The position numbers were made by a program, and so were the translations under genes. From the IMG/VR virus record IMGVR_UViG_3300043775_000860, positions 1-64,000 of that record: a stretch of 64,000 bases of DNA; one strand, 5' to 3'. Source of the DNA: a virus. Below are positions 1 through 64,000 of this stretch, in pieces. The number at the start of each line of letters is the position of its first letter. Within the stretch, counting starts at the first letter, position 1. Below the pieces are notes generated by a model. That model ran no database searches, had not been told where the DNA came from, and was given only the letters and a program-made list of their open reading frames with translations.

Positions 1-165
1 GTCGATTTTATGTCGTTTTTTCTTTTATAACTATTTGAAAATGAACCACCTGATAGATTATGTCAATTATTTTTTTCCTTTGTAATTAAAAAAATAATAA
101 TAATAATAGAGAATATATATATATATATAGGGAAGGAATGATTTGTCATATCTGTCATGGTATAA
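1..165. other. AT-rich non-coding locus with TGTC repeats and a TA run (copy A)
   Basis: No gene is visible. The stretch carries several TGTCA/TGTCG pentamers, poly-A/T and AAT runs, and an alternating TA run followed by AGGGAAGGA. The same elements recur near 9370-9535 (copy B). It lies downstream of the terminator of the minus-strand recombination operon. An AT-rich unwinding region with iteron-like repeats is compatible with a replication origin or initiator-binding site; this is inference only. Confidence 0.4.
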
Positions 166-169
166 AGCC

Positions 170-194
170 AAAAAAAGGGGGAACAAGTCCCCCT
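170..194 (-). terminator. Rho-independent terminator of the recombination operon
   Basis: On the minus strand AGGGGG pairs with CCCCCT around the 7-nt loop ACTTGTT and is followed by a run of T. It lies just downstream of the stop codon of the SSB-like gene, the last gene of the left minus-strand operon. Confidence 0.8.
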
Positions 195-212
195 GTTTTA
201 TTGGCATTAAAT

Positions 213-488
213 TTAGAAGGGAACATCTTCAAATGAATCATCTGCGGGGGCAGGACTTGGTGCTTTAGCCTGTCCTTTTCCCTTGGGTTCGAAGGTGTCT
301 AATTCCATGTAGAAGTTACCGCTGCGTGCAGTCTTAACATCCATGTTGACCCAACCATTCTTCTCATGCTTACGCAAGAATGCAATGGCTTCATCAACCT
401 TTACTGACACCCTTCCTACCACGAAGTCGGGTGATTTCTCGTTCCTCTTGAATAAAAATCCGTCTGCGAATACTTTTTCCTTTTCCAT
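213..488 (-). CDS. Small single-stranded DNA-binding-like protein
   Basis: 91 residues. The C-terminus is an acidic tail ending DDSFEDVPF, the signature of SSB-type proteins that recruit partners through their last residues. The body (about residues 6-66) is a compact, probably beta-rich domain, preceded by a basic N-terminus. A Pro/Ala linker leads to the tail. It is the last gene of an operon with an exonuclease and an annealing protein directly upstream, which fits a role in coating ssDNA during phage recombination or replication. A bacterial-type OB fold is not obvious by eye, so the fold is inferred. Confidence 0.6.
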   Translation of the reverse strand: MEKEKVFADGFLFKRNEKSPDFVVGRVSVKVDEAIAFLRKHEKNGWVNMDVKTARSGNFYMELDTFEPKGKGQAKAPSPAPADDSFEDVPF

Positions 489-513
489 GTTTACTTGTTT
501 TGAATTTTAAAAA

Positions 514-1248
514 TTAATCTAGAATCTCATCAATGTAATGATTGTCAATGTCGTCAGTAGAACTGCTTCCGAAGTACCTTTCGTATACTTCAATTGCCTT
601 CTCAACCTTTAGCTCGCCTCCACGTATGAAGTTCTCTGATGGTCTGAAGATTCCTAGCTGAGCTGTAGCCTTGTCGATTACGTAGAACACCAATGGTTTG
701 CCGAACAACTGCTGATATATATAGCACTGACTGTCGTAGTTGTAAGACTTTGCCGACCACTTGAACTTATTGATGTCTGATGTGGTCTTCAAGTCAATTA
801 TCGAATCATGCGTAATGATGTCAGCCTTACCCTTCCACTGCTTACCCTTGATGTCTCCTATCATTGGCTTCTCGTAGATGTTACCCGACCTGTAGATTTC
901 ATCGAAGAATGTAATATTTTTCTTCATTGTAGCTACAAGGGTATTGATTTCTTCTACCTCCTTGGTTAGGAGGCAGAAGTCAAGTCCATTGTCTTCAATG
1001 AATTTCTTATACTCCTTCGTGGTTCGGGTGCTAACATCAACATGAGGTACATTGACAGCCTTCTCCGGTTCTATTAACAACTGATGGAACAATCTGCCTT
1101 CTGCGAAGTTCTTGTTGTCTTCTCTGTGCGCCCTAAAGTTCTTAGGGTTTGACAACAAAGCACCAATGTCTGAGTTAGATAGGTAGTATTTACCCACGCC
1201 ACTGTAATACTCATTGTCGTCATTGAGTTTATCAATTATTTCCTGCAT
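514..1248 (-). CDS. RecE-like PD-(D/E)XK exonuclease
   Basis: 244 residues. The order of motifs matches phage exodeoxyribonuclease VIII/RecE-type nucleases: GRLFH at 51-55, KADI at 141-144 with the metal-binding Asp143, DLK at 152-154, and a QxxxY-type motif starting at Gln174. Such enzymes resect double-stranded DNA ends to give single strands for annealing. The next gene upstream encodes the annealing protein and the gene downstream an SSB-like protein, so the three form a phage recombination module. The genes are separated by only a few nucleotides, which suggests one transcript. Confidence 0.8.
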   Translation of the reverse strand: MQEIIDKLNDDNEYYSGVGKYYLSNSDIGALLSNPKNFRAHREDNKNFAEGRLFHQLLIEPEKAVNVPHVDVSTRTTKEYKKFIEDNGLDFCLLTKEVEEINTLVATMKKNITFFDEIYRSGNIYEKPMIGDIKGKQWKGKADIITHDSIIDLKTTSDINKFKWSAKSYNYDSQCYIYQQLFGKPLVFYVIDKATAQLGIFRPSENFIRGGELKVEKAIEVYERYFGSSSTDDIDNHYIDEILD

Positions 1249-1252
1249 GGTA

Positions 1253-1846
1253 TTACTGATTTAGGAGTGCAACAATATCCTTCTTGATGGCGGGGCTCAT
1301 CTTGTACTTCCTGCTCAACTGCTGACCAATCTTCTCAATACCAATCTCCTTGTTCGCATTAACGTAGGCAACAACCTTGTCCCAATTCTCTGTATCCTTC
1401 TTGAGTTCAACCAAGCCATCTGACGGTGCGGCTGCCTTCTTGGTTGGCTCAGTAACCATCTCAGGTACATCCTCGCCTGTCCAAAGGCTCAGACCTAATC
1501 CGTGCATGGCAATTGCCTTTGCAGTGCTTCTCTGAATTGATTTGGTTACATCTGTTGAAGTGACCTTGGCAATGGGAATTGAATTGTTCTTGAAGTCCAT
1601 GACCGGTAGGTAGTCAATGTGCTCAATGCCATTAACCACAATACCAACCTTCACGTAGGCTGTAACGCCATCTGTAAAGTAATTTAAACCGGTGTGGTCG
1701 CTTTCGTAAACCTTCCTCTGAGCATCGGGATAGATACTCTTTAGGGTTGCCCATGCATTTGCCCATGATAGGTAATCCAAGTTACCCTTACGCTCAATCT
1801 TGTCTTTGACGCTAATCGCTGATAGCTTTCCGTAAACTGATTCCAT
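1253..1846 (-). CDS. DUF1071/Sak3-like single-strand annealing protein
   Basis: 197 residues from the chosen ATG at 1846. The sequence contains the family hallmarks GNLDYLSWANAW near the N-terminus and STAKAIAMHGLGL in the middle, as in DUF1071-type annealing proteins. These bind single-stranded DNA and promote strand annealing with a partner exonuclease, here encoded next door. A start 13 codons upstream is possible but would overlap the stop codon of the preceding gene. The internal ATG follows the A-rich leader typical of this genome. The C-terminal 60 residues look like a linker plus a helical tail. Confidence 0.75.
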   Translation of the reverse strand: MESVYGKLSAISVKDKIERKGNLDYLSWANAWATLKSIYPDAQRKVYESDHTGLNYFTDGVTAYVKVGIVVNGIEHIDYLPVMDFKNNSIPIAKVTSTDVTKSIQRSTAKAIAMHGLGLSLWTGEDVPEMVTEPTKKAAAPSDGLVELKKDTENWDKVVAYVNANKEIGIEKIGQQLSRKYKMSPAIKKDIVALLNQ

Positions 1847-1862
1847 TGTATTTGATTTTGAT

Positions 1863-2165
1863 TTAAATGAATACTGCTTTCTCAATGTCCTTAACTACTT
1901 GGGCGTAGTCGGCATCCTCTTTAACCTTGATAGTAACTGAATTAACGCCATGGATAATAGAGGAATGCTTGATGTCATACCCATTGGCTTCCATGAATGT
2001 CTGAATGTAACCAAAGGTCATTGGTCTTCTGTAACACAGGTAGTAAAGCAAATGCCTAGCATCTACAATCCCCCGCTTCTTATTCTTGGAGAACAACTCC
2101 TGCTTTGTAATCCCAAACAAGTCGACAACTCGGTCAACGTATTGGTTGAAAATTTCCTGCTTCAT
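1863..2165 (-). CDS. DnaA domain IV-like DNA-binding protein
   Basis: 100 residues. Residues 29-75 resemble the DnaA C-terminal helix-turn-helix: KKRGIVDARHLLYYL matches the first helices, and KHSSIIHGV (66-74) replaces the DHTTVLHA signature that contacts DnaA boxes. There is no AAA+ ATPase domain, so it is a stand-alone domain. It may bind a phage origin, act as a repressor or compete with host DnaA. A second protein with the same signature is encoded at 57525-58049. Homology is judged by motif only. Confidence 0.65.
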   Translation of the reverse strand: MKQEIFNQYVDRVVDLFGITKQELFSKNKKRGIVDARHLLYYLCYRRPMTFGYIQTFMEANGYDIKHSSIIHGVNSVTIKVKEDADYAQVVKDIEKAVFI

Positions 2166-2219
2166 TAGATTTAATTTAGTGAACGAATATAGTTAATATG
2201 TACAATACTCGTATAAAAT

Positions 2220-2480
2220 TTATTTAATTTTTTTCCACAAATAATCTTCAACCTTATCCACATCCTTGTCTGTGATGCCATCGGTGAAGAACTCTGCTGT
2301 GCTAAGTATCTGAATGTAGTGCGAACCCGCATAAACAATGACGTTCCTAGCGTCTACGTGCAAATTTTCGTTGGAAAAATTGTCTTTGAAGACACTAATC
2401 GGAACGATTCTGCCTGTCTCTACGAACTCTTCTTTGGTCTTGATTCCCTCCAAGGGGATTGATTGTAGTTGGTAATACAT
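2220..2480 (-). CDS. Hypothetical protein
   Basis: 86 residues from the ATG at 2480, chosen because it follows the repeated leader type AAATCAAATTAA and a TATATTTG element. No known domain is recognised. The protein is mixed alpha/beta with a charged C-terminus. The dispersed 16-bp palindrome of this phage (a 14-nt version) lies inside the gene at 2381-2394, where it encodes SVFKD. Confidence 0.6.
   Translation of the reverse strand: MYYQLQSIPLEGIKTKEEFVETGRIVPISVFKDNFSNENLHVDARNVIVYAGSHYIQILSTAEFFTDGITDKDVDKVEDYLWKKIK
2381..2394. repeat. Dispersed palindrome, copy 1 (partial, 14 nt)
   Basis: TGTCTTTGAAGACA, inside the gene 2220-2480. It lacks the outermost G:C pair of the 16-bp family. Confidence 0.6.
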
Positions 2481-2505
2481 AATGTTAATTTGATTTAATT
2501 TGGTA

Positions 2506-2513
2506 CAAATATA
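2506..2513 (-). promoter_or_regulatory. Possible Bacteroidota -7 element
   Basis: TATATTTG on the minus strand, 25 nt before the start of the gene 2220-2480. It matches TAnnTTTG. I see no convincing -33 TTTG at the usual distance. Confidence 0.35.
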
Positions 2514-2519
2514 CAACAA

Positions 2520-2759
2520 TTATTTCACATTGCTGCGCTTTAGCATATCATAATATTTTTGGGCGAACTTTACCTTCCACTCGCCCGTATGTCCATCCTC
2601 GTCAAGGGCGTACATGATGGCGGTCTTCAGCATGAACTCCTCATCGGCTAAACTCTTCTCAAGTTCCTCTTTCATGATTCTGCTGACAAGACTTTCGTAA
2701 TCATTGCCGTTCTTGTGAAGTGAATCGAATACTTTAATTAGCTTCTGTACTGTTGTCAT
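2520..2759 (-). CDS. Hypothetical protein
   Basis: 79 residues, mostly helical and charged, with no motif I recognise. Its start codon overlaps the stop codon of the small membrane-protein gene upstream (ATGA type), so it is probably translationally coupled within the chain 3742 to 2520. Confidence 0.6.
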   Translation of the reverse strand: MTTVQKLIKVFDSLHKNGNDYESLVSRIMKEELEKSLADEEFMLKTAIMYALDEDGHTGEWKVKFAQKYYDMLKRSNVK

Positions 2760-2875
2760 TTCTTTAGTTTTTTAAGCATCCAAAAAATTTCATTACCGAA
2801 GTATAGGCATAGCATAACCGGCAAGCCTATGAAGACAAACGATAAAATTTCTACGATAAACTTTAGGTTTTTCAT
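2756..2875 (-). CDS. Small membrane protein (39 residues)
   Basis: A short gene that overlaps both neighbours by four bases (ATGA at each end), strong evidence that it is translated. After a short basic N-terminus (MKNLK) residues 6-34 are hydrophobic (FIVEILSFVF followed by IGLPVMLCLY), and the tail KKLKK is basic. This predicts one membrane helix, possibly a helical hairpin. The function is unknown; small inner-membrane proteins of phages can act on host defence or cell division, but nothing here shows which. Confidence 0.65.
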   Translation of the reverse strand: MKNLKFIVEILSFVFIGLPVMLCLYFGNEIFWMLKKLKK

Positions 2876-3066
2876 CCCCAATCTTCTTTTTTGTGTTGAA
2901 CAATTTCTTCAACCTTTTCCATTGGCATGGTGTCCACCAATAGCATAAGTATTGAAGTGTTTAATTTTAACTCGTTGATGATGGTATAAACATCGTATGC
3001 GCTGATACCAATCTCCCGCATCTGTCTTAAGATTTCGGGGGTCTTTTCGTGGTTTATTATATTCAT
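2872..3066 (-). CDS. Hypothetical protein
   Basis: 64 residues, helical, with the C-terminus EIVQHKKEDWG. It overlaps the gene upstream by four bases (3063-3066) and the small membrane protein gene downstream by four bases, part of a tightly coupled run. No family is recognised. Confidence 0.6.
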   Translation of the reverse strand: MNIINHEKTPEILRQMREIGISAYDVYTIINELKLNTSILMLLVDTMPMEKVEEIVQHKKEDWG

Positions 3067-3434
3067 CCGAAAACAATTTCACCCATTACAAGGTACTGAA
3101 AAATAGCATCGCTAGTGTCGGCATCGCCTTCTTCATTCAGTTCTGCGCTCCAAACCCTGCTGAAGTTTTTATCCTTTGACAGGTTGTTAACGCTTTCTAT
3201 GATTGAGTCATGGCTTATAACTCCAAGGCACTCTTCGGGATTCTCAAGGTCATGGATTGCCACCTCAACACCTTTGTCAAAGATTGCCATGAACATTGCC
3301 ATGGACAATGCGGGTTCTTCAGACTTGGGAACCGCTTCCCTAATCTTTTTATGTTCCTTGCTTGGTATCAAATACCAATAATTGCTACCACCTTCCAAGG
3401 CGGTCACAAAAACGTTTTCCAAGATGTCTCTCAT
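3063..3434 (-). CDS. Hypothetical protein
   Basis: 123 residues. The N-terminal FVTALEGGSNYWYLIP is followed by a helical region and an acidic stretch. I do not recognise a known domain with certainty. Four-base overlaps at both ends (3431-3434 and 3063-3066) place it in a translationally coupled string. Confidence 0.65.
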   Translation of the reverse strand: MRDILENVFVTALEGGSNYWYLIPSKEHKKIREAVPKSEEPALSMAMFMAIFDKGVEVAIHDLENPEECLGVISHDSIIESVNNLSKDKNFSRVWSAELNEEGDADTSDAIFQYLVMGEIVFG

Positions 3435-3742
3435 AAATTGTTTGTTTTTGGGATTTGTAATGATTCCGCTGCGAAGTCAATGGCTAAGAAGATTTGCTCT
3501 ACAACGGCAGGATTTCTCAAGGCAATGTTTAGGATGCCTTGAGCCTCATCTTCGGTACAGCTGTAACTCTCAGTTACATCCGCGGTACACCAAAGATTGT
3601 CTGTGTAGTAGCCCATCTTTTTTAGGTTTGCTTTCAGCGTTTGTCTGTCATTTAGCTTCTTTCTTGTAATCAACAACTGCTCCCGCAGGTAGTCAATCTC
3701 AAGTTGGGCTGATGCCCTCTCGGTCATTTGTTTGTGGTTCAT
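3431..3742 (-). CDS. Hypothetical coiled-coil protein downstream of the tRNA-like element
   Basis: 103 residues from the ATG at 3742. An upstream in-frame start exists at 3874, but that extension would translate the tRNA-like element at 3769-3851. The ATG at 3742 follows the repeated leader AAATCAAATCAAATCAAT. Residues 8-40 are a charged amphipathic helix (ASAQLEIDYLREQLL), and two Cys residues lie near the middle. The function is unknown. Precise release of the 3' end of the tRNA-like element would leave a leader of 26 nt. Confidence 0.65.
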   Translation of the reverse strand: MNHKQMTERASAQLEIDYLREQLLITRKKLNDRQTLKANLKKMGYYTDNLWCTADVTESYSCTEDEAQGILNIALRNPAVVEQIFLAIDFAAESLQIPKTNNL

Positions 3743-3768
3743 ATTGATTTGATTTGATTTAAAGTGAG

Positions 3769-3851
3769 CCATCGGGGCAGGATTCGAACCTGCATAACCA
3801 TTAACGGAATCATGACACTTAGGTAGGCTCCACCATTTCCGACACCCGATG
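3769..3851 (-). tRNA. tRNA or tRNA-like element, isotype not assigned
   Basis: On the minus strand the 7-bp acceptor CATCGGG/CCCGATG is perfect. It stacks directly on a perfect 5-bp T arm, GCAGG and CCTGC, with the canonical loop TTCGAAT. The length of 83 nt without an encoded CCA suits a type II tRNA (Leu, Ser or Tyr). However, I cannot fold a convincing D arm or a 5-bp anticodon arm with a 7-nt loop by eye. It may be a divergent tRNA or a tRNA-like processing signal. It follows a terminator immediately and precedes the next start codon by 26 nt. Confidence 0.55.
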
Positions 3852-3879
3852 AAAAAACCCCAATGTAGAAACATCGGGG
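3852..3879 (-). terminator. Rho-independent terminator or attenuator
   Basis: On the minus strand CCCCGATG pairs with CATTGGGG (one G:T pair) around the loop TTTCTA, followed by TTTTTT. It lies behind the amidotransferase fusion gene, and its T run touches the 5' end of the tRNA-like element. Confidence 0.75.
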
Positions 3880-3905
3880 GGTAAACTAACCATTAAAACA
3901 CAACA

Positions 3906-5009
3906 CTATGCGTGGTAAGTTATGACTTCGTTCTCAGAAAACCAATCGTCACATCCATTGCAATGATAGTTACTGAATCCGTCATGGTCAAGGTCATTAA
4001 AACAATTTATACAGATAGGTTTCTCGTTCTTCACATCGAACTCATCATCGTCACTCAACTCGTCAAAGTACAACTGCCTACCCAACCTCCTCTCAGCCTC
4101 AAGCACCTCATCCTCATCTTCCTCCCACCACTTCTTAGTCTCGCTCTGCTTGATGAATGACACTGACTGTGTGTAGGTCTCATGAACCTCCTGCCCTCTG
4201 TACTTGTCAGCTATGTTAAAGTATATCCAACAAGTTAGCGTCCTGCCGTCCTTCATCTTGATTGGTATCTGCTTGCGCCTGTACCAATTCGGATGACCCT
4301 CCAACGCATCTAACCCCTTCATCACTGAATCACTAACCTTGAACACATCAACCTCAACATTGTACCCTATGCCCTTCATCTCAAAGAGGTAGGGCAAACC
4401 CGATATGATTAGCGGATACTTGTCTTCTGTCTTACCTGCGCCCAAATGTTTTGAGGATGTCAAAAACCTATTGTAGTTGCTGTACCCCTTCTTGAGCGTT
4501 CCATACACCGCAACTAAATTATCCTCAAGCACATTGCCCTTGCTGTACCAAATGCCATCACGCTGAATCCACAAGTGCTTGTTGTACATCTGAAACGTTC
4601 TGTTGCGGGTGTTGATAGTCACGAACCTGCTGTCATACTTCTCCAACTCCCTCTTCCATGTGTGCCTCGGAACATCCCCCAACGATTCAGCAAGTACCCT
4701 TGAATCACTCTTCTTGGCATTGCCCATGCCCATGATAGTTCCGTTCATCATCAACCACTCATGCCTGTTGTTCCCGCACCTAAATGGATGCGTATTCTCT
4801 TGATTTACAGCGCCTACTGTGGCGTATCTAAAGTGACAGATGAAGGGTCTGTCGGTATCCAATACTTTGTATTGGTTTGATTTGTGGTATGTCACCTCGA
4901 AGGTGTCCAACCAAATAACTCCTAACCCATGCGGGTTGATTCTGCTTGAGGTCTTTGCAACCTCCTTCGGAAGGGTCATACCCTTCTGCTTGATAATGAT
5001 TATGCACAT
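3906..5009 (-). CDS. Class II glutamine amidotransferase / gamma-glutamylcyclotransferase / zinc-ribbon fusion
   Basis: 367 residues with three parts. (1) Residues 1-160, an Ntn-type class II amidotransferase: Cys2 as nucleophile once Met1 is removed, HFRYAT at 59-64, Asn89-Gly90, and SDSRVLAE at 101-108. (2) Residues 165-270, an AIG2/gamma-glutamylcyclotransferase fold: YGTLKKG at 169-175 and the probable catalytic Glu237 in ALEGHPNWYRR. (3) A C-terminal zinc ribbon with Cys333, Cys336, Cys350 and Cys353 after an acidic linker. Known members of the first two families hydrolyse glutamine amide and cleave gamma-glutamyl groups. With the amidoligase at 6988-7884 it may form a gamma-glutamyl or peptide-tagging pathway; that is inference. 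A dispersed palindrome lies 19 nt before the start. Confidence 0.8.
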   Translation of the reverse strand: MCIIIIKQKGMTLPKEVAKTSSRINPHGLGVIWLDTFEVTYHKSNQYKVLDTDRPFICHFRYATVGAVNQENTHPFRCGNNRHEWLMMNGTIMGMGNAKKSDSRVLAESLGDVPRHTWKRELEKYDSRFVTINTRNRTFQMYNKHLWIQRDGIWYSKGNVLEDNLVAVYGTLKKGYSNYNRFLTSSKHLGAGKTEDKYPLIISGLPYLFEMKGIGYNVEVDVFKVSDSVMKGLDALEGHPNWYRRKQIPIKMKDGRTLTCWIYFNIADKYRGQEVHETYTQSVSFIKQSETKKWWEEDEDEVLEAERRLGRQLYFDELSDDDEFDVKNEKPICINCFNDLDHDGFSNYHCNGCDDWFSENEVITYHA

Positions 5010-5028
5010 AGTGTTTGGTTTGTGGGTA

Positions 5029-5044
5029 GTGTCTTCGAAGACAC
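5029..5044. repeat. Dispersed palindrome, copy 2
   Basis: GTGTCTTCGAAGACAC, perfect, in the 5' leader of the amidotransferase fusion gene. GGGT and ACCC on either side can extend the hairpin across small bulges. Confidence 0.8.
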
Positions 5045-5105
5045 AGAACCCGGTTAATGTACTAAAGATGAACGAAGATACGACAATAATTGAACACTGC
5101 CAAAT

Positions 5106-5267
5106 TTACTTTTTCAATCTTGCCTTAAATTTTTCTCTAACAAGTAGCGGACGGGTGGCTGAAAACTTTGTCCAAGCTTTCTCAACTGCCTCCCACTTGC
5201 TGTGTGCTATGATGTCTGTAATGAAGACGCCACCATAGTAGACTTTGAATAGCATTTCTGATTCCAT
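5106..5267 (-). CDS. Small hypothetical protein (53 residues)
   Basis: It starts MESEMLFKVYYGGVF and ends with the basic KFKARLKK. The ATG follows the leader AACCAAATCAAAACACA, the type used throughout this operon. It fills the space between the fusion gene and the structured RNA at 5287-5332. No family is recognised; the Trp-rich middle (SKWEAVEKAWTKF) looks amphipathic. Confidence 0.6.
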   Translation of the reverse strand: MESEMLFKVYYGGVFITDIIAHSKWEAVEKAWTKFSATRPLLVREKFKARLKK

Positions 5268-5286
5268 TGTGTTTTGATTTGGTTAG

Positions 5287-5332
5287 GAACTGAGGGTGGT
5301 AACGAACCACCTTCGCTCATTGCTCTCAGTTC
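5287..5332 (-). ncRNA. Three-helix RNA element of unknown class
   Basis: On the minus strand GAACTGAG and CTCAGTTC form a perfect 8-bp outer stem. Inside is a hairpin GGTGG-TTCGTTA-CCACC, and a 13-nt stretch with a possible short GC/GC stem and the strand GCGAA. It starts 7 nt after the stop codon of the upstream gene. The layout recalls the hammerheads nearby, but CUGAnGA is not intact and GAAA is reduced to GAA. It could be a decayed or variant ribozyme, or a tRNA-like acceptor plus T-arm mimic. Confidence 0.45.
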
Positions 5333-5339
5333 TTGGGTG

Positions 5340-5567
5340 TTAATTTGTCGGAACCCAACCGACCTCAATTCCGATGTCATTCCCATTGGCAATGGCATCC
5401 TTGATTTCCTGAAGACTCCTGAGCCACCTGTCTGTGCCGTCAGGCATCAACTCATGGTATTCGAAGACAAGAGGACTGCACTCGAAAAGAATCTCCGCAT
5501 AGGGCGTTACTACGTGCCATACAAGGACTGAATCGTTTCTTCTGTTCGTGATTCTAAATTTTTTCAT
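5340..5567 (-). CDS. Hypothetical protein
   Basis: 75 residues from the ATG at 5567, chosen because it follows the leader AAACCAAACAGT. A longer in-frame version would overlap the zinc-finger gene upstream. The sequence is mixed, with a hydrophobic middle and a C-terminal GIEVGWVPTN. No known family is recognised. The stop codon is followed by the structured RNA at 5287-5332. Confidence 0.55.
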   Translation of the reverse strand: MKKFRITNRRNDSVLVWHVVTPYAEILFECSPLVFEYHELMPDGTDRWLRSLQEIKDAIANGNDIGIEVGWVPTN

Positions 5568-5577
5568 ACTGTTTGGT

Positions 5578-5766
5578 TTAATAATCATCATCAAGATACT
5601 CGCCCGCATCCATGTAGTCATGGTATCGGTCACGCCTGTATGGATACTTGTCACCATCGTAGCACTCGTCACACCAATGACCTGTACTTATTCCATACGC
5701 ATCTGACCTCTCTTCCACCCACTTGTCGGGATTCATCTCATGGGATTGCTCACAACCCCTGCACAT
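5578..5766 (-). CDS. Small zinc-finger protein
   Basis: 62 residues from the ATG at 5766, which follows an A-rich GAAAAAATC leader; an alternative ATG six codons upstream overlaps the preceding gene. Two CxxC pairs, CRGC near the N-terminus and CDEC about 30 residues on, should bind one zinc ion. The C-terminus is Tyr/Asp-rich (AGEYLDDDY). The function is unknown. Confidence 0.6.
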   Translation of the reverse strand: MCRGCEQSHEMNPDKWVEERSDAYGISTGHWCDECYDGDKYPYRRDRYHDYMDAGEYLDDDY

Positions 5767-5773
5767 GATTTTT

Positions 5774-5959
5774 TCACGCCTCATGGTCTTCGGTTTTGCT
5801 GTTATAAACTTCAGCACCCCACTTGGTGTGCCTGTCATGCTTGTAGACTGAAAACAAGGCATCCATGTACATCATGAATTCTTTCTTGTCTGCATCATTG
5901 AGGTAAAGCAGTCTGTCGATTACCCCTTGAATAACTTCTAAACGCTGTTGTTCTGTCAT
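5774..5959 (-). CDS. Hypothetical protein, first gene after an internal promoter
   Basis: 61 residues, helical (LEVIQGVIDRLLYLNDADKK), with no known motif. The ATG at 5959 is preferred over an upstream TTG. It is the first gene downstream of a good Bacteroidota-type promoter at 5977-6007. Confidence 0.6.
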   Translation of the reverse strand: MTEQQRLEVIQGVIDRLLYLNDADKKEFMMYMDALFSVYKHDRHTKWGAEVYNSKTEDHEA

Positions 5960-5976
5960 GTTGTTCAATTTTAGTT

Positions 5977-6007
5977 CAAAGATAATACAATTCTAGATAT
6001 AAACAAA
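5977..6007 (-). promoter_or_regulatory. Bacteroidota-type promoter
   Basis: On the minus strand TTTTG and TATCTTTG are separated by 19 nt, matching TTTG-N19-TAnnTTTG. It lies between radC and the gene 5774-5959, so it probably gives the downstream half of the operon its own start point. Confidence 0.55.
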
Positions 6008-6008
6008 A

Positions 6009-6452
6009 TTAAATTAATCCATTCTCGTTGAATGAATAGTAGCTTTCATCTGTGATAATGAGATGGTCAAGCAACTTCATGTCAAAGAATGCACACGCGT
6101 TCTTAATCTTCTCAGTGATTGACCTGTCGCCATCAGAAGGTTTGAGGTTGCCACTTGGATGGTTGTGGGCAAGGATGATTGAAGAGCAGGCGTTCTGCAA
6201 CGCTATGGTCATTACAACCCTTGGGTCTAAAACTGTCCCGCTGAACCCGCCCGAACTTACTCGGTAGTACCCAACAACATCATTGGCTCTGTTAAGGCAC
6301 ACCATGATGACCTCTTCTGTCCATAAAATTGTGTCGGCATTGAAGATTGAGCGCATAACCTCAACCATTTTTTCGGGGCTTGTGATAGTCACCCTGTCAC
6401 CCTTGGTGACACTGACCTTCACCTTAATCTGTGGGAACTTGTACTTTTTCAT
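6009..6452 (-). CDS. radC: RadC-like JAB/MPN-domain protein
   Basis: 147 residues with a complete JAMM metal-binding motif: His96, His98, Ser106 and Asp109 in AHNHPSGNLKPSDGD, and a plausible Glu46 or Glu47 upstream. LDHLIITDE follows as in RadC. It lacks the N-terminal helix-hairpin-helix part of bacterial RadC and so is a minimal phage version. The biochemical role of RadC proteins is poorly defined. The ATG lies exactly 22 nt after the predicted cleavage site of the hammerhead at 6469-6536, so its mRNA 5' end may be made by that ribozyme. Confidence 0.8.
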   Translation of the reverse strand: MKKYKFPQIKVKVSVTKGDRVTITSPEKMVEVMRSIFNADTILWTEEVIMVCLNRANDVVGYYRVSSGGFSGTVLDPRVVMTIALQNACSSIILAHNHPSGNLKPSDGDRSITEKIKNACAFFDMKLLDHLIITDESYYSFNENGLI

Positions 6453-6468
6453 GTGCTAAATTTTAATT

Positions 6469-6536
6469 GGTTAAGACGGGAGGGGTTGCTCGTTCCTCGC
6501 TCCCGTTTCGGGTATTCAACCCATCGTCAGTTAACC
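6469..6536 (-). ncRNA. Hammerhead ribozyme-like RNA, type I (HHR1)
   Basis: Minus strand, 5' to 3': stem I strand GGTTAA, core CTGACGA, an extra T, stem II GGGT-TGAAT-ACCC, core GAAA, stem III CGGGAG/CTCCCG closing on the cleavage triplet GTC, then stem I strand TTAACC. Predicted cleavage is between 6475 and 6474, leaving a 22-nt leader for radC. Stem I starts within the last codons of the gene 6531-6761 and includes its stop codon. Compared with HHR2, stems I and II differ by compensatory changes while the core is constant. The unpaired T before stem II is a deviation from the consensus. Confidence 0.8.
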
Positions 6537-6761
6537 TCGGTGGTACTTCGACCCATCGGCGTGGGGGTTGATGCTCATGTCATGCTCGGCTTCTTGTAGC
6601 CACTTGGCATACTCAAGCATGAGATTGACGAAATTGGTATCGTCATACCCCTCAAGGGTAATCCACATGATGTCAGCATCGCTAGTGTCTGAGGCAATGC
6701 CCTTAGAGGCTAAAAAGAACTCCATTGTGGCGCTCCAATCGAAATGGTAGGTCTGTGTCAT
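6531..6761 (-). CDS. Hypothetical protein upstream of HHR1
   Basis: 76 residues, acidic with aromatic residues (HFDWSATMEFF near the N-terminus). No family is recognised. The leader AACCATTAAATTTTAATCAC resembles those of radC and the amidoligase. Its final Gly codon and stop codon form the first strand of HHR1, so cleavage would leave the whole gene on the upstream fragment with a structured 3' end. Confidence 0.6.
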   Translation of the reverse strand: MTQTYHFDWSATMEFFLASKGIASDTSDADIMWITLEGYDDTNFVNLMLEYAKWLQEAEHDMSINPHADGSKYHRG

Positions 6762-6765
6762 GTGA

Positions 6766-6849
6766 TTAAAATTTAATGGTTAAACCTAGTAAAAGAAGGA
6801 AGGCAATGATGGTCAAGAGCAAGGCTGTGTTTGGTTCTGAATGTTTCAT
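6766..6849 (-). CDS. Very small membrane protein (27 residues)
   Basis: A short hydrophilic start (MKHSEPNT) is followed by about 17 hydrophobic residues (ALLLTIIAFLLLLGL), then TIKF. This predicts a single membrane helix with the N-terminus probably outside. The ATG follows AACCATTAAAC, the same leader type as its neighbours. Short length is the main doubt. Confidence 0.5.
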   Translation of the reverse strand: MKHSEPNTALLLTIIAFLLLLGLTIKF

Positions 6850-6904
6850 GTTTAATGGTTTTGATGGTTTCTGAGGGGGGCAGTCACGCTCTGCGTGGCT
6901 GTTT

Positions 6905-6954
6905 CCGTTTCGCCCTTTTGGGCTCATCAGCATGGGCAAACACCCATGGACGGT
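6905..6954 (-). ncRNA. Hammerhead ribozyme-like RNA, type III (HHR3)
   Basis: Minus strand, 5' to 3': CCG then the cleavage triplet GTC, closed stem I CATGGG-TGTTTG-CCCATG, core CTGATGA, stem II GCCC-AAAA-GGGC, core GAAA, and CGG closing stem III with CCG. The conserved core strands and the A:T pair next to the cleavage site are present. Stem III has only three G:C pairs plus that A:T pair, which is short. Predicted cleavage is between 6949 and 6948. It follows the amidoligase gene and the palindrome at 6959-6974. Confidence 0.7.
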
Positions 6955-6958
6955 GGGA

Positions 6959-6974
6959 GTGTCTTTGAAGACAC
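6959..6974. repeat. Dispersed palindrome, copy 3
   Basis: GTGTCTTTGAAGACAC, between the stop codon of the amidoligase and HHR3. G and C runs on the two sides can extend it to a strong hairpin. Confidence 0.75.
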
Positions 6975-6987
6975 CCCCCTTCGCACT

Positions 6988-7884
6988 CTAAAGATACTGT
7001 TGGATGCTTTCGTGGATTGTTCCGGTAAGAATGAACTTTCGGAAATGCCTTGCCAACTCAAGAATCTCATTGGTCTTCTCTTCGTCACCATTGTACATGG
7101 ATTTGATGATGGGGCGAATGGTCTTCAGAAACGCCTCATGTGACCCATTAGGCTTGTTGACTGAGAAATCAACCAACTCATGCATCAGTTCATACCTGCG
7201 AATCATCTGCTTAACGCTTTCGAAGCGGGAAGGCACTCTGAACTCAAGGCAATTGTCTTTGACCAAGGCAACTTGGTACTTGTTATCCCAAAGGTGGGAT
7301 GGGCACTCAGAATAGGTCTGCATCCTGTTGTTGTACTTGCAATAGGTGTTTTTTAACCTGTTGCGAAACAAGGCGTAAACAATGCCACAATTTCCCCTTA
7401 CCATGCCCCTTAGGTCGTTACCATTGAACCCTTCAACAGCAATGGTAATGTGACCACCACAGCGTTTGTCTGAAGGGCTGAAACGGTCTTCAATGATACG
7501 GTCTGCCTTATGCATCATGTCGAAAACCTTGTTGCGCCATGTGGATGCAGGAACAAGGGGCAGAATGTGGGTGACTGCCTCATAGCCACATGAGCCGTCC
7601 TTCTCAAACCCGCAGAACAGCTCATATTCACGAACAGCGCTGCGGTGTAGGCTGTTTTTCTCTACCTCAAAACCAATGGTGAACTTGCTCCTGTAGTCAC
7701 CGAAAGACTCAATGAGATTGCCCCTTTGAGCCTTCTTGAGACCCGCAATGTCACCCTTCTTTGCCTTGCCCGAAATGTTGACGGGGTGGGGCTTGTTGTG
7801 GTATTCTTGAACTTGACCCCTAGACACCATTTGACGGTATCTGTTTAAGCCGTTTCCTTGCAATGTGAACTCTAAATTTTGCAT
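6988..7884 (-). CDS. Amidoligase-like (GCS/glutamine synthetase-fold) enzyme
   Basis: 298 residues from the ATG at 7884. The motif order fits the amidoligase family related to gamma-glutamylcysteine synthetase: GFEVE (71-75), EKDGSCGYEAVT (94-105), CGGHITIAV (142-150), FRNR (173-176) and LEFRVPS (213-219). The acidic and His residues in these motifs match ATP/metal-binding positions of the family. Members join a carboxylate to an amine using ATP. The substrate is unknown. The amidotransferase/cyclotransferase fusion in the same operon suggests gamma-glutamyl or peptide chemistry. The start lies exactly 22 nt after the predicted HHR2 cleavage site, and HHR3 follows the gene. Confidence 0.65.
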   Translation of the reverse strand: MQNLEFTLQGNGLNRYRQMVSRGQVQEYHNKPHPVNISGKAKKGDIAGLKKAQRGNLIESFGDYRSKFTIGFEVEKNSLHRSAVREYELFCGFEKDGSCGYEAVTHILPLVPASTWRNKVFDMMHKADRIIEDRFSPSDKRCGGHITIAVEGFNGNDLRGMVRGNCGIVYALFRNRLKNTYCKYNNRMQTYSECPSHLWDNKYQVALVKDNCLEFRVPSRFESVKQMIRRYELMHELVDFSVNKPNGSHEAFLKTIRPIIKSMYNGDEEKTNEILELARHFRKFILTGTIHESIQQYL

Positions 7885-7900
7885 AAATTGAAATTTTAAT

Positions 7901-7955
7901 GGTTTGGACGGGGTTTGACCCCCGTTTCGGCTATTCAAGCCATCATCAGCAAACC
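7901..7955 (-). ncRNA. Hammerhead ribozyme-like RNA, type I (HHR2)
   Basis: Minus strand, 5' to 3': stem I strand GGTTTG, core CTGATGA, an extra T, stem II GGCT-TGAAT-AGCC, core GAAA, stem III CGGGG/CCCCG closing on the triplet GTC, then stem I strand CAAACC. Predicted cleavage is between 7907 and 7906, 22 nt before the amidoligase ATG. The first base is the last base of the stop codon of the gene 7955-8578. Stem I has six perfect pairs that co-vary with HHR1, and one stem II pair is swapped (C:G for G:C). Confidence 0.85.
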
Positions 7956-8578
7956 TATTGCGCTGAATTCATGGCATCAATCAAAAAGTTGATAGCCGAC
8001 TGAATTTCATCCCTTGAATTGGTAGTTTTGACTTCACCCGCCTCATTAATGCGGATTGAAATGTTTTTGTCGGGATGTTTGAAAGCAAGGGTAAAAATTG
8101 TGGCTGACCTTGTTTCCACTTCAGCGCCTTCACCACCCTCTTCGCCATTTCCACCCTCTTCGCCTTGCTCCACAGCCTTTGCAAACTTCAGCAAGTTTTC
8201 AATAGACCTTACCACCTCTTCACCCCTGCCTTCAGCCTCAAGGCATTTCTGATTGAAATTCTCAATTACCCTAAAGTCTAACTTGCCGACCTTAAGCAAT
8301 TTGTAGCTGAAGGATTTCTGCCACCCGAACACCTTTAGGAAAAACTCCTCATTTGTCCAACTTATGCCCTCCTCATTCATCTTGGCTTTGCCCTCTTCTG
8401 AGGAAAACCAAGCAAATGAATCCTTAACGGCATTGGCCAACAGAATGCTGTTGTCAAATTTTTTCTTCTGTGCATTGGTGTCGGCTCTTCTCAATGCATT
8501 GATGGTTTGGAGATTCAAGAACCTCTTCACTTCGGGATTACTAAGAAACGCCTGTTCGATTGAAAGTAAATTGCTCAT
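7955..8578 (-). CDS. Hypothetical protein, first gene of the left operon
   Basis: 207 residues. The N-terminal two thirds are helical, with WQKSFSYKLLKVGKL near residue 87 that could be part of a DNA-binding region. A Glu/Gly linker (about 137-155, EQGEEGGNGEEGGEG) leads to a small C-terminal beta-rich domain with FKHPDKNISIRI. No known family is recognised. As the first gene of the operon it may be an early regulator, but nothing proves this. Confidence 0.65.
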   Translation of the reverse strand: MSNLLSIEQAFLSNPEVKRFLNLQTINALRRADTNAQKKKFDNSILLANAVKDSFAWFSSEEGKAKMNEEGISWTNEEFFLKVFGWQKSFSYKLLKVGKLDFRVIENFNQKCLEAEGRGEEVVRSIENLLKFAKAVEQGEEGGNGEEGGEGAEVETRSATIFTLAFKHPDKNISIRINEAGEVKTTNSRDEIQSAINFLIDAMNSAQ

Positions 8579-9097
8579 TGTTTTTGTGTTTAATGATTAA
8601 ATATTTCACAATACTAGTTCAATACTTTTACATTTCCAAAAATATTTGAAACTTTTTTCCGAAATACTTTTCATTTCAGCGCAAACCATTGTCAACAAAG
8701 GGATTGAGCTAGTTGATTGAATAGACGAAAATTTGACGGGGAATGAATAGAGCGGGGGGTTAACCCCCTCTTCGGGGTGTCTTCGAAGACACTTTTGTTT
8801 TAAGTTTTACTTGAGGTAAGCCTTGCAAGGCGTTGATATTGAATAAATTAACAGGGCTGTGAATATTGCGCAGGATGCGGGGCAGGGGGCGGGGCAATTT
8901 CGAACAGCGCAGGTGTGGCGCTCCTATCATGTGGCAAAAAGCTAAAAAATCGACCGAAGCAGGGCAAGGTCAGACCCCCACCCCCTCAAAAAAAAGTCGT
9001 TTCCGGGCGGGGCCCACGCTCGCAGAACCGCTATATAACCCCCGTACTACGCATATCTGAATTACGCAATTGCTTATCTTTACTGAAACTTTATTTT
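8579..9097. other. Divergent intergenic region with GC-rich patch
   Basis: About 520 bases with no gene I can support, separating the minus operon from the plus-strand cassette. It holds CAAAAATA (a minus-strand TATTTTTG, 8637-8644), the perfect palindrome GGGGGTTAACCCCC (8755-8768), a dispersed palindrome (8777-8792), then an unusually GC-rich stretch (about 8868-9010) with several runs of four or five G and later runs of C that could pair with them. AGCGC and GCGCT form a further hairpin near 8911. An origin, packaging or control region is possible. Confidence 0.5.
8777..8792. repeat. Dispersed palindrome, copy 4
   Basis: GTGTCTTCGAAGACAC, perfect, in the divergent region, preceded by GGG and followed by TTTTGTTTT on the plus strand. 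Confidence 0.8.
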
Positions 9098-9295
9098 ATG
9101 TACAACGATTTAACTGTTAAGAATGGCAGGCTTATAAACAATAGGCCGAATGGAGTTACCGGCATTCAGCAGGCGGCTCAGATTAAGAAGGACCTCAAGC
9201 GTGAGAAGAAGATTGAGATGATGACTGAGGCTATTTACAGGGCGGAGATGCGTTCTGAGATGGTTGAGTCCATGATGGGTAAAAAAGAGGATTAG
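9098..9295 (+). CDS. Small hypothetical protein ahead of the chaperonin cassette
   Basis: 65 residues from the ATG at 9098. The protein is basic and helical (IKKDLKREKKIEMM) and Met-rich at the C-terminus. A longer in-frame extension runs back into the GC-rich region and is less likely. TATCTTTA 20 nt upstream is a near match to a -7 element. It is followed by a terminator. Confidence 0.5.
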   Translation: MYNDLTVKNGRLINNRPNGVTGIQQAAQIKKDLKREKKIEMMTEAIYRAEMRSEMVESMMGKKED

Positions 9296-9324
9296 ACGAG
9301 ATTTATGAAATCTTGTTTAAATTA

Positions 9325-9365
9325 GGGAGGGGTCACTTTGGTGGTTTCTCCCTTCTTCTTTTTAT
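9325..9365 (+). terminator. Probable Rho-independent terminator
   Basis: GGGAG pairs with CTCCC, with an inner CAC/GTG stem and G:T pairs between, followed by TTCTTCTTTTT. It closes the small gene 9098-9295 and isolates the chaperonin promoter. Confidence 0.65.
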
Positions 9366-9369
9366 ATTA

Positions 9370-9535
9370 CCCGATTATCTGTCATTGAATGATAGATTTT
9401 ATGACACTTAACTAATTGATTATTAAACTACTGTCAATTATGTCGATTTTTTTTCCGATTTCTAGTGGGAAATAAATAATAAAAGGAGGTAAATATATAT
9501 ATATATATAGGGAAGGATGAGATTGACATGGTGGT
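9370..9535. other. AT-rich non-coding locus with TGTC repeats and a TA run (copy B)
   Basis: Shares with positions 1-165 the elements GATAGATT, TGTCAATTAT, GTCGATTTT, T-runs, AAT repeats and a TA run followed by AGGGAAGGA. It contains four or five TGTC motifs on either strand. There is no gene. It lies between a terminator and the GroEL promoter. Confidence 0.45.
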
Positions 9536-9547
9536 TTTGGAATAAGC

Positions 9548-9579
9548 TTTTGTAATATCATTAAATCATTTTACTTTTG
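9548..9579 (+). promoter_or_regulatory. Promoter of the chaperonin cassette
   Basis: TTTTG (9548-9552) and TACTTTTG (9572-9579) are separated by 19 nt, a good Bacteroidota -33/-7 match. It lies 39 nt before the GroEL start codon. Confidence 0.65.
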
Positions 9580-9581
9580 TT

Positions 9582-9602
9582 ATGCCATGCTACGCATGGT
9601 AT
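9582..9602 (+). promoter_or_regulatory. 5'-terminal hairpin in the GroEL leader
   Basis: ATGCCATGC pairs with GCATGGTAT around the loop TAC (9 bp, one G:T). It would be at or within a few bases of the transcript 5' end predicted from the promoter, and may protect the mRNA. Confidence 0.5.
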
Positions 9603-9617
9603 ATTAAATCAAATCAA

Positions 9618-11216
9618 ATGGAATATTCACCTAAGGAATTGGTCTTCTCGGAAGAGGGCCGTATTAAGTTGGTTTCAGGTATTAAGAAAATTGCCGGTGC
9701 TGTTAAGAGCACGTTGGGTCCTAATGGCAATACTGTTTTGATAGAGAGTCCACATCATGTTCATGGTATTACTGTCACGAAGGATGGGGTAACTGTTGCG
9801 AAGGCGGTTGACTTGTTGGACCCTGTTGAGAACTTGGCGGTCAAGATGATGAAGGAGGCTGCTGATAAGACAGCTACCCTTGCAGGCGATGGTACGACAA
9901 CGGCAATCGTGCTCACGGAAGCGCTAGTGCTTGGAGGACTAAGTATGATGAAGCCCCACCACAATCGGACTGAGGTGTTGAGACAGATGTTGGAGATAAG
10001 CAATAAGACGGTGGATAAGCTTCGCAGGAGGAGCAAGAAGGTATCGAGCAGTATGTTGGTGGACATTGCGTCTATTTCGGCTAACAATGACAAGGAGATA
10101 GGTAGGATTATAGCTGAGGTTTACAAGGATGTTGGTCGTAATGGTATTGTAACGGTAGAACGGTCACAAACAACCGATACGTATGCTGAGACCACTATGG
10201 GCTTGAAGATTGACAGGGGGTATTTGAGTCCGTTGTTTATCAACGACCAAAAGAAGGACGAGTGTGTGTTTGAGGATGTGATGGTATTGGTAGCTGACAT
10301 TGAGATAGGAAATATTTTGCAGATTGAGAACGTATTGAAACCAATTATACAGGAAGGGAAGAAGCTTTTGATTGTGGCTCCGTGTCACAACAATGTGGTC
10401 AATACGTTTGCTGCCAATGTGATGAAGAACAACTTGAAGATTTGTGCGGTTCAGCCGCCTAGCTTTGGGTATAAGCAGCATGAGTTGATGCAGGACTTGG
10501 CGGTATCAGTAGGTGCTACCTACTTCAGTGAGAAGACCGGTGATGACTTGAGTCATATCAGCTATTCTGATTTGGGTCATGCTGCCAAGGTGATTGTTGG
10601 AAGGGATAGGACTGTTTTGATTAAGAGTGATTCGAAGATAGACCCTCAGAAGGTTGAGGAGAGGGTGTCTCAGTTGTGGGATGCGCACAAGTCTGCGACC
10701 AAGAAGGCTGACAAGGATTTCTTAGTGGAGCGAATAGCGTCTCTTACGGGGGGCATAGGGGTCATTTATGTTGGCGGCAATACCGACCTAGAGCAGAAGG
10801 AGTTATACGACCGTGTTGACGATGCTGTGTGCGCTGTGAGGTCAGCTTTAGAGGAGGGAATCCTTCCCGGTGGGGGGAAAGCCCTCTACGAAGTAGAGGT
10901 ATATACCCTACTAGGCGAGATTGCCTCCGAGGAGCAGGACATAGCAGCTGCGATTTTGGATAGTGCATTGAAAGCACCGCTTGAGCAGATACTAACTAAT
11001 GCCGGTTTGAAGGCTGAGGACTACTACACATCAGACATTGGTGAGGGTGTGGGGTTGAACGTGAAGACGGGTAAGATTGGTGACTTGATTAAGATGGGTG
11101 TTATTGACCCGTTGAAAGTCACCCGTTCTGCTTTGCAGAATGCGGTGTCTGTTGCAACAACTATCCTTTCAACCAATGCTATCATCACGATGGCGCGCTC
11201 ATATGAGACCAAGTGA
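9618..11216 (+). CDS. groL: Phage GroEL-type chaperonin
   Basis: 532 residues from the ATG at 9618, which follows the leader AAATCAAATCAA; an earlier in-frame ATG lies in the leader hairpin and adds a non-conserved extension. Type I chaperonin motifs are present: TLGPNG (32-37), TKDGVTVAK (54-62), GDGTTT (90-95) and a C-terminal PGGGKALYE block. The equatorial domains are well conserved, the apical domain less so, and the C-terminus ends SYETK without the GGM repeats of bacterial GroEL. It should form an ATP-driven folding chamber with the GroES encoded downstream, perhaps for capsid or fibre proteins. Confidence 0.92.
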   Translation: MEYSPKELVFSEEGRIKLVSGIKKIAGAVKSTLGPNGNTVLIESPHHVHGITVTKDGVTVAKAVDLLDPVENLAVKMMKEAADKTATLAGDGTTTAIVLTEALVLGGLSMMKPHHNRTEVLRQMLEISNKTVDKLRRRSKKVSSSMLVDIASISANNDKEIGRIIAEVYKDVGRNGIVTVERSQTTDTYAETTMGLKIDRGYLSPLFINDQKKDECVFEDVMVLVADIEIGNILQIENVLKPIIQEGKKLLIVAPCHNNVVNTFAANVMKNNLKICAVQPPSFGYKQHELMQDLAVSVGATYFSEKTGDDLSHISYSDLGHAAKVIVGRDRTVLIKSDSKIDPQKVEERVSQLWDAHKSATKKADKDFLVERIASLTGGIGVIYVGGNTDLEQKELYDRVDDAVCAVRSALEEGILPGGGKALYEVEVYTLLGEIASEEQDIAAAILDSALKAPLEQILTNAGLKAEDYYTSDIGEGVGLNVKTGKIGDLIKMGVIDPLKVTRSALQNAVSVATTILSTNAIITMARSYETK

Positions 11217-11401
11217 AGGTTGGGGTACGATACGAAGCTGACACGATAGTTTGTTTGGAGTGCGACCATAAGTGGTTGGGTTACATACACGTAGACGTGA
11301 TTGATTGGGGTAATGGTTTAGTTGAGGAGAGCAGGTCCGACCGGTTTGAGTGTCCAAATTGCGGAATGTATGAAGGCGTTATTTATGAAGATAAAGGATA
11401 A
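11213..11401 (+). CDS. Zinc-ribbon protein within the chaperonin cassette
   Basis: 62 residues. It starts with GTG that overlaps the GroEL stop codon (GTGA), so translation is coupled. CLEC and CPNC, about 30 residues apart, should form a single zinc ribbon. The function is unknown; its position between groL and groS suggests co-expression rather than a proven role in folding. Confidence 0.65.
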   Translation: MKVGVRYEADTIVCLECDHKWLGYIHVDVIDWGNGLVEESRSDRFECPNCGMYEGVIYEDKG

Positions 11402-11573
11402 CATAGTCGAGATAGTAAAGCAGCGTTTCACTCAGAGGAGTGAGGAGGGCATCCGTAAGTATGGTACTACGCTAGAGAGGCGTGACCTTGATTGGTTGGA
11501 TTGGATTACGCATTTGCAGGAGGAGTTGATGGATGCGGTGCTTTACATCGAGCGTTTAAAAGAAGAAAAATGA
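11385..11573 (+). CDS. MazG-like all-alpha NTP pyrophosphohydrolase fragment
   Basis: 62 residues from the ATG at 11385, overlapping the zinc-ribbon gene. SEEGIRKYGTTL and HLQEELMDA are typical of small phage MazG-like proteins. Glu46, Glu47 and Asp50 give the metal-binding EExxD motif. Such enzymes hydrolyse nucleoside triphosphates to monophosphates or nucleotide alarmones. It is shorter than full MazG domains, so it may act as an oligomer. The stop overlaps the groS start (ATGA). Confidence 0.6.
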   Translation: MKIKDNIVEIVKQRFTQRSEEGIRKYGTTLERRDLDWLDWITHLQEELMDAVLYIERLKEEK

Positions 11574-11827
11574 AAGCAATAGGCAAAAACATTGTTATTC
11601 GTCATGTTGACGAGGAAGTTAAGACGGCATCGGGGTTAATCCTGTCCGGAGATGACACCAATCAGCTGAGGTATAAGCGTGGGGTGGTGGTAACTCCCGG
11701 CACAGAGGTCAAGGCAATCTCTGAGGGTGATGAGATTTACTATGACAAGGCTCAGAGTTATACCATGATTATCCACGATGAGCAGTACAGTATTATTCAG
11801 GAACGTGATGTAGTTCTTGTTCTGTAG
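11570..11827 (+). CDS. groS: GroES-type co-chaperonin
   Basis: 85 residues, slightly shorter than bacterial GroES. VKTASGLIL corresponds to the mobile loop that docks on GroEL, and KRGVVVTPG to the conserved core strand. It starts with ATG overlapping the previous stop codon. Its 3' end overlaps the opposing regulator gene by 35 bases. It most likely caps the GroEL encoded in the same cassette. Confidence 0.8.
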   Translation: MKAIGKNIVIRHVDEEVKTASGLILSGDDTNQLRYKRGVVVTPGTEVKAISEGDEIYYDKAQSYTMIIHDEQYSIIQERDVVLVL

Positions 11828-12245
11828 ACTTGTTCTTTTTGGTGTGGGCGTTCATGGTTTTAATCATATTCCGGTAAACCTTGTCGGTATATGACACATT
11901 TTTCCTGAACATGGGGTTATTTTCCCCGTTCATTGGGATTTCTTCCCCATTTAGTTTCTTGTAGATTGAGGTAATCATCCTTTTGGCCTTGAAGGACAGG
12001 CAGTATATTGCCTTTATGTTCCTTCTTGAGCCCCTTAGGTTCTCAATCCACCCTTCTTTTAGCAGTCTGTTGAACCGAACCTTGTCCCAAGCTACCAATT
12101 GGGCGAACTCTTGGAACTTGTCTTTACCGAAATAGCTTTCTGAGTAGAGGAACAGGAGCATGTCTAGGTCTGCCTGTCCAATTTCGTACCTAATCTTTAC
12201 GTATTGTCGTATAACTCTCCAATACTTTAAATAATCTGATTTCAT
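11793..12245 (-). CDS. Winged-helix-like DNA-binding protein
   Basis: 150 residues. Residues 22-100 look like a winged helix: a helix ADLDMLLFLYSESYF, a recognition-type helix around LVAWDKVRFNRLLKEG, then a strand-turn-strand with basic residues (NLRGSRRNIKAIY). The C-terminus is basic and probably disordered. It stands alone on minus between two plus-strand blocks, with a symmetrical promoter palindrome right upstream. This suggests an autoregulated switch for the late genes; the target is inference. Confidence 0.55.
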   Translation of the reverse strand: MKSDYLKYWRVIRQYVKIRYEIGQADLDMLLFLYSESYFGKDKFQEFAQLVAWDKVRFNRLLKEGWIENLRGSRRNIKAIYCLSFKAKRMITSIYKKLNGEEIPMNGENNPMFRKNVSYTDKVYRNMIKTMNAHTKKNKSTEQELHHVPE

Positions 12246-12249
12246 TTAA

Positions 12250-12272
12250 TTATATTTGTAATACAAATATAA
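12250..12272. promoter_or_regulatory. Symmetrical divergent promoter/operator
   Basis: TTATATTTGT and ACAAATATAA form a perfect 10-bp inverted repeat around AAT. Each arm contains TATATTTG, a -7 element, so the site could drive both the regulator (minus) and the small basic genes (plus). No clear -33 box is seen for either direction. Confidence 0.5.
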
Positions 12273-12279
12273 AAATAAT

Positions 12280-12339
12280 ATGGACAAGCCTTGTACTCAA
12301 GTGGTAAAAGGGGCAACAATGCCTAAACCAAAAAAATAA
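12280..12339 (+). CDS. Possible 19-residue peptide
   Basis: It reads MDKPCTQVVKGATMPKPKK. It lies 7 nt after the palindromic promoter. Its basic tail matches the following genes, but the length makes it uncertain; it could be a leader peptide. Confidence 0.3.
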   Translation: MDKPCTQVVKGATMPKPKK

Positions 12340-12366
12340 TTTTTTAAACCCCCAAAATCAAAAGCG

Positions 12367-12501
12367 ATGAAAAAAGACAAACCAAGTTTGCCCGCTTCTT
12401 CAATGCTGAAGTCACCTGCTGCTGTAGGTCCTGCAGTAAAGAAAGCCGCTGCAAAGAAAGTCGTTAAAGCTATTATGAAGAAAGCTGCAAAGAAAAAGTA
12501 A
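12367..12501 (+). CDS. Lys/Ala-rich basic peptide (44 residues)
   Basis: After a Pro/Ser-rich N-terminus the C-terminal half is Lys and Ala (VKKAAAKKVVKAIMKKAAK), like histone H1 tails. It is likely to bind nucleic acid or sit in the virion. The stop codon overlaps the next start (TAATG), which supports translation. Confidence 0.55.
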   Translation: MKKDKPSLPASSMLKSPAAVGPAVKKAAAKKVVKAIMKKAAKKK

Positions 12502-12791
12502 TGGCTGAGAAATCAAAGATGAAATGTAACCGTGTCGTGGCTTCTGACAGACCAGGCAAGAAGAGGATGGTGAAAGCTTGCTCTAACGGGCAGGAGAAGC
12601 TTATCCACTTTGGCGCTGAGGGTTATGGTCATAACTATTCAGCTGCGGCACGGTCTTCATTCAAGGCAAGGCACAAATGTAGTAGTGCTAGCGACAAGTT
12701 AAGCGCACGCTATTGGGCATGTAAGAACCTTTGGGCGGGCCCCGGTGGCTCAACACAGAGTAGTCCTAAGTCACGTAAAGGGAAATATTAA
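12501..12791 (+). CDS. Small basic phage protein of the KARH/YWA type
   Basis: 96 residues, strongly basic, with the layout KCNRVV, then VKACSNGQEKLIHFG, then SFKARHKC and SARYWACKNLW. This arrangement recurs in small basic proteins of many tailed phages and large DNA viruses (DUF6321-like, assigned from memory). The role is unproven; DNA condensation or a virion component is plausible. Overlapping stop/start codons link it to both neighbours. Confidence 0.6.
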   Translation: MAEKSKMKCNRVVASDRPGKKRMVKACSNGQEKLIHFGAEGYGHNYSAAARSSFKARHKCSSASDKLSARYWACKNLWAGPGGSTQSSPKSRKGKY

Positions 12792-12904
12792 TGAAAGCAA
12801 TAAAGGCAAAAGCCAAGAAGTACGAATCCAAGAAATCCTTGGATGGTGCTATGAAATTCCTCAAGGGCAATGTATCATTGCCTAAGAAAAAGAAAAATAA
12901 ATAG
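12791..12904 (+). CDS. Small basic peptide (37 residues)
   Basis: Lys-rich at both ends (MKAIKAKAKK and PKKKKNK) with a short hydrophobic middle (AMKFLKGNVSL). The ATG overlaps the previous stop codon, which argues for translation. The function is unknown. Confidence 0.5.
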   Translation: MKAIKAKAKKYESKKSLDGAMKFLKGNVSLPKKKKNK

Positions 12905-12906
12905 TT

Positions 12907-13101
12907 ATGAATAGAGATTACCCATTGGCTCCATCGCCAAATATGCAAGACAGACTTGATAGGCTTCAAAAAAGAGAAGATAAGCTTGTTTATAAAGGAA
13001 ACAAGGCTGTTGACGAAGGTCGTGATAAAAAGGCTGACAGGATTCTTGGTAGAGCAGCAAAGGTTGAGGACAGGAAAATAAGAATGTCTGAAAAGAAGTA
13101 A
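12907..13101 (+). CDS. Small basic coiled-coil-like protein
   Basis: 64 residues with a Pro-rich start, then a highly charged helix (RLDRLQKREDKL). No family is recognised. It belongs to the run of small basic genes in the same transcript. Confidence 0.6.
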   Translation: MNRDYPLAPSPNMQDRLDRLQKREDKLVYKGNKAVDEGRDKKADRILGRAAKVEDRKIRMSEKK

Positions 13102-13102
13102 T

Positions 13103-13441
13103 ATGCCAAAAGACGCTTGTTACAAAAAGGTAAAGGCATCGTATGACGTGTTCCCTTCTGCAAGGGCTTCTCAAGCTATTGCAAAATGCAGGAAGGCATC
13201 GGGTACGGTAAGGAAGAGTGAGGAAGGAACAAGTCTGAAGAGGTGGGAGAAAGAGAAGTGGACGGATACCAAAACAGGTAAGGCTTGTGGTGCAGGGGGT
13301 AAGAATGAGTACTGCCGTCCTACGACTAGAGTGTCTTCGAAGACACCAAAGACCGCAAGTGAGTTGAGCCCATCAAAACTTGCTGCAAAGAAAGCTGAGA
13401 AGAGTAGGGTTGGAATGGGTAAAAGAGTATCTAAAGTTTAG
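13103..13441 (+). CDS. DUF5872-like small basic protein
   Basis: 112 residues. The N-terminal DACYKKVKASYDVFPSARAS and LKRWEKEKWTDTKTG recall the DUF5872-type proteins of phages and large viruses (from memory). CYKK and CRKA plus later Cys residues might bind zinc. The tail is Lys/Ser-rich. The dispersed palindrome at 13331-13346 lies in the gene and encodes VSSKT. Confidence 0.6.
   Translation: MPKDACYKKVKASYDVFPSARASQAIAKCRKASGTVRKSEEGTSLKRWEKEKWTDTKTGKACGAGGKNEYCRPTTRVSSKTPKTASELSPSKLAAKKAEKSRVGMGKRVSKV
13331..13346. repeat. Dispersed palindrome, copy 5
   Basis: GTGTCTTCGAAGACAC, perfect, inside the gene 13103-13441, read in frame 1 of the palindrome. Confidence 0.8.
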
Positions 13442-13449
13442 TATATTTG
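13442..13449 (+). promoter_or_regulatory. TAnnTTTG element before a late gene
   Basis: TATATTTG only 4 nt before the next ATG, so a transcript from it would be nearly leaderless. No -33 box is seen at the right distance. Confidence 0.35.
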
Positions 13450-13453
13450 TAGC

Positions 13454-13714
13454 ATGAACTATCAAGAAGACAAGAAGAAAAAGATAAAAAGGGGTGATAC
13501 TCCCTTGGCTCCTACTCCTGTTGTAAGATGGGAAAATAACATTAAAAACCCTGCAAATAGGCTTAATGTGAATGAGGTTTATAACAACAGGGATACTCCT
13601 GTTGATGCGCCGAAAGAAACTCTTTTCAGAAAGATGTTTCCAAAGAAAGTTAGCCAAGGTGAGTACAATAAGTTTTGGGATGTAAAGGCTGACTCTATTC
13701 CAAGTAAGAAATAG
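13454..13714 (+). CDS. Hypothetical protein
   Basis: 86 residues, hydrophilic, Asn/Lys-rich, with a Pro-rich segment (TPLAPTPVVRWE). No known family is recognised. A TAnnTTTG element lies directly upstream. Confidence 0.55.
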   Translation: MNYQEDKKKKIKRGDTPLAPTPVVRWENNIKNPANRLNVNEVYNNRDTPVDAPKETLFRKMFPKKVSQGEYNKFWDVKADSIPSKK

Positions 13715-13743
13715 TTTTTTTCAATAATCAAAAATCAAATCAA

Positions 13744-14154
13744 ATGGCAAACAAAGTTATCAAAACCAATGTAGAACTGTTAGAGCTAGTTCGTTCTCTT
13801 AACATGACTGCTGCTGACAAAGGAAGCAAAGCAGAAGCAAAGCTTAAGAAGATTGCAGAGAAAATCAAACCAATCTTTGATGAGTACAATGAGAAGAGAG
13901 AAGATGTCCGTCTTGACCACGCCTACACTGATAAGAATGGTGTATTGGAGTTGAATGAGAAGGGTGAATACAAGTTCACTAAGGATGGCATCAAAGCGAT
14001 GGCTAAGGACATGAAGCAACTACTTGAAGATACTTTTGAGTTTTATCAATTTACTTTTTCAACTGAAGGTATCGAAGACTTCAAATTCCTCGCAGGATGG
14101 GTTGAAGGCATAGAAGCCGAAAAACCATCTGAAGTAGATGAGCAAGTTCAGTAA
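13744..14154 (+). CDS. Hypothetical helical protein
   Basis: 136 residues, acidic and mostly helical (LKKIAEKIKPIFDEYNEK). It has the clearest example of the genome's leader, AAAAATCAAATCAA, before the ATG. No family is recognised. Confidence 0.65.
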   Translation: MANKVIKTNVELLELVRSLNMTAADKGSKAEAKLKKIAEKIKPIFDEYNEKREDVRLDHAYTDKNGVLELNEKGEYKFTKDGIKAMAKDMKQLLEDTFEFYQFTFSTEGIEDFKFLAGWVEGIEAEKPSEVDEQVQ

Positions 14155-14284
14155 ACTTTCTGAAAAGATACAGAAGAAGCAAGGCATCAGTTCCAAAAGG
14201 GCTGATGCCATTGTTGCTTCTATAGGTCGGAAGAAATATGGTAAAACTAAATTTCAAAAAATGGCAAGCCATGGAAAAAAGTAA
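14138..14284 (+). CDS. Small basic protein with GRKKYGK motif
   Basis: 48 residues, MSKFSKLSEKIQKKQG then AIVASIGRKKYGKTKF, ending HGKK. A similar motif is seen in small proteins of many tailed phages, of unknown role. It overlaps both neighbours by 14-17 bases in different frames, so coupling is likely. Confidence 0.6.
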   Translation: MSKFSKLSEKIQKKQGISSKRADAIVASIGRKKYGKTKFQKMASHGKK

Positions 14285-14447
14285 AGGACTAGGAGACACT
14301 ATTGAGAAAATTACTACGGCTACAGGAATTAAGAAAGTTGTAGAAACCGTTGCAAAAGCTACAGGTAAAGACTGTGGTTGCGGAAAAAGAAAAGATGCGC
14401 TTAACCGTGCATTTCCTTATAACAATGAAATTAAAAAATTAAACTAA
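14271..14447 (+). CDS. Small CGCGKRK protein
   Basis: 58 residues from the ATG at 14271; an earlier in-frame ATG would extend it further into the previous gene. DCGCGKRKDALNRAFPY near the C-terminus is a recognisable small phage motif with two Cys and a basic patch. The function is unknown. Confidence 0.6.
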   Translation: MEKSKGLGDTIEKITTATGIKKVVETVAKATGKDCGCGKRKDALNRAFPYNNEIKKLN

Positions 14448-14449
14448 TC

Positions 14450-14707
14450 ATGGCATATCAAAAATTACAACCGGCAAGAGCTTCTGTTGTTACCAAGAGT
14501 GATACAGTTGACATTCCTAATCCCGGAGGTGGAGCAGTTGAAGGATGCGTTTTGTATGTAGGCACAGGAGGAATCCTTCGTGTTCTTACTGCAGGAGGTG
14601 ACGATGTTACCTTTAGGAACGTAGCCAACGGAAGTTTTTTACCCGTTCAGGTGATTCGTGTATTTGCATCAACAACTAACGCAACTGATATTATAGCATT
14701 ATGGTAA
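14450..14707 (+). CDS. Small beta-rich phage structural-type protein
   Basis: 85 residues. DTVDIPNPGGG, GCVLYVGTGG, LRVLTAGGDDVTF and FLPVQVIRVF form the typical pattern of a small beta protein common in tailed phages, often linked with head decoration or fibre attachment. The exact role is not established. No signal peptide or membrane segment is seen. Confidence 0.65.
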   Translation: MAYQKLQPARASVVTKSDTVDIPNPGGGAVEGCVLYVGTGGILRVLTAGGDDVTFRNVANGSFLPVQVIRVFASTTNATDIIALW

Positions 14708-14729
14708 TAGCTATCACAATACAGGTAAG

Positions 14730-15020
14730 ATGAATCTTCAAGAAAACAATAGACTTGATTATATGGCGGCAGAATTAGATGTTCTGAAGAAAGACATGGC
14801 TGAGGTAAAGTCTATGGTTACAGACATGTATCATATCTTGTCAGGCAATCCAATTGATAAAGATTCAAGTGGAATGATTGGAGACCTTAGGACAATGAAG
14901 AGAGAAGTGTATGACTTAAAGGCTGAGATAAAAAAGTACAAAGCATACTTTTATGCTATGGTAACACTTATTGGTCTTGGAGTGGTTAAAGTTATTATTG
15001 ATTTCCTAAAAGGATTATAA
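14730..15020 (+). CDS. XhlA/holin-like coiled-coil protein with one membrane segment
   Basis: 96 residues. An N-terminal coiled coil (about 5-70) is followed by one hydrophobic helix (about 71-93, FYAMVTLIGLGVVKVIIDFL). This is the layout of XhlA-type accessory holins. The lysis genes follow closely. An alternative is a membrane anchor for another phage protein. Confidence 0.6.
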   Translation: MNLQENNRLDYMAAELDVLKKDMAEVKSMVTDMYHILSGNPIDKDSSGMIGDLRTMKREVYDLKAEIKKYKAYFYAMVTLIGLGVVKVIIDFLKGL

Positions 15021-15142
15021 TGGCAAAAGGTGTATCAAATGTAAGGAAGATAAGTTTTGGCAAAAAGAAGACAGGTGTTGCTAAGAAATCTTACAACAAG
15101 CACAGTCCAAGACCAAAACCATATAGAGGACAAGGAAGATAA
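15020..15142 (+). CDS. Small basic protein (40 residues)
   Basis: It starts MAKGVSNVRKISFGKKK and ends RPKPYRGQGR, a pattern I associate with small tailed-phage proteins of unknown role. The start overlaps the previous stop codon (TAATG). Confidence 0.55.
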   Translation: MAKGVSNVRKISFGKKKTGVAKKSYNKHSPRPKPYRGQGR

Positions 15143-15153
15143 ATAATAATAAT

Positions 15154-15447
15154 ATGGCAGTTAAAAATTTAAACCCTGTAACTAGCATAATGGATTTTAA
15201 AACGTTTGCAAAGAATCCAATTGTGGCTACGTTATTCTTGGTTCTTATAGCAATATCGTATCTATACATAGATGTAAAATCTACATTTAAGGAACAAATA
15301 TCATCTCAGAATGAGAAGGTTTTGAAGTTAGAGGAAAAGGTTGATGTGATGCAGGTTGTTCTTAGAAGAACTGATTCTTCACTAGCTGCTGCTACTTCAA
15401 AATTGAGTACACTAGAGCAATTGGGAAAAATTCAAAGTATTAAGTAA
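15154..15447 (+). CDS. Membrane-anchored coiled-coil protein
   Basis: 97 residues. One membrane helix (about 25-42, VATLFLVLIAISYLYI) is followed by a periplasmic-type coiled coil (45-90). Together with the lipoprotein encoded next, it could be an inner-membrane spanin subunit, or an accessory holin. The stop codon abuts the next start. Confidence 0.55.
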   Translation: MAVKNLNPVTSIMDFKTFAKNPIVATLFLVLIAISYLYIDVKSTFKEQISSQNEKVLKLEEKVDVMQVVLRRTDSSLAAATSKLSTLEQLGKIQSIK

Positions 15448-15785
15448 TGAGGTATTTATTTTTTCTTTTATTGACAGGTTGTACTTTGAGTGCTCAGAAT
15501 GAAAATGAGGATAATAGGAAAGATGCTGAGTTTAAGAAGTTGATTGATAGTGTGAAAAAAAATCACATCAATTTTAACAGTGTCAGTGAAAAGGTGAAAA
15601 AGAAAGAAGAAAAAATAGTTACTCAGGCAATTTCTAAAATTGCAACTTTAAAAGCAGAGGTAAGCAGTTTAAAGAACGAGATAGCAAATAAAGCGGATAC
15701 TATCTATATACATGATACTATTCAGATTACTGAGAAGAAGAATTTTTGGGGAAAAACAAAGGTTGATACTATAAATAATCAATAG
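15447..15785 (+). CDS. Small lipoprotein, possible outer-membrane spanin
   Basis: 112 residues. A short signal peptide ends in a lipobox LLTGC (Cys12), predicting a lipid-anchored mature protein. The rest is coiled coil (ISKIATLKAEVSSLKNEI). With the preceding membrane-anchored coiled coil this resembles an i-spanin/o-spanin pair, although a single-chain spanin candidate is encoded downstream. Confidence 0.6.
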   Translation: MRYLFFLLLTGCTLSAQNENEDNRKDAEFKKLIDSVKKNHINFNSVSEKVKKKEEKIVTQAISKIATLKAEVSSLKNEIANKADTIYIHDTIQITEKKNFWGKTKVDTINNQ

Positions 15786-16049
15786 ATGAAAAATATATTT
15801 AAATGGCTTTCGGGGTTCTTTTCTTCTGAAAGCGGAACATCTAGTAAAAGGCTCGTTGGAATTGTAGGTGCATTTGTATTGTTTTTTACAATGTACGATA
15901 ACTCAAAATCTGAGAGTACTTTTATGCCTGCCGATTCTTTAGTTTGGGCTACTTTTGCACTTAGTGCTACTGCTCTTGGCCTTACGACAATTGAGTCTGT
16001 AACAAATTTAATTAAAGGATATAAAGAAAATAAAAATGAAAATATCTGA
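15786..16049 (+). CDS. Holin-like membrane protein
   Basis: 87 residues with two hydrophobic segments (about 23-40 and 52-72) and a charged C-terminus (KGYKENKNEN). The size, topology and position just before the endolysin fit a holin that opens the inner membrane. It overlaps the endolysin start by 14 bases. Confidence 0.65.
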   Translation: MKNIFKWLSGFFSSESGTSSKRLVGIVGAFVLFFTMYDNSKSESTFMPADSLVWATFALSATALGLTTIESVTNLIKGYKENKNENI

Positions 16050-16500
16050 GCATCTTTCATTAGTTGAGGTAACAAGAAGTGAAACGGCAAAGCGCAAGGG
16101 AATTAGCAATACCCCAACTGCAGAGCATTTGGAGAACTTTAAAATTCTTGCAGAGAATGTATTTGAGAAGATAAGGGTGCACTTTGGTGTACCTATCCAT
16201 ATCAGCTCCGGCTATCGTAGTAAGGAACTTAATGATGCGATAGGTGGCAGCCAAACCTCACAGCATAGCAAGGGACAAGCGATTGACATTGATATGGACG
16301 GTAGTGGAGATGGTGTCAGCAACGCTGATGTCTATAACTTCATCAAGGACAATCTTGAATATGACCAATTGATTTGGGAGTTTGGTACTGACAAGAATCC
16401 TGATTGGGTTCATGTATCCTTTTCAAAAGACAAAAACAGAAAGCAGCGTTTAAAGGCTGTAAAATCAAATGGTAAAACATCTTACGTTAATCTTCCTTAG
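16036..16500 (+). CDS. Endolysin, peptidase M15 family (D-Ala/LD-type)
   Basis: 154 residues. The zinc-binding motif of M15A peptidases is complete: SQHSKGQAIDID with His77 and Asp84, the Glu115 in WEF, and His126 in WVHVSF. SSGYRS upstream supports substrate binding. It should cut peptidoglycan cross-links at lysis. No signal peptide is seen, so export through the holin is expected. Confidence 0.85.
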   Translation: MKISEHLSLVEVTRSETAKRKGISNTPTAEHLENFKILAENVFEKIRVHFGVPIHISSGYRSKELNDAIGGSQTSQHSKGQAIDIDMDGSGDGVSNADVYNFIKDNLEYDQLIWEFGTDKNPDWVHVSFSKDKNRKQRLKAVKSNGKTSYVNLP

Positions 16501-16924
16501 CTTATTCCTATTATCATGTGCAACAAGGAAGGTAGCTGTAACTAAATCTAATGTAGAATTACGTGTAGATAGCGTAGTTATTGAAAAGAAGGATAGCAGT
16601 TTTGTTCAACAAAACGCAATCAGCATAAAAGAGGACATTGATGAGATTGAGGTTGTTCCTATAGATACTGCAAAGCCTATAATTATAGGGGGAAAAGAGT
16701 ACTTCAATGCTACTGTAAGGATTAAGAAAACGAAAAGAGAAATCATTGATACAACAAAAACTACTGTTGTAAAGTCTGAGCAGAAGCAAACAGAGGTAAA
16801 GAAAGATGAGAAAAGGGAGTTGTTTGTCAAGTCAGTAGACAAAAAGCCTAGTTACTTTAATTTATGGTGGCTACTACTAATACCTTTAGGGGTATGGTTG
16901 CTCAGACGCTATCTTCTAAAATGA
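16469..16924 (+). CDS. Unimolecular spanin candidate
   Basis: 151 residues. The N-terminal signal ends in the lipobox LLSC (Cys17), giving an outer-membrane lipoprotein. The C-terminus has a membrane helix (about 131-148, WWLLLIPLGVWLLRRYLL) with a basic end. A lipid anchor at one end and a transmembrane segment at the other is the defining layout of u-spanins, which fuse the two membranes at lysis. It starts inside the endolysin gene in another frame. Confidence 0.7.
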   Translation: MVKHLTLIFLSLFLLSCATRKVAVTKSNVELRVDSVVIEKKDSSFVQQNAISIKEDIDEIEVVPIDTAKPIIIGGKEYFNATVRIKKTKREIIDTTKTTVVKSEQKQTEVKKDEKRELFVKSVDKKPSYFNLWWLLLIPLGVWLLRRYLLK

Positions 16925-16925
16925 G

Positions 16926-16933
16926 TATATTTG
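16926..16933 (+). promoter_or_regulatory. TAnnTTTG element before the first tail fibre gene
   Basis: TATATTTG, 7 nt before the ATG at 16941. The nearest TTG upstream is 25 nt away, longer than usual. Confidence 0.35.
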
Positions 16934-16940
16934 TTGAACA

Positions 16941-19900
16941 ATGGCACGGATAAGTACATACGCAATAATATCTACTCCTACACTGAACGATTTGTTAATC
17001 GGAACAGATGTAGAAGACTTAAATAATACTAGAAACTTTTCCCTTGCTGATATAGGAACGCTCATAGGACAATTCTATGTTCCTTATGTCGGCGCTACGG
17101 GTAATGTAAATCTAGGTGCATACAGCATACAAGCTTCTGCTTTTATTGTTCCGGGAGGTCTTTCTTCACAGTTTGTTAAGGCTGATGGAACGCTTGACTC
17201 AACGGCTTATACGCCTCAGTCACGCACACTTACTATTAATGGTGTAACCTATAACCTTTCACAAGACAGGACTTGGAACCTTGGTACTATAGATACCTTG
17301 ACAACAAATGGCACGGGTGGTGCTGCAACTTATTCGGCAGGTGTTCTTAATATACCTATCTATCAGTCTCAAGGTAACTACATAACACAGCTTTCGGGTG
17401 AGGCTACTGCTTCAGGTCCGGGAAATGCTACTGTTACCTTAAGCAATAGCGCTGTAATCAACAAAATATTAACCGGGCTCAACATTACCGGCGGTAATGT
17501 GGTGGCTACAGACAGTATACTAGAGGCGTTTGGTAAGGTTCAGAACCAAATCAACGGTCTAATTGGAGGTGTTCAGTACCAAGGCACATGGAATGCGGCT
17601 ACAAATAATCCTTTCTTACAGAGTTCAGTAGGTGTTCAAGGTCATTACTACGTTGTAAACGTGGCAGGTAACACCAACCTTAATGGTATTACCTCTTGGA
17701 ACGTGGGTGATTGGGCCATCTATGATGGTACAGCGTGGAATAAGGTTGACAATACTGATGCGGTAGTAAGTGTAAATGGGTATACGGGTGCTGTTGACCT
17801 TACGTATAGTGATGTTGATGCGGCGGCGGCTGCGCTTGTGCTTACAATCAATGGTATAGGGTATGATTTGAGTACGAATAGGTCATGGACCGTAGGTGAT
17901 GTTAGAACCGACAGTACTTATTACAATCCAACGTGGATAACAGCACTAGCTTGGAGCAAAATTATTAATACACCCACTACTCTTGCAGGGTATGGGATAA
18001 CTGACGCTGTTTCTGATAGCAGAACGCTGTCCATTAATGGCGTTGGTTATGATTTATCTCAGGATAGGTCATGGTCAGTTGGTACAATTACTTCTATTTC
18101 GACAATTTCCCCACTTACGGGGGGTACGATTACGAGTTCGGGGTCGATAGGTATCACCCAATCGGGCTCTGTAATGGACGGATACCTCAGTGCAGCTGAT
18201 TGGAACACTTTTGATGCGAAGCAAGATGCACTTGTTCCGGTTGGGCCCATTACTTTGGTGGGGGTAAACATAGGTATAACTCAATCAGGCCCATCTTCTG
18301 ACGGTTACTTGAGCAGTTCTGATTGGAATACATTCAATGACAAGCAGGACCCTATTACAAATCCTGTTACCGGTACGGGAACTCCTTACACAATCCCAAT
18401 GTGGAGTTCTGTCAACACAATTAGCGACAGTAACTTGTCTTATGCTTCTGATACTTTTACTTTCGAGTACAATAGTATTACAGGGGCTTCTGTTGTGTTT
18501 ACAAACATAGGCAGTTTCCCATATACCTACTCTATACAAATGAATAACTTCGGTTCGCCGAGGGCAACTATTCATGAGTATAGCGATGGTGAGATAATTC
18601 AAACCATATCAGGTGTTCAAGTATCAAAGATATTCCCTGATGGTACTACTATAATAGGCACTAGCATAACAACCAATGGTTCTCTTCTTCAAGTTTATGG
18701 AGACCTATTTGTTGATGTTATAACAAACGCAGTTACTGACACAGATAAGTTTTTAGTATCTGATTCGGGTGTTGTTAAGTACAGGACAGGAAGTGAAGTG
18801 CTTAGTGATATTGGAGCTGTACCGACAACAAGAGAACTTACTATAAACGGTGTCTCATACGACCTTTCTGCGAATAGAACGTGGTCTGTAGGTACAGTTA
18901 CCTCTGTAGACATGAGCGTTCCTACAGGATTTTCTATTGGAGGCAACCCGGTTACAGGAGCAGGCACTCTTGCTCTTTCGTTTAGCGCAGGTTATTCTCT
19001 TCCCACAGATGCAGTTCAATCAACTTGGACGACTGCATACAACAGGAGTTTGACTTCTGCGGCAGTTACAGGAACGACTACAAAAACATTGACTCTAAAT
19101 CAGCAGGATGGTGGAACCATTACTGCTACTTGGAGTGATTTCGATACCGCCCCGGTTACAAGTGTGTTCGGAAGGACAGGGGCTATCATAGCTCAGTCAG
19201 GTGATTACACTACGACCCTTGTTACCGAGGGCACTAATTTATATTATCTTGATTCAAGGGCAAGAGCAGCAGTAAGCCTTACTACGCTTGGCAATAGTGG
19301 ACCTGCTACTTATAGCAGTCTTACGGGTATATTCAATATCCCTGAATACACCATAGGTGGTTTGGGTGGAGTACCAACATCAAGGACACTGACAATAAAC
19401 GGCACTTCATATGACTTGAGTGCAGATAGGTCTTGGTCAGTTGGTACTGTAACGAGCGTAGATATGAGTGTACCCACCGGGTTTGCTATAGGCGGCAATC
19501 CTGTGACATCAAGTGGTACGCTTGCTTTGAGTTTTGCTTCCGGATACAGCCTTCCAACGAATGCCATTCAAGCTACTTGGACTACGGCGTACAATGATTC
19601 AATTGTTTCTGCTTCTGTAGCAGGAACTTCAACCAAGACACTTACTCTGAACCAACAAGATGGAGGAACAATTCAAGCATCTTGGAGTGATGCAGACACC
19701 GGACTGACTTCGGTTGGATTGTCAATGCCTGCAGCGTTTTTGGTGTCAAACACTCCATTGACTAGCAATGGTGTTATAGCTGTTACGGGGGCAGGTACAG
19801 CCTCTCAATATGTAAGGGGTGATGGTCAGTTGGCGAACTTCCCTAGCAGTGGTGGTGGTGGTTCTTCGGTTAACTACTACTTAAATGGTAGTGTAAATCA

Positions 19901-20939
19901 AGGGTCTTTTGGTGGTACTACGTACTATCAGATGAGCAAAACTCCTATTATTGGCGCAGGAACTGATTTTACAAGGACTTCAGCGCAGGGTAATGGATAT
20001 GTTGCATCGTTTATAACTGATGCAGGAGACCCTTCTCTTTTGAATATACCGGCAGGTAATTGGAACTTGGAGTTTTATTTCTCTGCAAGTAGTGGTGGTG
20101 GCGCTCCTCAGTTTTATGCTGAGTTATATAAGGTTGACCAATCTAATAACTTTACTCTTATTGCAAGTGGCTCAACTGCTCCTGAAACAATTACAGGTGG
20201 AACGAATATAGACCAATATTTTACATCAATACCTGTTCCTCAAACAACATTGCTTGCAACAGATAGGTTGGCAATTCGTGTATACGTAATACCTGACGGT
20301 AGAAACATAACCTTGCATACTGAGAACAGTCACCTTTGTGAGGTACTGACAACGTTCTCAACAGGACTCAACTCCCTTAACGGACTGTCTGCTCAAGTTC
20401 AATACTTCGCAACGGGTACTAGTGGGATGGACTTCAATATTGACTCAGCCGGTAATACCCATACGTTCAACCTACCTACGGCTTCTTCTGTTAACAGGGG
20501 TGCTTTGAGTTCAACTGATTGGGTGTTGTTTAACAACAAGCAGAATGCCATTACATTGACAACAACGGGAACTTCGGGCGCAGCTACGTTTGTGGGTAAC
20601 GTGCTGAACATTCCTATTTATCAGTCAGTTTTAACTAATCCTATTACAGGTACGGGTACATCAGGTTATTTGTCTAAATTTACAGGAGCAACATCTATTG
20701 GAAACAGTTTGTTTTTTGAGAATGGGTCAGCCATTGGATTGGCAACAACAAGCATTGATGCTTCTGCGTTGTTTCAAATGGATAGCACTTCAAAAGGCTT
20801 TTTGACTCCAAGGATGACACAGGCTCAGAGAACGGCAATAGGTAGTCCTGCTGAGGGTCTTATAGTTTATCAGACAAATGGGGTAATTGGTTTGTATATT
20901 TACGCTAATTCAGTTTGGCGCTCACTAACAATGGTATAA
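16941..20939 (+). CDS. Tail fibre protein 1
   Basis: 1332 residues. The N-terminal NDLLIGTDVEDLNNTRNFSL is an adaptor-like segment shared with the gene 27683-27922. The shaft holds repeated units of the form LTINGxxYDLSxDRSWSVG, at least six copies, alternating with Thr/Ser/Gly-rich stretches. A probable globular part follows (about 980-1130). The C-terminus ends with GFLTPRMTQAQR and GLIVYQTNG, the usual end of Bacteroidota phage fibres. It likely binds the host surface. Confidence 0.8.
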   Translation: MARISTYAIISTPTLNDLLIGTDVEDLNNTRNFSLADIGTLIGQFYVPYVGATGNVNLGAYSIQASAFIVPGGLSSQFVKADGTLDSTAYTPQSRTLTINGVTYNLSQDRTWNLGTIDTLTTNGTGGAATYSAGVLNIPIYQSQGNYITQLSGEATASGPGNATVTLSNSAVINKILTGLNITGGNVVATDSILEAFGKVQNQINGLIGGVQYQGTWNAATNNPFLQSSVGVQGHYYVVNVAGNTNLNGITSWNVGDWAIYDGTAWNKVDNTDAVVSVNGYTGAVDLTYSDVDAAAAALVLTINGIGYDLSTNRSWTVGDVRTDSTYYNPTWITALAWSKIINTPTTLAGYGITDAVSDSRTLSINGVGYDLSQDRSWSVGTITSISTISPLTGGTITSSGSIGITQSGSVMDGYLSAADWNTFDAKQDALVPVGPITLVGVNIGITQSGPSSDGYLSSSDWNTFNDKQDPITNPVTGTGTPYTIPMWSSVNTISDSNLSYASDTFTFEYNSITGASVVFTNIGSFPYTYSIQMNNFGSPRATIHEYSDGEIIQTISGVQVSKIFPDGTTIIGTSITTNGSLLQVYGDLFVDVITNAVTDTDKFLVSDSGVVKYRTGSEVLSDIGAVPTTRELTINGVSYDLSANRTWSVGTVTSVDMSVPTGFSIGGNPVTGAGTLALSFSAGYSLPTDAVQSTWTTAYNRSLTSAAVTGTTTKTLTLNQQDGGTITATWSDFDTAPVTSVFGRTGAIIAQSGDYTTTLVTEGTNLYYLDSRARAAVSLTTLGNSGPATYSSLTGIFNIPEYTIGGLGGVPTSRTLTINGTSYDLSADRSWSVGTVTSVDMSVPTGFAIGGNPVTSSGTLALSFASGYSLPTNAIQATWTTAYNDSIVSASVAGTSTKTLTLNQQDGGTIQASWSDADTGLTSVGLSMPAAFLVSNTPLTSNGVIAVTGAGTASQYVRGDGQLANFPSSGGGGSSVNYYLNGSVNQGSFGGTTYYQMSKTPIIGAGTDFTRTSAQGNGYVASFITDAGDPSLLNIPAGNWNLEFYFSASSGGGAPQFYAELYKVDQSNNFTLIASGSTAPETITGGTNIDQYFTSIPVPQTTLLATDRLAIRVYVIPDGRNITLHTENSHLCEVLTTFSTGLNSLNGLSAQVQYFATGTSGMDFNIDSAGNTHTFNLPTASSVNRGALSSTDWVLFNNKQNAITLTTTGTSGAATFVGNVLNIPIYQSVLTNPITGTGTSGYLSKFTGATSIGNSLFFENGSAIGLATTSIDASALFQMDSTSKGFLTPRMTQAQRTAIGSPAEGLIVYQTNGVIGLYIYANSVWRSLTMV

Positions 20940-20942
20940 GAT

Positions 20943-23900
20943 ATGTCGAATTTAGCTACGATAGTAAACAACATATTAGCAGATAGTGGAATTGACGATT
21001 TAAACGTAGTTGTCACTACCGGTTCGTATAATAATCCTGCTTGGATTACGGCATTGTCATGGTCAAAAATTACCGGAACGCCAACAACTTTGGCAGGATA
21101 CGGGATAACTGATGCTTATACCAAAACAGAAGTAAACAACATTGTAGCAAACTACCTTCCTTTGTCAGGTGGTACAATGACAGGTACAATTAATTCAAAC
21201 GTATCTTATTTGTCATTTGTTTCTCAAAGTAATGGAACTAGTGCTGCTTGGAGAGGAATAATTGCTACAAAAAATTCATCTGCCGATATATCAACATTTA
21301 TAGGAAACTATACCGGTAGGGGTGGCGTTTTTGGTCATACCAATGCTTTAGATGGATGGAATAATTTATGGGTAAATACACTTGGAATTTATGGACAAGG
21401 AAATGTTTATTTATCTTGGTTTACTTACGTAAAAGGAAATGGTACTGATACGGAGTATCCAATATTACACTCAGGAAACTATACTAACTACGCTGTACAA
21501 ACAACAACTCAATCTAATTGGAATAGCTATAACGTAATTGCTAATGTTGTTGGTCTATTAGCTTGGAAGAACTATGGTAGCAACCATGTTATTTTCGATG
21601 CTTCAGCAAGTACGTCTCCTAGCGGTACTTCAATAAGTAACACTGACAGTCAATATGCATGGGCTCCGGCTTATCCAACTTTAATGGGGTGGAATGGTGG
21701 TCAGACTTACGGCGTTCGTGTCGACCGTGCTCGATTGGCAGATAATGCTGATACCGTAGACGGATTTCATGCGACAAACGCTGCAGGCGGTCTTGCATAC
21801 TATGCGTCTAATGGATACCTGTACGCTCCTGCTTGGATAAATGTAGACAATGGAGGTATATTCTCAGGAACCAATAGCGCACACTTTAGACCTAACCCTA
21901 ATACATATGGTCCATGGTTAATTTCGGGTTCTCGTAATAACTATTCAGGACTTGAATTTGATAGTTTGGTAAATGGGAATGTAGCCTTATCTATTTCAAC
22001 AAGTTCAAACATTACAGGTTTCTATAATACATCGTATGGTTGGCAGTTCTTTTGGAACGGAGGAACAATGTATGTATATAAAAACTCATACGGAGGAGGT
22101 GCACAAGCAACTGTTCTAGACTCTACAAACTTCAACACTTGGGCAGCAGCACTTAATGGTAATACAGGACAGTCGTTTGGAGTTTTTGAATTGACTTATG
22201 CACAAACTCAATTTAATCCTTCATTAGCTCCAAGAACAGGTCTCAATCCTATGTCTATTAAGATGTGGGATAACTACTTTGCAGGCATAGGATTAGGTTC
22301 TGACTATGGAACTGTTTTAGATTATTATGGTAGAAGTGGTCATGTAAACACACAAGTGTATTTTGATGCAAGTGGGGGTAGTTGGTACAGAACTGCATCT
22401 TATGCGGCAGGATGGCAAGGTTGGCAGAAGTACGTTACTGAGAACGGCGCTACATGGAACATTAGCATTTCAGGTGGTTCTGCAACATCTCTTTTATTAA
22501 CATCAAGTGGGTCATATTTAACACAATATGGCAGTGGGACGGTTGGATATGTTTATGCTTTAGCTTCAAATTTATCAGGCTTATTCCCGGCTTCAGATAA
22601 CTCAAATTCTATTATTACAGTTAATAGACATCCGGGTGATTATTACAGTCAGTTAGGATTTAGTTCTAACGGAGAGATTTACTACAGAAGATTTTCTGCT
22701 ACTGTAATTAATACAACTCTACCTTGGGTAACACTTCTTACAAGCAATAACTATAACTCATACGCTCCAACATTAACAGGAGGAGGTGCTAGTGGAACGT
22801 GGAATATCAGCATTACAGGTTCTTCGGGAAGCGTTTCATTTAACAACTTAACAGATAAGACAGGAGGAACAGGAACTTATCAAACAAGTGGTGACTTCCG
22901 TGCTCCTGTGTTCTATGATTCAGATGATACTAGTTATTATCTTAATCCAAATGGCGGTTCTGTACTTTACTACCTTCAGTTGAACGCTGCAGAGTCAATG
23001 GGATTATATGGTATTCGTGGTAGATTTACTAACGAGTATATTCACTTATATAACAAAGTTGGTATAGGAAATCCAAGCGGATGGGGGTCAGGTGAAACGG
23101 CTACTCCATTATTTGGTTTCTCTACATGGGGAGGGAACAATTTTGCTTATGGTAATGGTGCGCTTTCTACTTTTAATGGTCAGGTAAATATAAAGGGTAG
23201 CAGCATGTACGTGTCTGCTAGCCAATTGCACATAGGTCAGCAATCTGCAGGTACTGCTCAAATGAGTTTTGAAAGTTGGGGAGCGTACACAGGTGCAATT
23301 GCAATGAATTCTGCAGGAGCATTTACTTTTGGAGGTCAAGGTGCATCTAGTTGGAATTGGAAAACGTATTGTACATACAATGGCGACTATACCACATCAG
23401 GTAATACTGTTTTATCATTAAGTAGTGGAGGTTCTTTAGTTGCTGTTGGAGATATGCGTTCTCCTATATTCTATGACTCAAGTGACACTAGTTATTATTT
23501 AGACCCTAACAGCACTTCAAATCTATACACCGTAAATGCTGTAAATTTTAGAGCTAGTAACGCAGTATACTTTGGTGGAGGCAATAATTATTTTACATGG
23601 AATGGTTCAGCAATAGCATCAGACTCTGTTGTTGTTTCAAATGTGAGCATGCGTGCTCCAATTTTCTATGACTCCAATGACACTACTTATTACGTAGACC
23701 CTAATGCAACGTCAAATATATATAAGATTAGGATAGGTAATAGTAATGAGATTCCGGGTCTAATTGGAATGGGAGCCGGATATTTGTATGGCATGGGCAT
23801 TAGCAATGCATATACCGCAGTGCATGCTCATCCATCAGCAAATGGTGTTGCTCTTGGTTCTTTTGACGGAACAACGTTTACGTCAAAGTTCTATGTGAAT

Positions 23901-26612
23901 CATGATGGGAATGCTTATGCGATTACGGGAATGTATGCTCCGATATTTTATGACTCTCAAAACACAGCATACTATCTTGACCCTAGTAACTTTTCTAATT
24001 TATATTCAGCCAACTTTGCTAGCACTGTAAACTTTGCATCAGCTACAAATTGGTTTGGAGGATATGGTCCGGGTTCAGGTCCGGGAATAGGATTAGAGAA
24101 TCAAGGTACTTTTGCTCGTTTTGCATTTTGGGGACTTGACTTCTACGATTGGAACGATGGTATAATGATGACCATTAACAATGGATATGTTAGTGCTACA
24201 AGTTCTTTCCGTGCTCCAATATTTTATGACTCTCAGAATACTGATTATTATATAGACCCTAATTTAAATTCCAATCTTTGGAATTTAAGGTTATTAAATG
24301 GTAAGTGGTACACAGTAAACAACGAAAGTGGGAACTCAGTTGATATTTATGTAAGACCTAATGGGGATAATACATACGTTTGGAGACATATATATGGAGG
24401 TAGCAGTACAGGATATGGTGTAGGTGCAGGTGGTTATGGTATATATAACCAAACTTTAGGTGGCGACTATAGTGCTATTTTTAGTTCATCAGGATTTGTA
24501 ACATTCCCTTACTCGGTTAGGTCTCCAATATTTTATGATTCTGCAAATACTAATTATTATTTAGACCCTAATGGAGCTTCTGTATTAGATAGTGTTACGA
24601 CAATTGGTAGGATATATTCTAACGAGTGGATTCAATTCAGTAACTATACAGGTCTTTATTCTCCAAATAACGGAGCGCATTTCCGTCCTAATACCGGTTC
24701 TTATGGACCATGGTTAATTACAGGAACTCGTAATGGTTGGTCAGGAATTGAGTTTGAGAGTTTGGCTAATGGTAATGTTAGCATGATGATTGGCGCTAAT
24801 TCAAATGAAACAGGATTTCATAATAATAGTTATGGATGGCAGTTTCGTTGGACTACCGGAACAATGTATGTATTTAAGGGTACATATGGAGGTGGAACTC
24901 AAGCTACAGTATGGGATAGTGTCAATGCACCTATATCAGTTTCAGCTACTCCTAACACATTAGCCTTAAGAAGTGGGGATGGTGATATTGCTGTAAGAGA
25001 ACTTACGATGACTGTTGGTGTTCAAAGTTTTACACCATCTTCAATGGTGGGTATATATCCAACAACAAATCAAGCTGTAAAAGTAACAGCTTCAGGAACA
25101 AGAGATTTTTTAAATGTTCCTACTAGAACAGGTGGTGATGCTTCGGGAACTTGGAATATTAGTATATATGGAAGTGCAGCTACTGCAACATCATTAACAC
25201 CAAACTATGCAGGTGATAGATATACCAATCCTCAAGTGTATTTCAATAATACAATTGGCCTAAAGGTTGCAATGACAGGAATGCCATACTATTGGTGTGA
25301 CACATTGTGGATTAATGGATATTCAGGTGGTGATGTTCTAAGCATGTGCGCATTGCATACATCTAGAGATGGATATCCTAGAATGTGGATTACTTCTCAA
25401 AATTCTACCGCTACTAGCTATGGAACTTTCTATCAGTTTTTGACGGAATTTAATTATTTAGATTATGCCGTTAGGACCACAAATCAGTCAAATTGGAATA
25501 GTTACAGTGTTATTGCTAATGTAGTAGGATTGTTGGCATGGAAGAATTATGGTAATAGTCACGTTATATTTGATGCTTCAGCAACTACTTCTCCAAGTGG
25601 AGGTTCAATAAATAGAGTTGATGCTCAAAATGCATGGGCAGAATCATATCCAACTCTTATGGGTTGGAATGGAAGTCAGACTTATGGTGTACGTGTAGAC
25701 AGTTCTCGTTATGCAAATATTGCTGACACTTTAGATGGATACCATGAGTATGCATTCATGAGGTATTATGGGTATTCAACTAGTGGTAACTTCCAAACAT
25801 TCCAAGCTACACCGGGAAGACTTAGGTTTGACCAAGTTGGTGATATTGGTAGTGGCGCATGGTCAAATGCTCCAACAGGCATTTATACTTACGGAGGTGT
25901 TCTGAGTTATAGAGGAGACAGTTTTGGTCTTCAAATATATGCTTCTCACACAGGAGGAATGGTGTATAAGACTCAGTGGAATGACGACCAATATTCAGGA
26001 TGGCAAAGAATTCTTGATACTCAGAACTATACATCATATGCCGCTCCAAATGGAGGTGTGCTTACCAATATATTTTATTTCCAAAGTAATCTTGGTTCGT
26101 ATTGCGGTTCATTGTCTAACCCACCATTACAAGTATACTCAACAGGCAATAACTCAGCGTTTTTTTCCTTTCATAAATCAGGAGTATATGCTGTAAATAT
26201 GGGACTTGATGCAGACAACGTACTTCGTATTGGAGGATGGAGTGCTGCAGCAGATAGATGGGTGCTTGATATGAATGGCAATAATACTGTTGCAGGAAAT
26301 ATGACGGCAGTAGCTTTCTTTGAATCATCAGATAAAAGACTTAAAAAGATTGTTGACGAAAACTATCGACTTGAGTCAATCACCTCAATAAAGCCTAAGT
26401 TCTATGAAAAGAACGGAAGGCTTGAGGCAGGATATATTGCTCAGGAAGTTCAAGAGATTTACGCACACGCTGTCCAAGAAGGAGTAGAAGGATACTTGAA
26501 CCTTTCATATGGGCAGGTGCATACGCTTAAGATAGCAAACCTTGAGGATTCTGTTGATGAAATCAAGAAGAAAATCAAGGAATTAGAAGAAAAACTAAAC
26601 TCTTTATATTAA
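20943..26612 (+). CDS. Tail fibre protein 2 with S74 auto-chaperone domain
   Basis: 1889 residues. The middle (about 650-1200) carries six repeats of the type PIFYDSxDTxYYLDPN, a known fibre repeat. Two large Trp/Tyr-rich regions on either side resemble each other (PYGPWLI-like and WKNYGxxHVIFDAS blocks). From about residue 1790 an intramolecular chaperone of the S74 peptidase type begins (FFESSDKRLKK, then GYIAQEVQEI), with the Ser/Lys pair for self-cleavage, and ends in a coiled coil. It probably trimerises, then releases the chaperone. Confidence 0.85.
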   Translation: MSNLATIVNNILADSGIDDLNVVVTTGSYNNPAWITALSWSKITGTPTTLAGYGITDAYTKTEVNNIVANYLPLSGGTMTGTINSNVSYLSFVSQSNGTSAAWRGIIATKNSSADISTFIGNYTGRGGVFGHTNALDGWNNLWVNTLGIYGQGNVYLSWFTYVKGNGTDTEYPILHSGNYTNYAVQTTTQSNWNSYNVIANVVGLLAWKNYGSNHVIFDASASTSPSGTSISNTDSQYAWAPAYPTLMGWNGGQTYGVRVDRARLADNADTVDGFHATNAAGGLAYYASNGYLYAPAWINVDNGGIFSGTNSAHFRPNPNTYGPWLISGSRNNYSGLEFDSLVNGNVALSISTSSNITGFYNTSYGWQFFWNGGTMYVYKNSYGGGAQATVLDSTNFNTWAAALNGNTGQSFGVFELTYAQTQFNPSLAPRTGLNPMSIKMWDNYFAGIGLGSDYGTVLDYYGRSGHVNTQVYFDASGGSWYRTASYAAGWQGWQKYVTENGATWNISISGGSATSLLLTSSGSYLTQYGSGTVGYVYALASNLSGLFPASDNSNSIITVNRHPGDYYSQLGFSSNGEIYYRRFSATVINTTLPWVTLLTSNNYNSYAPTLTGGGASGTWNISITGSSGSVSFNNLTDKTGGTGTYQTSGDFRAPVFYDSDDTSYYLNPNGGSVLYYLQLNAAESMGLYGIRGRFTNEYIHLYNKVGIGNPSGWGSGETATPLFGFSTWGGNNFAYGNGALSTFNGQVNIKGSSMYVSASQLHIGQQSAGTAQMSFESWGAYTGAIAMNSAGAFTFGGQGASSWNWKTYCTYNGDYTTSGNTVLSLSSGGSLVAVGDMRSPIFYDSSDTSYYLDPNSTSNLYTVNAVNFRASNAVYFGGGNNYFTWNGSAIASDSVVVSNVSMRAPIFYDSNDTTYYVDPNATSNIYKIRIGNSNEIPGLIGMGAGYLYGMGISNAYTAVHAHPSANGVALGSFDGTTFTSKFYVNHDGNAYAITGMYAPIFYDSQNTAYYLDPSNFSNLYSANFASTVNFASATNWFGGYGPGSGPGIGLENQGTFARFAFWGLDFYDWNDGIMMTINNGYVSATSSFRAPIFYDSQNTDYYIDPNLNSNLWNLRLLNGKWYTVNNESGNSVDIYVRPNGDNTYVWRHIYGGSSTGYGVGAGGYGIYNQTLGGDYSAIFSSSGFVTFPYSVRSPIFYDSANTNYYLDPNGASVLDSVTTIGRIYSNEWIQFSNYTGLYSPNNGAHFRPNTGSYGPWLITGTRNGWSGIEFESLANGNVSMMIGANSNETGFHNNSYGWQFRWTTGTMYVFKGTYGGGTQATVWDSVNAPISVSATPNTLALRSGDGDIAVRELTMTVGVQSFTPSSMVGIYPTTNQAVKVTASGTRDFLNVPTRTGGDASGTWNISIYGSAATATSLTPNYAGDRYTNPQVYFNNTIGLKVAMTGMPYYWCDTLWINGYSGGDVLSMCALHTSRDGYPRMWITSQNSTATSYGTFYQFLTEFNYLDYAVRTTNQSNWNSYSVIANVVGLLAWKNYGNSHVIFDASATTSPSGGSINRVDAQNAWAESYPTLMGWNGSQTYGVRVDSSRYANIADTLDGYHEYAFMRYYGYSTSGNFQTFQATPGRLRFDQVGDIGSGAWSNAPTGIYTYGGVLSYRGDSFGLQIYASHTGGMVYKTQWNDDQYSGWQRILDTQNYTSYAAPNGGVLTNIFYFQSNLGSYCGSLSNPPLQVYSTGNNSAFFSFHKSGVYAVNMGLDADNVLRIGGWSAAADRWVLDMNGNNTVAGNMTAVAFFESSDKRLKKIVDENYRLESITSIKPKFYEKNGRLEAGYIAQEVQEIYAHAVQEGVEGYLNLSYGQVHTLKIANLEDSVDEIKKKIKELEEKLNSLY

Positions 26613-26629
26613 TTTTAAACAAAAACAAA

Positions 26630-26944
26630 ATGAAAACAATTCAACCCGTAACGGTATGGTACAATGGACAAGAAATTCAAGCAACAGTTCTTGGAGCATT
26701 CGTTCAAAATGACAACCTGTTAAACTCAGCAACGTTTCAATATCAACTTTTGCAACAAATAGCAAGCACAGGTGGGTATTCATACACCCAAGTTGTAGCT
26801 ACCAACTACCTGACCATGACAGGTCAAGACTATCTTGATTGGGATACCAACGACTACGCTTACGCTTGGATTGCTGAGCAATTGAATCTTACCATCACCG
26901 GTGAGTATGTTCCTCCAACCCCTGTTCCTCCCGTACAACCCTAA
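26630..26944 (+). CDS. Fibre-associated protein
   Basis: 104 residues starting MKTIQPVTVWYNGQEIQATV and ending in a Pro-rich tail (VPPTPVPPVQP). The type is common next to fibre genes in Bacteroidota phages. The function is unknown; a fibre tip or assembly factor is possible. Confidence 0.6.
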   Translation: MKTIQPVTVWYNGQEIQATVLGAFVQNDNLLNSATFQYQLLQQIASTGGYSYTQVVATNYLTMTGQDYLDWDTNDYAYAWIAEQLNLTITGEYVPPTPVPPVQP

Positions 26945-26947
26945 CAT

Positions 26948-27664
26948 ATGTCTTGGGCAAGTATAGCAAATAATCAAACTGTATCATTCAACAACTTACA
27001 GGATGCCGTGAACAATGGCGTGTTCACGCTTAAAGCGGCTATTCCTGTAAGTCTTGAACAGATAACAAAATCTGATGCTAATACGCATGTTTACATTAAT
27101 ACGTCCTATGGACCATATGCAAGCAAGGCGAGCAATCAGCTTGTGGTAAAAAGCAACCTTCAAGCTATTACCTATTTTTATCTTTCATATAGTACAGTTG
27201 GATTCAGTGCTGCTTGTTCTGCATACCCAACCACTAGCATTTATTATGCTTCATACGGAAGTACATTACAGAACGGAACTATTATCTATACAGATGCAGG
27301 GCTTACAAACCCTGCACCTGCAGGATATTATTCAGATGGAACTAACTCTTGGCAGATAACGAGTGGAGGATTAGCAGGAGCCTTTTATAACCAAACTCCT
27401 TGTACTCTTCCATGCGAGTGTTATGTTCTTTACAACAATGATAGTATAGATATTTCAATATCTTTCTACGAGTGTGGTGGAAGTACAATAAATCCTGAGT
27501 GCTTGACTTGTCCTGCAGCTTCTCAAATATACTTGTGTATACAGGGTGGCAGAGGAAGTGAATACACTGTAAGTTATGGCACAACATGTGGTGGTGGTCC
27601 AATTCCTGCCTACACGCTTACGGCCTTGGGTACAAACTGTACTACTTCGGGAGATTGTATATAA
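26948..27664 (+). CDS. Cys-rich structural protein with YSDAGLT module
   Basis: 238 residues. The N-terminus MSWASIANNQTVSFNNLQDA is typical of phage fibre-region proteins. The middle holds an IYTDAGLTNPAPAGYYSDG module that recurs in the genes 43785-44030 and 44042-45199. The C-terminal part has ten or more Cys (CTLPCECY, ECLTCPA), suggesting disulfides or metal binding outside the cell. Confidence 0.6.
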   Translation: MSWASIANNQTVSFNNLQDAVNNGVFTLKAAIPVSLEQITKSDANTHVYINTSYGPYASKASNQLVVKSNLQAITYFYLSYSTVGFSAACSAYPTTSIYYASYGSTLQNGTIIYTDAGLTNPAPAGYYSDGTNSWQITSGGLAGAFYNQTPCTLPCECYVLYNNDSIDISISFYECGGSTINPECLTCPAASQIYLCIQGGRGSEYTVSYGTTCGGGPIPAYTLTALGTNCTTSGDCI

Positions 27665-27670
27665 AATACT

Positions 27671-27678
27671 TAAATTTG
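27671..27678 (+). promoter_or_regulatory. TAnnTTTG element before a late gene
   Basis: TAAATTTG, 4 nt before the ATG at 27683. No matching -33 box is seen. Confidence 0.35.
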
Positions 27679-27682
27679 TAAA

Positions 27683-27922
27683 ATGTCAACAATAAATTCA
27701 TACTCTACAGACGGCAATGTTACCTATAACGATAAGCTTATAGGTACAGATGCTGAGGACTCAAACAAAACCAAGAACTTTACGGTTGGTTCAATACTTG
27801 AACTTCCGTTGCCATCAGTCCCCGTGTATGCCAATAACGCTGCCGCATTGGCTGCAGGGTTGGTAGTCGGTAAGGTCTACCGCATCACGGGTACTGATTA
27901 CTTGGGTGTGGTCCACACATAG
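27683..27922 (+). CDS. Short fibre-adaptor-like protein
   Basis: 79 residues. YNDKLIGTDAEDSNKTKNFTV repeats the N-terminal adaptor of tail fibre 1. The C-terminal half (VVGKVYRITGTDYLGVVHT) is a small beta unit. It may be a separate capsid- or tail-attached adaptor, or a remnant of a third fibre gene whose long shaft was lost. Confidence 0.55.
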   Translation: MSTINSYSTDGNVTYNDKLIGTDAEDSNKTKNFTVGSILELPLPSVPVYANNAAALAAGLVVGKVYRITGTDYLGVVHT

Positions 27923-27950
27923 TATCATAAATTAAATCAAATCTAATCAA

Positions 27951-28178
27951 ATGGACATAAGGAAAATATCGGTCGGACCTGACTACAAGGGTGGTGCTAT
28001 GCACTACATTGTAGGGCAAAAGGTTTTGGGCGATACATACGAGATACACCTCATAAAGTTTGAGTCGCAAGTCGGCTCAATTAAGATTTATATTATAAAC
28101 GAGAAACAAGAGGTTATCCTGTGGAAAGAGTTTAATTCCACAATTCCTTTGGCCATCGAATATAATATAAACTATTAA
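27951..28178 (+). CDS. Conserved hypothetical phage protein
   Basis: 75 residues starting MDIRKISVGPDYKGGAMHY. Small beta-rich proteins of this type are common upstream of terminase genes in Bacteroidota phages. The leader AATCAAATCTAATCAA precedes the ATG. Role unknown. The stop overlaps the next start (TAATG). Confidence 0.6.
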   Translation: MDIRKISVGPDYKGGAMHYIVGQKVLGDTYEIHLIKFESQVGSIKIYIINEKQEVILWKEFNSTIPLAIEYNINY

Positions 28179-28741
28179 TGCAGTCACCATTCAACTTTAT
28201 TGTAAAACCAATTGCAGGCAAGAGGTATAACAATACAAAAGATGTAGCAGGAATAGACCTAATCATAAATACCTCAGAAGAAGACCATAAGTTTTCCAAC
28301 AGGTATGCAGAGGTTATAGAGGTTCCATACAAGTACGATGGTCCAATAAGCAAGGGCGACACCCTGCTTGTTCACCATAACGTATTTAAATTCTACAATG
28401 ATATAAAGGGTAGGCAGAAAAGCGGTCGGTCGTTTTTTCGTGATGATGTATTCCTAATTGACCCTGAGCAGTTCTATCTTTATAAAAAAGATGGCAAGTG
28501 GCATACCTATGATAGGCATTGCTTTGTAAAGCCAATAGCTGCTATTGATTCCTATATCAAGAAACCATTTACCAATGAACCCCTCATGGGTATTATGGTA
28601 TATCCTAACGACTATCTCGTATCGCAAGGTGTACGAGAAGGGGACACCATATGCTTCAAACCCGACAGCGAATACGAGTTTGATATTGAAGGGGAGAAGC
28701 TATACCGAATATTCGACCATCAAATAACAATTATACTATGA
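28178..28741 (+). CDS. Possible tandem GroES-like protein
   Basis: 187 residues. Two halves each resemble the GroES core: AEVIEVPYKYDGPISKGDTL in the first and GIMVYPNDY...VREGDTICF in the second, with FLIDPEQFYLY and IFDHQITIIL as the closing strands. If correct it is a double co-chaperonin-like fold lacking a clear mobile loop. It may partner the phage GroEL or serve another assembly role. The assignment is by pattern only. Confidence 0.45.
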   Translation: MQSPFNFIVKPIAGKRYNNTKDVAGIDLIINTSEEDHKFSNRYAEVIEVPYKYDGPISKGDTLLVHHNVFKFYNDIKGRQKSGRSFFRDDVFLIDPEQFYLYKKDGKWHTYDRHCFVKPIAAIDSYIKKPFTNEPLMGIMVYPNDYLVSQGVREGDTICFKPDSEYEFDIEGEKLYRIFDHQITIIL

Positions 28742-29214
28742 ATGTACTTTTATTCGACAACATTATTCAATCTCCTGTAGATTACGTTAATGACATCCTA
28801 GAGAATGACTTTGAGGATATTTACGATGGCGTAAATGTATTCAAGAACATACAGGCTAGGGACCATGACGATGAGTTTGCTCTCTTTGTCAAGGACTTGT
28901 TTTCTGACTACTTTGTGAAATGGAACTTTGTAAGGAAGTCGCCATTGCACCAAGAAGAACCAAACTTCATACACAGTGATGAGATGATGGGTGATGTTAC
29001 TGCGGTTTTATACCTAAGCGGAAACCACCCGGAAGAAGATGGCACTACCCTGTATGATGATGACAACAAGCCTGCTTGCGTTATTCACTCAAAGTTTAAT
29101 AGGGCGGTTATGTTTGACTCTAGCGTCCCTCACTCTAGGAACATATTTGAGAACTTCGGAGAAGAAGACAACGCTAGATTGATTCAAGTCATATTTCTTA
29201 AAAAGAAGAGATGA
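28738..29214 (+). CDS. 2-oxoglutarate/Fe(II)-dependent oxygenase-like protein
   Basis: 158 residues. The iron-binding triad is visible: His79 and Asp81 in IHSDEMMGD, and His132 in VPHSR, with Arg147 (NARLIQV) positioned to bind 2-oxoglutarate. GTTLYD in between fits the double-stranded beta-helix. Members hydroxylate proteins or nucleic acids. It sits just before the packaging genes with a four-base overlap to the previous gene; the substrate is unknown. Confidence 0.7.
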   Translation: MNVLLFDNIIQSPVDYVNDILENDFEDIYDGVNVFKNIQARDHDDEFALFVKDLFSDYFVKWNFVRKSPLHQEEPNFIHSDEMMGDVTAVLYLSGNHPEEDGTTLYDDDNKPACVIHSKFNRAVMFDSSVPHSRNIFENFGEEDNARLIQVIFLKKKR

Positions 29215-29504
29215 GAGATTCAAAAGAAGTGAAGCTAAAGATAATCGAGGCGGGTCATCAAGCTGTCGAACAGCTTATTAAGGTGGCAAAGGAGGATATT
29301 ATTAAGCATGACCCTGAGGATGAATTATCTGCAGACAGGCTTAAGAACGCTGCGGCTACTAAGAAACTTGCAATCTTTGACGCTTTTGAGATTCTCAACA
29401 GAATCGAGTCGGAGAGGGAGGCAATAGAAATGCTTGATAAAGGAATAAATAGAACAGATACAAAACAAGGATTTGCAGAAAGAAGGTCTATATCAGGTCG
29501 TTAA
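29211..29504 (+). CDS. Possible small terminase subunit
   Basis: 97 residues, helical (LKNAAATKKLAIFDAFEIL), directly before TerL and overlapping it by 32 bases. Size, composition and position fit a small terminase-like DNA-recognition protein, but no helix-turn-helix is certain. Confidence 0.45.
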   Translation: MRDSKEVKLKIIEAGHQAVEQLIKVAKEDIIKHDPEDELSADRLKNAAATKKLAIFDAFEILNRIESEREAIEMLDKGINRTDTKQGFAERRSISGR

Positions 29505-31710
29505 AGACCATGTGCCGCCGACAGCCATATCAAAAAAGAACAGTGTTCGTTCTTGGCAGTATGGTTACAACGAGCAGTACGACATGGTGGTAATCTCCAA
29601 GACAGGACAGATTGGGCAGATTATCAGCATAGCAGGATTGACCATTGCCCTACCAAATACTCCCAAAGAGTGTCATCAAAGACACTCAACAAAGAGTGAG
29701 CAGTATTGGGAAAGAGTTGACCTTCCTAAAGAACTCAGCAAAATTCAGTCAATCTTCCAATGGAACGAGATGCCTACCGAGTTTAAGGACCGGTGGGTTG
29801 ACTACATTGAGGAAGAGTTCAATCGTAGGGAGAATGGGTTTTGGTTCATGAACAATGGCATACCTACCTATATCCCCGGTTCGCATTATATGTATCTGCA
29901 ATGGTCAAGTATTGACATTGGATACCCCGACTACCGTGAAGCAAATAGGATATTCTACATTTTTTGGGAAGCATGCCGGGCAGACCCTAGGTGCTTCGGA
30001 ATGATATACCTAAAGATTAGGCGTTCAGGATTCTCATTCATGTCATCCTCAGAGTGCGTCAATGTAGCTACACTTGCTAGAGACTCAAGGATTGGCATCC
30101 TGTCAAAGACGGGTGCTGATGCCAAGAAGATGTTCACGGACAAGGTTGTGCCCATAAATAGCAGGTTGCCATTCTTCTTCCGTCCAATCATGGATGGTAT
30201 GGACAAGCCTAAGACTGAGCTAGCCTACCGCGTACCGGCATCAAAGATTACAAAGAAGAACATGAGCAACACCTCAGACAACGAGGTTGATGGTTTGGAT
30301 ACCACAATAGATTGGAAGAATACCGAGGAGAATAGCTATGACGGTGAAAAGCTACTTTTTCTTGCGCACGATGAGAGCGCAAAATGGGTAAAACCCAATA
30401 ATATTTTAAATAATTGGCGTGTAACAAAGACGTGTTTGAGGGTAGGTAGCAAGATTATTGGTAAATGCATGATGGGTTCTACCTCAAACGCCCTAAGTAA
30501 GGGCGGTGATAACTATAAAAAATTGTACGAAGACTCGTCATTGAGTAGTCGGAACGCCAACGGGCAGACTAAAAGTGGTCTATACTCCCTATTCATCCCA
30601 ATGGAATGGAACATGGAGGGGTTCATTGACCGGTATGGAATGCCCGTATTCAGAAAGCCTGAGCAATCTATTATTGGTGTTGACGGGCAGAAGATAACAA
30701 ATGGCGCTATTGACTATTGGGAGGCTGAGGTTGATTCACTCAAGAGTGATGCCGATGCGCTCAATGAGTTTTACAGGCAGTTCCCTAGAACAGAGGGGCA
30801 TGCTTTTAGGGATGAGAGTAAGTCATCACTATTCAACCTGACAAAGATATACCATCAGATTGACTACAATGATTCGCTCATTGAGTCACACAATGTTTCA
30901 CGTGGAACATTTCATTGGAAGGATGGCGACAAGGACGGTAAGGTTATATGGACTCCCGATTCTAGGGGTAGGTTCTTGATAAATTGGGTTCCTCCTCCCA
31001 ACATGCAGAACAATGTTTTTACAAGGAACGGTGTAAAGTATCCGGGAAATGAGCACTTGGGGTCATTTGGATGTGACCCGTATGACATATCTGCCGTGGT
31101 TGGTGGCAGGGGGTCTAATGGTTCTCTCCATGGGATGACCAAGTACCACATGGATGATGCCCCGGTCAATCAGTTCTTCCTTGAGTACATAGCTCGTCCT
31201 CAGACTGCGGAGATATTTTTCGAAGAAGTCCTTATGGCGTGCGTGTTCTACGGGATGCCAATGCTTGCTGAGAACAATAAGCCTAGGCTTCTATACCACT
31301 TCAAGAACAGGGGGTATAGGGCGTTTTCAATGAACAGGCCGGATAGGGTTCTGAACAAACTGAGCAAAACAGAGCGAGAACTTGGGGGTATACCCAACTC
31401 ATCGGAGGAGGTTAAGCAGTCTCATGCCTCAGCTATCGAGACCTATATTGAGAAGTTTATAGGGTTTGACACTACAAGTACCTATAGGCCATCGGATGAA
31501 ATAGGGTCAATGCCATTCACAAGAACGCTAGAAGATTGGGCAAGATTTGATATTAATGACAGAACTAAGTTTGACGCTTCAATTAGTTCGGGTTTAGCTA
31601 TTATGGCAAACCAAAAGAACGTATATTTACCTGAGAAAAAAGAGTCGAAAATTAGTATTAATTTTGCTAGGTACACTAATAGTGGAACAACAAGTCAAAT
31701 TATTCGATGA
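29473..31710 (+). CDS. terL: Terminase large subunit
   Basis: 745 residues. It starts with TTG at 29473, because the frame closes upstream at 29446 without an ATG. The ATPase region shows a degenerate Walker A (LKIRRSGFSFMSSS, about 181-193, no GKS/GKT) and a clear Walker B (LLFLAHDES, about 294-302). The C-terminal nuclease has GCDPYDIS near residue 533 as its first acidic motif. It should pump DNA into the prohead and cut it. A dispersed palindrome variant lies inside at 29670-29685. Confidence 0.85.
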   Translation: MQKEGLYQVVKDHVPPTAISKKNSVRSWQYGYNEQYDMVVISKTGQIGQIISIAGLTIALPNTPKECHQRHSTKSEQYWERVDLPKELSKIQSIFQWNEMPTEFKDRWVDYIEEEFNRRENGFWFMNNGIPTYIPGSHYMYLQWSSIDIGYPDYREANRIFYIFWEACRADPRCFGMIYLKIRRSGFSFMSSSECVNVATLARDSRIGILSKTGADAKKMFTDKVVPINSRLPFFFRPIMDGMDKPKTELAYRVPASKITKKNMSNTSDNEVDGLDTTIDWKNTEENSYDGEKLLFLAHDESAKWVKPNNILNNWRVTKTCLRVGSKIIGKCMMGSTSNALSKGGDNYKKLYEDSSLSSRNANGQTKSGLYSLFIPMEWNMEGFIDRYGMPVFRKPEQSIIGVDGQKITNGAIDYWEAEVDSLKSDADALNEFYRQFPRTEGHAFRDESKSSLFNLTKIYHQIDYNDSLIESHNVSRGTFHWKDGDKDGKVIWTPDSRGRFLINWVPPPNMQNNVFTRNGVKYPGNEHLGSFGCDPYDISAVVGGRGSNGSLHGMTKYHMDDAPVNQFFLEYIARPQTAEIFFEEVLMACVFYGMPMLAENNKPRLLYHFKNRGYRAFSMNRPDRVLNKLSKTERELGGIPNSSEEVKQSHASAIETYIEKFIGFDTTSTYRPSDEIGSMPFTRTLEDWARFDINDRTKFDASISSGLAIMANQKNVYLPEKKESKISINFARYTNSGTTSQIIR
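29670..29685. repeat. Dispersed palindrome, copy 6 (variant)
   Basis: GTGTCATCAAAGACAC, one mismatch in the arms, inside terL, read in a third frame (CHQRH). Confidence 0.6.
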
Positions 31711-34142
31711 AAGATGTATCGGTATCAATAAATTCACAAGCGTTTCCGACTCAGTTCGTAACTGATTCCGAAAAAGCTTCAGACACCTTTGGTCTACAGG
31801 TAGGCCAAGCAATACAGTATGAGTGGTTTCGTAAAGACGGAAACAGATGTAGGTACTACAATCAGTGGGGCGACTTTAATCGCCTACGCTTATACGCACG
31901 TGGCGAACAGTCTGTTCAAAAATACAAGAACGAGCTTGCTATAGATGGTGACTTGTCTTATTTAAATCTTGATTGGACTCCTGTACCAATACTTCCAAAA
32001 TTTGTGGATGTTGTTGTAAACGGAATGTCTGACAGGCTTTTCAAGGTAAAGGCGTATGCGCAAGATGCAATGTCTCAAGCAAAACGCAATAAGTATCAGG
32101 ACATGGTTGAGGGTCAAATGGCAGCCAAAGATGTTCTGAGTACAATACAAGAAGCTACAGGGGTTAATCCATTTATGATGAATCCCGAAGAACTTCCTCA
32201 AACAGATGAGGAGTTGTCTTTATACATGCAGCTTAAGTACAAGCCTGCAATCGAGATAGCAGAAGAAGAAGCTATCAATACAATATTTGACGAGAACCAT
32301 TACCAAGATACACGAAAGCGCATAGACTATGACATTACTGTAATTGGTATTGGCATTGCAAAGCATGAGTTTCTTCCCGGAGCAGGCGTTCAGGTATCAT
32401 ACGTAGACCCTGCAAATGTAGTTTATAGCTACACTGAAGACCCTTATTTTCAAGACTGCTTTTATTGGGGAGAGATTAAAACTGTTCCAATAACAGAGTT
32501 GATGAAGATTGACCCAACCTTGACCCGTGAACAGTTGCAAGAGATTTCAACGTATTCTCAAAGTTGGTACGACTACTATAACGTAGCGCAGTTCTACGAG
32601 AATAGTTTGTTCAGCAGGGATACTGCTACTCTTCTTTACTACAACTATAAGACCACCAAGAAGATAGTTTATAAGAAGAAGATTCTTGAGTCCGGTGGTT
32701 CTAGGATGATTGAAAAGGATGACAACTTTAACCCTCCTACCGAAATGATGGAAGAGGGCAAATTTGAAAAAATTGAAAAGACCATTGATGTATGGTATGA
32801 AGGTATCATGGTTATGGGCACGAACATACTTCTTAAGTGGAAGATGTCCGAAAATATGGTTCGTCCAAAGTCTGCTTCTCAGCACGCTTTGCCGAATTAT
32901 GTAGCCGTTGCACCAAGAATGTACAAGGGAGTTATTGAGTCTCTAGTTAGAAGGATGGTCCCATTCGCTGACCTCATTCAACTTACTCATCTAAAGCTTC
33001 AGCAGGTAATTGCACGTACCGTTCCGGATGGCGTGTTCATTGATGCTGATGGTCTTAACGAGGTAGACCTTGGTACAGGTCAGGCTTACAATCCTGAGGA
33101 CGCACTTCGTCTTTACTTCCAAACAGGTAGTGTTATTGGTAGGAGTTATACCCAAGACGGGGAGTTTAATAACGCCCGTGTACCAATTCAACAGCTTACC
33201 TCAAACTCCGGAGCATCTAAGACACAGATGTTGATAGCTAACTACAACCATTATCTAGACATGATTAGGTCTGTTACCGGACTTAACGAAGCTAGAGATG
33301 GTTCAACTCCGGACCCTAATTCATTGGTAGGGGTTCAGAAGCTTGCGGCACTTAATTCAAACACCGCTACACGGCATATACTTGAGGGCGGTTTGTTTAT
33401 ATATAGGTCTCTTGCCGAGGCCCTTACCTACCGAGTTGCTGACATTCTGCAGTACGCAGACTTTAAAGATGATTTTGCCAATAAAATAGGCAAATACAAT
33501 GTGTCTATTCTAAACGACATAAAGGATTTGTATGTATATGATTTTGGTATTTTCATTGAAATTTCTCCTGACGAAGAACAGAAAGCTCAGCTTGAAGCAA
33601 ATATTCAAATGGCTCTATCTAAGGGTGACATCAACCTTGAAGACGCAATAGACATACGTGAGATAAAGAATCTCAAGCTTGCCAATCAGCTTCTCAAAAT
33701 GAAGAGAATCAAGAAGCAGGAGCGTGAGGAGAAGATGGAAATGCAGAAGCAGGCAATGATTTCTCAGCAACAACTGAAGTCTCAAGAGATGGCATCTCAG
33801 ACTGCTATGCAAAAGATTCAGCTTGAAACTCAAGCTAAAATGCAGATTAAACAGGCTGAAGTCGCGTTTGATATACAGAGATTAAGGGCAGAAGCTGAGA
33901 TGAAGCAGATGCTGATGGGAGAAGAATTCAACTATCAGATGCAGATAGCCGGCGTAAAAGAGAGTTCTTTGTTGTCTAGGGAGGATATGAAGGAAAAGTC
34001 AAAGGCAAAAAGAATCAGCCAACAGAATAGCGAGCAGTCTAAACTTATAAACCAAAGGAAGAATAACCTTCCTCCTTTGAATTTTGAATCAAACGAGGAC
34101 ACCCTAGATGGTTTCGATTTGGCTGAGTTTGAACCTCGTTAA
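31707..34142 (+). CDS. Portal protein
   Basis: 811 residues, directly after TerL with a four-base overlap. The core (about 60-650) has the phage portal layout, with RIDYDITVIGIGIAKHEFLP and SYVDPANVVYSYTEDPYF as recognisable parts. The C-terminal 170 residues are a Gln/Lys/Met-rich coiled coil (QQQLKSQEMASQTAMQKIQ) that may contact packaged DNA or ejection proteins. It forms the ring through which DNA enters and leaves the head. Confidence 0.8.
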   Translation: MKDVSVSINSQAFPTQFVTDSEKASDTFGLQVGQAIQYEWFRKDGNRCRYYNQWGDFNRLRLYARGEQSVQKYKNELAIDGDLSYLNLDWTPVPILPKFVDVVVNGMSDRLFKVKAYAQDAMSQAKRNKYQDMVEGQMAAKDVLSTIQEATGVNPFMMNPEELPQTDEELSLYMQLKYKPAIEIAEEEAINTIFDENHYQDTRKRIDYDITVIGIGIAKHEFLPGAGVQVSYVDPANVVYSYTEDPYFQDCFYWGEIKTVPITELMKIDPTLTREQLQEISTYSQSWYDYYNVAQFYENSLFSRDTATLLYYNYKTTKKIVYKKKILESGGSRMIEKDDNFNPPTEMMEEGKFEKIEKTIDVWYEGIMVMGTNILLKWKMSENMVRPKSASQHALPNYVAVAPRMYKGVIESLVRRMVPFADLIQLTHLKLQQVIARTVPDGVFIDADGLNEVDLGTGQAYNPEDALRLYFQTGSVIGRSYTQDGEFNNARVPIQQLTSNSGASKTQMLIANYNHYLDMIRSVTGLNEARDGSTPDPNSLVGVQKLAALNSNTATRHILEGGLFIYRSLAEALTYRVADILQYADFKDDFANKIGKYNVSILNDIKDLYVYDFGIFIEISPDEEQKAQLEANIQMALSKGDINLEDAIDIREIKNLKLANQLLKMKRIKKQEREEKMEMQKQAMISQQQLKSQEMASQTAMQKIQLETQAKMQIKQAEVAFDIQRLRAEAEMKQMLMGEEFNYQMQIAGVKESSLLSREDMKEKSKAKRISQQNSEQSKLINQRKNNLPPLNFESNEDTLDGFDLAEFEPR

Positions 34143-34162
34143 AAAAATTCAAGTTTTTTGTA

Positions 34163-34170
34163 TAAATTTG
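34163..34170 (+). promoter_or_regulatory. TAnnTTTG element before the head genes
   Basis: TAAATTTG, 21 nt before the ATG at 34192, in the gap between the portal and scaffold-like genes. No -33 box is seen. Confidence 0.4.
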
Positions 34171-34191
34171 TAACAAATTAAATCTAATCTA

Positions 34192-35298
34192 ATGGAATTT
34201 AAAGTGAGAGCACTCGATGAGGTTGACTCAAAAAGCATTCAACAAGTTGAAAACGAACTTCTTCAAAAGCACGAACAACAATTGAATGGTGATTTTACGG
34301 AAAGTGAACCTAACATAGACACTTCTCAGATAGATACTCAAACGGAAAGCGAAGGTGCTCAAGCGCCTGAGTTGACGGAAGAGCAAGTTCTTTCATATAT
34401 TGGACAGCGTTATAATAAGCAAATCAATTCATTTGATGAGTTGGTGTCTGAGCGTCAGGAAAGCGAACAACTTCCTGAGGACGTGGCAGCTTATATGAAG
34501 TATAAAAAAGAAACGGGTCGTGGATTTGAAGATTTCCTTAAATTAAATAAGGACTTTGATAGCATGGACCCGGATACCATACTTCGTGAATATCTTACTT
34601 CTACACAAAAAGGTCTCGACAGTGATGACATTGATGTGTTAATGGAGGAGTACTTGTACGATGAAGACATTGACGATGACTCTAAGATTAAAAAGATAAA
34701 GATTGCACGAAAAAAGGCTATTGCGGAAGCCAAGAACTACTTCAATGAACAGAAGGAAAAGTATAAACTGCCTCTTGAGTCAAGAGCAAATGGTTTATCT
34801 CCGGAGGAAAATGAAGGATTTGAGGCATACCGTCAATATACACAACAGGCAAAAACCTTGCAGGAGGAAAACGAGCGTAAGCGCAATTGGTTTAACCAAA
34901 AATCAGATGAGGTCTTTAGTAAAGACTTCAAAGGTTTTGAGTTCGATATTGATGATAAGAAGATTGTTTTTTCTCCCGGTTCAGCAGCAGAATTAAAAAA
35001 GCTACAATCAAACCCAATGAACTTTATAAACAAGTACTTGGATGAGAGTGGTCTTATTACTGATGCGGCAGGATACCATAAGGCTTTGTCAATCGCAATG
35101 AATCCCGACAGATTTGCCAAGTACTTTTATGAACAAGGTCAGGCAGATGCAACCGAGGATGTGATACGCAAGACAAAAAATATTAATATGTCTGAGCGAA
35201 AAGCACCTGAGGCTATAAGTAAAGGAGGAATGCAGGTGAAGGCGGTTGCACCGGATTCCGGAAGGAGTCTAAAAATCCGCAGTATAAAGAAAATTTAA
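34192..35298 (+). CDS. Scaffold-like protein
   Basis: 368 residues, acidic, Gln/Glu-rich, largely coiled coil, with a basic C-terminus (GRSLKIRSIKKI). Position between portal and capsid and this composition are typical of scaffolding proteins that guide prohead assembly and leave before DNA packaging. No protease motif is seen. Confidence 0.6.
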   Translation: MEFKVRALDEVDSKSIQQVENELLQKHEQQLNGDFTESEPNIDTSQIDTQTESEGAQAPELTEEQVLSYIGQRYNKQINSFDELVSERQESEQLPEDVAAYMKYKKETGRGFEDFLKLNKDFDSMDPDTILREYLTSTQKGLDSDDIDVLMEEYLYDEDIDDDSKIKKIKIARKKAIAEAKNYFNEQKEKYKLPLESRANGLSPEENEGFEAYRQYTQQAKTLQEENERKRNWFNQKSDEVFSKDFKGFEFDIDDKKIVFSPGSAAELKKLQSNPMNFINKYLDESGLITDAAGYHKALSIAMNPDRFAKYFYEQGQADATEDVIRKTKNINMSERKAPEAISKGGMQVKAVAPDSGRSLKIRSIKKI

Positions 35299-35317
35299 AA
35301 ATTAAAAACTTAAAAAA

Positions 35318-36739
35318 ATGGCAGTTTTACCATCACCCGGGTATCAGCTTCAGCCAAGTGCGGAGCAGGTCCCATTGTCCACGAACTATATTACCAACTT
35401 TAACTTCTTGAATCAGTATCTTCCTGATACTTATGAGAAGGAGTTTGAGCGTTATGGTAATCGTACTGTAGCATCTTTCCTCCGTATGGTAGGTGCTGAA
35501 ATGCCTTCTAACTCTGACATGATTAAGTGGGCAGAACAAGGTCGTCTTCACACTAAATATGTGAACTGCGATTCTTCTGCTGCTGCTGCTGCAGATTCTG
35601 CTACCATCACCGTAAGTGATGCCAACGTAAGTGGTATTGCTATCCGTGCAGGTCAGACTGTTTTCATCTCTGAGAACTCTAGTGGTCTTTCTAACAAAGG
35701 TATTGTTACTGCGGTTAACACCACAGCAGGTACTTTTGATGTAGCCTACTACGAAGCAGGTGGTCAAACATTCCCCGGTACAGGAACTCTTTCTGTATGG
35801 ATTTACGGTTCTGAGTTTAAGAAAGGAACTGTAGGAATGATTGGTTCTTTGGAAGCTGAAGATGAAATCTTCGACAACTCTCCAATCATCATTAAGGACA
35901 AATACGCTGTAAGCGGTTCTGACATGGCTCAGATTGGATGGGTTGAGGTAACTACCGAGAACGGTGCTACCGGATACCTTTGGTATTTGAAGAGTGAGCA
36001 CGAAACTCGTCTGCGTTTCGAGGACTACCTTGAGACTGCAATGATTGAGGCTGTGCCTGCTGAAAGTGGTTCAGGTGCTGCTAACGCATCTATCAACCCA
36101 ATCTACGGTAACAAAGGTTCTGAAGGTATCTTCTACGTTGTTAACGACCGTGGTAACGTGTGGGGCGGTGGAAACCCGACTACACTTGTTGATTTTGACA
36201 GCATCATCTCTCGTCTTGACAAGCAGGGCGCTATCGAAGAGAACGTAATCTTCGTTAACCGTGCCTTCAGCTTTGACATTGACGATATGCTTGCTTCTCA
36301 GAACAGCTATGGTGCAAACGGTACTTCCTATGGTCTTTTCGACAACGATAAGGACATGGCGTTGAACCTTGGTTTCACAGGATTCCGTAGGGGTTACGAC
36401 TTCTACAAGTCTGATTGGAAATACCTGAACGACCCAACCATGCGTGGTGGATTGCCTACAGGTGCACAAGCTGCAGGTACTGTAACAGGTCTTTTGGTTC
36501 CTGCCGGTTCAACTACTGTGTACGACCAAATCCTTGGCAAGAACGCTAAGCGTCCTTTCCTCCATGTTCGTTACCGTGCTTCTGAAACTGAAGACCGTAG
36601 GTATAAGACTTGGATTACAGGTTCTGCCGGTGGTGCTCAAACAAGCGACCTCGATGCAATGGAAGTCAACTTCCTCTCTGAGCGTTGCGTTTGTACCCTT
36701 GGTGCTAACAACTTCGTGTTGTTCCGCTACGGTTCATAG
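35318..36739 (+). CDS. Major capsid protein
   Basis: 473 residues. It follows the portal and scaffold-like genes, and its codon use is regular, as for a highly expressed protein. The N-terminal arm (YLPDTYEKEFERYGNRTVAS) precedes an inserted beta domain (about 85-165, Thr/Ala/Gly-rich), then a core with ENVIFVNRAFSFDIDD and a C-terminal NFLSERCVCTLGANNFVLF. An HK97-type fold is assumed. A hairpin that could stop or stabilise transcripts follows. Confidence 0.75.
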   Translation: MAVLPSPGYQLQPSAEQVPLSTNYITNFNFLNQYLPDTYEKEFERYGNRTVASFLRMVGAEMPSNSDMIKWAEQGRLHTKYVNCDSSAAAAADSATITVSDANVSGIAIRAGQTVFISENSSGLSNKGIVTAVNTTAGTFDVAYYEAGGQTFPGTGTLSVWIYGSEFKKGTVGMIGSLEAEDEIFDNSPIIIKDKYAVSGSDMAQIGWVEVTTENGATGYLWYLKSEHETRLRFEDYLETAMIEAVPAESGSGAANASINPIYGNKGSEGIFYVVNDRGNVWGGGNPTTLVDFDSIISRLDKQGAIEENVIFVNRAFSFDIDDMLASQNSYGANGTSYGLFDNDKDMALNLGFTGFRRGYDFYKSDWKYLNDPTMRGGLPTGAQAAGTVTGLLVPAGSTTVYDQILGKNAKRPFLHVRYRASETEDRRYKTWITGSAGGAQTSDLDAMEVNFLSERCVCTLGANNFVLFRYGS

Positions 36740-36763
36740 TCCGAAGAAAAACAATAAAGGGTG

Positions 36764-36786
36764 GGGTGTCTTCAAAGACACTCCCC
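36764..36786 (+). terminator. Hairpin after the capsid gene
   Basis: GGGTGTCTT pairs with AAGACACTCCC (one bulged T), followed by a T-rich but interrupted stretch. It contains a dispersed palindrome copy. It may be a weak terminator or a 3' stabiliser of capsid mRNA. Confidence 0.5.
36766..36781. repeat. Dispersed palindrome, copy 7
   Basis: GTGTCTTCAAAGACAC, in the gap between the capsid gene and the next gene. Confidence 0.75.
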
Positions 36787-36817
36787 CTTATTTTAAAATT
36801 TAATTAAATTATATCTA

Positions 36818-37564
36818 ATGAAAAGTAAGTTGGTTCCTGCTGACAGGATTTATAAGCTTAAGGGAGATTCTGCTCCACTATCATACACTATACCATCAAG
36901 AAACACAAGGAGATTCCCTCTTCTTTGGTTTGATGAAGAAAATAATGTTAATAGACCTCTGAGGTATGCCATCAATCAAAAGACTCCTTTCGAGGACGAA
37001 CAGGATGGAAACGCTATCGTAGAGCCTATTATTTTTGAGAACGGATTCCTAAGTGTTCCCAAAAACAACCCTGTACTGCAGGAGTTTTTGCATTACCACC
37101 CGCTAAACGGAAGGACATTCGTTGAGGTAGACAACGAGAAAGACGCTGCAAAAGAGGTAGAGGTATTGAACTTTGAGGTAGATGCTCTGATTCAAGCTCG
37201 TCAGCTGTCAATAGAACAGCTAGAGACTGTATCAAGGGTATTGTTCGGAAAAGACCCATCAAGGTTTACCACTGCTGAGTTGAAAAGAGATGTTCTGATT
37301 TATGCCAAAAGGGACCCAAGAGGATTCCTGAACGTAATTTCAGACCCAATGTTGCAGCTTCAATCCAATGTGCACATATTTTTTGAGAATAAATTATTGA
37401 CATTTAGGAACGGGCATAAGGAGGTTTGGTTCAATTCTACCTCTAACAAGAAGAAAATGCTGACAGTGCCGTATGGTCAAGACCCATACTTTACGGTTGC
37501 TGAGTTCCTAAAAACTGACGAAGGTATTGATGCGCTTAAGATGCTTGAGAACTACTTGGCATAG
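36818..37564 (+). CDS. Post-capsid structural protein of unknown function
   Basis: 248 residues. ENGFLSVPKNNPVLQEFLHYHP is a recognisable stretch of a protein often found right after the capsid gene in Bacteroidota phages. The second half is helical (IEQLETVSRVLFGKD). Possibly a head-completion or capsid-vertex protein. A strong terminator follows. Confidence 0.55.
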   Translation: MKSKLVPADRIYKLKGDSAPLSYTIPSRNTRRFPLLWFDEENNVNRPLRYAINQKTPFEDEQDGNAIVEPIIFENGFLSVPKNNPVLQEFLHYHPLNGRTFVEVDNEKDAAKEVEVLNFEVDALIQARQLSIEQLETVSRVLFGKDPSRFTTAELKRDVLIYAKRDPRGFLNVISDPMLQLQSNVHIFFENKLLTFRNGHKEVWFNSTSNKKKMLTVPYGQDPYFTVAEFLKTDEGIDALKMLENYLA

Positions 37565-37592
37565 TTTAGTGTATTCATAGTGTTTGGTTACG

Positions 37593-37620
37593 GAGGGTAT
37601 TTCTATACCCTCTTTTTTTT
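37593..37620 (+). terminator. Rho-independent terminator
   Basis: GAGGGTAT and ATACCCTC form a perfect 8-bp stem around TTCT, followed by eight T. It ends the capsid-region transcript, and a -7-like element follows within a few bases. Confidence 0.9.
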
Positions 37621-37623
37621 GTT

Positions 37624-37631
37624 TATATTTG
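37624..37631 (+). promoter_or_regulatory. TAnnTTTG element restarting transcription after the terminator
   Basis: TATATTTG, 13 nt before the ATG at 37645 and directly after the terminator, which makes a promoter here likely although no -33 box is visible. Confidence 0.5.
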
Positions 37632-37644
37632 TAAAAAGAATACA

Positions 37645-38385
37645 ATGATAAATTCTGTAAGAAACACCGTATTGTCTATCCTAAATAAGAACAATTACGG
37701 ATATATATCACCTTCAGATTTTAACTTATACTCAAAGCAATCTCAGCTAGAAGTATTTGAGGAGTACTTTTCTGAGTATAATAAGATAACTAATATGCAA
37801 AATACACGAACTGCAGGTTCGGATTATGCAGATATTAGGAAGCCTATTGAAGAGGCTATGGAACTTTTTTCTCAAACGTCTACGCTGACTCAAGTAGCTC
37901 CCGCTTCAAATAGATTCTATCTTCCGTCTTTAACTACAACAGGATATGATTATTTTTTAATAAATAAAGTATTGTGCTATGATGGTTCAGGGGCACAAAG
38001 GGTATTCAAAGGAGAAGCTGAAAAGGTTACTCATAGTAAAATTACCATGTTGGTCAACTCGTTGCTTACGACTCCTACAGAAACTTATCCTGCATATACC
38101 CAAGAGGGAGCAGTAATGACCGTATACCCTACATCTATCAATCTGCCTAACGAAGTAGATGCTCAATACTTTAGGTATCCTAAAGACCCGAAGTGGACAT
38201 ATATTACACTTGCAAATGGAGAACCCGTGTTTGACCAATCACAACCCGACTATCAAGATTTTGAGGTTCCTGTAGAGGACGAGTATAAACTTGTTAGCAA
38301 GATACTTCAATACGCAGGAATGTCTATAAGGGAAATAGCTGCTGTTCAATTTGGCGGAGCTGAAGAACAAAAACAATCTGTATAA
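37645..38385 (+). CDS. Connector/adaptor-type structural protein
   Basis: 246 residues. It begins MINSVRNTVLSILNKNNYGYIS, with a beta-rich middle and a helical end (YKLVSKILQYAGMSIREIAA). Position between head and tail genes suggests a ring or adaptor between portal and tail. No specific family is certain. Confidence 0.55.
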   Translation: MINSVRNTVLSILNKNNYGYISPSDFNLYSKQSQLEVFEEYFSEYNKITNMQNTRTAGSDYADIRKPIEEAMELFSQTSTLTQVAPASNRFYLPSLTTTGYDYFLINKVLCYDGSGAQRVFKGEAEKVTHSKITMLVNSLLTTPTETYPAYTQEGAVMTVYPTSINLPNEVDAQYFRYPKDPKWTYITLANGEPVFDQSQPDYQDFEVPVEDEYKLVSKILQYAGMSIREIAAVQFGGAEEQKQSV

Positions 38386-38387
38386 TC

Positions 38388-39308
38388 ATGGCATACATAT
38401 CTCAATATCAATATTATGAAAATGGTGGCAACCAACCTAAGGATGCCAATTGGGGGTCTTACCAATACGTAAGCCTGTATGATGTAGTCAACAACTTCTT
38501 GTTGATGTACTCAGGAAACCATTCTCTAGTAAACAATGAAGAGCGTTATAAGATTCTGTTTCATGCAAAGCGTGCCATACAGGAGTTGAACTATGATGCA
38601 TTTAAGCAAATAAAAGTATTAGAGTTGACTGTTGATGACGGTCTTAGGTATATTCTCCCATCTGACTATGTGAATTGGGTGAGAGTAAACTTGTATAAGG
38701 ATGGTTATCTTAGACCACTTACTGAAAACATTCAAGTACTGTCCTCTCTTGCTTACTTGCAGGACCAAACAGGAAAGATATTATTTGACCAAAACGGCAA
38801 TGCTCTTTCTCCTGAGTTTTCCGAGATTGACTTGCAGCGTTTGGAAGGAATAAAAAGAAGTATCTATTTGAACCCCGGACCTTACAATGGTAGGTATGGT
38901 TGGAATGTTGACGGTACTTGGTACTTTGATTATAGCATTGGCGACCGTTATGGTCTTAATACTGAGACAGCAAACTTCAATCCTACATTTGCTATTGATA
39001 AAAGAACGGGTGTTATAAACTTCAACTCTGACATGTACGGTCAGTCTGTAATTCTTGAGTACATATCTGATGGTATGGAGGGAGGTAATGATGCTAGCGT
39101 TAGTGTCAATAAATTATTTGAGAAGTACATTTATGCTTATATTCAATATGAAATCCTAAACTCAAAACTTGGGGTTCAAGAGTATATAGTAAATCGTGCT
39201 CGTAAAGAGAAAAGCGCTTTGTTGCGTAATGCGAAAATCAGAATTAGTAACATTCATCCGGGTAGACTTCTTATGAATCTGCGTGGTATGGACAAGTGGT
39301 TGAAATAA
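38388..39308 (+). CDS. Tail tubular A/ring-like structural protein
   Basis: 306 residues. KILFHAKRAIQELNYDAFKQ and LPSDYVNWVRVNLY, then a C-terminal helix pair (LFEKYIYAYIQYEILNSKLG) rich in Arg/Lys, resemble adaptor proteins of podoviruses that sit under the portal. It comes just before the nozzle-like protein gene. Confidence 0.55.
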   Translation: MAYISQYQYYENGGNQPKDANWGSYQYVSLYDVVNNFLLMYSGNHSLVNNEERYKILFHAKRAIQELNYDAFKQIKVLELTVDDGLRYILPSDYVNWVRVNLYKDGYLRPLTENIQVLSSLAYLQDQTGKILFDQNGNALSPEFSEIDLQRLEGIKRSIYLNPGPYNGRYGWNVDGTWYFDYSIGDRYGLNTETANFNPTFAIDKRTGVINFNSDMYGQSVILEYISDGMEGGNDASVSVNKLFEKYIYAYIQYEILNSKLGVQEYIVNRARKEKSALLRNAKIRISNIHPGRLLMNLRGMDKWLK

Positions 39309-39309
39309 T

Positions 39310-42300
39310 ATGGCAAATATTACAAGGAACTTCATAGCGGGTAGGATGAACAAGGTTGTAGATGAACGCCTTGTTCCAAACGGAGAGTACATAGATGCAC
39401 TCAATATCCGTATGGGTTCTACCGAGCAGTCTGAGATTGGTGTTTTGGAGAATACCAAGGGCAATACAAAGCTGACAACGCTCAAGTATATTGACGGAAC
39501 CCCACTTAGTTCTTCTGCCAAATGCATAGGAGCAATTGACGATAGTGCAAATGAAACCTTGTATTGGTTTATTCATGACTCAGCATTCCCTGTAGGAGAT
39601 ACAGGAAAGCTAGACATGATTGTATCATTTAATGTATACACCGGAATTTTAACTTATCACATTGTTAGTATTGATGATGGAGGTGGTCTCAATACCACTT
39701 TGAATTTTAATCCTCAGTATTTAATTACGGGTATAGATATTATTGACAATCTGATATTCTTTACAGACAACTACAACCCTCCTAGATTCTTTAATAGAAA
39801 AAAGAACTACCCTGACCCTGTATTGAACATAGACCAATTTAGTTCCGAGTCATTACTTGTAATAAAAAGACCACCGGTAACTTCTCCTAGCGTTCAGCCA
39901 ATTACTACAGGTCAGCAGGACAACTTTATGGAAAGCAGGTTTATCTGTTTTGCATATCGGTATAGGTATCAAGACGGAGAGTATTCTGCAATATCTCAAT
40001 TCTCTGCTCCTGCATTCCAACCAAGACCTTTCCAATTTAGCGTTAACAGCTTTCTCAATGAAGGAATGGTTAACCTAAACAATACTGCTGTTGTAACATA
40101 CAACTCAGGAGGTCCACTTGTTGTTGGTATTGATTTGCTTTTTAAGGAGGCGCAAAGCAATGTAATCAAGGTAATAGAGAAGCTTGATAAGGCTATCCTT
40201 GGTTTGTCAGACAATACAAACTACACATATACTTTTACCAACAGTAAGATATTTACTGTTCTCCCATCATCAGAACTGCTTAGGCTATACGACAACGTAC
40301 CATTGCTTGCAAAAGCTCAGACAATAATGGGCAACCGTCTTATGTACGGAAACTATGTTGAAGGTTATAACATGTTGGATGAGAACGGACAACCTGTTAA
40401 GTTCGAATATCAAACAAATTTAATATCTGAGTCGGTTGATTCTACAGAAGTTCCTAATAGTACAGGTACAGGTAACTATACTTTTGGGGGAGCTCAGACA
40501 ATTAACAATTCAGTTGTTTACGTAAATCTTGATGGACTTGAGCTAATAGCAGGTTCATCAATAACCCTTGAACTGAGATTGTCTCATGCTGAATTCGCAG
40601 GAGATACTCCTTTCCCCACAGAGCAATCTCAAAATATTAACCTTACTTTCTCTTTCACATTAAGCGTTTCTTATTCTTCTGTATATGCATTGGCTACAAG
40701 CATAGAGTTTCAGGAGGCAGTTGGAACTGCTGCCAATATACAGACCGTAGCAAACTCTTGCAATGGTACTACATTCACAGACCTATTTAACTGTACGCTT
40801 CCAAACAACTTGGATGCGCTTACTAAGTTCCAAAGTGGTATAAGCGCTGCAAGTCAGCCTATTGGTATTATCACATCACCTGCTAGCCAATCAATCGGGT
40901 TTCAGTTTCCTACAATGAGGTATGTGAACAATACCACTACTCCTACATTTAGCGTGTATGAGTACTATGAAGTAGCGTTTGTTGAGTCGTTTTATCAGAA
41001 AATAAACTCTCCAAGGAGTCTTCATAGTAACAGGGGGTATGAGATTGGTATTGTGTATATGGATGAGTTCAATCGTTCATCTACTGCATTGGTTAGTCCA
41101 AACAATACTGTTCATGTTCCATGCTCAGCTTCTGACACCAAGAACTCCATTCAGGTAACAATACCAACAACTCAAGTTCCTCCCTATTGGGCGACTAGGT
41201 ATAAGTTTGTTATCAAGCCTGACGAGGAGAATTATGAGACCATATACAGTAGCATATTCTTCCTAGACCCATTGTCAAATGCTGCATATTTCTTGTTAGA
41301 AGGAGAGAACGCTAGAAAGATAGAGCAAGGTGATAGGCTTATCGTAAAGGCAGATACTAACGGACCAACAAACACTTGCGTCTATGCAACTGTTCTTGAG
41401 AAAGAAGCTAAGCAAGAAGGGTTTATTGAGATACCAAGCGAACTTGACCCAAGCGTAAACATACCTATCCCATCGGGGGTTTATATGAAAATAAATCCTA
41501 ATAACTTCGCAGTTGTTCAGGACGAACTTTCGTTAATAGCACCGGGAACTGTACAGGTAGACCAAAATGATGCAGGAGAATATCCTATTCTCAACTACCC
41601 AATGAACAGATATGACAGCGTATCATCTGCTTATGTAGACTACACTGTACCTGCGGGAAGTAGAATAAAGATAGACTTTAAGTTCCAAAGACTTGGTGTT
41701 GGTAGTGGTAATGGTGCTTGCGAAAAAAGGATATACACATTAGAAAAAAATCTAATATCATCTGCCAACTACAATAACATGAAAGATTGGTGGGATGGTG
41801 ATAATGTTGCTCAAGTACTTGATGATGGTATATCTCAAGTAGGAGGAAACGAGTGTGATATAGAGAATACTTACATAGATACACTAGCTTCTAGTCCAAA
41901 CGATATACCAACTGACCTGTGCACAAACTACTACAGGTTCTATCGCGACCCTGTAACCAACCAATTGCTGCTCATAATGAGCGGTACTGTTCGTTGTGGT
42001 GGGGTTCTGTCAAGAGAAAAGCGTAGGTCTACAATCATTGCAAACATTGAGGTGTTTAGGACTGAGAAGACTTTGATATTTGAGACTGAACCAAGCGATG
42101 CATTGCCTGATGTATTCTTTGAGAATGAATTATCCCTTCCTATAGTGAATGGATTCCATCAAGGAAACGTTCAAAACCAAACAACATCTCAGGCTGCAGT
42201 CATTGATACAGGGTTCTTCAACTGTTTCTGTTTTGGAAACGGCGCAGAAAGCTACAAGATTCTTGATTCAATTGTAGGCAAGACCTTTAATCTTGGCAAC

Positions 42301-43773
42301 AAGGTGACATCGGTATCTGCTCAAGACTATAAGCGTGCTCATAGATTTGCGGATATTACCTATAGTGGTGTCTACAACTTTGAGTCAAACGTAAATAAAC
42401 TTAACGAGTTCAACCTTGGGTTGCTCAACTATAAGTATTTAGAGGTTTCATTTGGACCAATCTACAAGTTGGACGGAAGGGAGACTGATGTTCTTACGCT
42501 TCAAGAGGATAAGATTTCATACGTCTTGGCCGGTAAGAACTTGCTTTCTGATGCTGCTGCAGGTGGTGCTATTACCTCAGTTCCCGAAGTATTGGGTACT
42601 CAGATTGCCCGTGTTGAGAAGTATGGTATCAGTTTCAATCCTGAGAGTTATGTTCAGTGGGGATATGACAGGTACTTTACAGATGTAAAACGTGGTGTTG
42701 TAATCCAATTGAGGGGTAACTCATATAGCAGCGACCAATTACGTGTAGTATCAGAACAAGGTATGAGGACTTGGTTTAGGGATGACTTTATTGATTCTTT
42801 CAATACTCAGAAGCTTGGTGGTTTTGACCCATATATGAACGAATATGTTCTAAATTCAAACAATATTGAATTACCTCAGCCTCAGGAGTGTTTGGCTTGT
42901 GGAATTGGTCAGACCTTTACCATCTCAGCAGGAGACACCGTTACATATTGCGTAGACCTTGGTGTTGTTGTTGGTGAAAGTAACATCGTATATGAGGTAG
43001 ATGACCTATCCACTGCAGAGTTTACCGTTACTGCTGTGTACAATAATGTACCTGTAACATCGGGAGTAACTGACGAATCAGGTTCATTGCTTATTCAAAA
43101 GATTAGCAATTCTGTAAATGAGGTATTCATTACAATTGCAGCAATAGACACTGTAACAATATCCATAAATGCAAATTGTCCATTTGTCGAGCAAATAACC
43201 ATATTGAACTTTACGTTTACAAGTAATCCTGATGAAGGTCAGTTTATACATAACGAGTACAGGTACACAAGTGATGACTATGTATCACCTCTTCAATCCA
43301 ACTTTATAACCTTTGGTTCTTCAACTCAAAGTCCTGTAGTATCGGGATACTCTCAAGTGACCGGTTCTCCGGGTACGGGTGGCTTTCCTCCTGCAGGTTC
43401 TGTAGTTGAGATAATATCCAACAAGATTGGTTTTGATACATTCGTATTCAATCCTGCATCAGACGGGTTTAGGTATCTGAGAACTAATACTGTTTACGCC
43501 AATAACCCTGCAGGTGTTGCAGCACTTCTTGCTGCTTCTACTGAGGTTACTCCAATAACCGGAACGGCTCCGACATATTCAGGTTCTTTTATAATGCCGT
43601 CAAGCGGACAATACTTATATTTGATTTGGGATTATAGGAAGTCTTTGCCACTTGAATTGTGTTATTCTACAGAAAGCGTAACAAATTCATGCTGCTTCTG
43701 CACTCAACCTGCACCACCCGAAATATTATGTTATTCAAATACAAGCGTGAATGACGCTTGTTGTAACTGTTAA
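39310..43773 (+). CDS. Large nozzle-like (tail tubular B-type) tail protein
   Basis: 1487 residues. The N-terminus MANITRNFIAGRMNKVVDER and EYIDALNIRM match the start of podovirus nozzle/tail tubular B-like proteins, followed by beta-propeller-like repeats. Such proteins form the short tail tube. The C-terminal 300 residues are beta-rich modules ending in two copies of a Cys motif of the form LCYSxxSVxxxCCxC, which also ends the next gene. The Cys cluster may bind metal or cross-link. Confidence 0.65.
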   Translation: MANITRNFIAGRMNKVVDERLVPNGEYIDALNIRMGSTEQSEIGVLENTKGNTKLTTLKYIDGTPLSSSAKCIGAIDDSANETLYWFIHDSAFPVGDTGKLDMIVSFNVYTGILTYHIVSIDDGGGLNTTLNFNPQYLITGIDIIDNLIFFTDNYNPPRFFNRKKNYPDPVLNIDQFSSESLLVIKRPPVTSPSVQPITTGQQDNFMESRFICFAYRYRYQDGEYSAISQFSAPAFQPRPFQFSVNSFLNEGMVNLNNTAVVTYNSGGPLVVGIDLLFKEAQSNVIKVIEKLDKAILGLSDNTNYTYTFTNSKIFTVLPSSELLRLYDNVPLLAKAQTIMGNRLMYGNYVEGYNMLDENGQPVKFEYQTNLISESVDSTEVPNSTGTGNYTFGGAQTINNSVVYVNLDGLELIAGSSITLELRLSHAEFAGDTPFPTEQSQNINLTFSFTLSVSYSSVYALATSIEFQEAVGTAANIQTVANSCNGTTFTDLFNCTLPNNLDALTKFQSGISAASQPIGIITSPASQSIGFQFPTMRYVNNTTTPTFSVYEYYEVAFVESFYQKINSPRSLHSNRGYEIGIVYMDEFNRSSTALVSPNNTVHVPCSASDTKNSIQVTIPTTQVPPYWATRYKFVIKPDEENYETIYSSIFFLDPLSNAAYFLLEGENARKIEQGDRLIVKADTNGPTNTCVYATVLEKEAKQEGFIEIPSELDPSVNIPIPSGVYMKINPNNFAVVQDELSLIAPGTVQVDQNDAGEYPILNYPMNRYDSVSSAYVDYTVPAGSRIKIDFKFQRLGVGSGNGACEKRIYTLEKNLISSANYNNMKDWWDGDNVAQVLDDGISQVGGNECDIENTYIDTLASSPNDIPTDLCTNYYRFYRDPVTNQLLLIMSGTVRCGGVLSREKRRSTIIANIEVFRTEKTLIFETEPSDALPDVFFENELSLPIVNGFHQGNVQNQTTSQAAVIDTGFFNCFCFGNGAESYKILDSIVGKTFNLGNKVTSVSAQDYKRAHRFADITYSGVYNFESNVNKLNEFNLGLLNYKYLEVSFGPIYKLDGRETDVLTLQEDKISYVLAGKNLLSDAAAGGAITSVPEVLGTQIARVEKYGISFNPESYVQWGYDRYFTDVKRGVVIQLRGNSYSSDQLRVVSEQGMRTWFRDDFIDSFNTQKLGGFDPYMNEYVLNSNNIELPQPQECLACGIGQTFTISAGDTVTYCVDLGVVVGESNIVYEVDDLSTAEFTVTAVYNNVPVTSGVTDESGSLLIQKISNSVNEVFITIAAIDTVTISINANCPFVEQITILNFTFTSNPDEGQFIHNEYRYTSDDYVSPLQSNFITFGSSTQSPVVSGYSQVTGSPGTGGFPPAGSVVEIISNKIGFDTFVFNPASDGFRYLRTNTVYANNPAGVAALLAASTEVTPITGTAPTYSGSFIMPSSGQYLYLIWDYRKSLPLELCYSTESVTNSCCFCTQPAPPEILCYSNTSVNDACCNC

Positions 43774-43784
43774 AATAAAATAAA

Positions 43785-44030
43785 ATGGCAACTCAAGGAA
43801 CTTATTACTTAAATGCTGCATCACTTGCTTTAGCTACTGCAGTTTACTCAGACGCAGGACTTACGACATTGGCAGCAGATGGTTTCTATGCTGATGGAAG
43901 TATCGTGAGGGAACAAGTATTGGGAGTGTTACAGGCACAATCATCTTGCCCAACCTGTGGAACAGAAGTAACTTTGTGCTACTCCAACATAGACATTGTT
44001 GATGTATGCTGTAACTGCTTAGTACCATAA
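43785..44030 (+). CDS. Small Cys-rich tail protein, YSDAGLT module
   Basis: 81 residues. It consists of one MATQGTYYLNAASLALATAV-YSDAGLT module plus the C-terminal motif VTLCYSNIDIVDVCCNC shared with the end of the nozzle-like protein. The next gene starts with a near-copy of the same module, so the two are tandem duplicates. Confidence 0.6.
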   Translation: MATQGTYYLNAASLALATAVYSDAGLTTLAADGFYADGSIVREQVLGVLQAQSSCPTCGTEVTLCYSNIDIVDVCCNCLVP

Positions 44031-44041
44031 AATAAAATATA

Positions 44042-45199
44042 ATGGCAACTCAAGGAACTTATTATTTAGATGCACCGTCACTTGGCTCAGCCACTGTGAT
44101 TTACTCAGACATTAACCTAACGACAGTTGCTCCCGATGGATTCTATTCAGACGGGGTAATTTCTCGTGAGCAGGTATCGGGGGCATTGCTTCCGCAGGTG
44201 TCTTGCCCTAGCTGTGGTGTACCATGCGGAGGGTCAATATCTGCTTCAGGCGGTCAAGGAATATACTACCTTAATACTGACTTAGGTACAGCATTAGGTG
44301 CTATAGTTGTAACATTTGACCCATTCGGAGTTCCCGATGGAGTGAAGGCTGAATTTAATGGTATAGTATATAACGCATTGGTATCTCCCGCATTTGGATA
44401 CTTACAAGGAACAGCAAACTTAGCTACGTACATAGGTGATACAGCCGGAAACTGCGGTATACCATCAGGTTCACCATACACCTTGACCGAGTATCAGTAC
44501 GATGGTTCTTCATTTATCTCATTGGGAACCACTACACCTGTTACAATAACTTCGGGTCAGCTTGAACTTACTGCAGGAGCACCCGGTGCATCAGTAATGG
44601 TGATACCAAAAACAGTGGCATCTCCGTCCATACTTGCTCTTGAGTTTATTGGACCATGCTCAGGAACAGCCTTTAACATTAGCGTTAGTTGTCCTGCTGC
44701 GTTGGGGTCTTTTGACTCATCTACCATGAATTCAAGTTCAACCCTTGCATGCGGAGATACTATAGACCAAACCTACTATGTTGCTCATGTAAATGGGTCA
44801 GCCGGAGTACTTGGCCTGTATGACTTGGTATTTAGTGACGCTAATGGAGAGTTTAAACTAGCTGCAGGGTTTTACAAGACCACTGATGCAGGACTAAACA
44901 ATTGGTATCAAGTTGATGCAAATGGAATTATAGTATCGTTTGGTTCTTGTACAGGACCATACTCCTATACTATAGGTTTTGGTGGTTCTCCTGAAGATGC
45001 ATGTGCGTTTATTGCTTCATCAACTGTAACAGGAGATGCTGCTACATTCTGCTCATGTGCTAACTTTACCGGTTCCATATTTGCTGCAGCAACTACAGGT
45101 ACTTGGTACGTCTCATATGGTGGAGATGTGATTCAAGTTAATGTAATTAATGGCAATCCGGTAGCTAGTGTTTCAGGAGCTTGCGTTAATTGTGTATAA
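44042..45199 (+). CDS. Tail structural protein with duplicated N-terminal module
   Basis: 385 residues. Residues 1-60 repeat the module of the previous gene (MATQGTYYLDAPSLGSATVI). The rest is beta-rich, Gly/Thr/Ser-rich and Cys-containing, with two domains (about 75-225 and 230-385). Likely a surface tail component that binds host or capsid; no enzyme motif is seen. Confidence 0.55.
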   Translation: MATQGTYYLDAPSLGSATVIYSDINLTTVAPDGFYSDGVISREQVSGALLPQVSCPSCGVPCGGSISASGGQGIYYLNTDLGTALGAIVVTFDPFGVPDGVKAEFNGIVYNALVSPAFGYLQGTANLATYIGDTAGNCGIPSGSPYTLTEYQYDGSSFISLGTTTPVTITSGQLELTAGAPGASVMVIPKTVASPSILALEFIGPCSGTAFNISVSCPAALGSFDSSTMNSSSTLACGDTIDQTYYVAHVNGSAGVLGLYDLVFSDANGEFKLAAGFYKTTDAGLNNWYQVDANGIIVSFGSCTGPYSYTIGFGGSPEDACAFIASSTVTGDAATFCSCANFTGSIFAAATTGTWYVSYGGDVIQVNVINGNPVASVSGACVNCV

Positions 45200-45212
45200 A
45201 CTAATATAAAAA

Positions 45213-46019
45213 ATGGCAAATTATACAATAACATATAGCGAATCTGCCCAAGGATGGCCTTCGTTTTACTCCTTTCTGCCCGATTGGATGATTGGAATGA
45301 ATAACTATTTCTACTCTTTCAAGGGTGGAAATTTGTATAGGCACAACGTAAACGAGACAAGAAACAATTTCTATGGCGTTCAGTATAAGTCATTCCTTCA
45401 GAGTGTATTTAATGATAGTCCTCTTGAAAACAAGTTGTTTAAGACCATTAACCTAGAGGGTGACTCAACTTGGGATGCCAATATGCAGACGGACATCCAA
45501 GATAGTGGGTTCATCCAAGACAATTGGTTCGAGAAAAAGGAGCAATCTTGGTATGGTTTCATCAGAAACGAAGGGACAACACCTGCCCAACCATCTGAGT
45601 ACGCTTTGAGGTCTGTCAATGGTATAGGTAGAAGTGCTACAATAACAGGTACAGGGGCAGCTGTTCAGGTAAACTTTACCATTGGAACTAGTCCTGTTGT
45701 AATAGGTGGCATACTGAGCATTGGGGATATGCTGTATTACGCATTACCCCCTTCATACTCTTCGCCTCTTTTGTTTGGTAGGGTTACGAATATACAGGTA
45801 TCGTATCCTGTTGGATTAAACCGGATAACAGTAGATACCACCATACCCGGAGCGACAATACCATCCACACAGACACCGTATATCATGTATATAAAGAACT
45901 CAGTTGCGGAATCTCATGGAGTTTTGGGTCACTACTGTGTATTTGAGCTTGAGAACGACAAAACAACAAAGGTTGAGTTGTTCGCTGTTGAGTCAGAAGT
46001 GATGAAAAGTTATCCTTGA
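45213..46019 (+). CDS. Tail structural protein
   Basis: 268 residues starting with YSESAQGWPSFYSFLPDWMI and containing FKGGNLYRHN. Proteins of this kind occur next to nozzle genes in many podovirus-like phages. A plug or spike-attachment role is possible. The second half is a beta domain. Confidence 0.55.
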   Translation: MANYTITYSESAQGWPSFYSFLPDWMIGMNNYFYSFKGGNLYRHNVNETRNNFYGVQYKSFLQSVFNDSPLENKLFKTINLEGDSTWDANMQTDIQDSGFIQDNWFEKKEQSWYGFIRNEGTTPAQPSEYALRSVNGIGRSATITGTGAAVQVNFTIGTSPVVIGGILSIGDMLYYALPPSYSSPLLFGRVTNIQVSYPVGLNRITVDTTIPGATIPSTQTPYIMYIKNSVAESHGVLGHYCVFELENDKTTKVELFAVESEVMKSYP

Positions 46020-46026
46020 TTTTGAA

Positions 46027-46034
46027 TATCTTTG
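46027..46034 (+). promoter_or_regulatory. TAnnTTTG element before the acetyltransferase gene
   Basis: TATCTTTG, 5 nt before the ATG at 46040. No -33 box is visible. Confidence 0.35.
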
Positions 46035-46039
46035 TATAG

Positions 46040-46450
46040 ATGTCATTTAATATACGACCATTGAACGAAAACGACTACGACTCTATACTAGTAGGGTGGT
46101 GGGAAGATTGGAAATGGACACCTCCGGGTAAGGACTTCCTTCCGGACAATGGGATGGGTGGTATAATGGTATTAGATGGGGATGTTCCGGTTTGTGCGGG
46201 GTTTATGTACACCACCAATTCAAGGGTAGCTTGGATTGATTGGATAATATCGAATAGGCAATACAGAAAAAAACCTCAAAGAAAAGAGTCTTTACTATTG
46301 CTTATAGATACATTGACAAACATTAGTAAAAATACCGGACACAAGTACGGTTACGCATTAATAAAACACCCAAGCCTGATAGAAATCTATAAGGATATAG
46401 GTTACATAAAGGGGGATGGGTACACGGGAGAAATGATTAAAGCATTATAA
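46040..46450 (+). CDS. GNAT-family acetyltransferase-like protein
   Basis: 136 residues. NIRPLNENDYDSIL and GGIMVLDGDVPVCAGFM give the first strands of a GNAT fold, and AWIDWIISNRQYRKK the acetyl-CoA-binding strand and loop, although the RxxGxG/A motif is replaced by RKKPQRK. The target is unknown. It lies between tail and ejection genes, a position where this type is often found in podovirus-like phages. Confidence 0.6.
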   Translation: MSFNIRPLNENDYDSILVGWWEDWKWTPPGKDFLPDNGMGGIMVLDGDVPVCAGFMYTTNSRVAWIDWIISNRQYRKKPQRKESLLLLIDTLTNISKNTGHKYGYALIKHPSLIEIYKDIGYIKGDGYTGEMIKAL

Positions 46451-46451
46451 T

Positions 46452-47351
46452 ATGGCAGTAGGAACAGCAACAGCGGCAACATTAGCAGCAGTGGGAACAG
46501 GAATAGGCATAGCAACATCAGCAGGAACAACAGCTATGTCATTTGCCCAAGCCGGTAATCAAAGAAAACTTCAGCGCAAAGCAGAACGTGAAGCGGCTGA
46601 AGCTATGGATGCAGCTAGGAAAAAACTTGACGTAAACTTTTACGAGCAATTAGCTATCCAAAAAGAACCATACGAACTTGAGCGTGAAGCACTTCTTTCA
46701 GCAGGAGCACAGGCTATTGAGGCAGGAAAGGAAAGTGAGCGTGGTGCTGCAGCTACAGCAGGTCGTATTTACATGGGTCAGCAAGAAGGTCAAAGACAAA
46801 TAGCAGGTGCTATGGGCCAAGAACTTTCGGGACTTGAAAAGGCTACTGCAGCAGAGGAGAGTAGGCTAGCCGGCCTTCAGTCCAACCTTGATTTGGCACA
46901 GGCAAAAGGTGCACAGCTTGCAGCAAGAGATGCTCAAGAGGCAGCTAATCTAGCTACGACACAAGGGATGGCGGGAGTAGTTAACGTTGGTCAGCAGGTT
47001 GCAAAAGCGTTACCTCTATATTTTAAAACACCGGGAGCTAGACAACTTTCAAACTTAGAAAGTGATTATAATAAGGCAGTAGAAGCAGGAACTTTATCGG
47101 GGCAGTTTAGAGACCTTAAAGGGAATATACTACCTTTTCAGCAAGCATTAGGCAGAATGGGTGGATTTGGTATTGACATGTCAAAAGTTTCAGGGATGAC
47201 TCCGAGTCAATTCACAGATTACATGTCGGGCCAAAATGTTTCTATACTAAAGAACATGGGTAAAGCAGGTTTTGAAGGAACATATGTAAAGCCTTTTTCT
47301 ATAGACCCTTTTAAAATTTCTTCTTTTGAAGAGCAAATGTTCCCACAATAA
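46452..47351 (+). CDS. Ejection (internal virion) protein A-like
   Basis: 299 residues. An Ala/Gly/Thr-rich hydrophobic N-terminus (GIGIATSAGTTAMSFAQ) is followed by a long Ala/Gln/Glu-rich helix with QRKLQRKAEREAAEAM. This matches small internal virion proteins of the T7 gp14 type, which insert into the host envelope during ejection. It is the first of three consecutive ejection-type genes. Confidence 0.6.
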   Translation: MAVGTATAATLAAVGTGIGIATSAGTTAMSFAQAGNQRKLQRKAEREAAEAMDAARKKLDVNFYEQLAIQKEPYELEREALLSAGAQAIEAGKESERGAAATAGRIYMGQQEGQRQIAGAMGQELSGLEKATAAEESRLAGLQSNLDLAQAKGAQLAARDAQEAANLATTQGMAGVVNVGQQVAKALPLYFKTPGARQLSNLESDYNKAVEAGTLSGQFRDLKGNILPFQQALGRMGGFGIDMSKVSGMTPSQFTDYMSGQNVSILKNMGKAGFEGTYVKPFSIDPFKISSFEEQMFPQ

Positions 47352-47362
47352 ATAATTAAAAG

Positions 47363-49234
47363 ATGGCAGGTACATATTACGGTTACGCTGAACGGAACGC
47401 AAGCGATGAAATAGATTGGTCGCAGATTGGTAAGAATATTACCGACATGCTTAGTACTGAAACTAAGATTCGTGAAGAGAAGAAGGCGGCTATTGATAAA
47501 GCTTCAAGGGAGTATGGTGAGACGTTGGCAAATGCTCCTCAGGGAGAACACCAAGGTATAAATCAATGGGCTTTGACTTATGCAGATAGTGCTCAGCAAG
47601 CTAGACTAATGCAGGATAGACTGCTTAAGTCAGGACAGTTGAAGCCAAAAGACTATATGGTTATGCGTCAAAACATAACAGATGGAACATCTCAAGCATT
47701 TAATCTCATAAAAGATTATCAGGATGAGTATTCTGAAAAGATGGATAGGTATAGAAAGGGTCAAGCACAGGCGTTAGAGCAATGGTTGTTGGCAGAGGCA
47801 GAAGGTTTTTCAAATTTTAATAACTCAGAACTATATATTAATCCAACCGACTTTACAGTTAATATTGCCAAGAAAGAAAAGCAGATTGTTGACGGCAAAG
47901 AGGTGTATGTAATGAGCAAGAACCCTAATGACTTTACTACGGTAAATGCCATGAGGAATAGAATCAAGGGTAAGTTTGACAGATTGGATGTGGCAGCTAC
48001 TTTGCAGGCCGGGGTAAACACATTAGGTAAGGAGAAAGATGCCATACTTAAACTAGGTACACTTACTCAAGGGGGTTCAATTACTGAGATACTTGACATA
48101 ACTAAGCGTAAAGATTTTGGTGTAGAAGCTAAAGAGGCAGTCTCTCTTTATGAAAGAGCAGAGTCTACATACCTAGATTCAGTAATGGTTCAGCCTACCA
48201 ATATCAGTTCTATTCTAACAGACTATGTTGGCATGGACCCCAAAACAAAAGAATCATATACCTATACTTGGGATGCTAGCAAAGCCGGCAAGAATGTGAT
48301 ACTGCTAAAGAATGATAGCGCAGGAAGACCTGTTCCTGAATTTACTGCAGACCAAAAAGAAGTAGCAAAGAATGCACTTCGTGAAAAGTTTAGGATAATG
48401 CTTGACAGGGAAGTTGAGATTAAACCTGTTGCTCAAGCACAACTTCAAGAGAGAAGAGCAATTACACCTACTGAGGCAGGAATACTAGAAGAAAAAGACA
48501 AGGCTAAAAACTTTGCTCAAAACTTGGTATATTCACTGACAGGAGATGCTGCTCAATCTGCAGCAGGAACTAAATACTTGACAGCAAAAACAGGACTGCC
48601 ACTAACTAAAGGAAAGGACTCCTATGTAATCACAAACAAAGATGGTAATACTCAAACATTTGAGTTTAAACCCGATGGGACGCTTGCAGAACCTAGGAAG
48701 TTTTTGAAATCATTTGTTGGAGCCGTGAACACAATGGGATTGAATGAAGATGATGTTCTTAAATTTGTAGACCAACTGTTGCCAAAAAATTCTAAAATAA
48801 ATTTACAGACAGTGGCAAAAGGATTTGATGTTCAAGAAGCGTCACAAGACCCACTTACTTTGTATGGTAATTTTGTAGAAAGTTCTGCATCTGCTACTGA
48901 CATAAAAGATATGGGCAAGTCGGATGCTGCAAAGGCATTGAATAAAAAGCTTTCCGGACTAGGTGTTACGGTAAAACCTTCTCAGAATCCATTCAATGAT
49001 AATATATTTGTTGTAAACAAAGACGGTGAAGAGTCATCTGCTTTTGACGTTAAGGCTGACCCCGAAGGTGCTGTTGAAGGTATAAAGGAGTGGATTAAAT
49101 CAAACATAAGCGGAAAAACTTCATCAGGTAAAAAGAATTTTGTTAATACGCTTATTAGTACAGGAGTTATTAAAGGGCAAGCGCCTACAGGAACTACAAC
49201 TACTCCAACTACAAAGCCGGGGAACGAAAGGTAA
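47363..49234 (+). CDS. Ejection (internal virion) protein B-like
   Basis: 623 residues, mostly helical, hydrophilic, with a Thr/Pro-rich tail (GTTTTPTTKPG). Position between the small and the giant ejection-type proteins suggests a T7 gp15-like role. No catalytic motif is seen. Confidence 0.55.
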   Translation: MAGTYYGYAERNASDEIDWSQIGKNITDMLSTETKIREEKKAAIDKASREYGETLANAPQGEHQGINQWALTYADSAQQARLMQDRLLKSGQLKPKDYMVMRQNITDGTSQAFNLIKDYQDEYSEKMDRYRKGQAQALEQWLLAEAEGFSNFNNSELYINPTDFTVNIAKKEKQIVDGKEVYVMSKNPNDFTTVNAMRNRIKGKFDRLDVAATLQAGVNTLGKEKDAILKLGTLTQGGSITEILDITKRKDFGVEAKEAVSLYERAESTYLDSVMVQPTNISSILTDYVGMDPKTKESYTYTWDASKAGKNVILLKNDSAGRPVPEFTADQKEVAKNALREKFRIMLDREVEIKPVAQAQLQERRAITPTEAGILEEKDKAKNFAQNLVYSLTGDAAQSAAGTKYLTAKTGLPLTKGKDSYVITNKDGNTQTFEFKPDGTLAEPRKFLKSFVGAVNTMGLNEDDVLKFVDQLLPKNSKINLQTVAKGFDVQEASQDPLTLYGNFVESSASATDIKDMGKSDAAKALNKKLSGLGVTVKPSQNPFNDNIFVVNKDGEESSAFDVKADPEGAVEGIKEWIKSNISGKTSSGKKNFVNTLISTGVIKGQAPTGTTTTPTTKPGNER

Positions 49235-49255
49235 AATTAAAATAAAAAATTAAGC

Positions 49256-52200
49256 ATGCCGGACTTAAGACAAGCATTAAGAGATTTTGTAACTACATCT
49301 AATAGTGGTAAGTATAGTGATGAGGCTACATTGTTATCTAAGTTTCCTGAACTTCAGGGTTATAACATTGATGTATTAAGAGATTTTGTAACTACTTCTA
49401 ATAGCGGTAAGTATGCTACAGAGGATGAATTGTTTTCTAAGTTTCCGGAGTTCAGTGTTGGTGTAACACAACCCGTTGAATTAAAAAAAAAAGAGGTCGT
49501 CCTTCCTCCAAGACCAAGCGGAAAGCCTACGGACTTACCATTGGGAATTGGTTCATTGGAGTTTGCGAAACCAACTAAACCTGCTGAAGACCAAGGCAAA
49601 CAGGGCACTATACTTAATACCATATCTTCTTTAGATAGGGGGTTCTACAAGAATCTTATAGGAAGTCCTATAAAGGGATTGGGTACTGCACTTGAAGGTG
49701 TAACAGGGAAAGGATTTGTTAGTGATGCCCTTATTAAGTTTGGTAACTACTTCAATAAAACAATTGATGAACTGACTCCTCAAGATGAAGAGTTTAAGAA
49801 TAGTTTGACTGACCAATTTGGTCAAGCCTTTGGACAGGTTGCATCATTGATTGCTACAGGTGCTGCAGGAGCTTTGGGTAAAGGCGCAACTGCTGCACAG
49901 GCAGCGAAAACAGCATTGGCAGCACAGGCTGCACCAAAAGCTGTAGGAGCAGTATCAGCATTAAAGACATTGGGTTCTGAACTAGCTAGTCCAACTGCAG
50001 TAAGTGCAGGTCTAGCAATGGGTCAGTCTGAATTTGAAAGAGCAAAGGAAGCGGGAGCTACAGATGAGCAAGCGTTTGAAGCGTTTTATAAGAACGCAGC
50101 AGTTGGCTCTGTCCTTGAGAAGATACCGGTAATGCAGTTCTTGAAACGATTTGAAAAGGCAAGTGCAGGTGGTATCAGCAATTACATTAAAACAAAAGGA
50201 GTTGCGGGTATTACAGGAGGACTTGAAGAGATGACTACCGAAGTTCTTCAAGGTATATATTCAAATGCTACCGCTAAAGATATTTACGATGCAAACCAAG
50301 ACATGTTTGAGGGTCTTGCCGAATCAGGTGGTGTTGGATTTGGTGTTGGTTTCTTGCTCAATGCCATGGGTGCAAATGCTAAGCTATTAAGAAAGCAAGG
50401 AAAAGAAGAGGAAGCACAGGTTGTAGAAAACCAAATGGCACAGTTTGAATCTCAAGCTGCTAAAGGAGGAGTGTCTTCATATAAGATTGGTGGAGTAAAA
50501 GTACAGTCTCCTGAGATTATCAATGACATGATTGATAACATGACTGCTACCGACTTAACAAAGGCTAACATTGAAATAGAAAACGACCCCGAACTAAACG
50601 ATAAACTTCAAAATAAAATTGTAACATCTTCTATTAAAGAGCAAGTTAGAGATGCCAATCCTAATATTAGCGAGGAAGACCTAGACTCTATCACAGATTT
50701 AGAAAAAGAATTAAGAACACTAGAAGGTAATACAACTCAATCGGGTAAAGATAAAGCAGCATCTATTCGTTCACAAATTAAAACCATACAAGAAAATGCC
50801 ATTCAAAAGCAAACAGCAGGTGAAGTACCTGTACAGCCAAGAGCCGGAGTTAGCGAAACGTTGGAGGAAGGAAAACCCCAAGCAGAACCTCAAGTCCCTC
50901 CCGCAGAAGGTGTCCAAGCAGAAGTCGTCCAAGAAGAAGTAGACCAAGAAGCTGAAAGGAATAGGCTTAGCGATAAAGTATTTGAAGCCAAGAAAAACAT
51001 GGCAAGGGCATCTGATACTGAGGCAGCAATAGAAGAATACAATGCAGCCAAGAAAGAGTTGGATGACTTTGATGCATCTGTAGAACAAGCTAAAGACAAG
51101 AGAAGAGCACAATCAAGGGTTCAAAATATTATTGAGGATGAGAAAACTGAATCTCAAAAAGAAAATTATGAGTACAAAGAATTGTACGACCAAGACCCAA
51201 GATTAGCTGCATTACAAAGCTCAAAAGATTTGCTTGACTTTGTTAAGTCTGACAGCCTAGAGGAAAGAAGTGCTGTAAGAGGAGAGACTCTTGAAGAGGC
51301 GAAAAAATCCCAAGAACGTAGCATATTAAATATTCAACGAGACATTGCTGACTTGGAAGTGGACCTTGAAGCTAATCCTGTAGTGTCTTTAAAGACACAG
51401 GAAGTTGCTCCCGTTGAAGAGGTTGCTCCCGTTACTGAAGCAGCACTTGAGATAGAGCAGTACGAACCAATAACAGAGTCTCAGGTAAGCCACGAGAAGA
51501 AGTTCACCAAGGACAATGCCATTGATTACGAAGAAGACACTAGATTTACTGACAGTGGTCGTGAGGTTACATACCTATCAAGGGTTACTGTTGAGGCGTT
51601 GGATGATAACACCGGTGATGCAATTGGTGGTCTAGTTAAGATTGTAGATGAGGATAAGAATGTAAGTTGGCAGGCTGTAGATTTGGATGGTAATGAGTTG
51701 GGTAAGCAAGACTTTGACTCAATGCAAGAAGCCAAGACTGCTCTTGTAAACAATTGGAATAAGTTTCAGAAAAAAGAGTTTGATAAAGAGGTAAAAAGAA
51801 AAGCCAAGGCTGCAGAAAAAAAAGCTAAGGCTGAATCAAAGAAAAAGACTAAATTAGCGCAAGATGGAAAAGTACAACCCAAATCAACAGGAGACGGAAC
51901 AGGACGGACAAAGGGCGGCGCAATTGCGCCTCTTGAAGGTGCGCCATCAGTACCGGGCGTTAACGGGCCGGACCCACAACTTGTTGCCGTTGCAGAACAG
52001 TATGCCAAAGACAACGGAATCCCCTTCAAAAGACAGGCAGAGTACGTCAAAGTAGACGAGAAAAGGGCGAAGAGAATAGCCGATGCCTATGAGGCAATGG
52101 CTAATGACCCACAGAATCCCAAAGTTAAAGAAGCGTATCAAAACCTTATCAAGCAAACCATTGCTCAATACAAAGCATTGGAAGATGCGGGGTACAAGTT

Positions 52201-55200
52201 TTGGTTTATGGACTTGAATATACCTAGCAATGCTGAGTATGCTTCATCTCCATACAATGCCATTCGTGATTTGCGTACCAATAAAGAGATGGGCGTATTC
52301 CCAACTACCGATGGATACGGTGATGGCGGTTTGACTGAAGTTGATATAGAGAACAACCCGATGCTAGCAGACACGGGGTTGCAATGGCCCGTTGGTGGAC
52401 CGGATGGCGAAATGAAAACAGTATTAGCCAACGACCTTTTCCGTGCAGTACATGATGCATTTGGTCATGGTTTAGAAGGTGCAGGATTTAGAGCAAGGGG
52501 AGAAGAGAATGCTTGGCAGGCTCATGTAAGATTATTTACAGGCTCAGCTGTTGGTGCTATTACAAGCGAAACAAGAGGGCAAAACTCTTGGTTAAACTAC
52601 GGTCCTAATGGAGAGCAGAATAGAACAGCAAAAGTTGAGGATACTGTTTTTGCAGAACAAAAGGTAGGTCTGATGCCTAAGTGGACATGGACAGAAGGCA
52701 AGGCTGCTGACATGGAGGAAAAGAAACCATCAAAAACAAAGCCAACTGTAGAAGAAGAAGGTCCAACAGATGAGGAAATATCAGCTATTGATGAGTTGTT
52801 GGATTTAGATGTTACAGATGAAGATAATCTTGACAGAATATTTAATGTTCTTGATAATGCAGACAAGGCTTATACTAAAAGACTTTTTGGTCAAGCAAAT
52901 AACTTTTTTCAAGCAATGGCTGACGGAACTGCAAGTCTTATAATTAAAACACTAAAGGTTTTAGTAAAGGGCGGAATGCTGTTGCGTGATGCAATCAAAA
53001 AAGTTGCTGATGATAATAACGTATCTCAGCAAATAGTTAAAGACATACTCAACGTAGCTGACATTCAAGAAGGATTCGATGCTTTGATGGTTAAGGTTGG
53101 TGCTATGATTGAACGCCAAACAAGAAGGGGAACTCCTGAAGCTAGAATGATTAGCAACATTGACACCCTTGTTAGGAACTCAGAGGTATACCAAAATGCT
53201 AGCGACTCTCAGAAGAAGATACTTGAAAGGGAAGCAAGGGCAAGAGCCGGTGCTCCTGCTAGAAGAGCCCCATCTATCGGTCGTATACTTGGGGTACTGA
53301 AAGACATTACAAATGTATCTAGGGAAGACAAGCTTAAAATTATAAGTCAGATAAGGCAGTTGTCAAAAGACGCAGCCAAAGATTTGGCAAGTGAAATCCG
53401 TGACCTCGCTAAGACCGGTAAGATTACCGTCAATCAAGCAGCAAATATTGTTGCAAGGTTTGGTAAGGTCAATATGCTCAGTGAAATATCAGTGTCTAAG
53501 TTTGTTGACTACATGGCCAAGGTATTCAACGATGCTGAGTACAATGCAAAGTTGAGTTCAGCAAAAAATCTGAAGAAGGATATTGCTAAGCTTTCAAAGA
53601 ACAAAGATAAGGATGCCAACCTAAGAGACTTGGGTCAGGAATTTATTAAGATTGACCCATCAATGGTTGAGAACATTGACGAGTACAATGACATGGCATC
53701 TAAGATAAAGGAGGCAATAACAGGTTCTAGGCTTGGAGGAAAACAAAAGGTATCATTCGCTAGCACTGTCAATGTTCAAGATGCGACTGCATATATCAAA
53801 GATACATTGGCGGCTCAGGACAAAATGATGCGTGAAGAAAAGGCTGCCGAGATACAAAGCCTTATGGGTATTGATGTGTCTGAGTTTAGTTACGATGACA
53901 TGATGATGTTGTTGGAAAGTGACAAGCCTATTACCAAATACAACGAAGGCATCATCAGAGATACCATCAATAGAGCGTTTGGTATATACTCTAGCATCAT
54001 AAAGGATGTAATGAGGACAGGCAAAGACCCGTTCACCGGAGAAGATATTAAGTTCACCGAGTCTCAGAAGGATGTGGTTAATAGATTCATGGCAATGGAC
54101 TTGAATATTCTCAAGCCTAAAGAGGCGCTTCAAGCTGTTGACGCTCTTGCCAACTTCTTGCAGAACCAATCCACTGCAAAGATGGAGGCTGTGGTTTCTA
54201 GGTATACAGGACTTGCAAATGCAAAAGAGGTTAACTCAAAAGGAATAAAAGCTTTCCCATTAAAGAAGTATTGGTCTAAAACAATCGGAAGAATATTGGG
54301 AGAGCAAACCACAAACCTAAATGTTCTTTTTGAAAGAATGTTTAAAGGATTCAATAAGGGCGGTATGGTAATGGATAAGATGGGATTAACCAAACTTATC
54401 AATAAGAAAGCGTCTGCAGAGAAAGAGGCCAATAACATTGTAGACAGGTATGTAAATCTGTTCTACGACAAGAAGGCAAATGGAGAAGAGTTTAACTCTG
54501 CTTACAATAACATTGAAAGGGGCATGGCATCCTTTATGATGAGGAATGTTATTGGTACTGAGCAAGAGATGAAGGCTGAGTTTGATAGAAGAAAAGGTCT
54601 CATTGAGGAATCTATCTCTGAACTTGAAAAGGGTAATGACAAAGAGAAAGCTAAGGCTGAGTTATACAAGAAAGCTTACGAAAACATACTAGCAGAATCA
54701 AATACAATTGATGATGTAGTAAAGAAAGTAGACAAGGTAAACTTAGAGGGTGTTGACTTTTGGATGAATGAGTGGAACAACAAGTACGACCAACTGTCTG
54801 ATGTAGCTGAAAACGTATACAATAAAAAGCTAGACAAGGACATCAACTATACTCCCGACAGATACTTTAAGCTGAGTTCAGATACCGGTACTGTAGAGAT
54901 TACTGAAGACGATTCAGCGTTCCTTGTAAACAGCGGAGTAAACAACTTGTATCAAAGGGAGACAGGTGTTTTGATGACAGCTACAAGACCCGATAGTCTT
55001 CCTGTTAGTCCTGAAAGCGGAGATGTAAATAGGTATATTGATTTGTCCTTTGATAACAACAATGCAAACTCAATGTATGACGCATTGGTTGACATCAATA
55101 CCGCTGCCCCGATAAGGCAGATACAAGCATTCTTAAACTCATCTGACTACAAGAAGATTGTTCCGACTTCAGAAGATGCAAAGATTTTGAAAGATAGGAT

Positions 55201-56944
55201 ACAGCTTTATGTTAGAAACATAAGGGATAAGAACCCCTACTCTAATGACGAGTTGTCTTCTGTTGTGAGAAAGCTCAATAGAATTGCTGCCATTGGTGTT
55301 GGTCAGGCATTGGGTGGTGTAAGCCAACCGTTAAAGCAGGTTATACCCGTTATGCTAAACACTTTAATAAACACAAAAGGAAGTCTAAATTTATCAGCGA
55401 CATTTAATAAGGCAAAGAACAATTTCATCAATAATTCAGGATATGCCATTGCCAACAGGGGACTTGAGTCTCAAGCTCAAGTAGAATCATTGAATAAACT
55501 GATGGATGAAGTATCAAAGTCTAAGGGTGAAAAGCTTGTAAAGAAAATAGAAGAACTGAATAAATGGTGGTTGGACAACTTCTTGGTTAAGCCTGACGTA
55601 TTTATTGCGAGGACATCTTGGTTATCCTACTACGAGAAGTATCTTAATGATAATGGAATAGACACCAAAGGCATTGACTACAATACCCATAAGCTAAACG
55701 AAGATGCCGCCAACTATGCTCAGCGTATGGTTGATAGGCAACAGAATATATCAGATACGGACTTGGCAGGTAAGTTGTTTGCAGATAGAGGCTCAGCAAA
55801 TCAATTGTTGGTTAAAACAATTATGCCATTTGCTAGTTTCAGAATGAACCAAGCATCTAGATTAGGCTCTGACCTTGCGACACTAACTAATAAGACATCA
55901 TCAAAAGAGGATAAAGAAATAGCTAAACTATCTATTGCAGGTTTTGGTGTTGAAGCCGCAGCATTTAGACTACTATCAATTGGTATATCAATATTGTTAG
56001 GTAGTTTGGAAAAGTTGATAATGGGAATAGATGAGGATGACGAGGAGTATAAAAAGAGGGTTGATAATCTAATGAAAGGCGGGAAGACGGGTATGTTTAC
56101 AGATGTATTTTCTCCTATTCCTATTTCAGATAAGCTAGTTCAATCCGGTGGTGCTTTAATAACTCAAAGCATTGAAGATGCAACCGGACTTCCAACAGCG
56201 ATATACTCTCCTAGAAAAGAAGAGTTTCTTCAAAATGCAGGATTGTTTGGTATAGCAGCAGATAGAGCAGCTCAGTTGTTTGAGATAACAAAACTGTCTG
56301 TAACAGGAAAGTATACTGATGATTTTGGTAAAGAGAAGACGATATCTCCCAAAGCACAGGACGGTTTGAAAATGCTTATTGTTCCTGCGTTGATGACAAA
56401 TACGGGTCTCGCTCCATCTGAGGTTAATAGCGTAATTAGATACGCTATCAAAGATTCAAAGAAGGTGATAAAGACCGCTGAGGAGAAAGAGCAGGAGATG
56501 GAAAGGAAGGAGCAGAAGGAGGAGATGAATCAACAGAAGATAGATGCGCTAGAGAATGCGAAGAAAAAAGCATCTAACCAAAAGTTGAGAGACGCTATAG
56601 ATGAAAAGATATATGAGATAGAAGCTACTCCTGAGGAAAAGAAAGAGATTGAGCAAGAGAATAAGGAAGAGCGTGATGAAAAGGAAAGTCTTTTGTATGA
56701 CCCTCAAAGAAATATTCAATACGATAATGAGTCTGAACTGAAAAGGTATAACAAAGTATTGTGGCAAAAGAACTTCGGAGAAAACTCACAATGGTATAAA
56801 GACCATAAGTACGAAGAGGAGGCAAACAAGTTAATGAATAAGGAGATTAGGAAGATAGAGGATAAGGAATATGGATATACTCCTTCTAAAAAGAAAAGAG
56901 CAAGGAACTCTGATGGAACTTATAAAAGAAGCAGCGGAGGCTAG
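49256..56944 (+). CDS. Giant ejection-type virion protein
   Basis: 2562 residues. Two N-terminal repeats share LRDFVTTSNSGKY and SKFPE. Ala-rich and coiled-coil regions follow. A compact domain (about 905-1145) contains FRAVHDAFGHG, GEENAWQAH and ITSETRGQ, with several conserved His and Glu residues that look metal-binding. The remaining 1400 residues are helical, with a hydrophobic segment (about 2240-2265) and a strongly charged C-terminus. Size and position fit the largest internal protein injected with the DNA, like T7 gp16, but no transglycosylase motif is obvious. A dispersed palindrome is inside. Confidence 0.65.
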   Translation: MPDLRQALRDFVTTSNSGKYSDEATLLSKFPELQGYNIDVLRDFVTTSNSGKYATEDELFSKFPEFSVGVTQPVELKKKEVVLPPRPSGKPTDLPLGIGSLEFAKPTKPAEDQGKQGTILNTISSLDRGFYKNLIGSPIKGLGTALEGVTGKGFVSDALIKFGNYFNKTIDELTPQDEEFKNSLTDQFGQAFGQVASLIATGAAGALGKGATAAQAAKTALAAQAAPKAVGAVSALKTLGSELASPTAVSAGLAMGQSEFERAKEAGATDEQAFEAFYKNAAVGSVLEKIPVMQFLKRFEKASAGGISNYIKTKGVAGITGGLEEMTTEVLQGIYSNATAKDIYDANQDMFEGLAESGGVGFGVGFLLNAMGANAKLLRKQGKEEEAQVVENQMAQFESQAAKGGVSSYKIGGVKVQSPEIINDMIDNMTATDLTKANIEIENDPELNDKLQNKIVTSSIKEQVRDANPNISEEDLDSITDLEKELRTLEGNTTQSGKDKAASIRSQIKTIQENAIQKQTAGEVPVQPRAGVSETLEEGKPQAEPQVPPAEGVQAEVVQEEVDQEAERNRLSDKVFEAKKNMARASDTEAAIEEYNAAKKELDDFDASVEQAKDKRRAQSRVQNIIEDEKTESQKENYEYKELYDQDPRLAALQSSKDLLDFVKSDSLEERSAVRGETLEEAKKSQERSILNIQRDIADLEVDLEANPVVSLKTQEVAPVEEVAPVTEAALEIEQYEPITESQVSHEKKFTKDNAIDYEEDTRFTDSGREVTYLSRVTVEALDDNTGDAIGGLVKIVDEDKNVSWQAVDLDGNELGKQDFDSMQEAKTALVNNWNKFQKKEFDKEVKRKAKAAEKKAKAESKKKTKLAQDGKVQPKSTGDGTGRTKGGAIAPLEGAPSVPGVNGPDPQLVAVAEQYAKDNGIPFKRQAEYVKVDEKRAKRIADAYEAMANDPQNPKVKEAYQNLIKQTIAQYKALEDAGYKFWFMDLNIPSNAEYASSPYNAIRDLRTNKEMGVFPTTDGYGDGGLTEVDIENNPMLADTGLQWPVGGPDGEMKTVLANDLFRAVHDAFGHGLEGAGFRARGEENAWQAHVRLFTGSAVGAITSETRGQNSWLNYGPNGEQNRTAKVEDTVFAEQKVGLMPKWTWTEGKAADMEEKKPSKTKPTVEEEGPTDEEISAIDELLDLDVTDEDNLDRIFNVLDNADKAYTKRLFGQANNFFQAMADGTASLIIKTLKVLVKGGMLLRDAIKKVADDNNVSQQIVKDILNVADIQEGFDALMVKVGAMIERQTRRGTPEARMISNIDTLVRNSEVYQNASDSQKKILEREARARAGAPARRAPSIGRILGVLKDITNVSREDKLKIISQIRQLSKDAAKDLASEIRDLAKTGKITVNQAANIVARFGKVNMLSEISVSKFVDYMAKVFNDAEYNAKLSSAKNLKKDIAKLSKNKDKDANLRDLGQEFIKIDPSMVENIDEYNDMASKIKEAITGSRLGGKQKVSFASTVNVQDATAYIKDTLAAQDKMMREEKAAEIQSLMGIDVSEFSYDDMMMLLESDKPITKYNEGIIRDTINRAFGIYSSIIKDVMRTGKDPFTGEDIKFTESQKDVVNRFMAMDLNILKPKEALQAVDALANFLQNQSTAKMEAVVSRYTGLANAKEVNSKGIKAFPLKKYWSKTIGRILGEQTTNLNVLFERMFKGFNKGGMVMDKMGLTKLINKKASAEKEANNIVDRYVNLFYDKKANGEEFNSAYNNIERGMASFMMRNVIGTEQEMKAEFDRRKGLIEESISELEKGNDKEKAKAELYKKAYENILAESNTIDDVVKKVDKVNLEGVDFWMNEWNNKYDQLSDVAENVYNKKLDKDINYTPDRYFKLSSDTGTVEITEDDSAFLVNSGVNNLYQRETGVLMTATRPDSLPVSPESGDVNRYIDLSFDNNNANSMYDALVDINTAAPIRQIQAFLNSSDYKKIVPTSEDAKILKDRIQLYVRNIRDKNPYSNDELSSVVRKLNRIAAIGVGQALGGVSQPLKQVIPVMLNTLINTKGSLNLSATFNKAKNNFINNSGYAIANRGLESQAQVESLNKLMDEVSKSKGEKLVKKIEELNKWWLDNFLVKPDVFIARTSWLSYYEKYLNDNGIDTKGIDYNTHKLNEDAANYAQRMVDRQQNISDTDLAGKLFADRGSANQLLVKTIMPFASFRMNQASRLGSDLATLTNKTSSKEDKEIAKLSIAGFGVEAAAFRLLSIGISILLGSLEKLIMGIDEDDEEYKKRVDNLMKGGKTGMFTDVFSPIPISDKLVQSGGALITQSIEDATGLPTAIYSPRKEEFLQNAGLFGIAADRAAQLFEITKLSVTGKYTDDFGKEKTISPKAQDGLKMLIVPALMTNTGLAPSEVNSVIRYAIKDSKKVIKTAEEKEQEMERKEQKEEMNQQKIDALENAKKKASNQKLRDAIDEKIYEIEATPEEKKEIEQENKEERDEKESLLYDPQRNIQYDNESELKRYNKVLWQKNFGENSQWYKDHKYEEEANKLMNKEIRKIEDKEYGYTPSKKKRARNSDGTYKRSSGG
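51383..51398. repeat. Dispersed palindrome, copy 8
   Basis: GTGTCTTTAAAGACAC, a perfect palindrome, inside the giant ejection gene, encoding VSLKT. Confidence 0.75.
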
Positions 56945-57357
56945 ACATACCTTACATACTTCAGACCCCTTTGCTTATCGTAATAAACCATGAGCTCTGC
57001 ATCTGATGTAGCATTTTCACGGGGAGGGCGACCTCCCCACTTTATTTCTCCGTGTAGTTGGTTCGCCTTACCATAGATAATACCATCCTCACACGCCCAA
57101 ATTATAACGGGGGTTATCCTCTTATCAACCAACTTGACAAGCTTCTTGGCTGATATTGGCAGAGGATAGGCATCATGCATAGTCCTGATTCTACCCTTTA
57201 CCTCAACGTATGAGATGAGTTTACCGTCCTTATCAAAGACTTTGTAGTCTATATCGTTTGGGTCTAGCTTCTTAAATGACCCTTCAAAAATCTTTACGAA
57301 TACTTCTATTGCTTTCTTCTCCCTTATTAGGTCTTGTTCGGTTTCAAAAATCGTCAT
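56941..57357 (-). CDS. PD-(D/E)XK nuclease-like protein
   Basis: 138 residues. A probable active site is Asp37 (NDIDYKVFD) with Glu52 and Lys54 in YVEVKGR. The second half has IIWACEDGIIYGK, a beta strand typical of the fold. It could be a resolvase or a restriction-like endonuclease. Its stop codon overlaps that of the giant ejection gene within CTAG, so the two transcripts converge with no terminator between. Confidence 0.6.
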   Translation of the reverse strand: MTIFETEQDLIREKKAIEVFVKIFEGSFKKLDPNDIDYKVFDKDGKLISYVEVKGRIRTMHDAYPLPISAKKLVKLVDKRITPVIIWACEDGIIYGKANQLHGEIKWGGRPPRENATSDAELMVYYDKQRGLKYVRYV

Positions 57358-57532
57358 CCTCCATTATTTTAATTACTTCCCTTAGGTCTCTCATTAGAGA
57401 TTTGATGTTAATGCGTGCGTCAATATATTTCTTGTCTACCAAATTCTCGTAAATTTTAGTAACAAGGTCGTGGTGGCCCTCCGTCATAAACGAAATCCTG
57501 CGCCCCCTTTCATATTGCTCTTCCTTATTCAT
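57344..57532 (-). CDS. Hypothetical protein
   Basis: 62 residues, charged and helical (RINIKSLMRDLREVIKI), acidic end. It overlaps both neighbouring genes by 8-14 bases. No family is recognised. Confidence 0.55.
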   Translation of the reverse strand: MNKEEQYERGRRISFMTEGHHDLVTKIYENLVDKKYIDARINIKSLMRDLREVIKIMEDDDF

Positions 57533-58049
57533 TAAACATTCTCCTTATCTTTCTTTCAATTATAAACTCATGACCTATTGGAGTATTCTCGTCTATAAAA
57601 TTAACAATTCTATTTAATCTTTTATTATTACTAGTCAAGTCTTTCTTCATATTTGCCATCTTTTCTTTCAACAAAGTGTTTTCGTTCAGCAGGACGGTAA
57701 GCTTTGTGCTTAGTCTGAATATCTCATTCTTTAAATCATACTCGCTAGTCAACTCTGAGGTGGGCGCTTTCTCTAAGATGAACAACTCCCTACACTTTGT
57801 ATACTTACCTAGTATCTCAAGGTCTACATCCAATAGTTTGTTGATTGTTCTAGTATAATGGATTATGGTGGTGTGGTCTTTACCTAAGAAAGAACCTATC
57901 CTGTTCAGACTGTACCCATACTCCCTAAGTATCTTTGCGAAAATCATCCTACCCTCCACCAAGTATCTCATTCTTTTCTTTGCACCTATGTCGGTTACTA
58001 GAACCATGTTTACAATATCACGTAACACTTCAATGTCATTCCTTTCCAT
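57525..58049 (-). CDS. DnaA domain IV-like protein with coiled coil
   Basis: 174 residues from the ATG at 58049, chosen because an upstream extension would lie inside the VRR-NUC gene. Residues 25-70 match the DnaA DNA-binding domain, with the near-canonical signature DHTTIIHY (58-65) and RIGSFLGK before it. A coiled coil (about 105-140) may mediate dimerisation. There is no ATPase domain. It is closer to true DnaA than the protein at 1863-2165 and could bind DnaA-box-like sites at a phage or host origin. Confidence 0.7.
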   Translation of the reverse strand: MERNDIEVLRDIVNMVLVTDIGAKKRMRYLVEGRMIFAKILREYGYSLNRIGSFLGKDHTTIIHYTRTINKLLDVDLEILGKYTKCRELFILEKAPTSELTSEYDLKNEIFRLSTKLTVLLNENTLLKEKMANMKKDLTSNNKRLNRIVNFIDENTPIGHEFIIERKIRRMFNE

Positions 58050-58278
58050 ACACTTCTGTTTTGATTCCCATTTGATTAAGTTCTTTGATTCTAAATTCCT
58101 GTAGCTTTGAAAGCTTTCCGTCCGGTCTTTTGATTTCACTGAAGAGCACGTCAGAATTTGGGGGTATAGCAATGAGGTCAGGGATACCATTCTTATTCGT
58201 TCTGATAAGTTTAATCACGTAGTATCCCTGTGCCTCTAGCTCTTTAATCCTTTTACTCTGTATCTGCTGCTCTGTCAT
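58036..58278 (-). CDS. VRR-NUC domain nuclease
   Basis: 80 residues, a minimal VRR-NUC. GIPDLIA carries the catalytic Asp, FSEIKRPDG the Glu and Lys, and KLSKLQEFR follows as in the family. Stand-alone VRR-NUC proteins of phages cut branched DNA such as Holliday junctions. The ATG lies inside the end of the paralog gene upstream. Confidence 0.8.
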   Translation of the reverse strand: MTEQQIQSKRIKELEAQGYYVIKLIRTNKNGIPDLIAIPPNSDVLFSEIKRPDGKLSKLQEFRIKELNQMGIKTEVYGKE

Positions 58279-58498
58279 AGGTTTCGTTGTAGTTTATATT
58301 GTAATATTCCTCGCCATTATTAAATTCTATCTCACGTGTTCCTAAAGAAAAATATCCATAGTATCCTGCATCCCATGCTTTTGCAATATTATCTTTTTCT
58401 TTTTCAAGAAATTTATCTTCAAGTATTATTGCTGATGCTTCTAAATTGAATGATTTTAAATATTCAATTGCTTCTTGCATTGCGGTTTGTTGTGCCAT
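58253..58498 (-). CDS. Paralog of the MAQQ...NETY family (1)
   Basis: 81 residues: MAQQTAMQEAIEYLKSF, EKEKDNIAKAWDAGY, and YNINYNETYDR near the end. Unlike its relatives, it does not stop after NETY but continues for several residues (DRAADTE) and overlaps the VRR-NUC start, so the end looks fused by loss of a stop codon. Function unknown. Confidence 0.6.
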   Translation of the reverse strand: MAQQTAMQEAIEYLKSFNLEASAIILEDKFLEKEKDNIAKAWDAGYYGYFSLGTREIEFNNGEEYYNINYNETYDRAADTE

Positions 58499-58501
58499 AG
58501 T

Positions 58502-58702
58502 TTATTTGTTATAGGTTTCGTTGTAGTATTCTATTGCCCAGTCTTTATCATGGTTTATTTTACCTTCTAAAAAAGCATTCATAATCTGCTCTTTCTCCAT
58601 TGCTTTTGCTTTTTCATATATCTCTTTCCATTCTAATTCTGTTCGTAATTCCTGTTCTGCAATTTTATAAAATAACCATTCTACTGCTGTTTGTTGTGCC
58701 AT
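58502..58702 (-). CDS. Paralog of the MAQQ...NETY family (2)
   Basis: 66 residues, the most typical member: MAQQTAVEWL, then AKAMEKEQIMNAFLEGK, then YYNETYNK at the end. The type is common in Bacteroidota phages; the role is unknown. Confidence 0.65.
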   Translation of the reverse strand: MAQQTAVEWLFYKIAEQELRTELEWKEIYEKAKAMEKEQIMNAFLEGKINHDKDWAIEYYNETYNK

Positions 58703-58704
58703 TG

Positions 58705-59145
58705 TTATTTGTTATAATTGTTAGCATATAGTTGTACCAAATTCAAATCTCCGCCAGTCATATACTTTCCGTACTTTTCACTAAACCTTCCACTATCTAC
58801 CATATCTTCATTGTCTAAGTCTTTAAGGAAGTTTTGGTATAGTTCATTTGGTATGACATACCAATGTCCCGAATCATCTCTTACTGCTTTTACCTTATCC
58901 ACATTAGTAGCTGATGCTTGTTCTAATGTTTCTTGTTCATTAAAATCATCGTCTGCTTTTTTAAAAAAATCATTGTAATAATCTTCAGGATTTGATGGAT
59001 AACCCATTTTGCCTAATTCATAAGCAGTTTGAATCTCTTTTTTATGTATCTCCTCTGCTTCCTCAATAATAGATGGTGATAAAAGATGTCCAAAAAAATC
59101 CTCTGCGTTTTCTACTAACCATTGAATTGAATTTTGTTGTGCCAT
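58705..59145 (-). CDS. Paralog of the MAQQ...NETY family (3), with an inserted domain
   Basis: 146 residues. It starts MAQQNSIQWL and has an EEAEEIHKKEIQTAYELGK helix and PEDYYNDFFKK where relatives end. About 65 further residues follow (VKAVRDDSGHWYVIPNELY), and the end is NNYNK. It looks like a family member with an added C-terminal domain. Confidence 0.6.
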   Translation of the reverse strand: MAQQNSIQWLVENAEDFFGHLLSPSIIEEAEEIHKKEIQTAYELGKMGYPSNPEDYYNDFFKKADDDFNEQETLEQASATNVDKVKAVRDDSGHWYVIPNELYQNFLKDLDNEDMVDSGRFSEKYGKYMTGGDLNLVQLYANNYNK

Positions 59146-59148
59146 AGT

Positions 59149-59454
59149 TTATTTGTTTTTAAGTGCCCTCAAAAATATATCTGCAATTCTATTTATTCTC
59201 CAATCACTTTTCTTTTCTGCTACACTCTTTGGTTCTTCTTTCGTGTTGTTATGTATATCTACATTACTATAAGACATTAACATCGATTCTATATAAATTT
59301 GATGTAAATGTGGTGGAATATCTTTGAACTCACCAATTATTGTAATAGGTAATTCGGTTTGTGTGCCAACGATTCTCATGCAAGTATTTATCTGTGCTTT
59401 TGTACCTGAAGGTATAGTCAGATTTGATGAAACAGAGTTTAATTCAATTACCAT
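59149..59454 (-). CDS. Hypothetical protein in the cassette array
   Basis: 101 residues. Beta-rich N-terminus (LNSVSSNLTIPSGTKAQINT), then a helix, and an ALKNK end that fits the shared junction. It is not visibly related to the MAQQ proteins. No family is recognised. Confidence 0.55.
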   Translation of the reverse strand: MVIELNSVSSNLTIPSGTKAQINTCMRIVGTQTELPITIIGEFKDIPPHLHQIYIESMLMSYSNVDIHNNTKEEPKSVAEKKSDWRINRIADIFLRALKNK

Positions 59455-59457
59455 AGT

Positions 59458-59742
59458 TTATTTTTTATAGGTTTCGTTGAATTTTTCATTGTAATACGCT
59501 TCAGCATATTCATCCTTATAGTCAATTAATGATTGACCATCTAAATGAGCATCTTTCAAATTGTCCTTTTCAATCTGAAGAAATCTGCTGAAATCCTCGT
59601 GAGCATGAAATTTGATTGAACCATCTTCCTGTCTGCGTTCAACCAAGATAAAATTCAATAATTGCATAACCGCACTCATTGGTTTCTCCCTTACTTCAAT
59701 AGATGGTTTCCAAGAGATTGTTGTTGTTGCTGTCTGATTCAT
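59458..59742 (-). CDS. Paralog of the NETY family (4)
   Basis: 94 residues. MSAVMQLLNFILVERRQEDG corresponds to the VEWL helix, then QIEKDNLKDAHLDGQ, and FNETYKK at the end. The N-terminus is longer and different from MAQQ. Role unknown. Confidence 0.6.
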   Translation of the reverse strand: MNQTATTTISWKPSIEVREKPMSAVMQLLNFILVERRQEDGSIKFHAHEDFSRFLQIEKDNLKDAHLDGQSLIDYKDEYAEAYYNEKFNETYKK

Positions 59743-59794
59743 GTTATTTGTTTTTTGTAAAGTTGATTAAATTGGTTCATAATTGCCTACGCAC

Positions 59795-59818
59795 TTATAC
59801 GCATTTTTGTTGTGCCAT
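59795..59818 (-). pseudogene. Relic of a MAQQ-type cassette
   Basis: After the shared junction an ATG opens MAQQKCV and stops after seven codons. The following 50 bases have no homologous coding. It looks like what remains of a deleted cassette, though a tiny peptide cannot be ruled out. Confidence 0.4.
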
Positions 59819-59819
59819 G

Positions 59820-60008
59820 TTATTTGTTTATAAGTATTAACAATCTAAAAGACAAACCCGTTATTATAAACATTAGCACAGTTAGTCCAACTAACAAACT
59901 TGGAATATCATCCATTTTATTTAAATATACTCTAACCATGTAGTTGTACAAGTGTTGTATCAATACGATAAATAAGCATAGTGAGATTGTTGCGATTGTT
60001 AGTGCCAT
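59820..60008 (-). CDS. Small membrane protein with two hydrophobic segments
   Basis: 62 residues with hydrophobic helices at about 2-22 (ALTIATISLCLFIVLIQHL) and 38-58 (LLVGLTVLMFIITGLSFRLL), and a short polar loop. Ends INK, matching the cassette junction. Function unknown. Confidence 0.6.
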   Translation of the reverse strand: MALTIATISLCLFIVLIQHLYNYMVRVYLNKMDDIPSLLVGLTVLMFIITGLSFRLLILINK

Positions 60009-60011
60009 AGT

Positions 60012-60386
60012 TTATTTGTTTTTAACGATTTGAATTAGCTTCTTAAGGCAAGCAAGTTCTGCTTCTTCGTAGGTTTGGTACTGATAATTCGTTTCAAACA
60101 TAAATTGTGTATTATACCACACATCAAAATAATATAAACCTGTTTCATAGTCAGAAGATATAGTACTTCTATACCCTTTAGTCCTAAACCATCTAAATGC
60201 TTGTTGGTATAGTGGTGCAGGTATTCTCTCAAAAGGATAATTAATTTGCCTTTCTTCATCAGGAAATCTTACAAGCGAAACACCACCGTCAGTAGTTTTA
60301 TAATAAGCATCTAACGATATCTCCTCAAAACCTAATTCTTTAAATTCTAATGCTTGTTCGTATGGGATAAATTCTTGTTGTGCCAT
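60012..60386 (-). CDS. Hypothetical protein, MAQQ start
   Basis: 124 residues, beta/aromatic-rich (PLYQQAFRWFRTKGYRSTI, YYFDVWYNTQF). It shares the MAQQ start and KNK end with the array, but the body is of a different kind common in Bacteroidota phages. Role unknown. Confidence 0.6.
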   Translation of the reverse strand: MAQQEFIPYEQALEFKELGFEEISLDAYYKTTDGGVSLVRFPDEERQINYPFERIPAPLYQQAFRWFRTKGYRSTISSDYETGLYYFDVWYNTQFMFETNYQYQTYEEAELACLKKLIQIVKNK

Positions 60387-60389
60387 AGT

Positions 60390-60674
60390 TTATTTGTTAA
60401 AGGTTTCGTTATAATAAATTTCAAAGATTGGTTTCTCTATTTCATTCTCCTTGCCTCTCCAAAATGATGCACACTTATGCATATTATCTTTCTCCATTTC
60501 CTTTGCTTGTTGAACAGTGTAGTCATATCCTTCAAGTTCAAGTTCTTTTACCAACCATTCAACTGCGGTCAATGATTTGTTGATTTCATTTTCTATCTCA
60601 AGAGCAGTTGGGGCGTATTCAAGCCCCTTTGTTCTTGTTATTTTATCGTGTGCTTTTTTTATCAAATTTTCCAT
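60390..60674 (-). CDS. Paralog of the NETY family (5)
   Basis: 94 residues. LTAVEWLVKELELEGYDY and AKEMEKDNMHKCASFWRGK fit the family, and it ends IYYNETFNK. The first 35 residues are an extra helical region. Role unknown. Confidence 0.6.
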   Translation of the reverse strand: MENLIKKAHDKITRTKGLEYAPTALEIENEINKSLTAVEWLVKELELEGYDYTVQQAKEMEKDNMHKCASFWRGKENEIEKPIFEIYYNETFNK

Positions 60675-60684
60675 GTTATTTGTT

Positions 60685-60843
60685 TTAAATTAATCCGTAA
60701 AGGTCTTTGTATGCATCCTTCTCTTTAATCTTTCTAGCTTTCTCGCAAGCTTTGCAATAGGTCGCCAATCTGTCTACCCTTGTATTGCTTTTAAAGAATT
60801 CCGTTTTCGGTTTCTCTTCCTTACATCTTGGACATTTCTTCAT
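60685..60843 (-). CDS. Small zinc-ribbon protein (52 residues)
   Basis: MKKCPRCKEEKPKTEFFK and YCKACEKARK give two CxxC pairs, a zinc ribbon like those at the N-terminus of phage HNH-type proteins, but no HNH part follows. It overlaps the end of the helicase gene by 23 bases. It may bind nucleic acid. Confidence 0.65.
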   Translation of the reverse strand: MKKCPRCKEEKPKTEFFKSNTRVDRLATYCKACEKARKIKEKDAYKDLYGLI

Positions 60844-62281
60844 TTTGAAAATGTTTTAAAGTATAATCTTTCTTTTTAGTAACCGCCTTGTATATATCCT
60901 CTTCAATGCCGTCCTTAGAGAACACCCAATAGACATGGTTAAACTTCCTATCCTTGGTGGTCATCCTGTCCTTGCTCTGCCAATAGCTCGTAGCACTGAA
61001 GTCAATGTTGTAGTAAACCAAGTAGTCAGCATCCTTTAGACTAATGCCCTCCCTGCCTGAGACAATCTGCAAAGCTATGTTTTTATTAGTGTCTTCAAAG
61101 ACACTTAGCTCTGTAGTTAGCTCGTCACCGAACACCTGCTTCAGCGCCTCCAACTCCTCCTTGAACTTATAAAAGATTCCAATCTTACAATCAGTAAAAT
61201 GCTCTTTGATAAACTCTGCCTTCGTGGTATCTACAATCATTGACGCACCACTCTCAAACTTAATAGTGCCGGAGCAAAGCTGATGAACCTTCATCATCAA
61301 CTTGACCGGTGTGTCAGCAAGTATCACTTCTGTCTTACCCTCTATTACCAAATCCTTCTTGAGTCTTTTGATAAGGTTGTAGGTTGAATCCTTGAGCGTA
61401 ACATACAGAACCTCCTCAATAGTCTTGGCTACAAACCCTGCCTGTGCCTGCGTATAGTTGATGGTGTACGGCTTCATCAACTCTATGATGGTGTCTAACC
61501 CATTAGAGTAGTCATTGACGAACATACCATTTACCTTCCGCTGCTTGACTTTAACGTGGGTCTGTGCAAACTTGTAGAAGCTTCTAAACTCGCTGAATGG
61601 ATTACCCGGTATGCCGTACACTTGATGGTACATCTGAGAGTACGATTCAGGTGTTGGCGTTCCTGACAGTAGTATAACCATTGGGTTATTCTTGTGAATC
61701 AAATCCCTTACCGCCTCCGCCCTGTTACTTGGTTTAGGAAACGCTCCCATCCCGTGAGCCTCATCGCAGATTATCAAGTCCCAATTTATATCGGGGTCAA
61801 TAGTGTGAAGGCTTTCATAGTTTATCACACATAAAGAAAACGATGGAGACAGTAACTCAAAGTCGTTTAGAATAGAACTGATAGCCTTCTTCTTGGTTAT
61901 GAACAAAACATTGTCTGCATTAATCTTGTCTGCAATGCCAAGACTAGTCAGCGTCTTCCCCGTTCTAACTTCCATCGCAAGGTATAGGAACGTGCTGCTA
62001 AGCAATATTCCTACACCTTTTTCTATTATGTCCAACTGATAATCCCTAAACTCAACCTTACTTTTCTTCTCATAAAGAGCCTTATAGTATTCGCAACTGT
62101 TTAGTATTCTCTTCTCGTTCTCAGGATTGTTAATGTACTTGTTGACCTTTACTATCTCCTTTGTTTTACCCCTGCCTACAATGGTGTCTCTCTTTGCCAA
62201 TATTATGTTTTTTAAACGCTCGCAATATTGCCACATCATGTAGTCGGAGTAGCCCGGATTCCTATCAATCAGCATTTTCAT
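60821..62281 (-). CDS. SNF2-type SF2 helicase/ATPase
   Basis: 486 residues. Walker A EVRTGKT (104-110), DEAH box (173-176) and SGTPT (206-210) make the first RecA-like lobe. The second lobe shows IVSGREGISLKDAD and SYWQSKDRM as motifs V and VI. This is the compact Snf2-like helicase of many phages, used in replication or recombination. A dispersed palindrome lies inside (encoding SVFEDT). It overlaps the primase/helicase gene by 17 bases. Confidence 0.85.
   Translation of the reverse strand: MKMLIDRNPGYSDYMMWQYCERLKNIILAKRDTIVGRGKTKEIVKVNKYINNPENEKRILNSCEYYKALYEKKSKVEFRDYQLDIIEKGVGILLSSTFLYLAMEVRTGKTLTSLGIADKINADNVLFITKKKAISSILNDFELLSPSFSLCVINYESLHTIDPDINWDLIICDEAHGMGAFPKPSNRAEAVRDLIHKNNPMVILLSGTPTPESYSQMYHQVYGIPGNPFSEFRSFYKFAQTHVKVKQRKVNGMFVNDYSNGLDTIIELMKPYTINYTQAQAGFVAKTIEEVLYVTLKDSTYNLIKRLKKDLVIEGKTEVILADTPVKLMMKVHQLCSGTIKFESGASMIVDTTKAEFIKEHFTDCKIGIFYKFKEELEALKQVFGDELTTELSVFEDTNKNIALQIVSGREGISLKDADYLVYYNIDFSATSYWQSKDRMTTKDRKFNHVYWVFSKDGIEEDIYKAVTKKKDYTLKHFQNEEMSKM
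61089..61104. repeat. Dispersed palindrome, copy 9
   Basis: GTGTCTTCAAAGACAC, inside the helicase gene. Confidence 0.75.
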
Positions 62282-64000
62282 CTTGCTCTTTTTTCTTGTG
62301 AATGATTATCCACCTTCCTGTCAAATCCCTTCCCTCTTCCGGAACTGAATTCTCCTTGAAGATGCCATACGATATTAACCACTTGTAGAACTTGGTTCTG
62401 CTGATGGTCATCTTTGCCTTGGGCCCGTAGTCGGGATACTCGTTTATGAAGTCGTAGTACAAATCTTGCTTGTACAACCTAACACCCGTCTCCAAGCTTG
62501 TGTTCCTAGACTGACCTTCCAACAAACCGCACCACTCAATGAAGTCATGGCAGGTATCTGCTGACAGTTGTCTGATTTTAAGGTTGACAAACTTAGACTT
62601 GACTAGCCCCGTCCTCAAGTAGTTCTTTAGGCTACCAATCATATAGTTGTCAAACTCACACCAATCGTCATCGTTCCAATCACCAAACATCAACTTGCCG
62701 AACTCATCCAAAGGCGTGAAAGTCTTTGAATAGTATTGGTGTAACTCCAACTCCCACTTCCTCCTGGCAAAGCTATTGCCCGTACCCTTGATGGCATAGT
62801 TTGTGGTTATGGCAATCTTCGGAGACTTACTGAATGGTATCTTGATGGCATCCTTGTTCTTCTTCTCTAGTGTCAGACCCTCAGTGACTACGCTGAACAG
62901 GCGCTCGAAGTCGAAGTGCTTCTTCACATCATCAAAGCAAAGTATCTGAGTGTCGGCAGACACCAACTGATACGCAAAGCTTCTCTCAAACGTGAACGAC
63001 TTACCATCTATCACCACCAACTTCTTCATCTTGGACAGGGCGTTCATAATCAATCCCTTTCCTGTTCCACCCTCAGGGTTATCACTGATGACCTCATCAT
63101 TCAGAATCACAGCCGGACAGAATGATAGGTTCTTGTATCCGTGCAGAAGGAATCCGATAGTACTCTCCATGGACTTGACCCTGCTGTCGTCTCCACCACA
63201 AATGTTCTTGATGAACTTCTTGAAGTCACACCTTCCGGTCACATCACACATACTGAAGTTCCTGTCAATCACATGGTCTTTCCATACGTACCCGCCAAGG
63301 TCTAGGTAGTCTATTGAAACAATCTCATCCTTGGTAATTTTTACCGCACAGTTCTTGTAGTACAAGTAGGCTGCGTCTCTCGTATCCTCAATGAAGTAGA
63401 TGTCAATGGTTGACAGCATCGACAAGAACTCTTCCTTGAAGAACCTAGTATTGTCAGCGAAGTAGTTGTACACGGCTATGTCGTCCAAGTCAAGCAAGTG
63501 ACCAAGCACGTAATCCTTTATCTCCTTGTCTGAGGTATGGTCGATTAGGTTGTTTGTAACCTTTACGAACACGTAGTTCTTGCCACCCTCCGGACAATAC
63601 TTGTAGAACCCGCTGTCTTCCAAGAACTGTTTGAACAAGATATGTACGATTTTTATAACTCCCCTCTCGTTCCTGTCCCAAAATGTTTGTTTTGCATTCT
63701 CTTCCTCAACCTTATTTAGGACGGCATCAATAGTATCGCTATCCAAGTTGGAGTCTTGCAATTGGTAGCGAATCTCTTTTTTTGAGACACCTCTTCTAAG
63801 CTTGGCTTTGATTTGGTTTACCCTCTCCTCATCCTCGTAGTACTTCGTGCCGAAGTTGGAGGTGTGCTTGTAGGCTGAATCAATCGTTGTCTGAATCTCC
63901 CTCAGTGGGAAGTCGTCTGTTGCGAACTGATTCAATACGTAGGAGGCAAGGCTCTTGTTAATACCAAAGTCATTGAACGCCATAGCCAAGATATAGGCAT
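62265..64000 (-). CDS. D5/DUF5906-like primase-helicase (SF3 type), cut by the window edge
   Basis: More than 574 residues; the frame is open to position 64000, so the N-terminus is probably outside. An in-frame ATG at 63983 is only a possible start. NPEGGTGKG is the Walker A motif, ILCFDDV Walker B, and IAITTNYA resembles SF3 motif C. RRKWELEL follows as the arginine-finger region. The C-terminal part has a winged-helix-like segment (RTKFYKWLISYGIF). Such proteins unwind DNA, often with a primase domain. No primase active site is certain in the visible part. Confidence 0.75.
   Translation of the reverse strand, partial: AYILAMAFNDFGINKSLASYVLNQFATDDFPLREIQTTIDSAYKHTSNFGTKYYEDEERVNQIKAKLRRGVSKKEIRYQLQDSNLDSDTIDAVLNKVEEENAKQTFWDRNERGVIKIVHILFKQFLEDSGFYKYCPEGGKNYVFVKVTNNLIDHTSDKEIKDYVLGHLLDLDDIAVYNYFADNTRFFKEEFLSMLSTIDIYFIEDTRDAAYLYYKNCAVKITKDEIVSIDYLDLGGYVWKDHVIDRNFSMCDVTGRCDFKKFIKNICGGDDSRVKSMESTIGFLLHGYKNLSFCPAVILNDEVISDNPEGGTGKGLIMNALSKMKKLVVIDGKSFTFERSFAYQLVSADTQILCFDDVKKHFDFERLFSVVTEGLTLEKKNKDAIKIPFSKSPKIAITTNYAIKGTGNSFARRKWELELHQYYSKTFTPLDEFGKLMFGDWNDDDWCEFDNYMIGSLKNYLRTGLVKSKFVNLKIRQLSADTCHDFIEWCGLLEGQSRNTSLETGVRLYKQDLYYDFINEYPDYGPKAKMTISRTKFYKWLISYGIFKENSVPEEGRDLTGRWIIIHKKKEQDENAD

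Follow-up and report, generated by a model that had tools for sequence, protein, structure and literature searches.

Three motifs resembling hammerhead ribozymes lie between minus-strand genes in the 64,000-nt stretch of viral DNA analyzed here (referred to as the window), which raises the question of whether they are genuine hammerheads and what several of them would do in one operon. In the direction of transcription, the first motif follows a 207-aa open reading frame (ORF) without a family match (7955..8578, minus strand) and precedes a 298-aa ORF without a Pfam match (6988..7884, minus strand; 316 aa as listed, with a TTG start). The second separates this ORF from a 27-aa ORF for a possible membrane peptide (6766..6849, minus strand). 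The third lies between a 76-aa ORF (6531..6761, minus strand), whose TAA stop falls within stem I of the ribozyme, and the gene for a RadC-like JAB domain protein (6009..6452, minus strand; PF04002, E = 7.2 × 10−38). The 298-aa gene is conserved, with 56 relatives or viral loci in IMG/VR. That its product might be an amidoligase, an idea suggested by motifs and by a GATase/GGACT neighbour, found no Pfam support. The same operon encodes a 367-aa protein (3906-5009) with class II glutamine amidotransferase-like and gamma-glutamyl cyclotransferase parts (PF13230, PF06094). A phage-encoded GroEL-like chaperonin of 544 aa (9582-11216) adjoins the operon; its DNA was the sole part of positions 4000-10000 that matched the phage collection (groeL of MW202828).

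Sequence inspection and a strict descriptor (CUGANGA, stem II, GAAA, stem III with an A15.1-U16.1 pair, H17, and stem I) identified all three motifs as hammerheads at the places where the original prediction had put them, and comparative evidence upheld its assignment of two to type I and one to type III. The descriptor matched exactly these three sites in the window and none in a reversed-sequence control of the window and its relatives (~0.7 Mb). The core pattern alone is not rare (five matches in the window, two of them overlapping, against 1.2 expected), so that significance rests on all three stems. The conserved core CUGANGA...GAAA as well as the predicted GUC cleavage triplet and A15.1-U16.1 pair were present in each of the three motifs.

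Both type I elements are closely fitted to the neighbouring genes. The first (7901..7955, minus strand; stem I GGTTTG/CAAACC) has a predicted cut between 7907 and 7906, with the ATG of the next gene 22 nt beyond the cut, and it begins with the G that ends the upstream gene's TAG stop (TAG at +1). For the second (6469..6536, minus strand; stem I GGTTAA/TTAACC), the cut is predicted between 6475 and 6474, an ATG again follows 22 nt beyond it, and stem I holds the upstream TAA stop (6533-6531; TAA at +6). The type III element (6905..6953, minus strand) would be cut between 6949 and 6948, and its ribozyme body would remain on the downstream RNA. The 5′-OH ends proposed earlier at 7906, 6948, and 6474 are thus correct as predicted from sequence. 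Missed at that stage was a single U inserted between A9 and stem II in both type I cores (CUGANGA-U-GGNU...ANCC-GAAA); the type III element has no nucleotide at this point, in accordance with the consensus core. The extra U is a known tolerated deviation, not a defining loss. The CChMVd (+) hammerhead (De la Pena and Flores 2001) likewise has an extra residue between A9 and stem II; that hammerhead belongs to a viroid, and the extra-U elements described here are of type I and reside in phages. A U after A9 is reported to have raised the rate 3-4 fold.

The Infernal comparison with Rfam proposed in the original prediction bore out one family only. The type III element matched RF00008 significantly (42.0 bits, E = 2.6 × 10−7; gathering score 48.5) and is a type III hammerhead by structure, just under the curated cut-off. 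RF00163 had no match in the window, and neither type I element there had a convincing Rfam match. Under minimum free energy (MFE) folding, the two type I elements took the hammerhead fold, and the type III element folded by itself gave a competing structure 3.2 kcal/mol lower than the hammerhead.

A descriptor scan of 56 related viral loci yielded about 100 hammerheads, nearly all intergenic and on the gene strand. Because sequences chosen by the descriptor already demand pairing, the search was repeated with the core alone; cores picked without any pairing demand provide an independent test. In the window and its relatives, 134 distinct cores were found, stem II being present in 93 and all stems in 83 (80 on the gene strand of the loci, here the plus strand, and three on the minus strand of the window). 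The corresponding numbers in reversed sequence were 17, one, and zero. Compensatory changes had initially been claimed from two sequences only; covariation became strong once relatives were added: in the descriptor-chosen alignments, 14 of the 15 type I pairs and 13 of the 17 type III pairs showed two-sided change. Cells with two-sided change numbered 106 versus 25 in shuffles for type I and 228 versus 69 for type III, counts that stem from relatives sharing ancestry and do not represent independent events. Three helices meeting at the core are supported by covariation, and the core-only search agrees. Chance resemblance is rejected by the reversed and shuffled controls.

A type III model (R1) built from 54 relatives including the window element matched in 27 of 32 related records and assigned this element, as a member of its training set, 70.5 bits (E = 1.3 × 10−17). 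Type III elements of two related loci, L013 and L009, pass the RF00008 gathering score (49.2 and 48.7 bits). The RF00008 members (Hammerhead_3, the type III of plant satellites and viroids) share helix order and core with the type III elements described here, which differ from them in their phage mRNA context in place of circular RNA replication. Conserved loops (UGNGU in loop I of type III and UNAAU in loop II of type I) are compatible with a contact between stems I and II; the former resembles the stem I loop of satellite tobacco ringspot virus. A type I pseudoknot between loop II and the 3′ tail (UUNAAU with AUUAAA) was considered and dismissed: the window tail conforms to it, but those of relatives do not.

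Applied to 12 nearly complete genomes, the scan gave 46 matches (three to five each) versus seven in controls. The 46 include at least two clearly spurious matches (long, inside coding sequence, and far from the cluster; genomes G020 and G010). With these set aside, all matches fell within one gene cluster, at two to five per genome, and not at every junction of it. Some relatives of the 298-aa gene had no hammerheads at that gene's junctions, and none was detected in MW202828. Variant cores were also seen. About 20 type III elements from the core-only search carry a U·U or A·A mismatch in place of the G10.1-C11.1 pair (L041:7089, L043:10690, and some 18 others, e.g. L017:9693 and L026:9971); the U-U mismatch at this position is treated as tolerated variation by Perreault et al. 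2011 (PMC3088659). Two type I elements of a single phage (L011:7322-7376 and L011:7582-7633) have U15.1-A16.1 instead of A-U, a rare swap for which weak activity is reported.

The arrangement of stop, cut, and start recurs far beyond the window. A scan of viral contigs with the type I 5′ half only (GGTTAACTGANGA...CGAAAC) returned at least 120 stretches, and 80 loci were read. Among the matches listed, 91 of 94 distinct 5′ halves were followed by a complete 3′ half, compared with two of 94 when the downstream DNA was shuffled. Of 79 nearby upstream ORFs, again among the matches listed, 55 take their stop codon from the ribozyme itself (TAG at +1, TAA at +6, or TGA at +10), and 20 more end within 6 nt before it. 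This overlap is partly automatic, as the ribozyme necessarily holds a stop in two of three frames. Close abutment of the stop together with a fixed leader (cut-to-ATG distance with median 22 and interquartile range 20-24, among the matches listed) is not. In this GGUUAA/UUAACC family, stem I always has 6 bp and hardly varies; the extra residue following A9, present in six of 94 type I elements among the matches listed, is always a U. Type I topology and an open stem I are shared with RF00163 (Hammerhead_1) and RF03152 (RAGATH-1). The best relative reached 19.9 bits against the RF00163 cut-off of 34, and scores for RF03152 were 18-29 bits (best relative 28.6), so far below its cut-off of 56.3 that identity with RAGATH-1 was rejected. 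These sequences form a large type I family that lies below Rfam cut-offs, is missed by the current models, and usually has the stop built in or abutting; as far as we found, it is new.

Type III sites are mostly located 15-65 nt past a stop codon, and a separate hairpin takes the place next to the cut. In the window, the hairpin GGGGGTGTCTTCAAAGACACTCCC (6955..6978, minus strand) stands just before the type III cut and would form the 3′ end of the upstream mRNA. A stable hairpin (free energy of −8 kcal/mol or lower over the final 40 nt) ending no more than 7 nt from the cut was present at 51 of 54 type III sites, which are related by descent and are not to be read as independent events, versus 10% of windows drawn at random and 16% of ribozyme-free intergenic windows. 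Palindrome patterns based on GTGTC-N6-GACAC and its clade variants account for 42 of the 54 pre-cut hairpins, the others being unrelated; as the sequence varies, it is the structure that is conserved. No U run was found after the hairpins at the 54 sites, and no minus-strand terminator-like site was found, which argues against intrinsic terminators at the junctions. In type I elements, stem III is the equivalent hairpin. The same palindrome forms the type I stem III in four relatives (L010, L045, L047, and L050) and also stands before a type III cut in three of them (L045, L047, and L050). Given the hairpin at nearly all type III sites, both types should leave the upstream mRNA with a terminal hairpin. 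The hammerhead was the MFE structure in only 34 of the 54 type III sequences. As far as we found, a pre-cut hairpin of this kind is new.

Comparison of close relatives revealed two kinds of exchange. At the junction before the 298-aa gene, type I is present in the window and in L010, and type III in L008, L009, and L011, all five belonging to the same well-supported group. In addition, L047 and L045 differ by a 272-nt block comprising one ORF and a type I ribozyme, and L013 and L015 by a 408-nt block comprising one ORF and a type III ribozyme. The flanks of both blocks are 92-97% identical, and the differences represent gain or loss, in either direction. Replacement of one type by the other at a single junction and gene-plus-ribozyme units that differ as blocks between close relatives are both new as far as we found.

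The terminase encoded in the window is closest to that of MW202828 (77%), followed by Flavobacterium elemo phages (45%) and Cellulophaga phages (36-39%), and points to a phage of Bacteroidota, probably of Flavobacteriia. An Erythrobacter host was discarded; it rested on one partial match in a metagenome-assembled genome, where the contig is probably of phage origin and mis-binned. A type I element lies at a gene junction of the cultured Flavobacterium phage elemoA_2-5C (record positions 16946-16972; TAG stop at +1, ATG ~25 nt past the cut, and a single mismatch in stem III), which also carries a type III element (record positions 18714-18766; 42.4 bits). BLAST with the type I sequence hit 14 elemo records, with 100% identity across the core in nine. 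An elemovirus on Flavobacterium sp. BAL314 is a cultured phage-host pair suited to experimental follow-up.

Several hammerheads in one operon, put forward in the original prediction as a notable arrangement, are real here (three in the window and two to five in each of the 12 genomes, next to genes and on the strand of a single transcript). A retrozyme or other circular RNA element, in which direct repeats of identical hammerheads would bound a non-coding unit, was rejected, as the elements differ in type and sequence and adjoin different protein genes. Clusters of hammerheads in phages were on record by 2011, so the arrangement as such is not new. In the passages considered, Perreault et al. 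2011 (PMC3088659) describe mixed-type hammerheads clustered around genes in prophages, e.g. a triple array around ardA in Agrobacterium, report in vitro cleavage of arrays and, for a triple array comparable to the one here, cleavage in E. coli, and propose RNA processing into single-gene or short-operon mRNAs. The elements studied here likewise are of mixed type and flank single genes in phage DNA. They differ from what those passages cover in (i) belonging to a Bacteroidota phage lineage, (ii) their conserved junctions, (iii) the built-in stop and fixed ATG distance, (iv) the hairpin before the type III cut, and (v) type replacement and the gain or loss of blocks. A search of the open-access literature found no description of the built-in stop, fixed leader, pre-cut hairpin, type replacement, or cassettes.

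What phage hammerheads do has been listed as an open question (PMC6155905). The comparative evidence supports the earlier idea of gene punctuation, and we think it likely that the elements punctuate mRNA by cutting the operon RNA co-transcriptionally into single-gene mRNAs. The minus-strand operon would give one long transcript, in which each ribozyme would cut in cis between two genes. Type I would act as a compact stop-cut-start unit with the upstream stop in or next to its 5′ strand; after cutting, the upstream mRNA would end flush in a hairpin formed by stem III, and its downstream counterpart would begin with a 5′-OH and a leader of ~22 nt. Type III would cut between the separate hairpin, destined for the upstream 3′ end, and the ribozyme body, destined for the downstream 5′ end. 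The resulting single-gene mRNAs would have a 3′ hairpin with a 2′,3′-cyclic phosphate and a 5′-OH, and probably separate stability and translation. Whether the wider picture also applies seems to us evenly balanced, namely that the stop-cut-start module, with types I and III interchangeable, is the standard separator in one operon of a Bacteroidota phage lineage, that the GGUUAA type I serves in many other phages, and that a gene together with its ribozyme comes and goes as a self-contained cassette and gives rise to a separate mRNA whose 3′ end is protected. Punctuation would be a natural design for splitting polycistronic RNA, and it is a falsifiable answer, with exact cut sites, built-in stops, a fixed start distance, and a 3′ hairpin in both types.

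Active ribozymes might instead mainly lower or time expression, the cut ends being exposed to decay and the arrays acting as negative regulators. In engineered systems, hammerheads in untranslated regions can reduce expression, and some junctions of the cluster have no ribozyme, as might suit such a role. However, the flush or nearly flush 3′ hairpin upstream and the short or structured 5′-OH leader would be expected to protect and not to expose, and the spacing of stop and start stays tight, which makes this reading improbable. The blocks gained or lost among closely related phages have their breakpoints next to conserved ribozyme or leader sequence, which would also fit hammerheads kept mainly as homologous landing sites for cassette swaps between phages, with cleavage secondary. 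This we hold for quite unlikely: extensive compensatory change in the stems lowers DNA homology while the RNA fold is kept, types I and III swap at the same junction without overall homology, and selection appears to act on RNA structure and cutting. Least probable are chance hairpins or inactive relics that merely resemble hammerheads. Two of the three window elements do deviate from the consensus, and in silico folding of the type III element favours another structure; yet the strict descriptor found nothing in the reversed control, the R1 score is high, the core is conserved and the stems covary across dozens of phages, and the extra-U form recurs.

The window also contains dispersed palindromes. 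The 16-bp palindrome GTGTCTTNNAAGACAC was found at 5029, 6959, 8777, 13331, 36766, 51383, and 61089, and genomes of the group carry ~8-14 copies each, located in gene gaps and at conserved intragenic positions (e.g. in the genes for the 745-aa terminase, a 486-aa helicase, and a 2562-aa protein). It may serve as an operator for a binding protein or as a hairpin promoter. Other clades carry different palindromes (AGTCTGTTCNAACAGACT, GTGTACACATGTACAC, and GTGTCCTACAGGACAC). In a distant relative (L103; MW202828.1, 37648-56556), 14 identical copies of the perfect palindrome GTGTCGTTAACGACAC occur within 19 kb; many stand between genes, a short distance ahead of an ATG.
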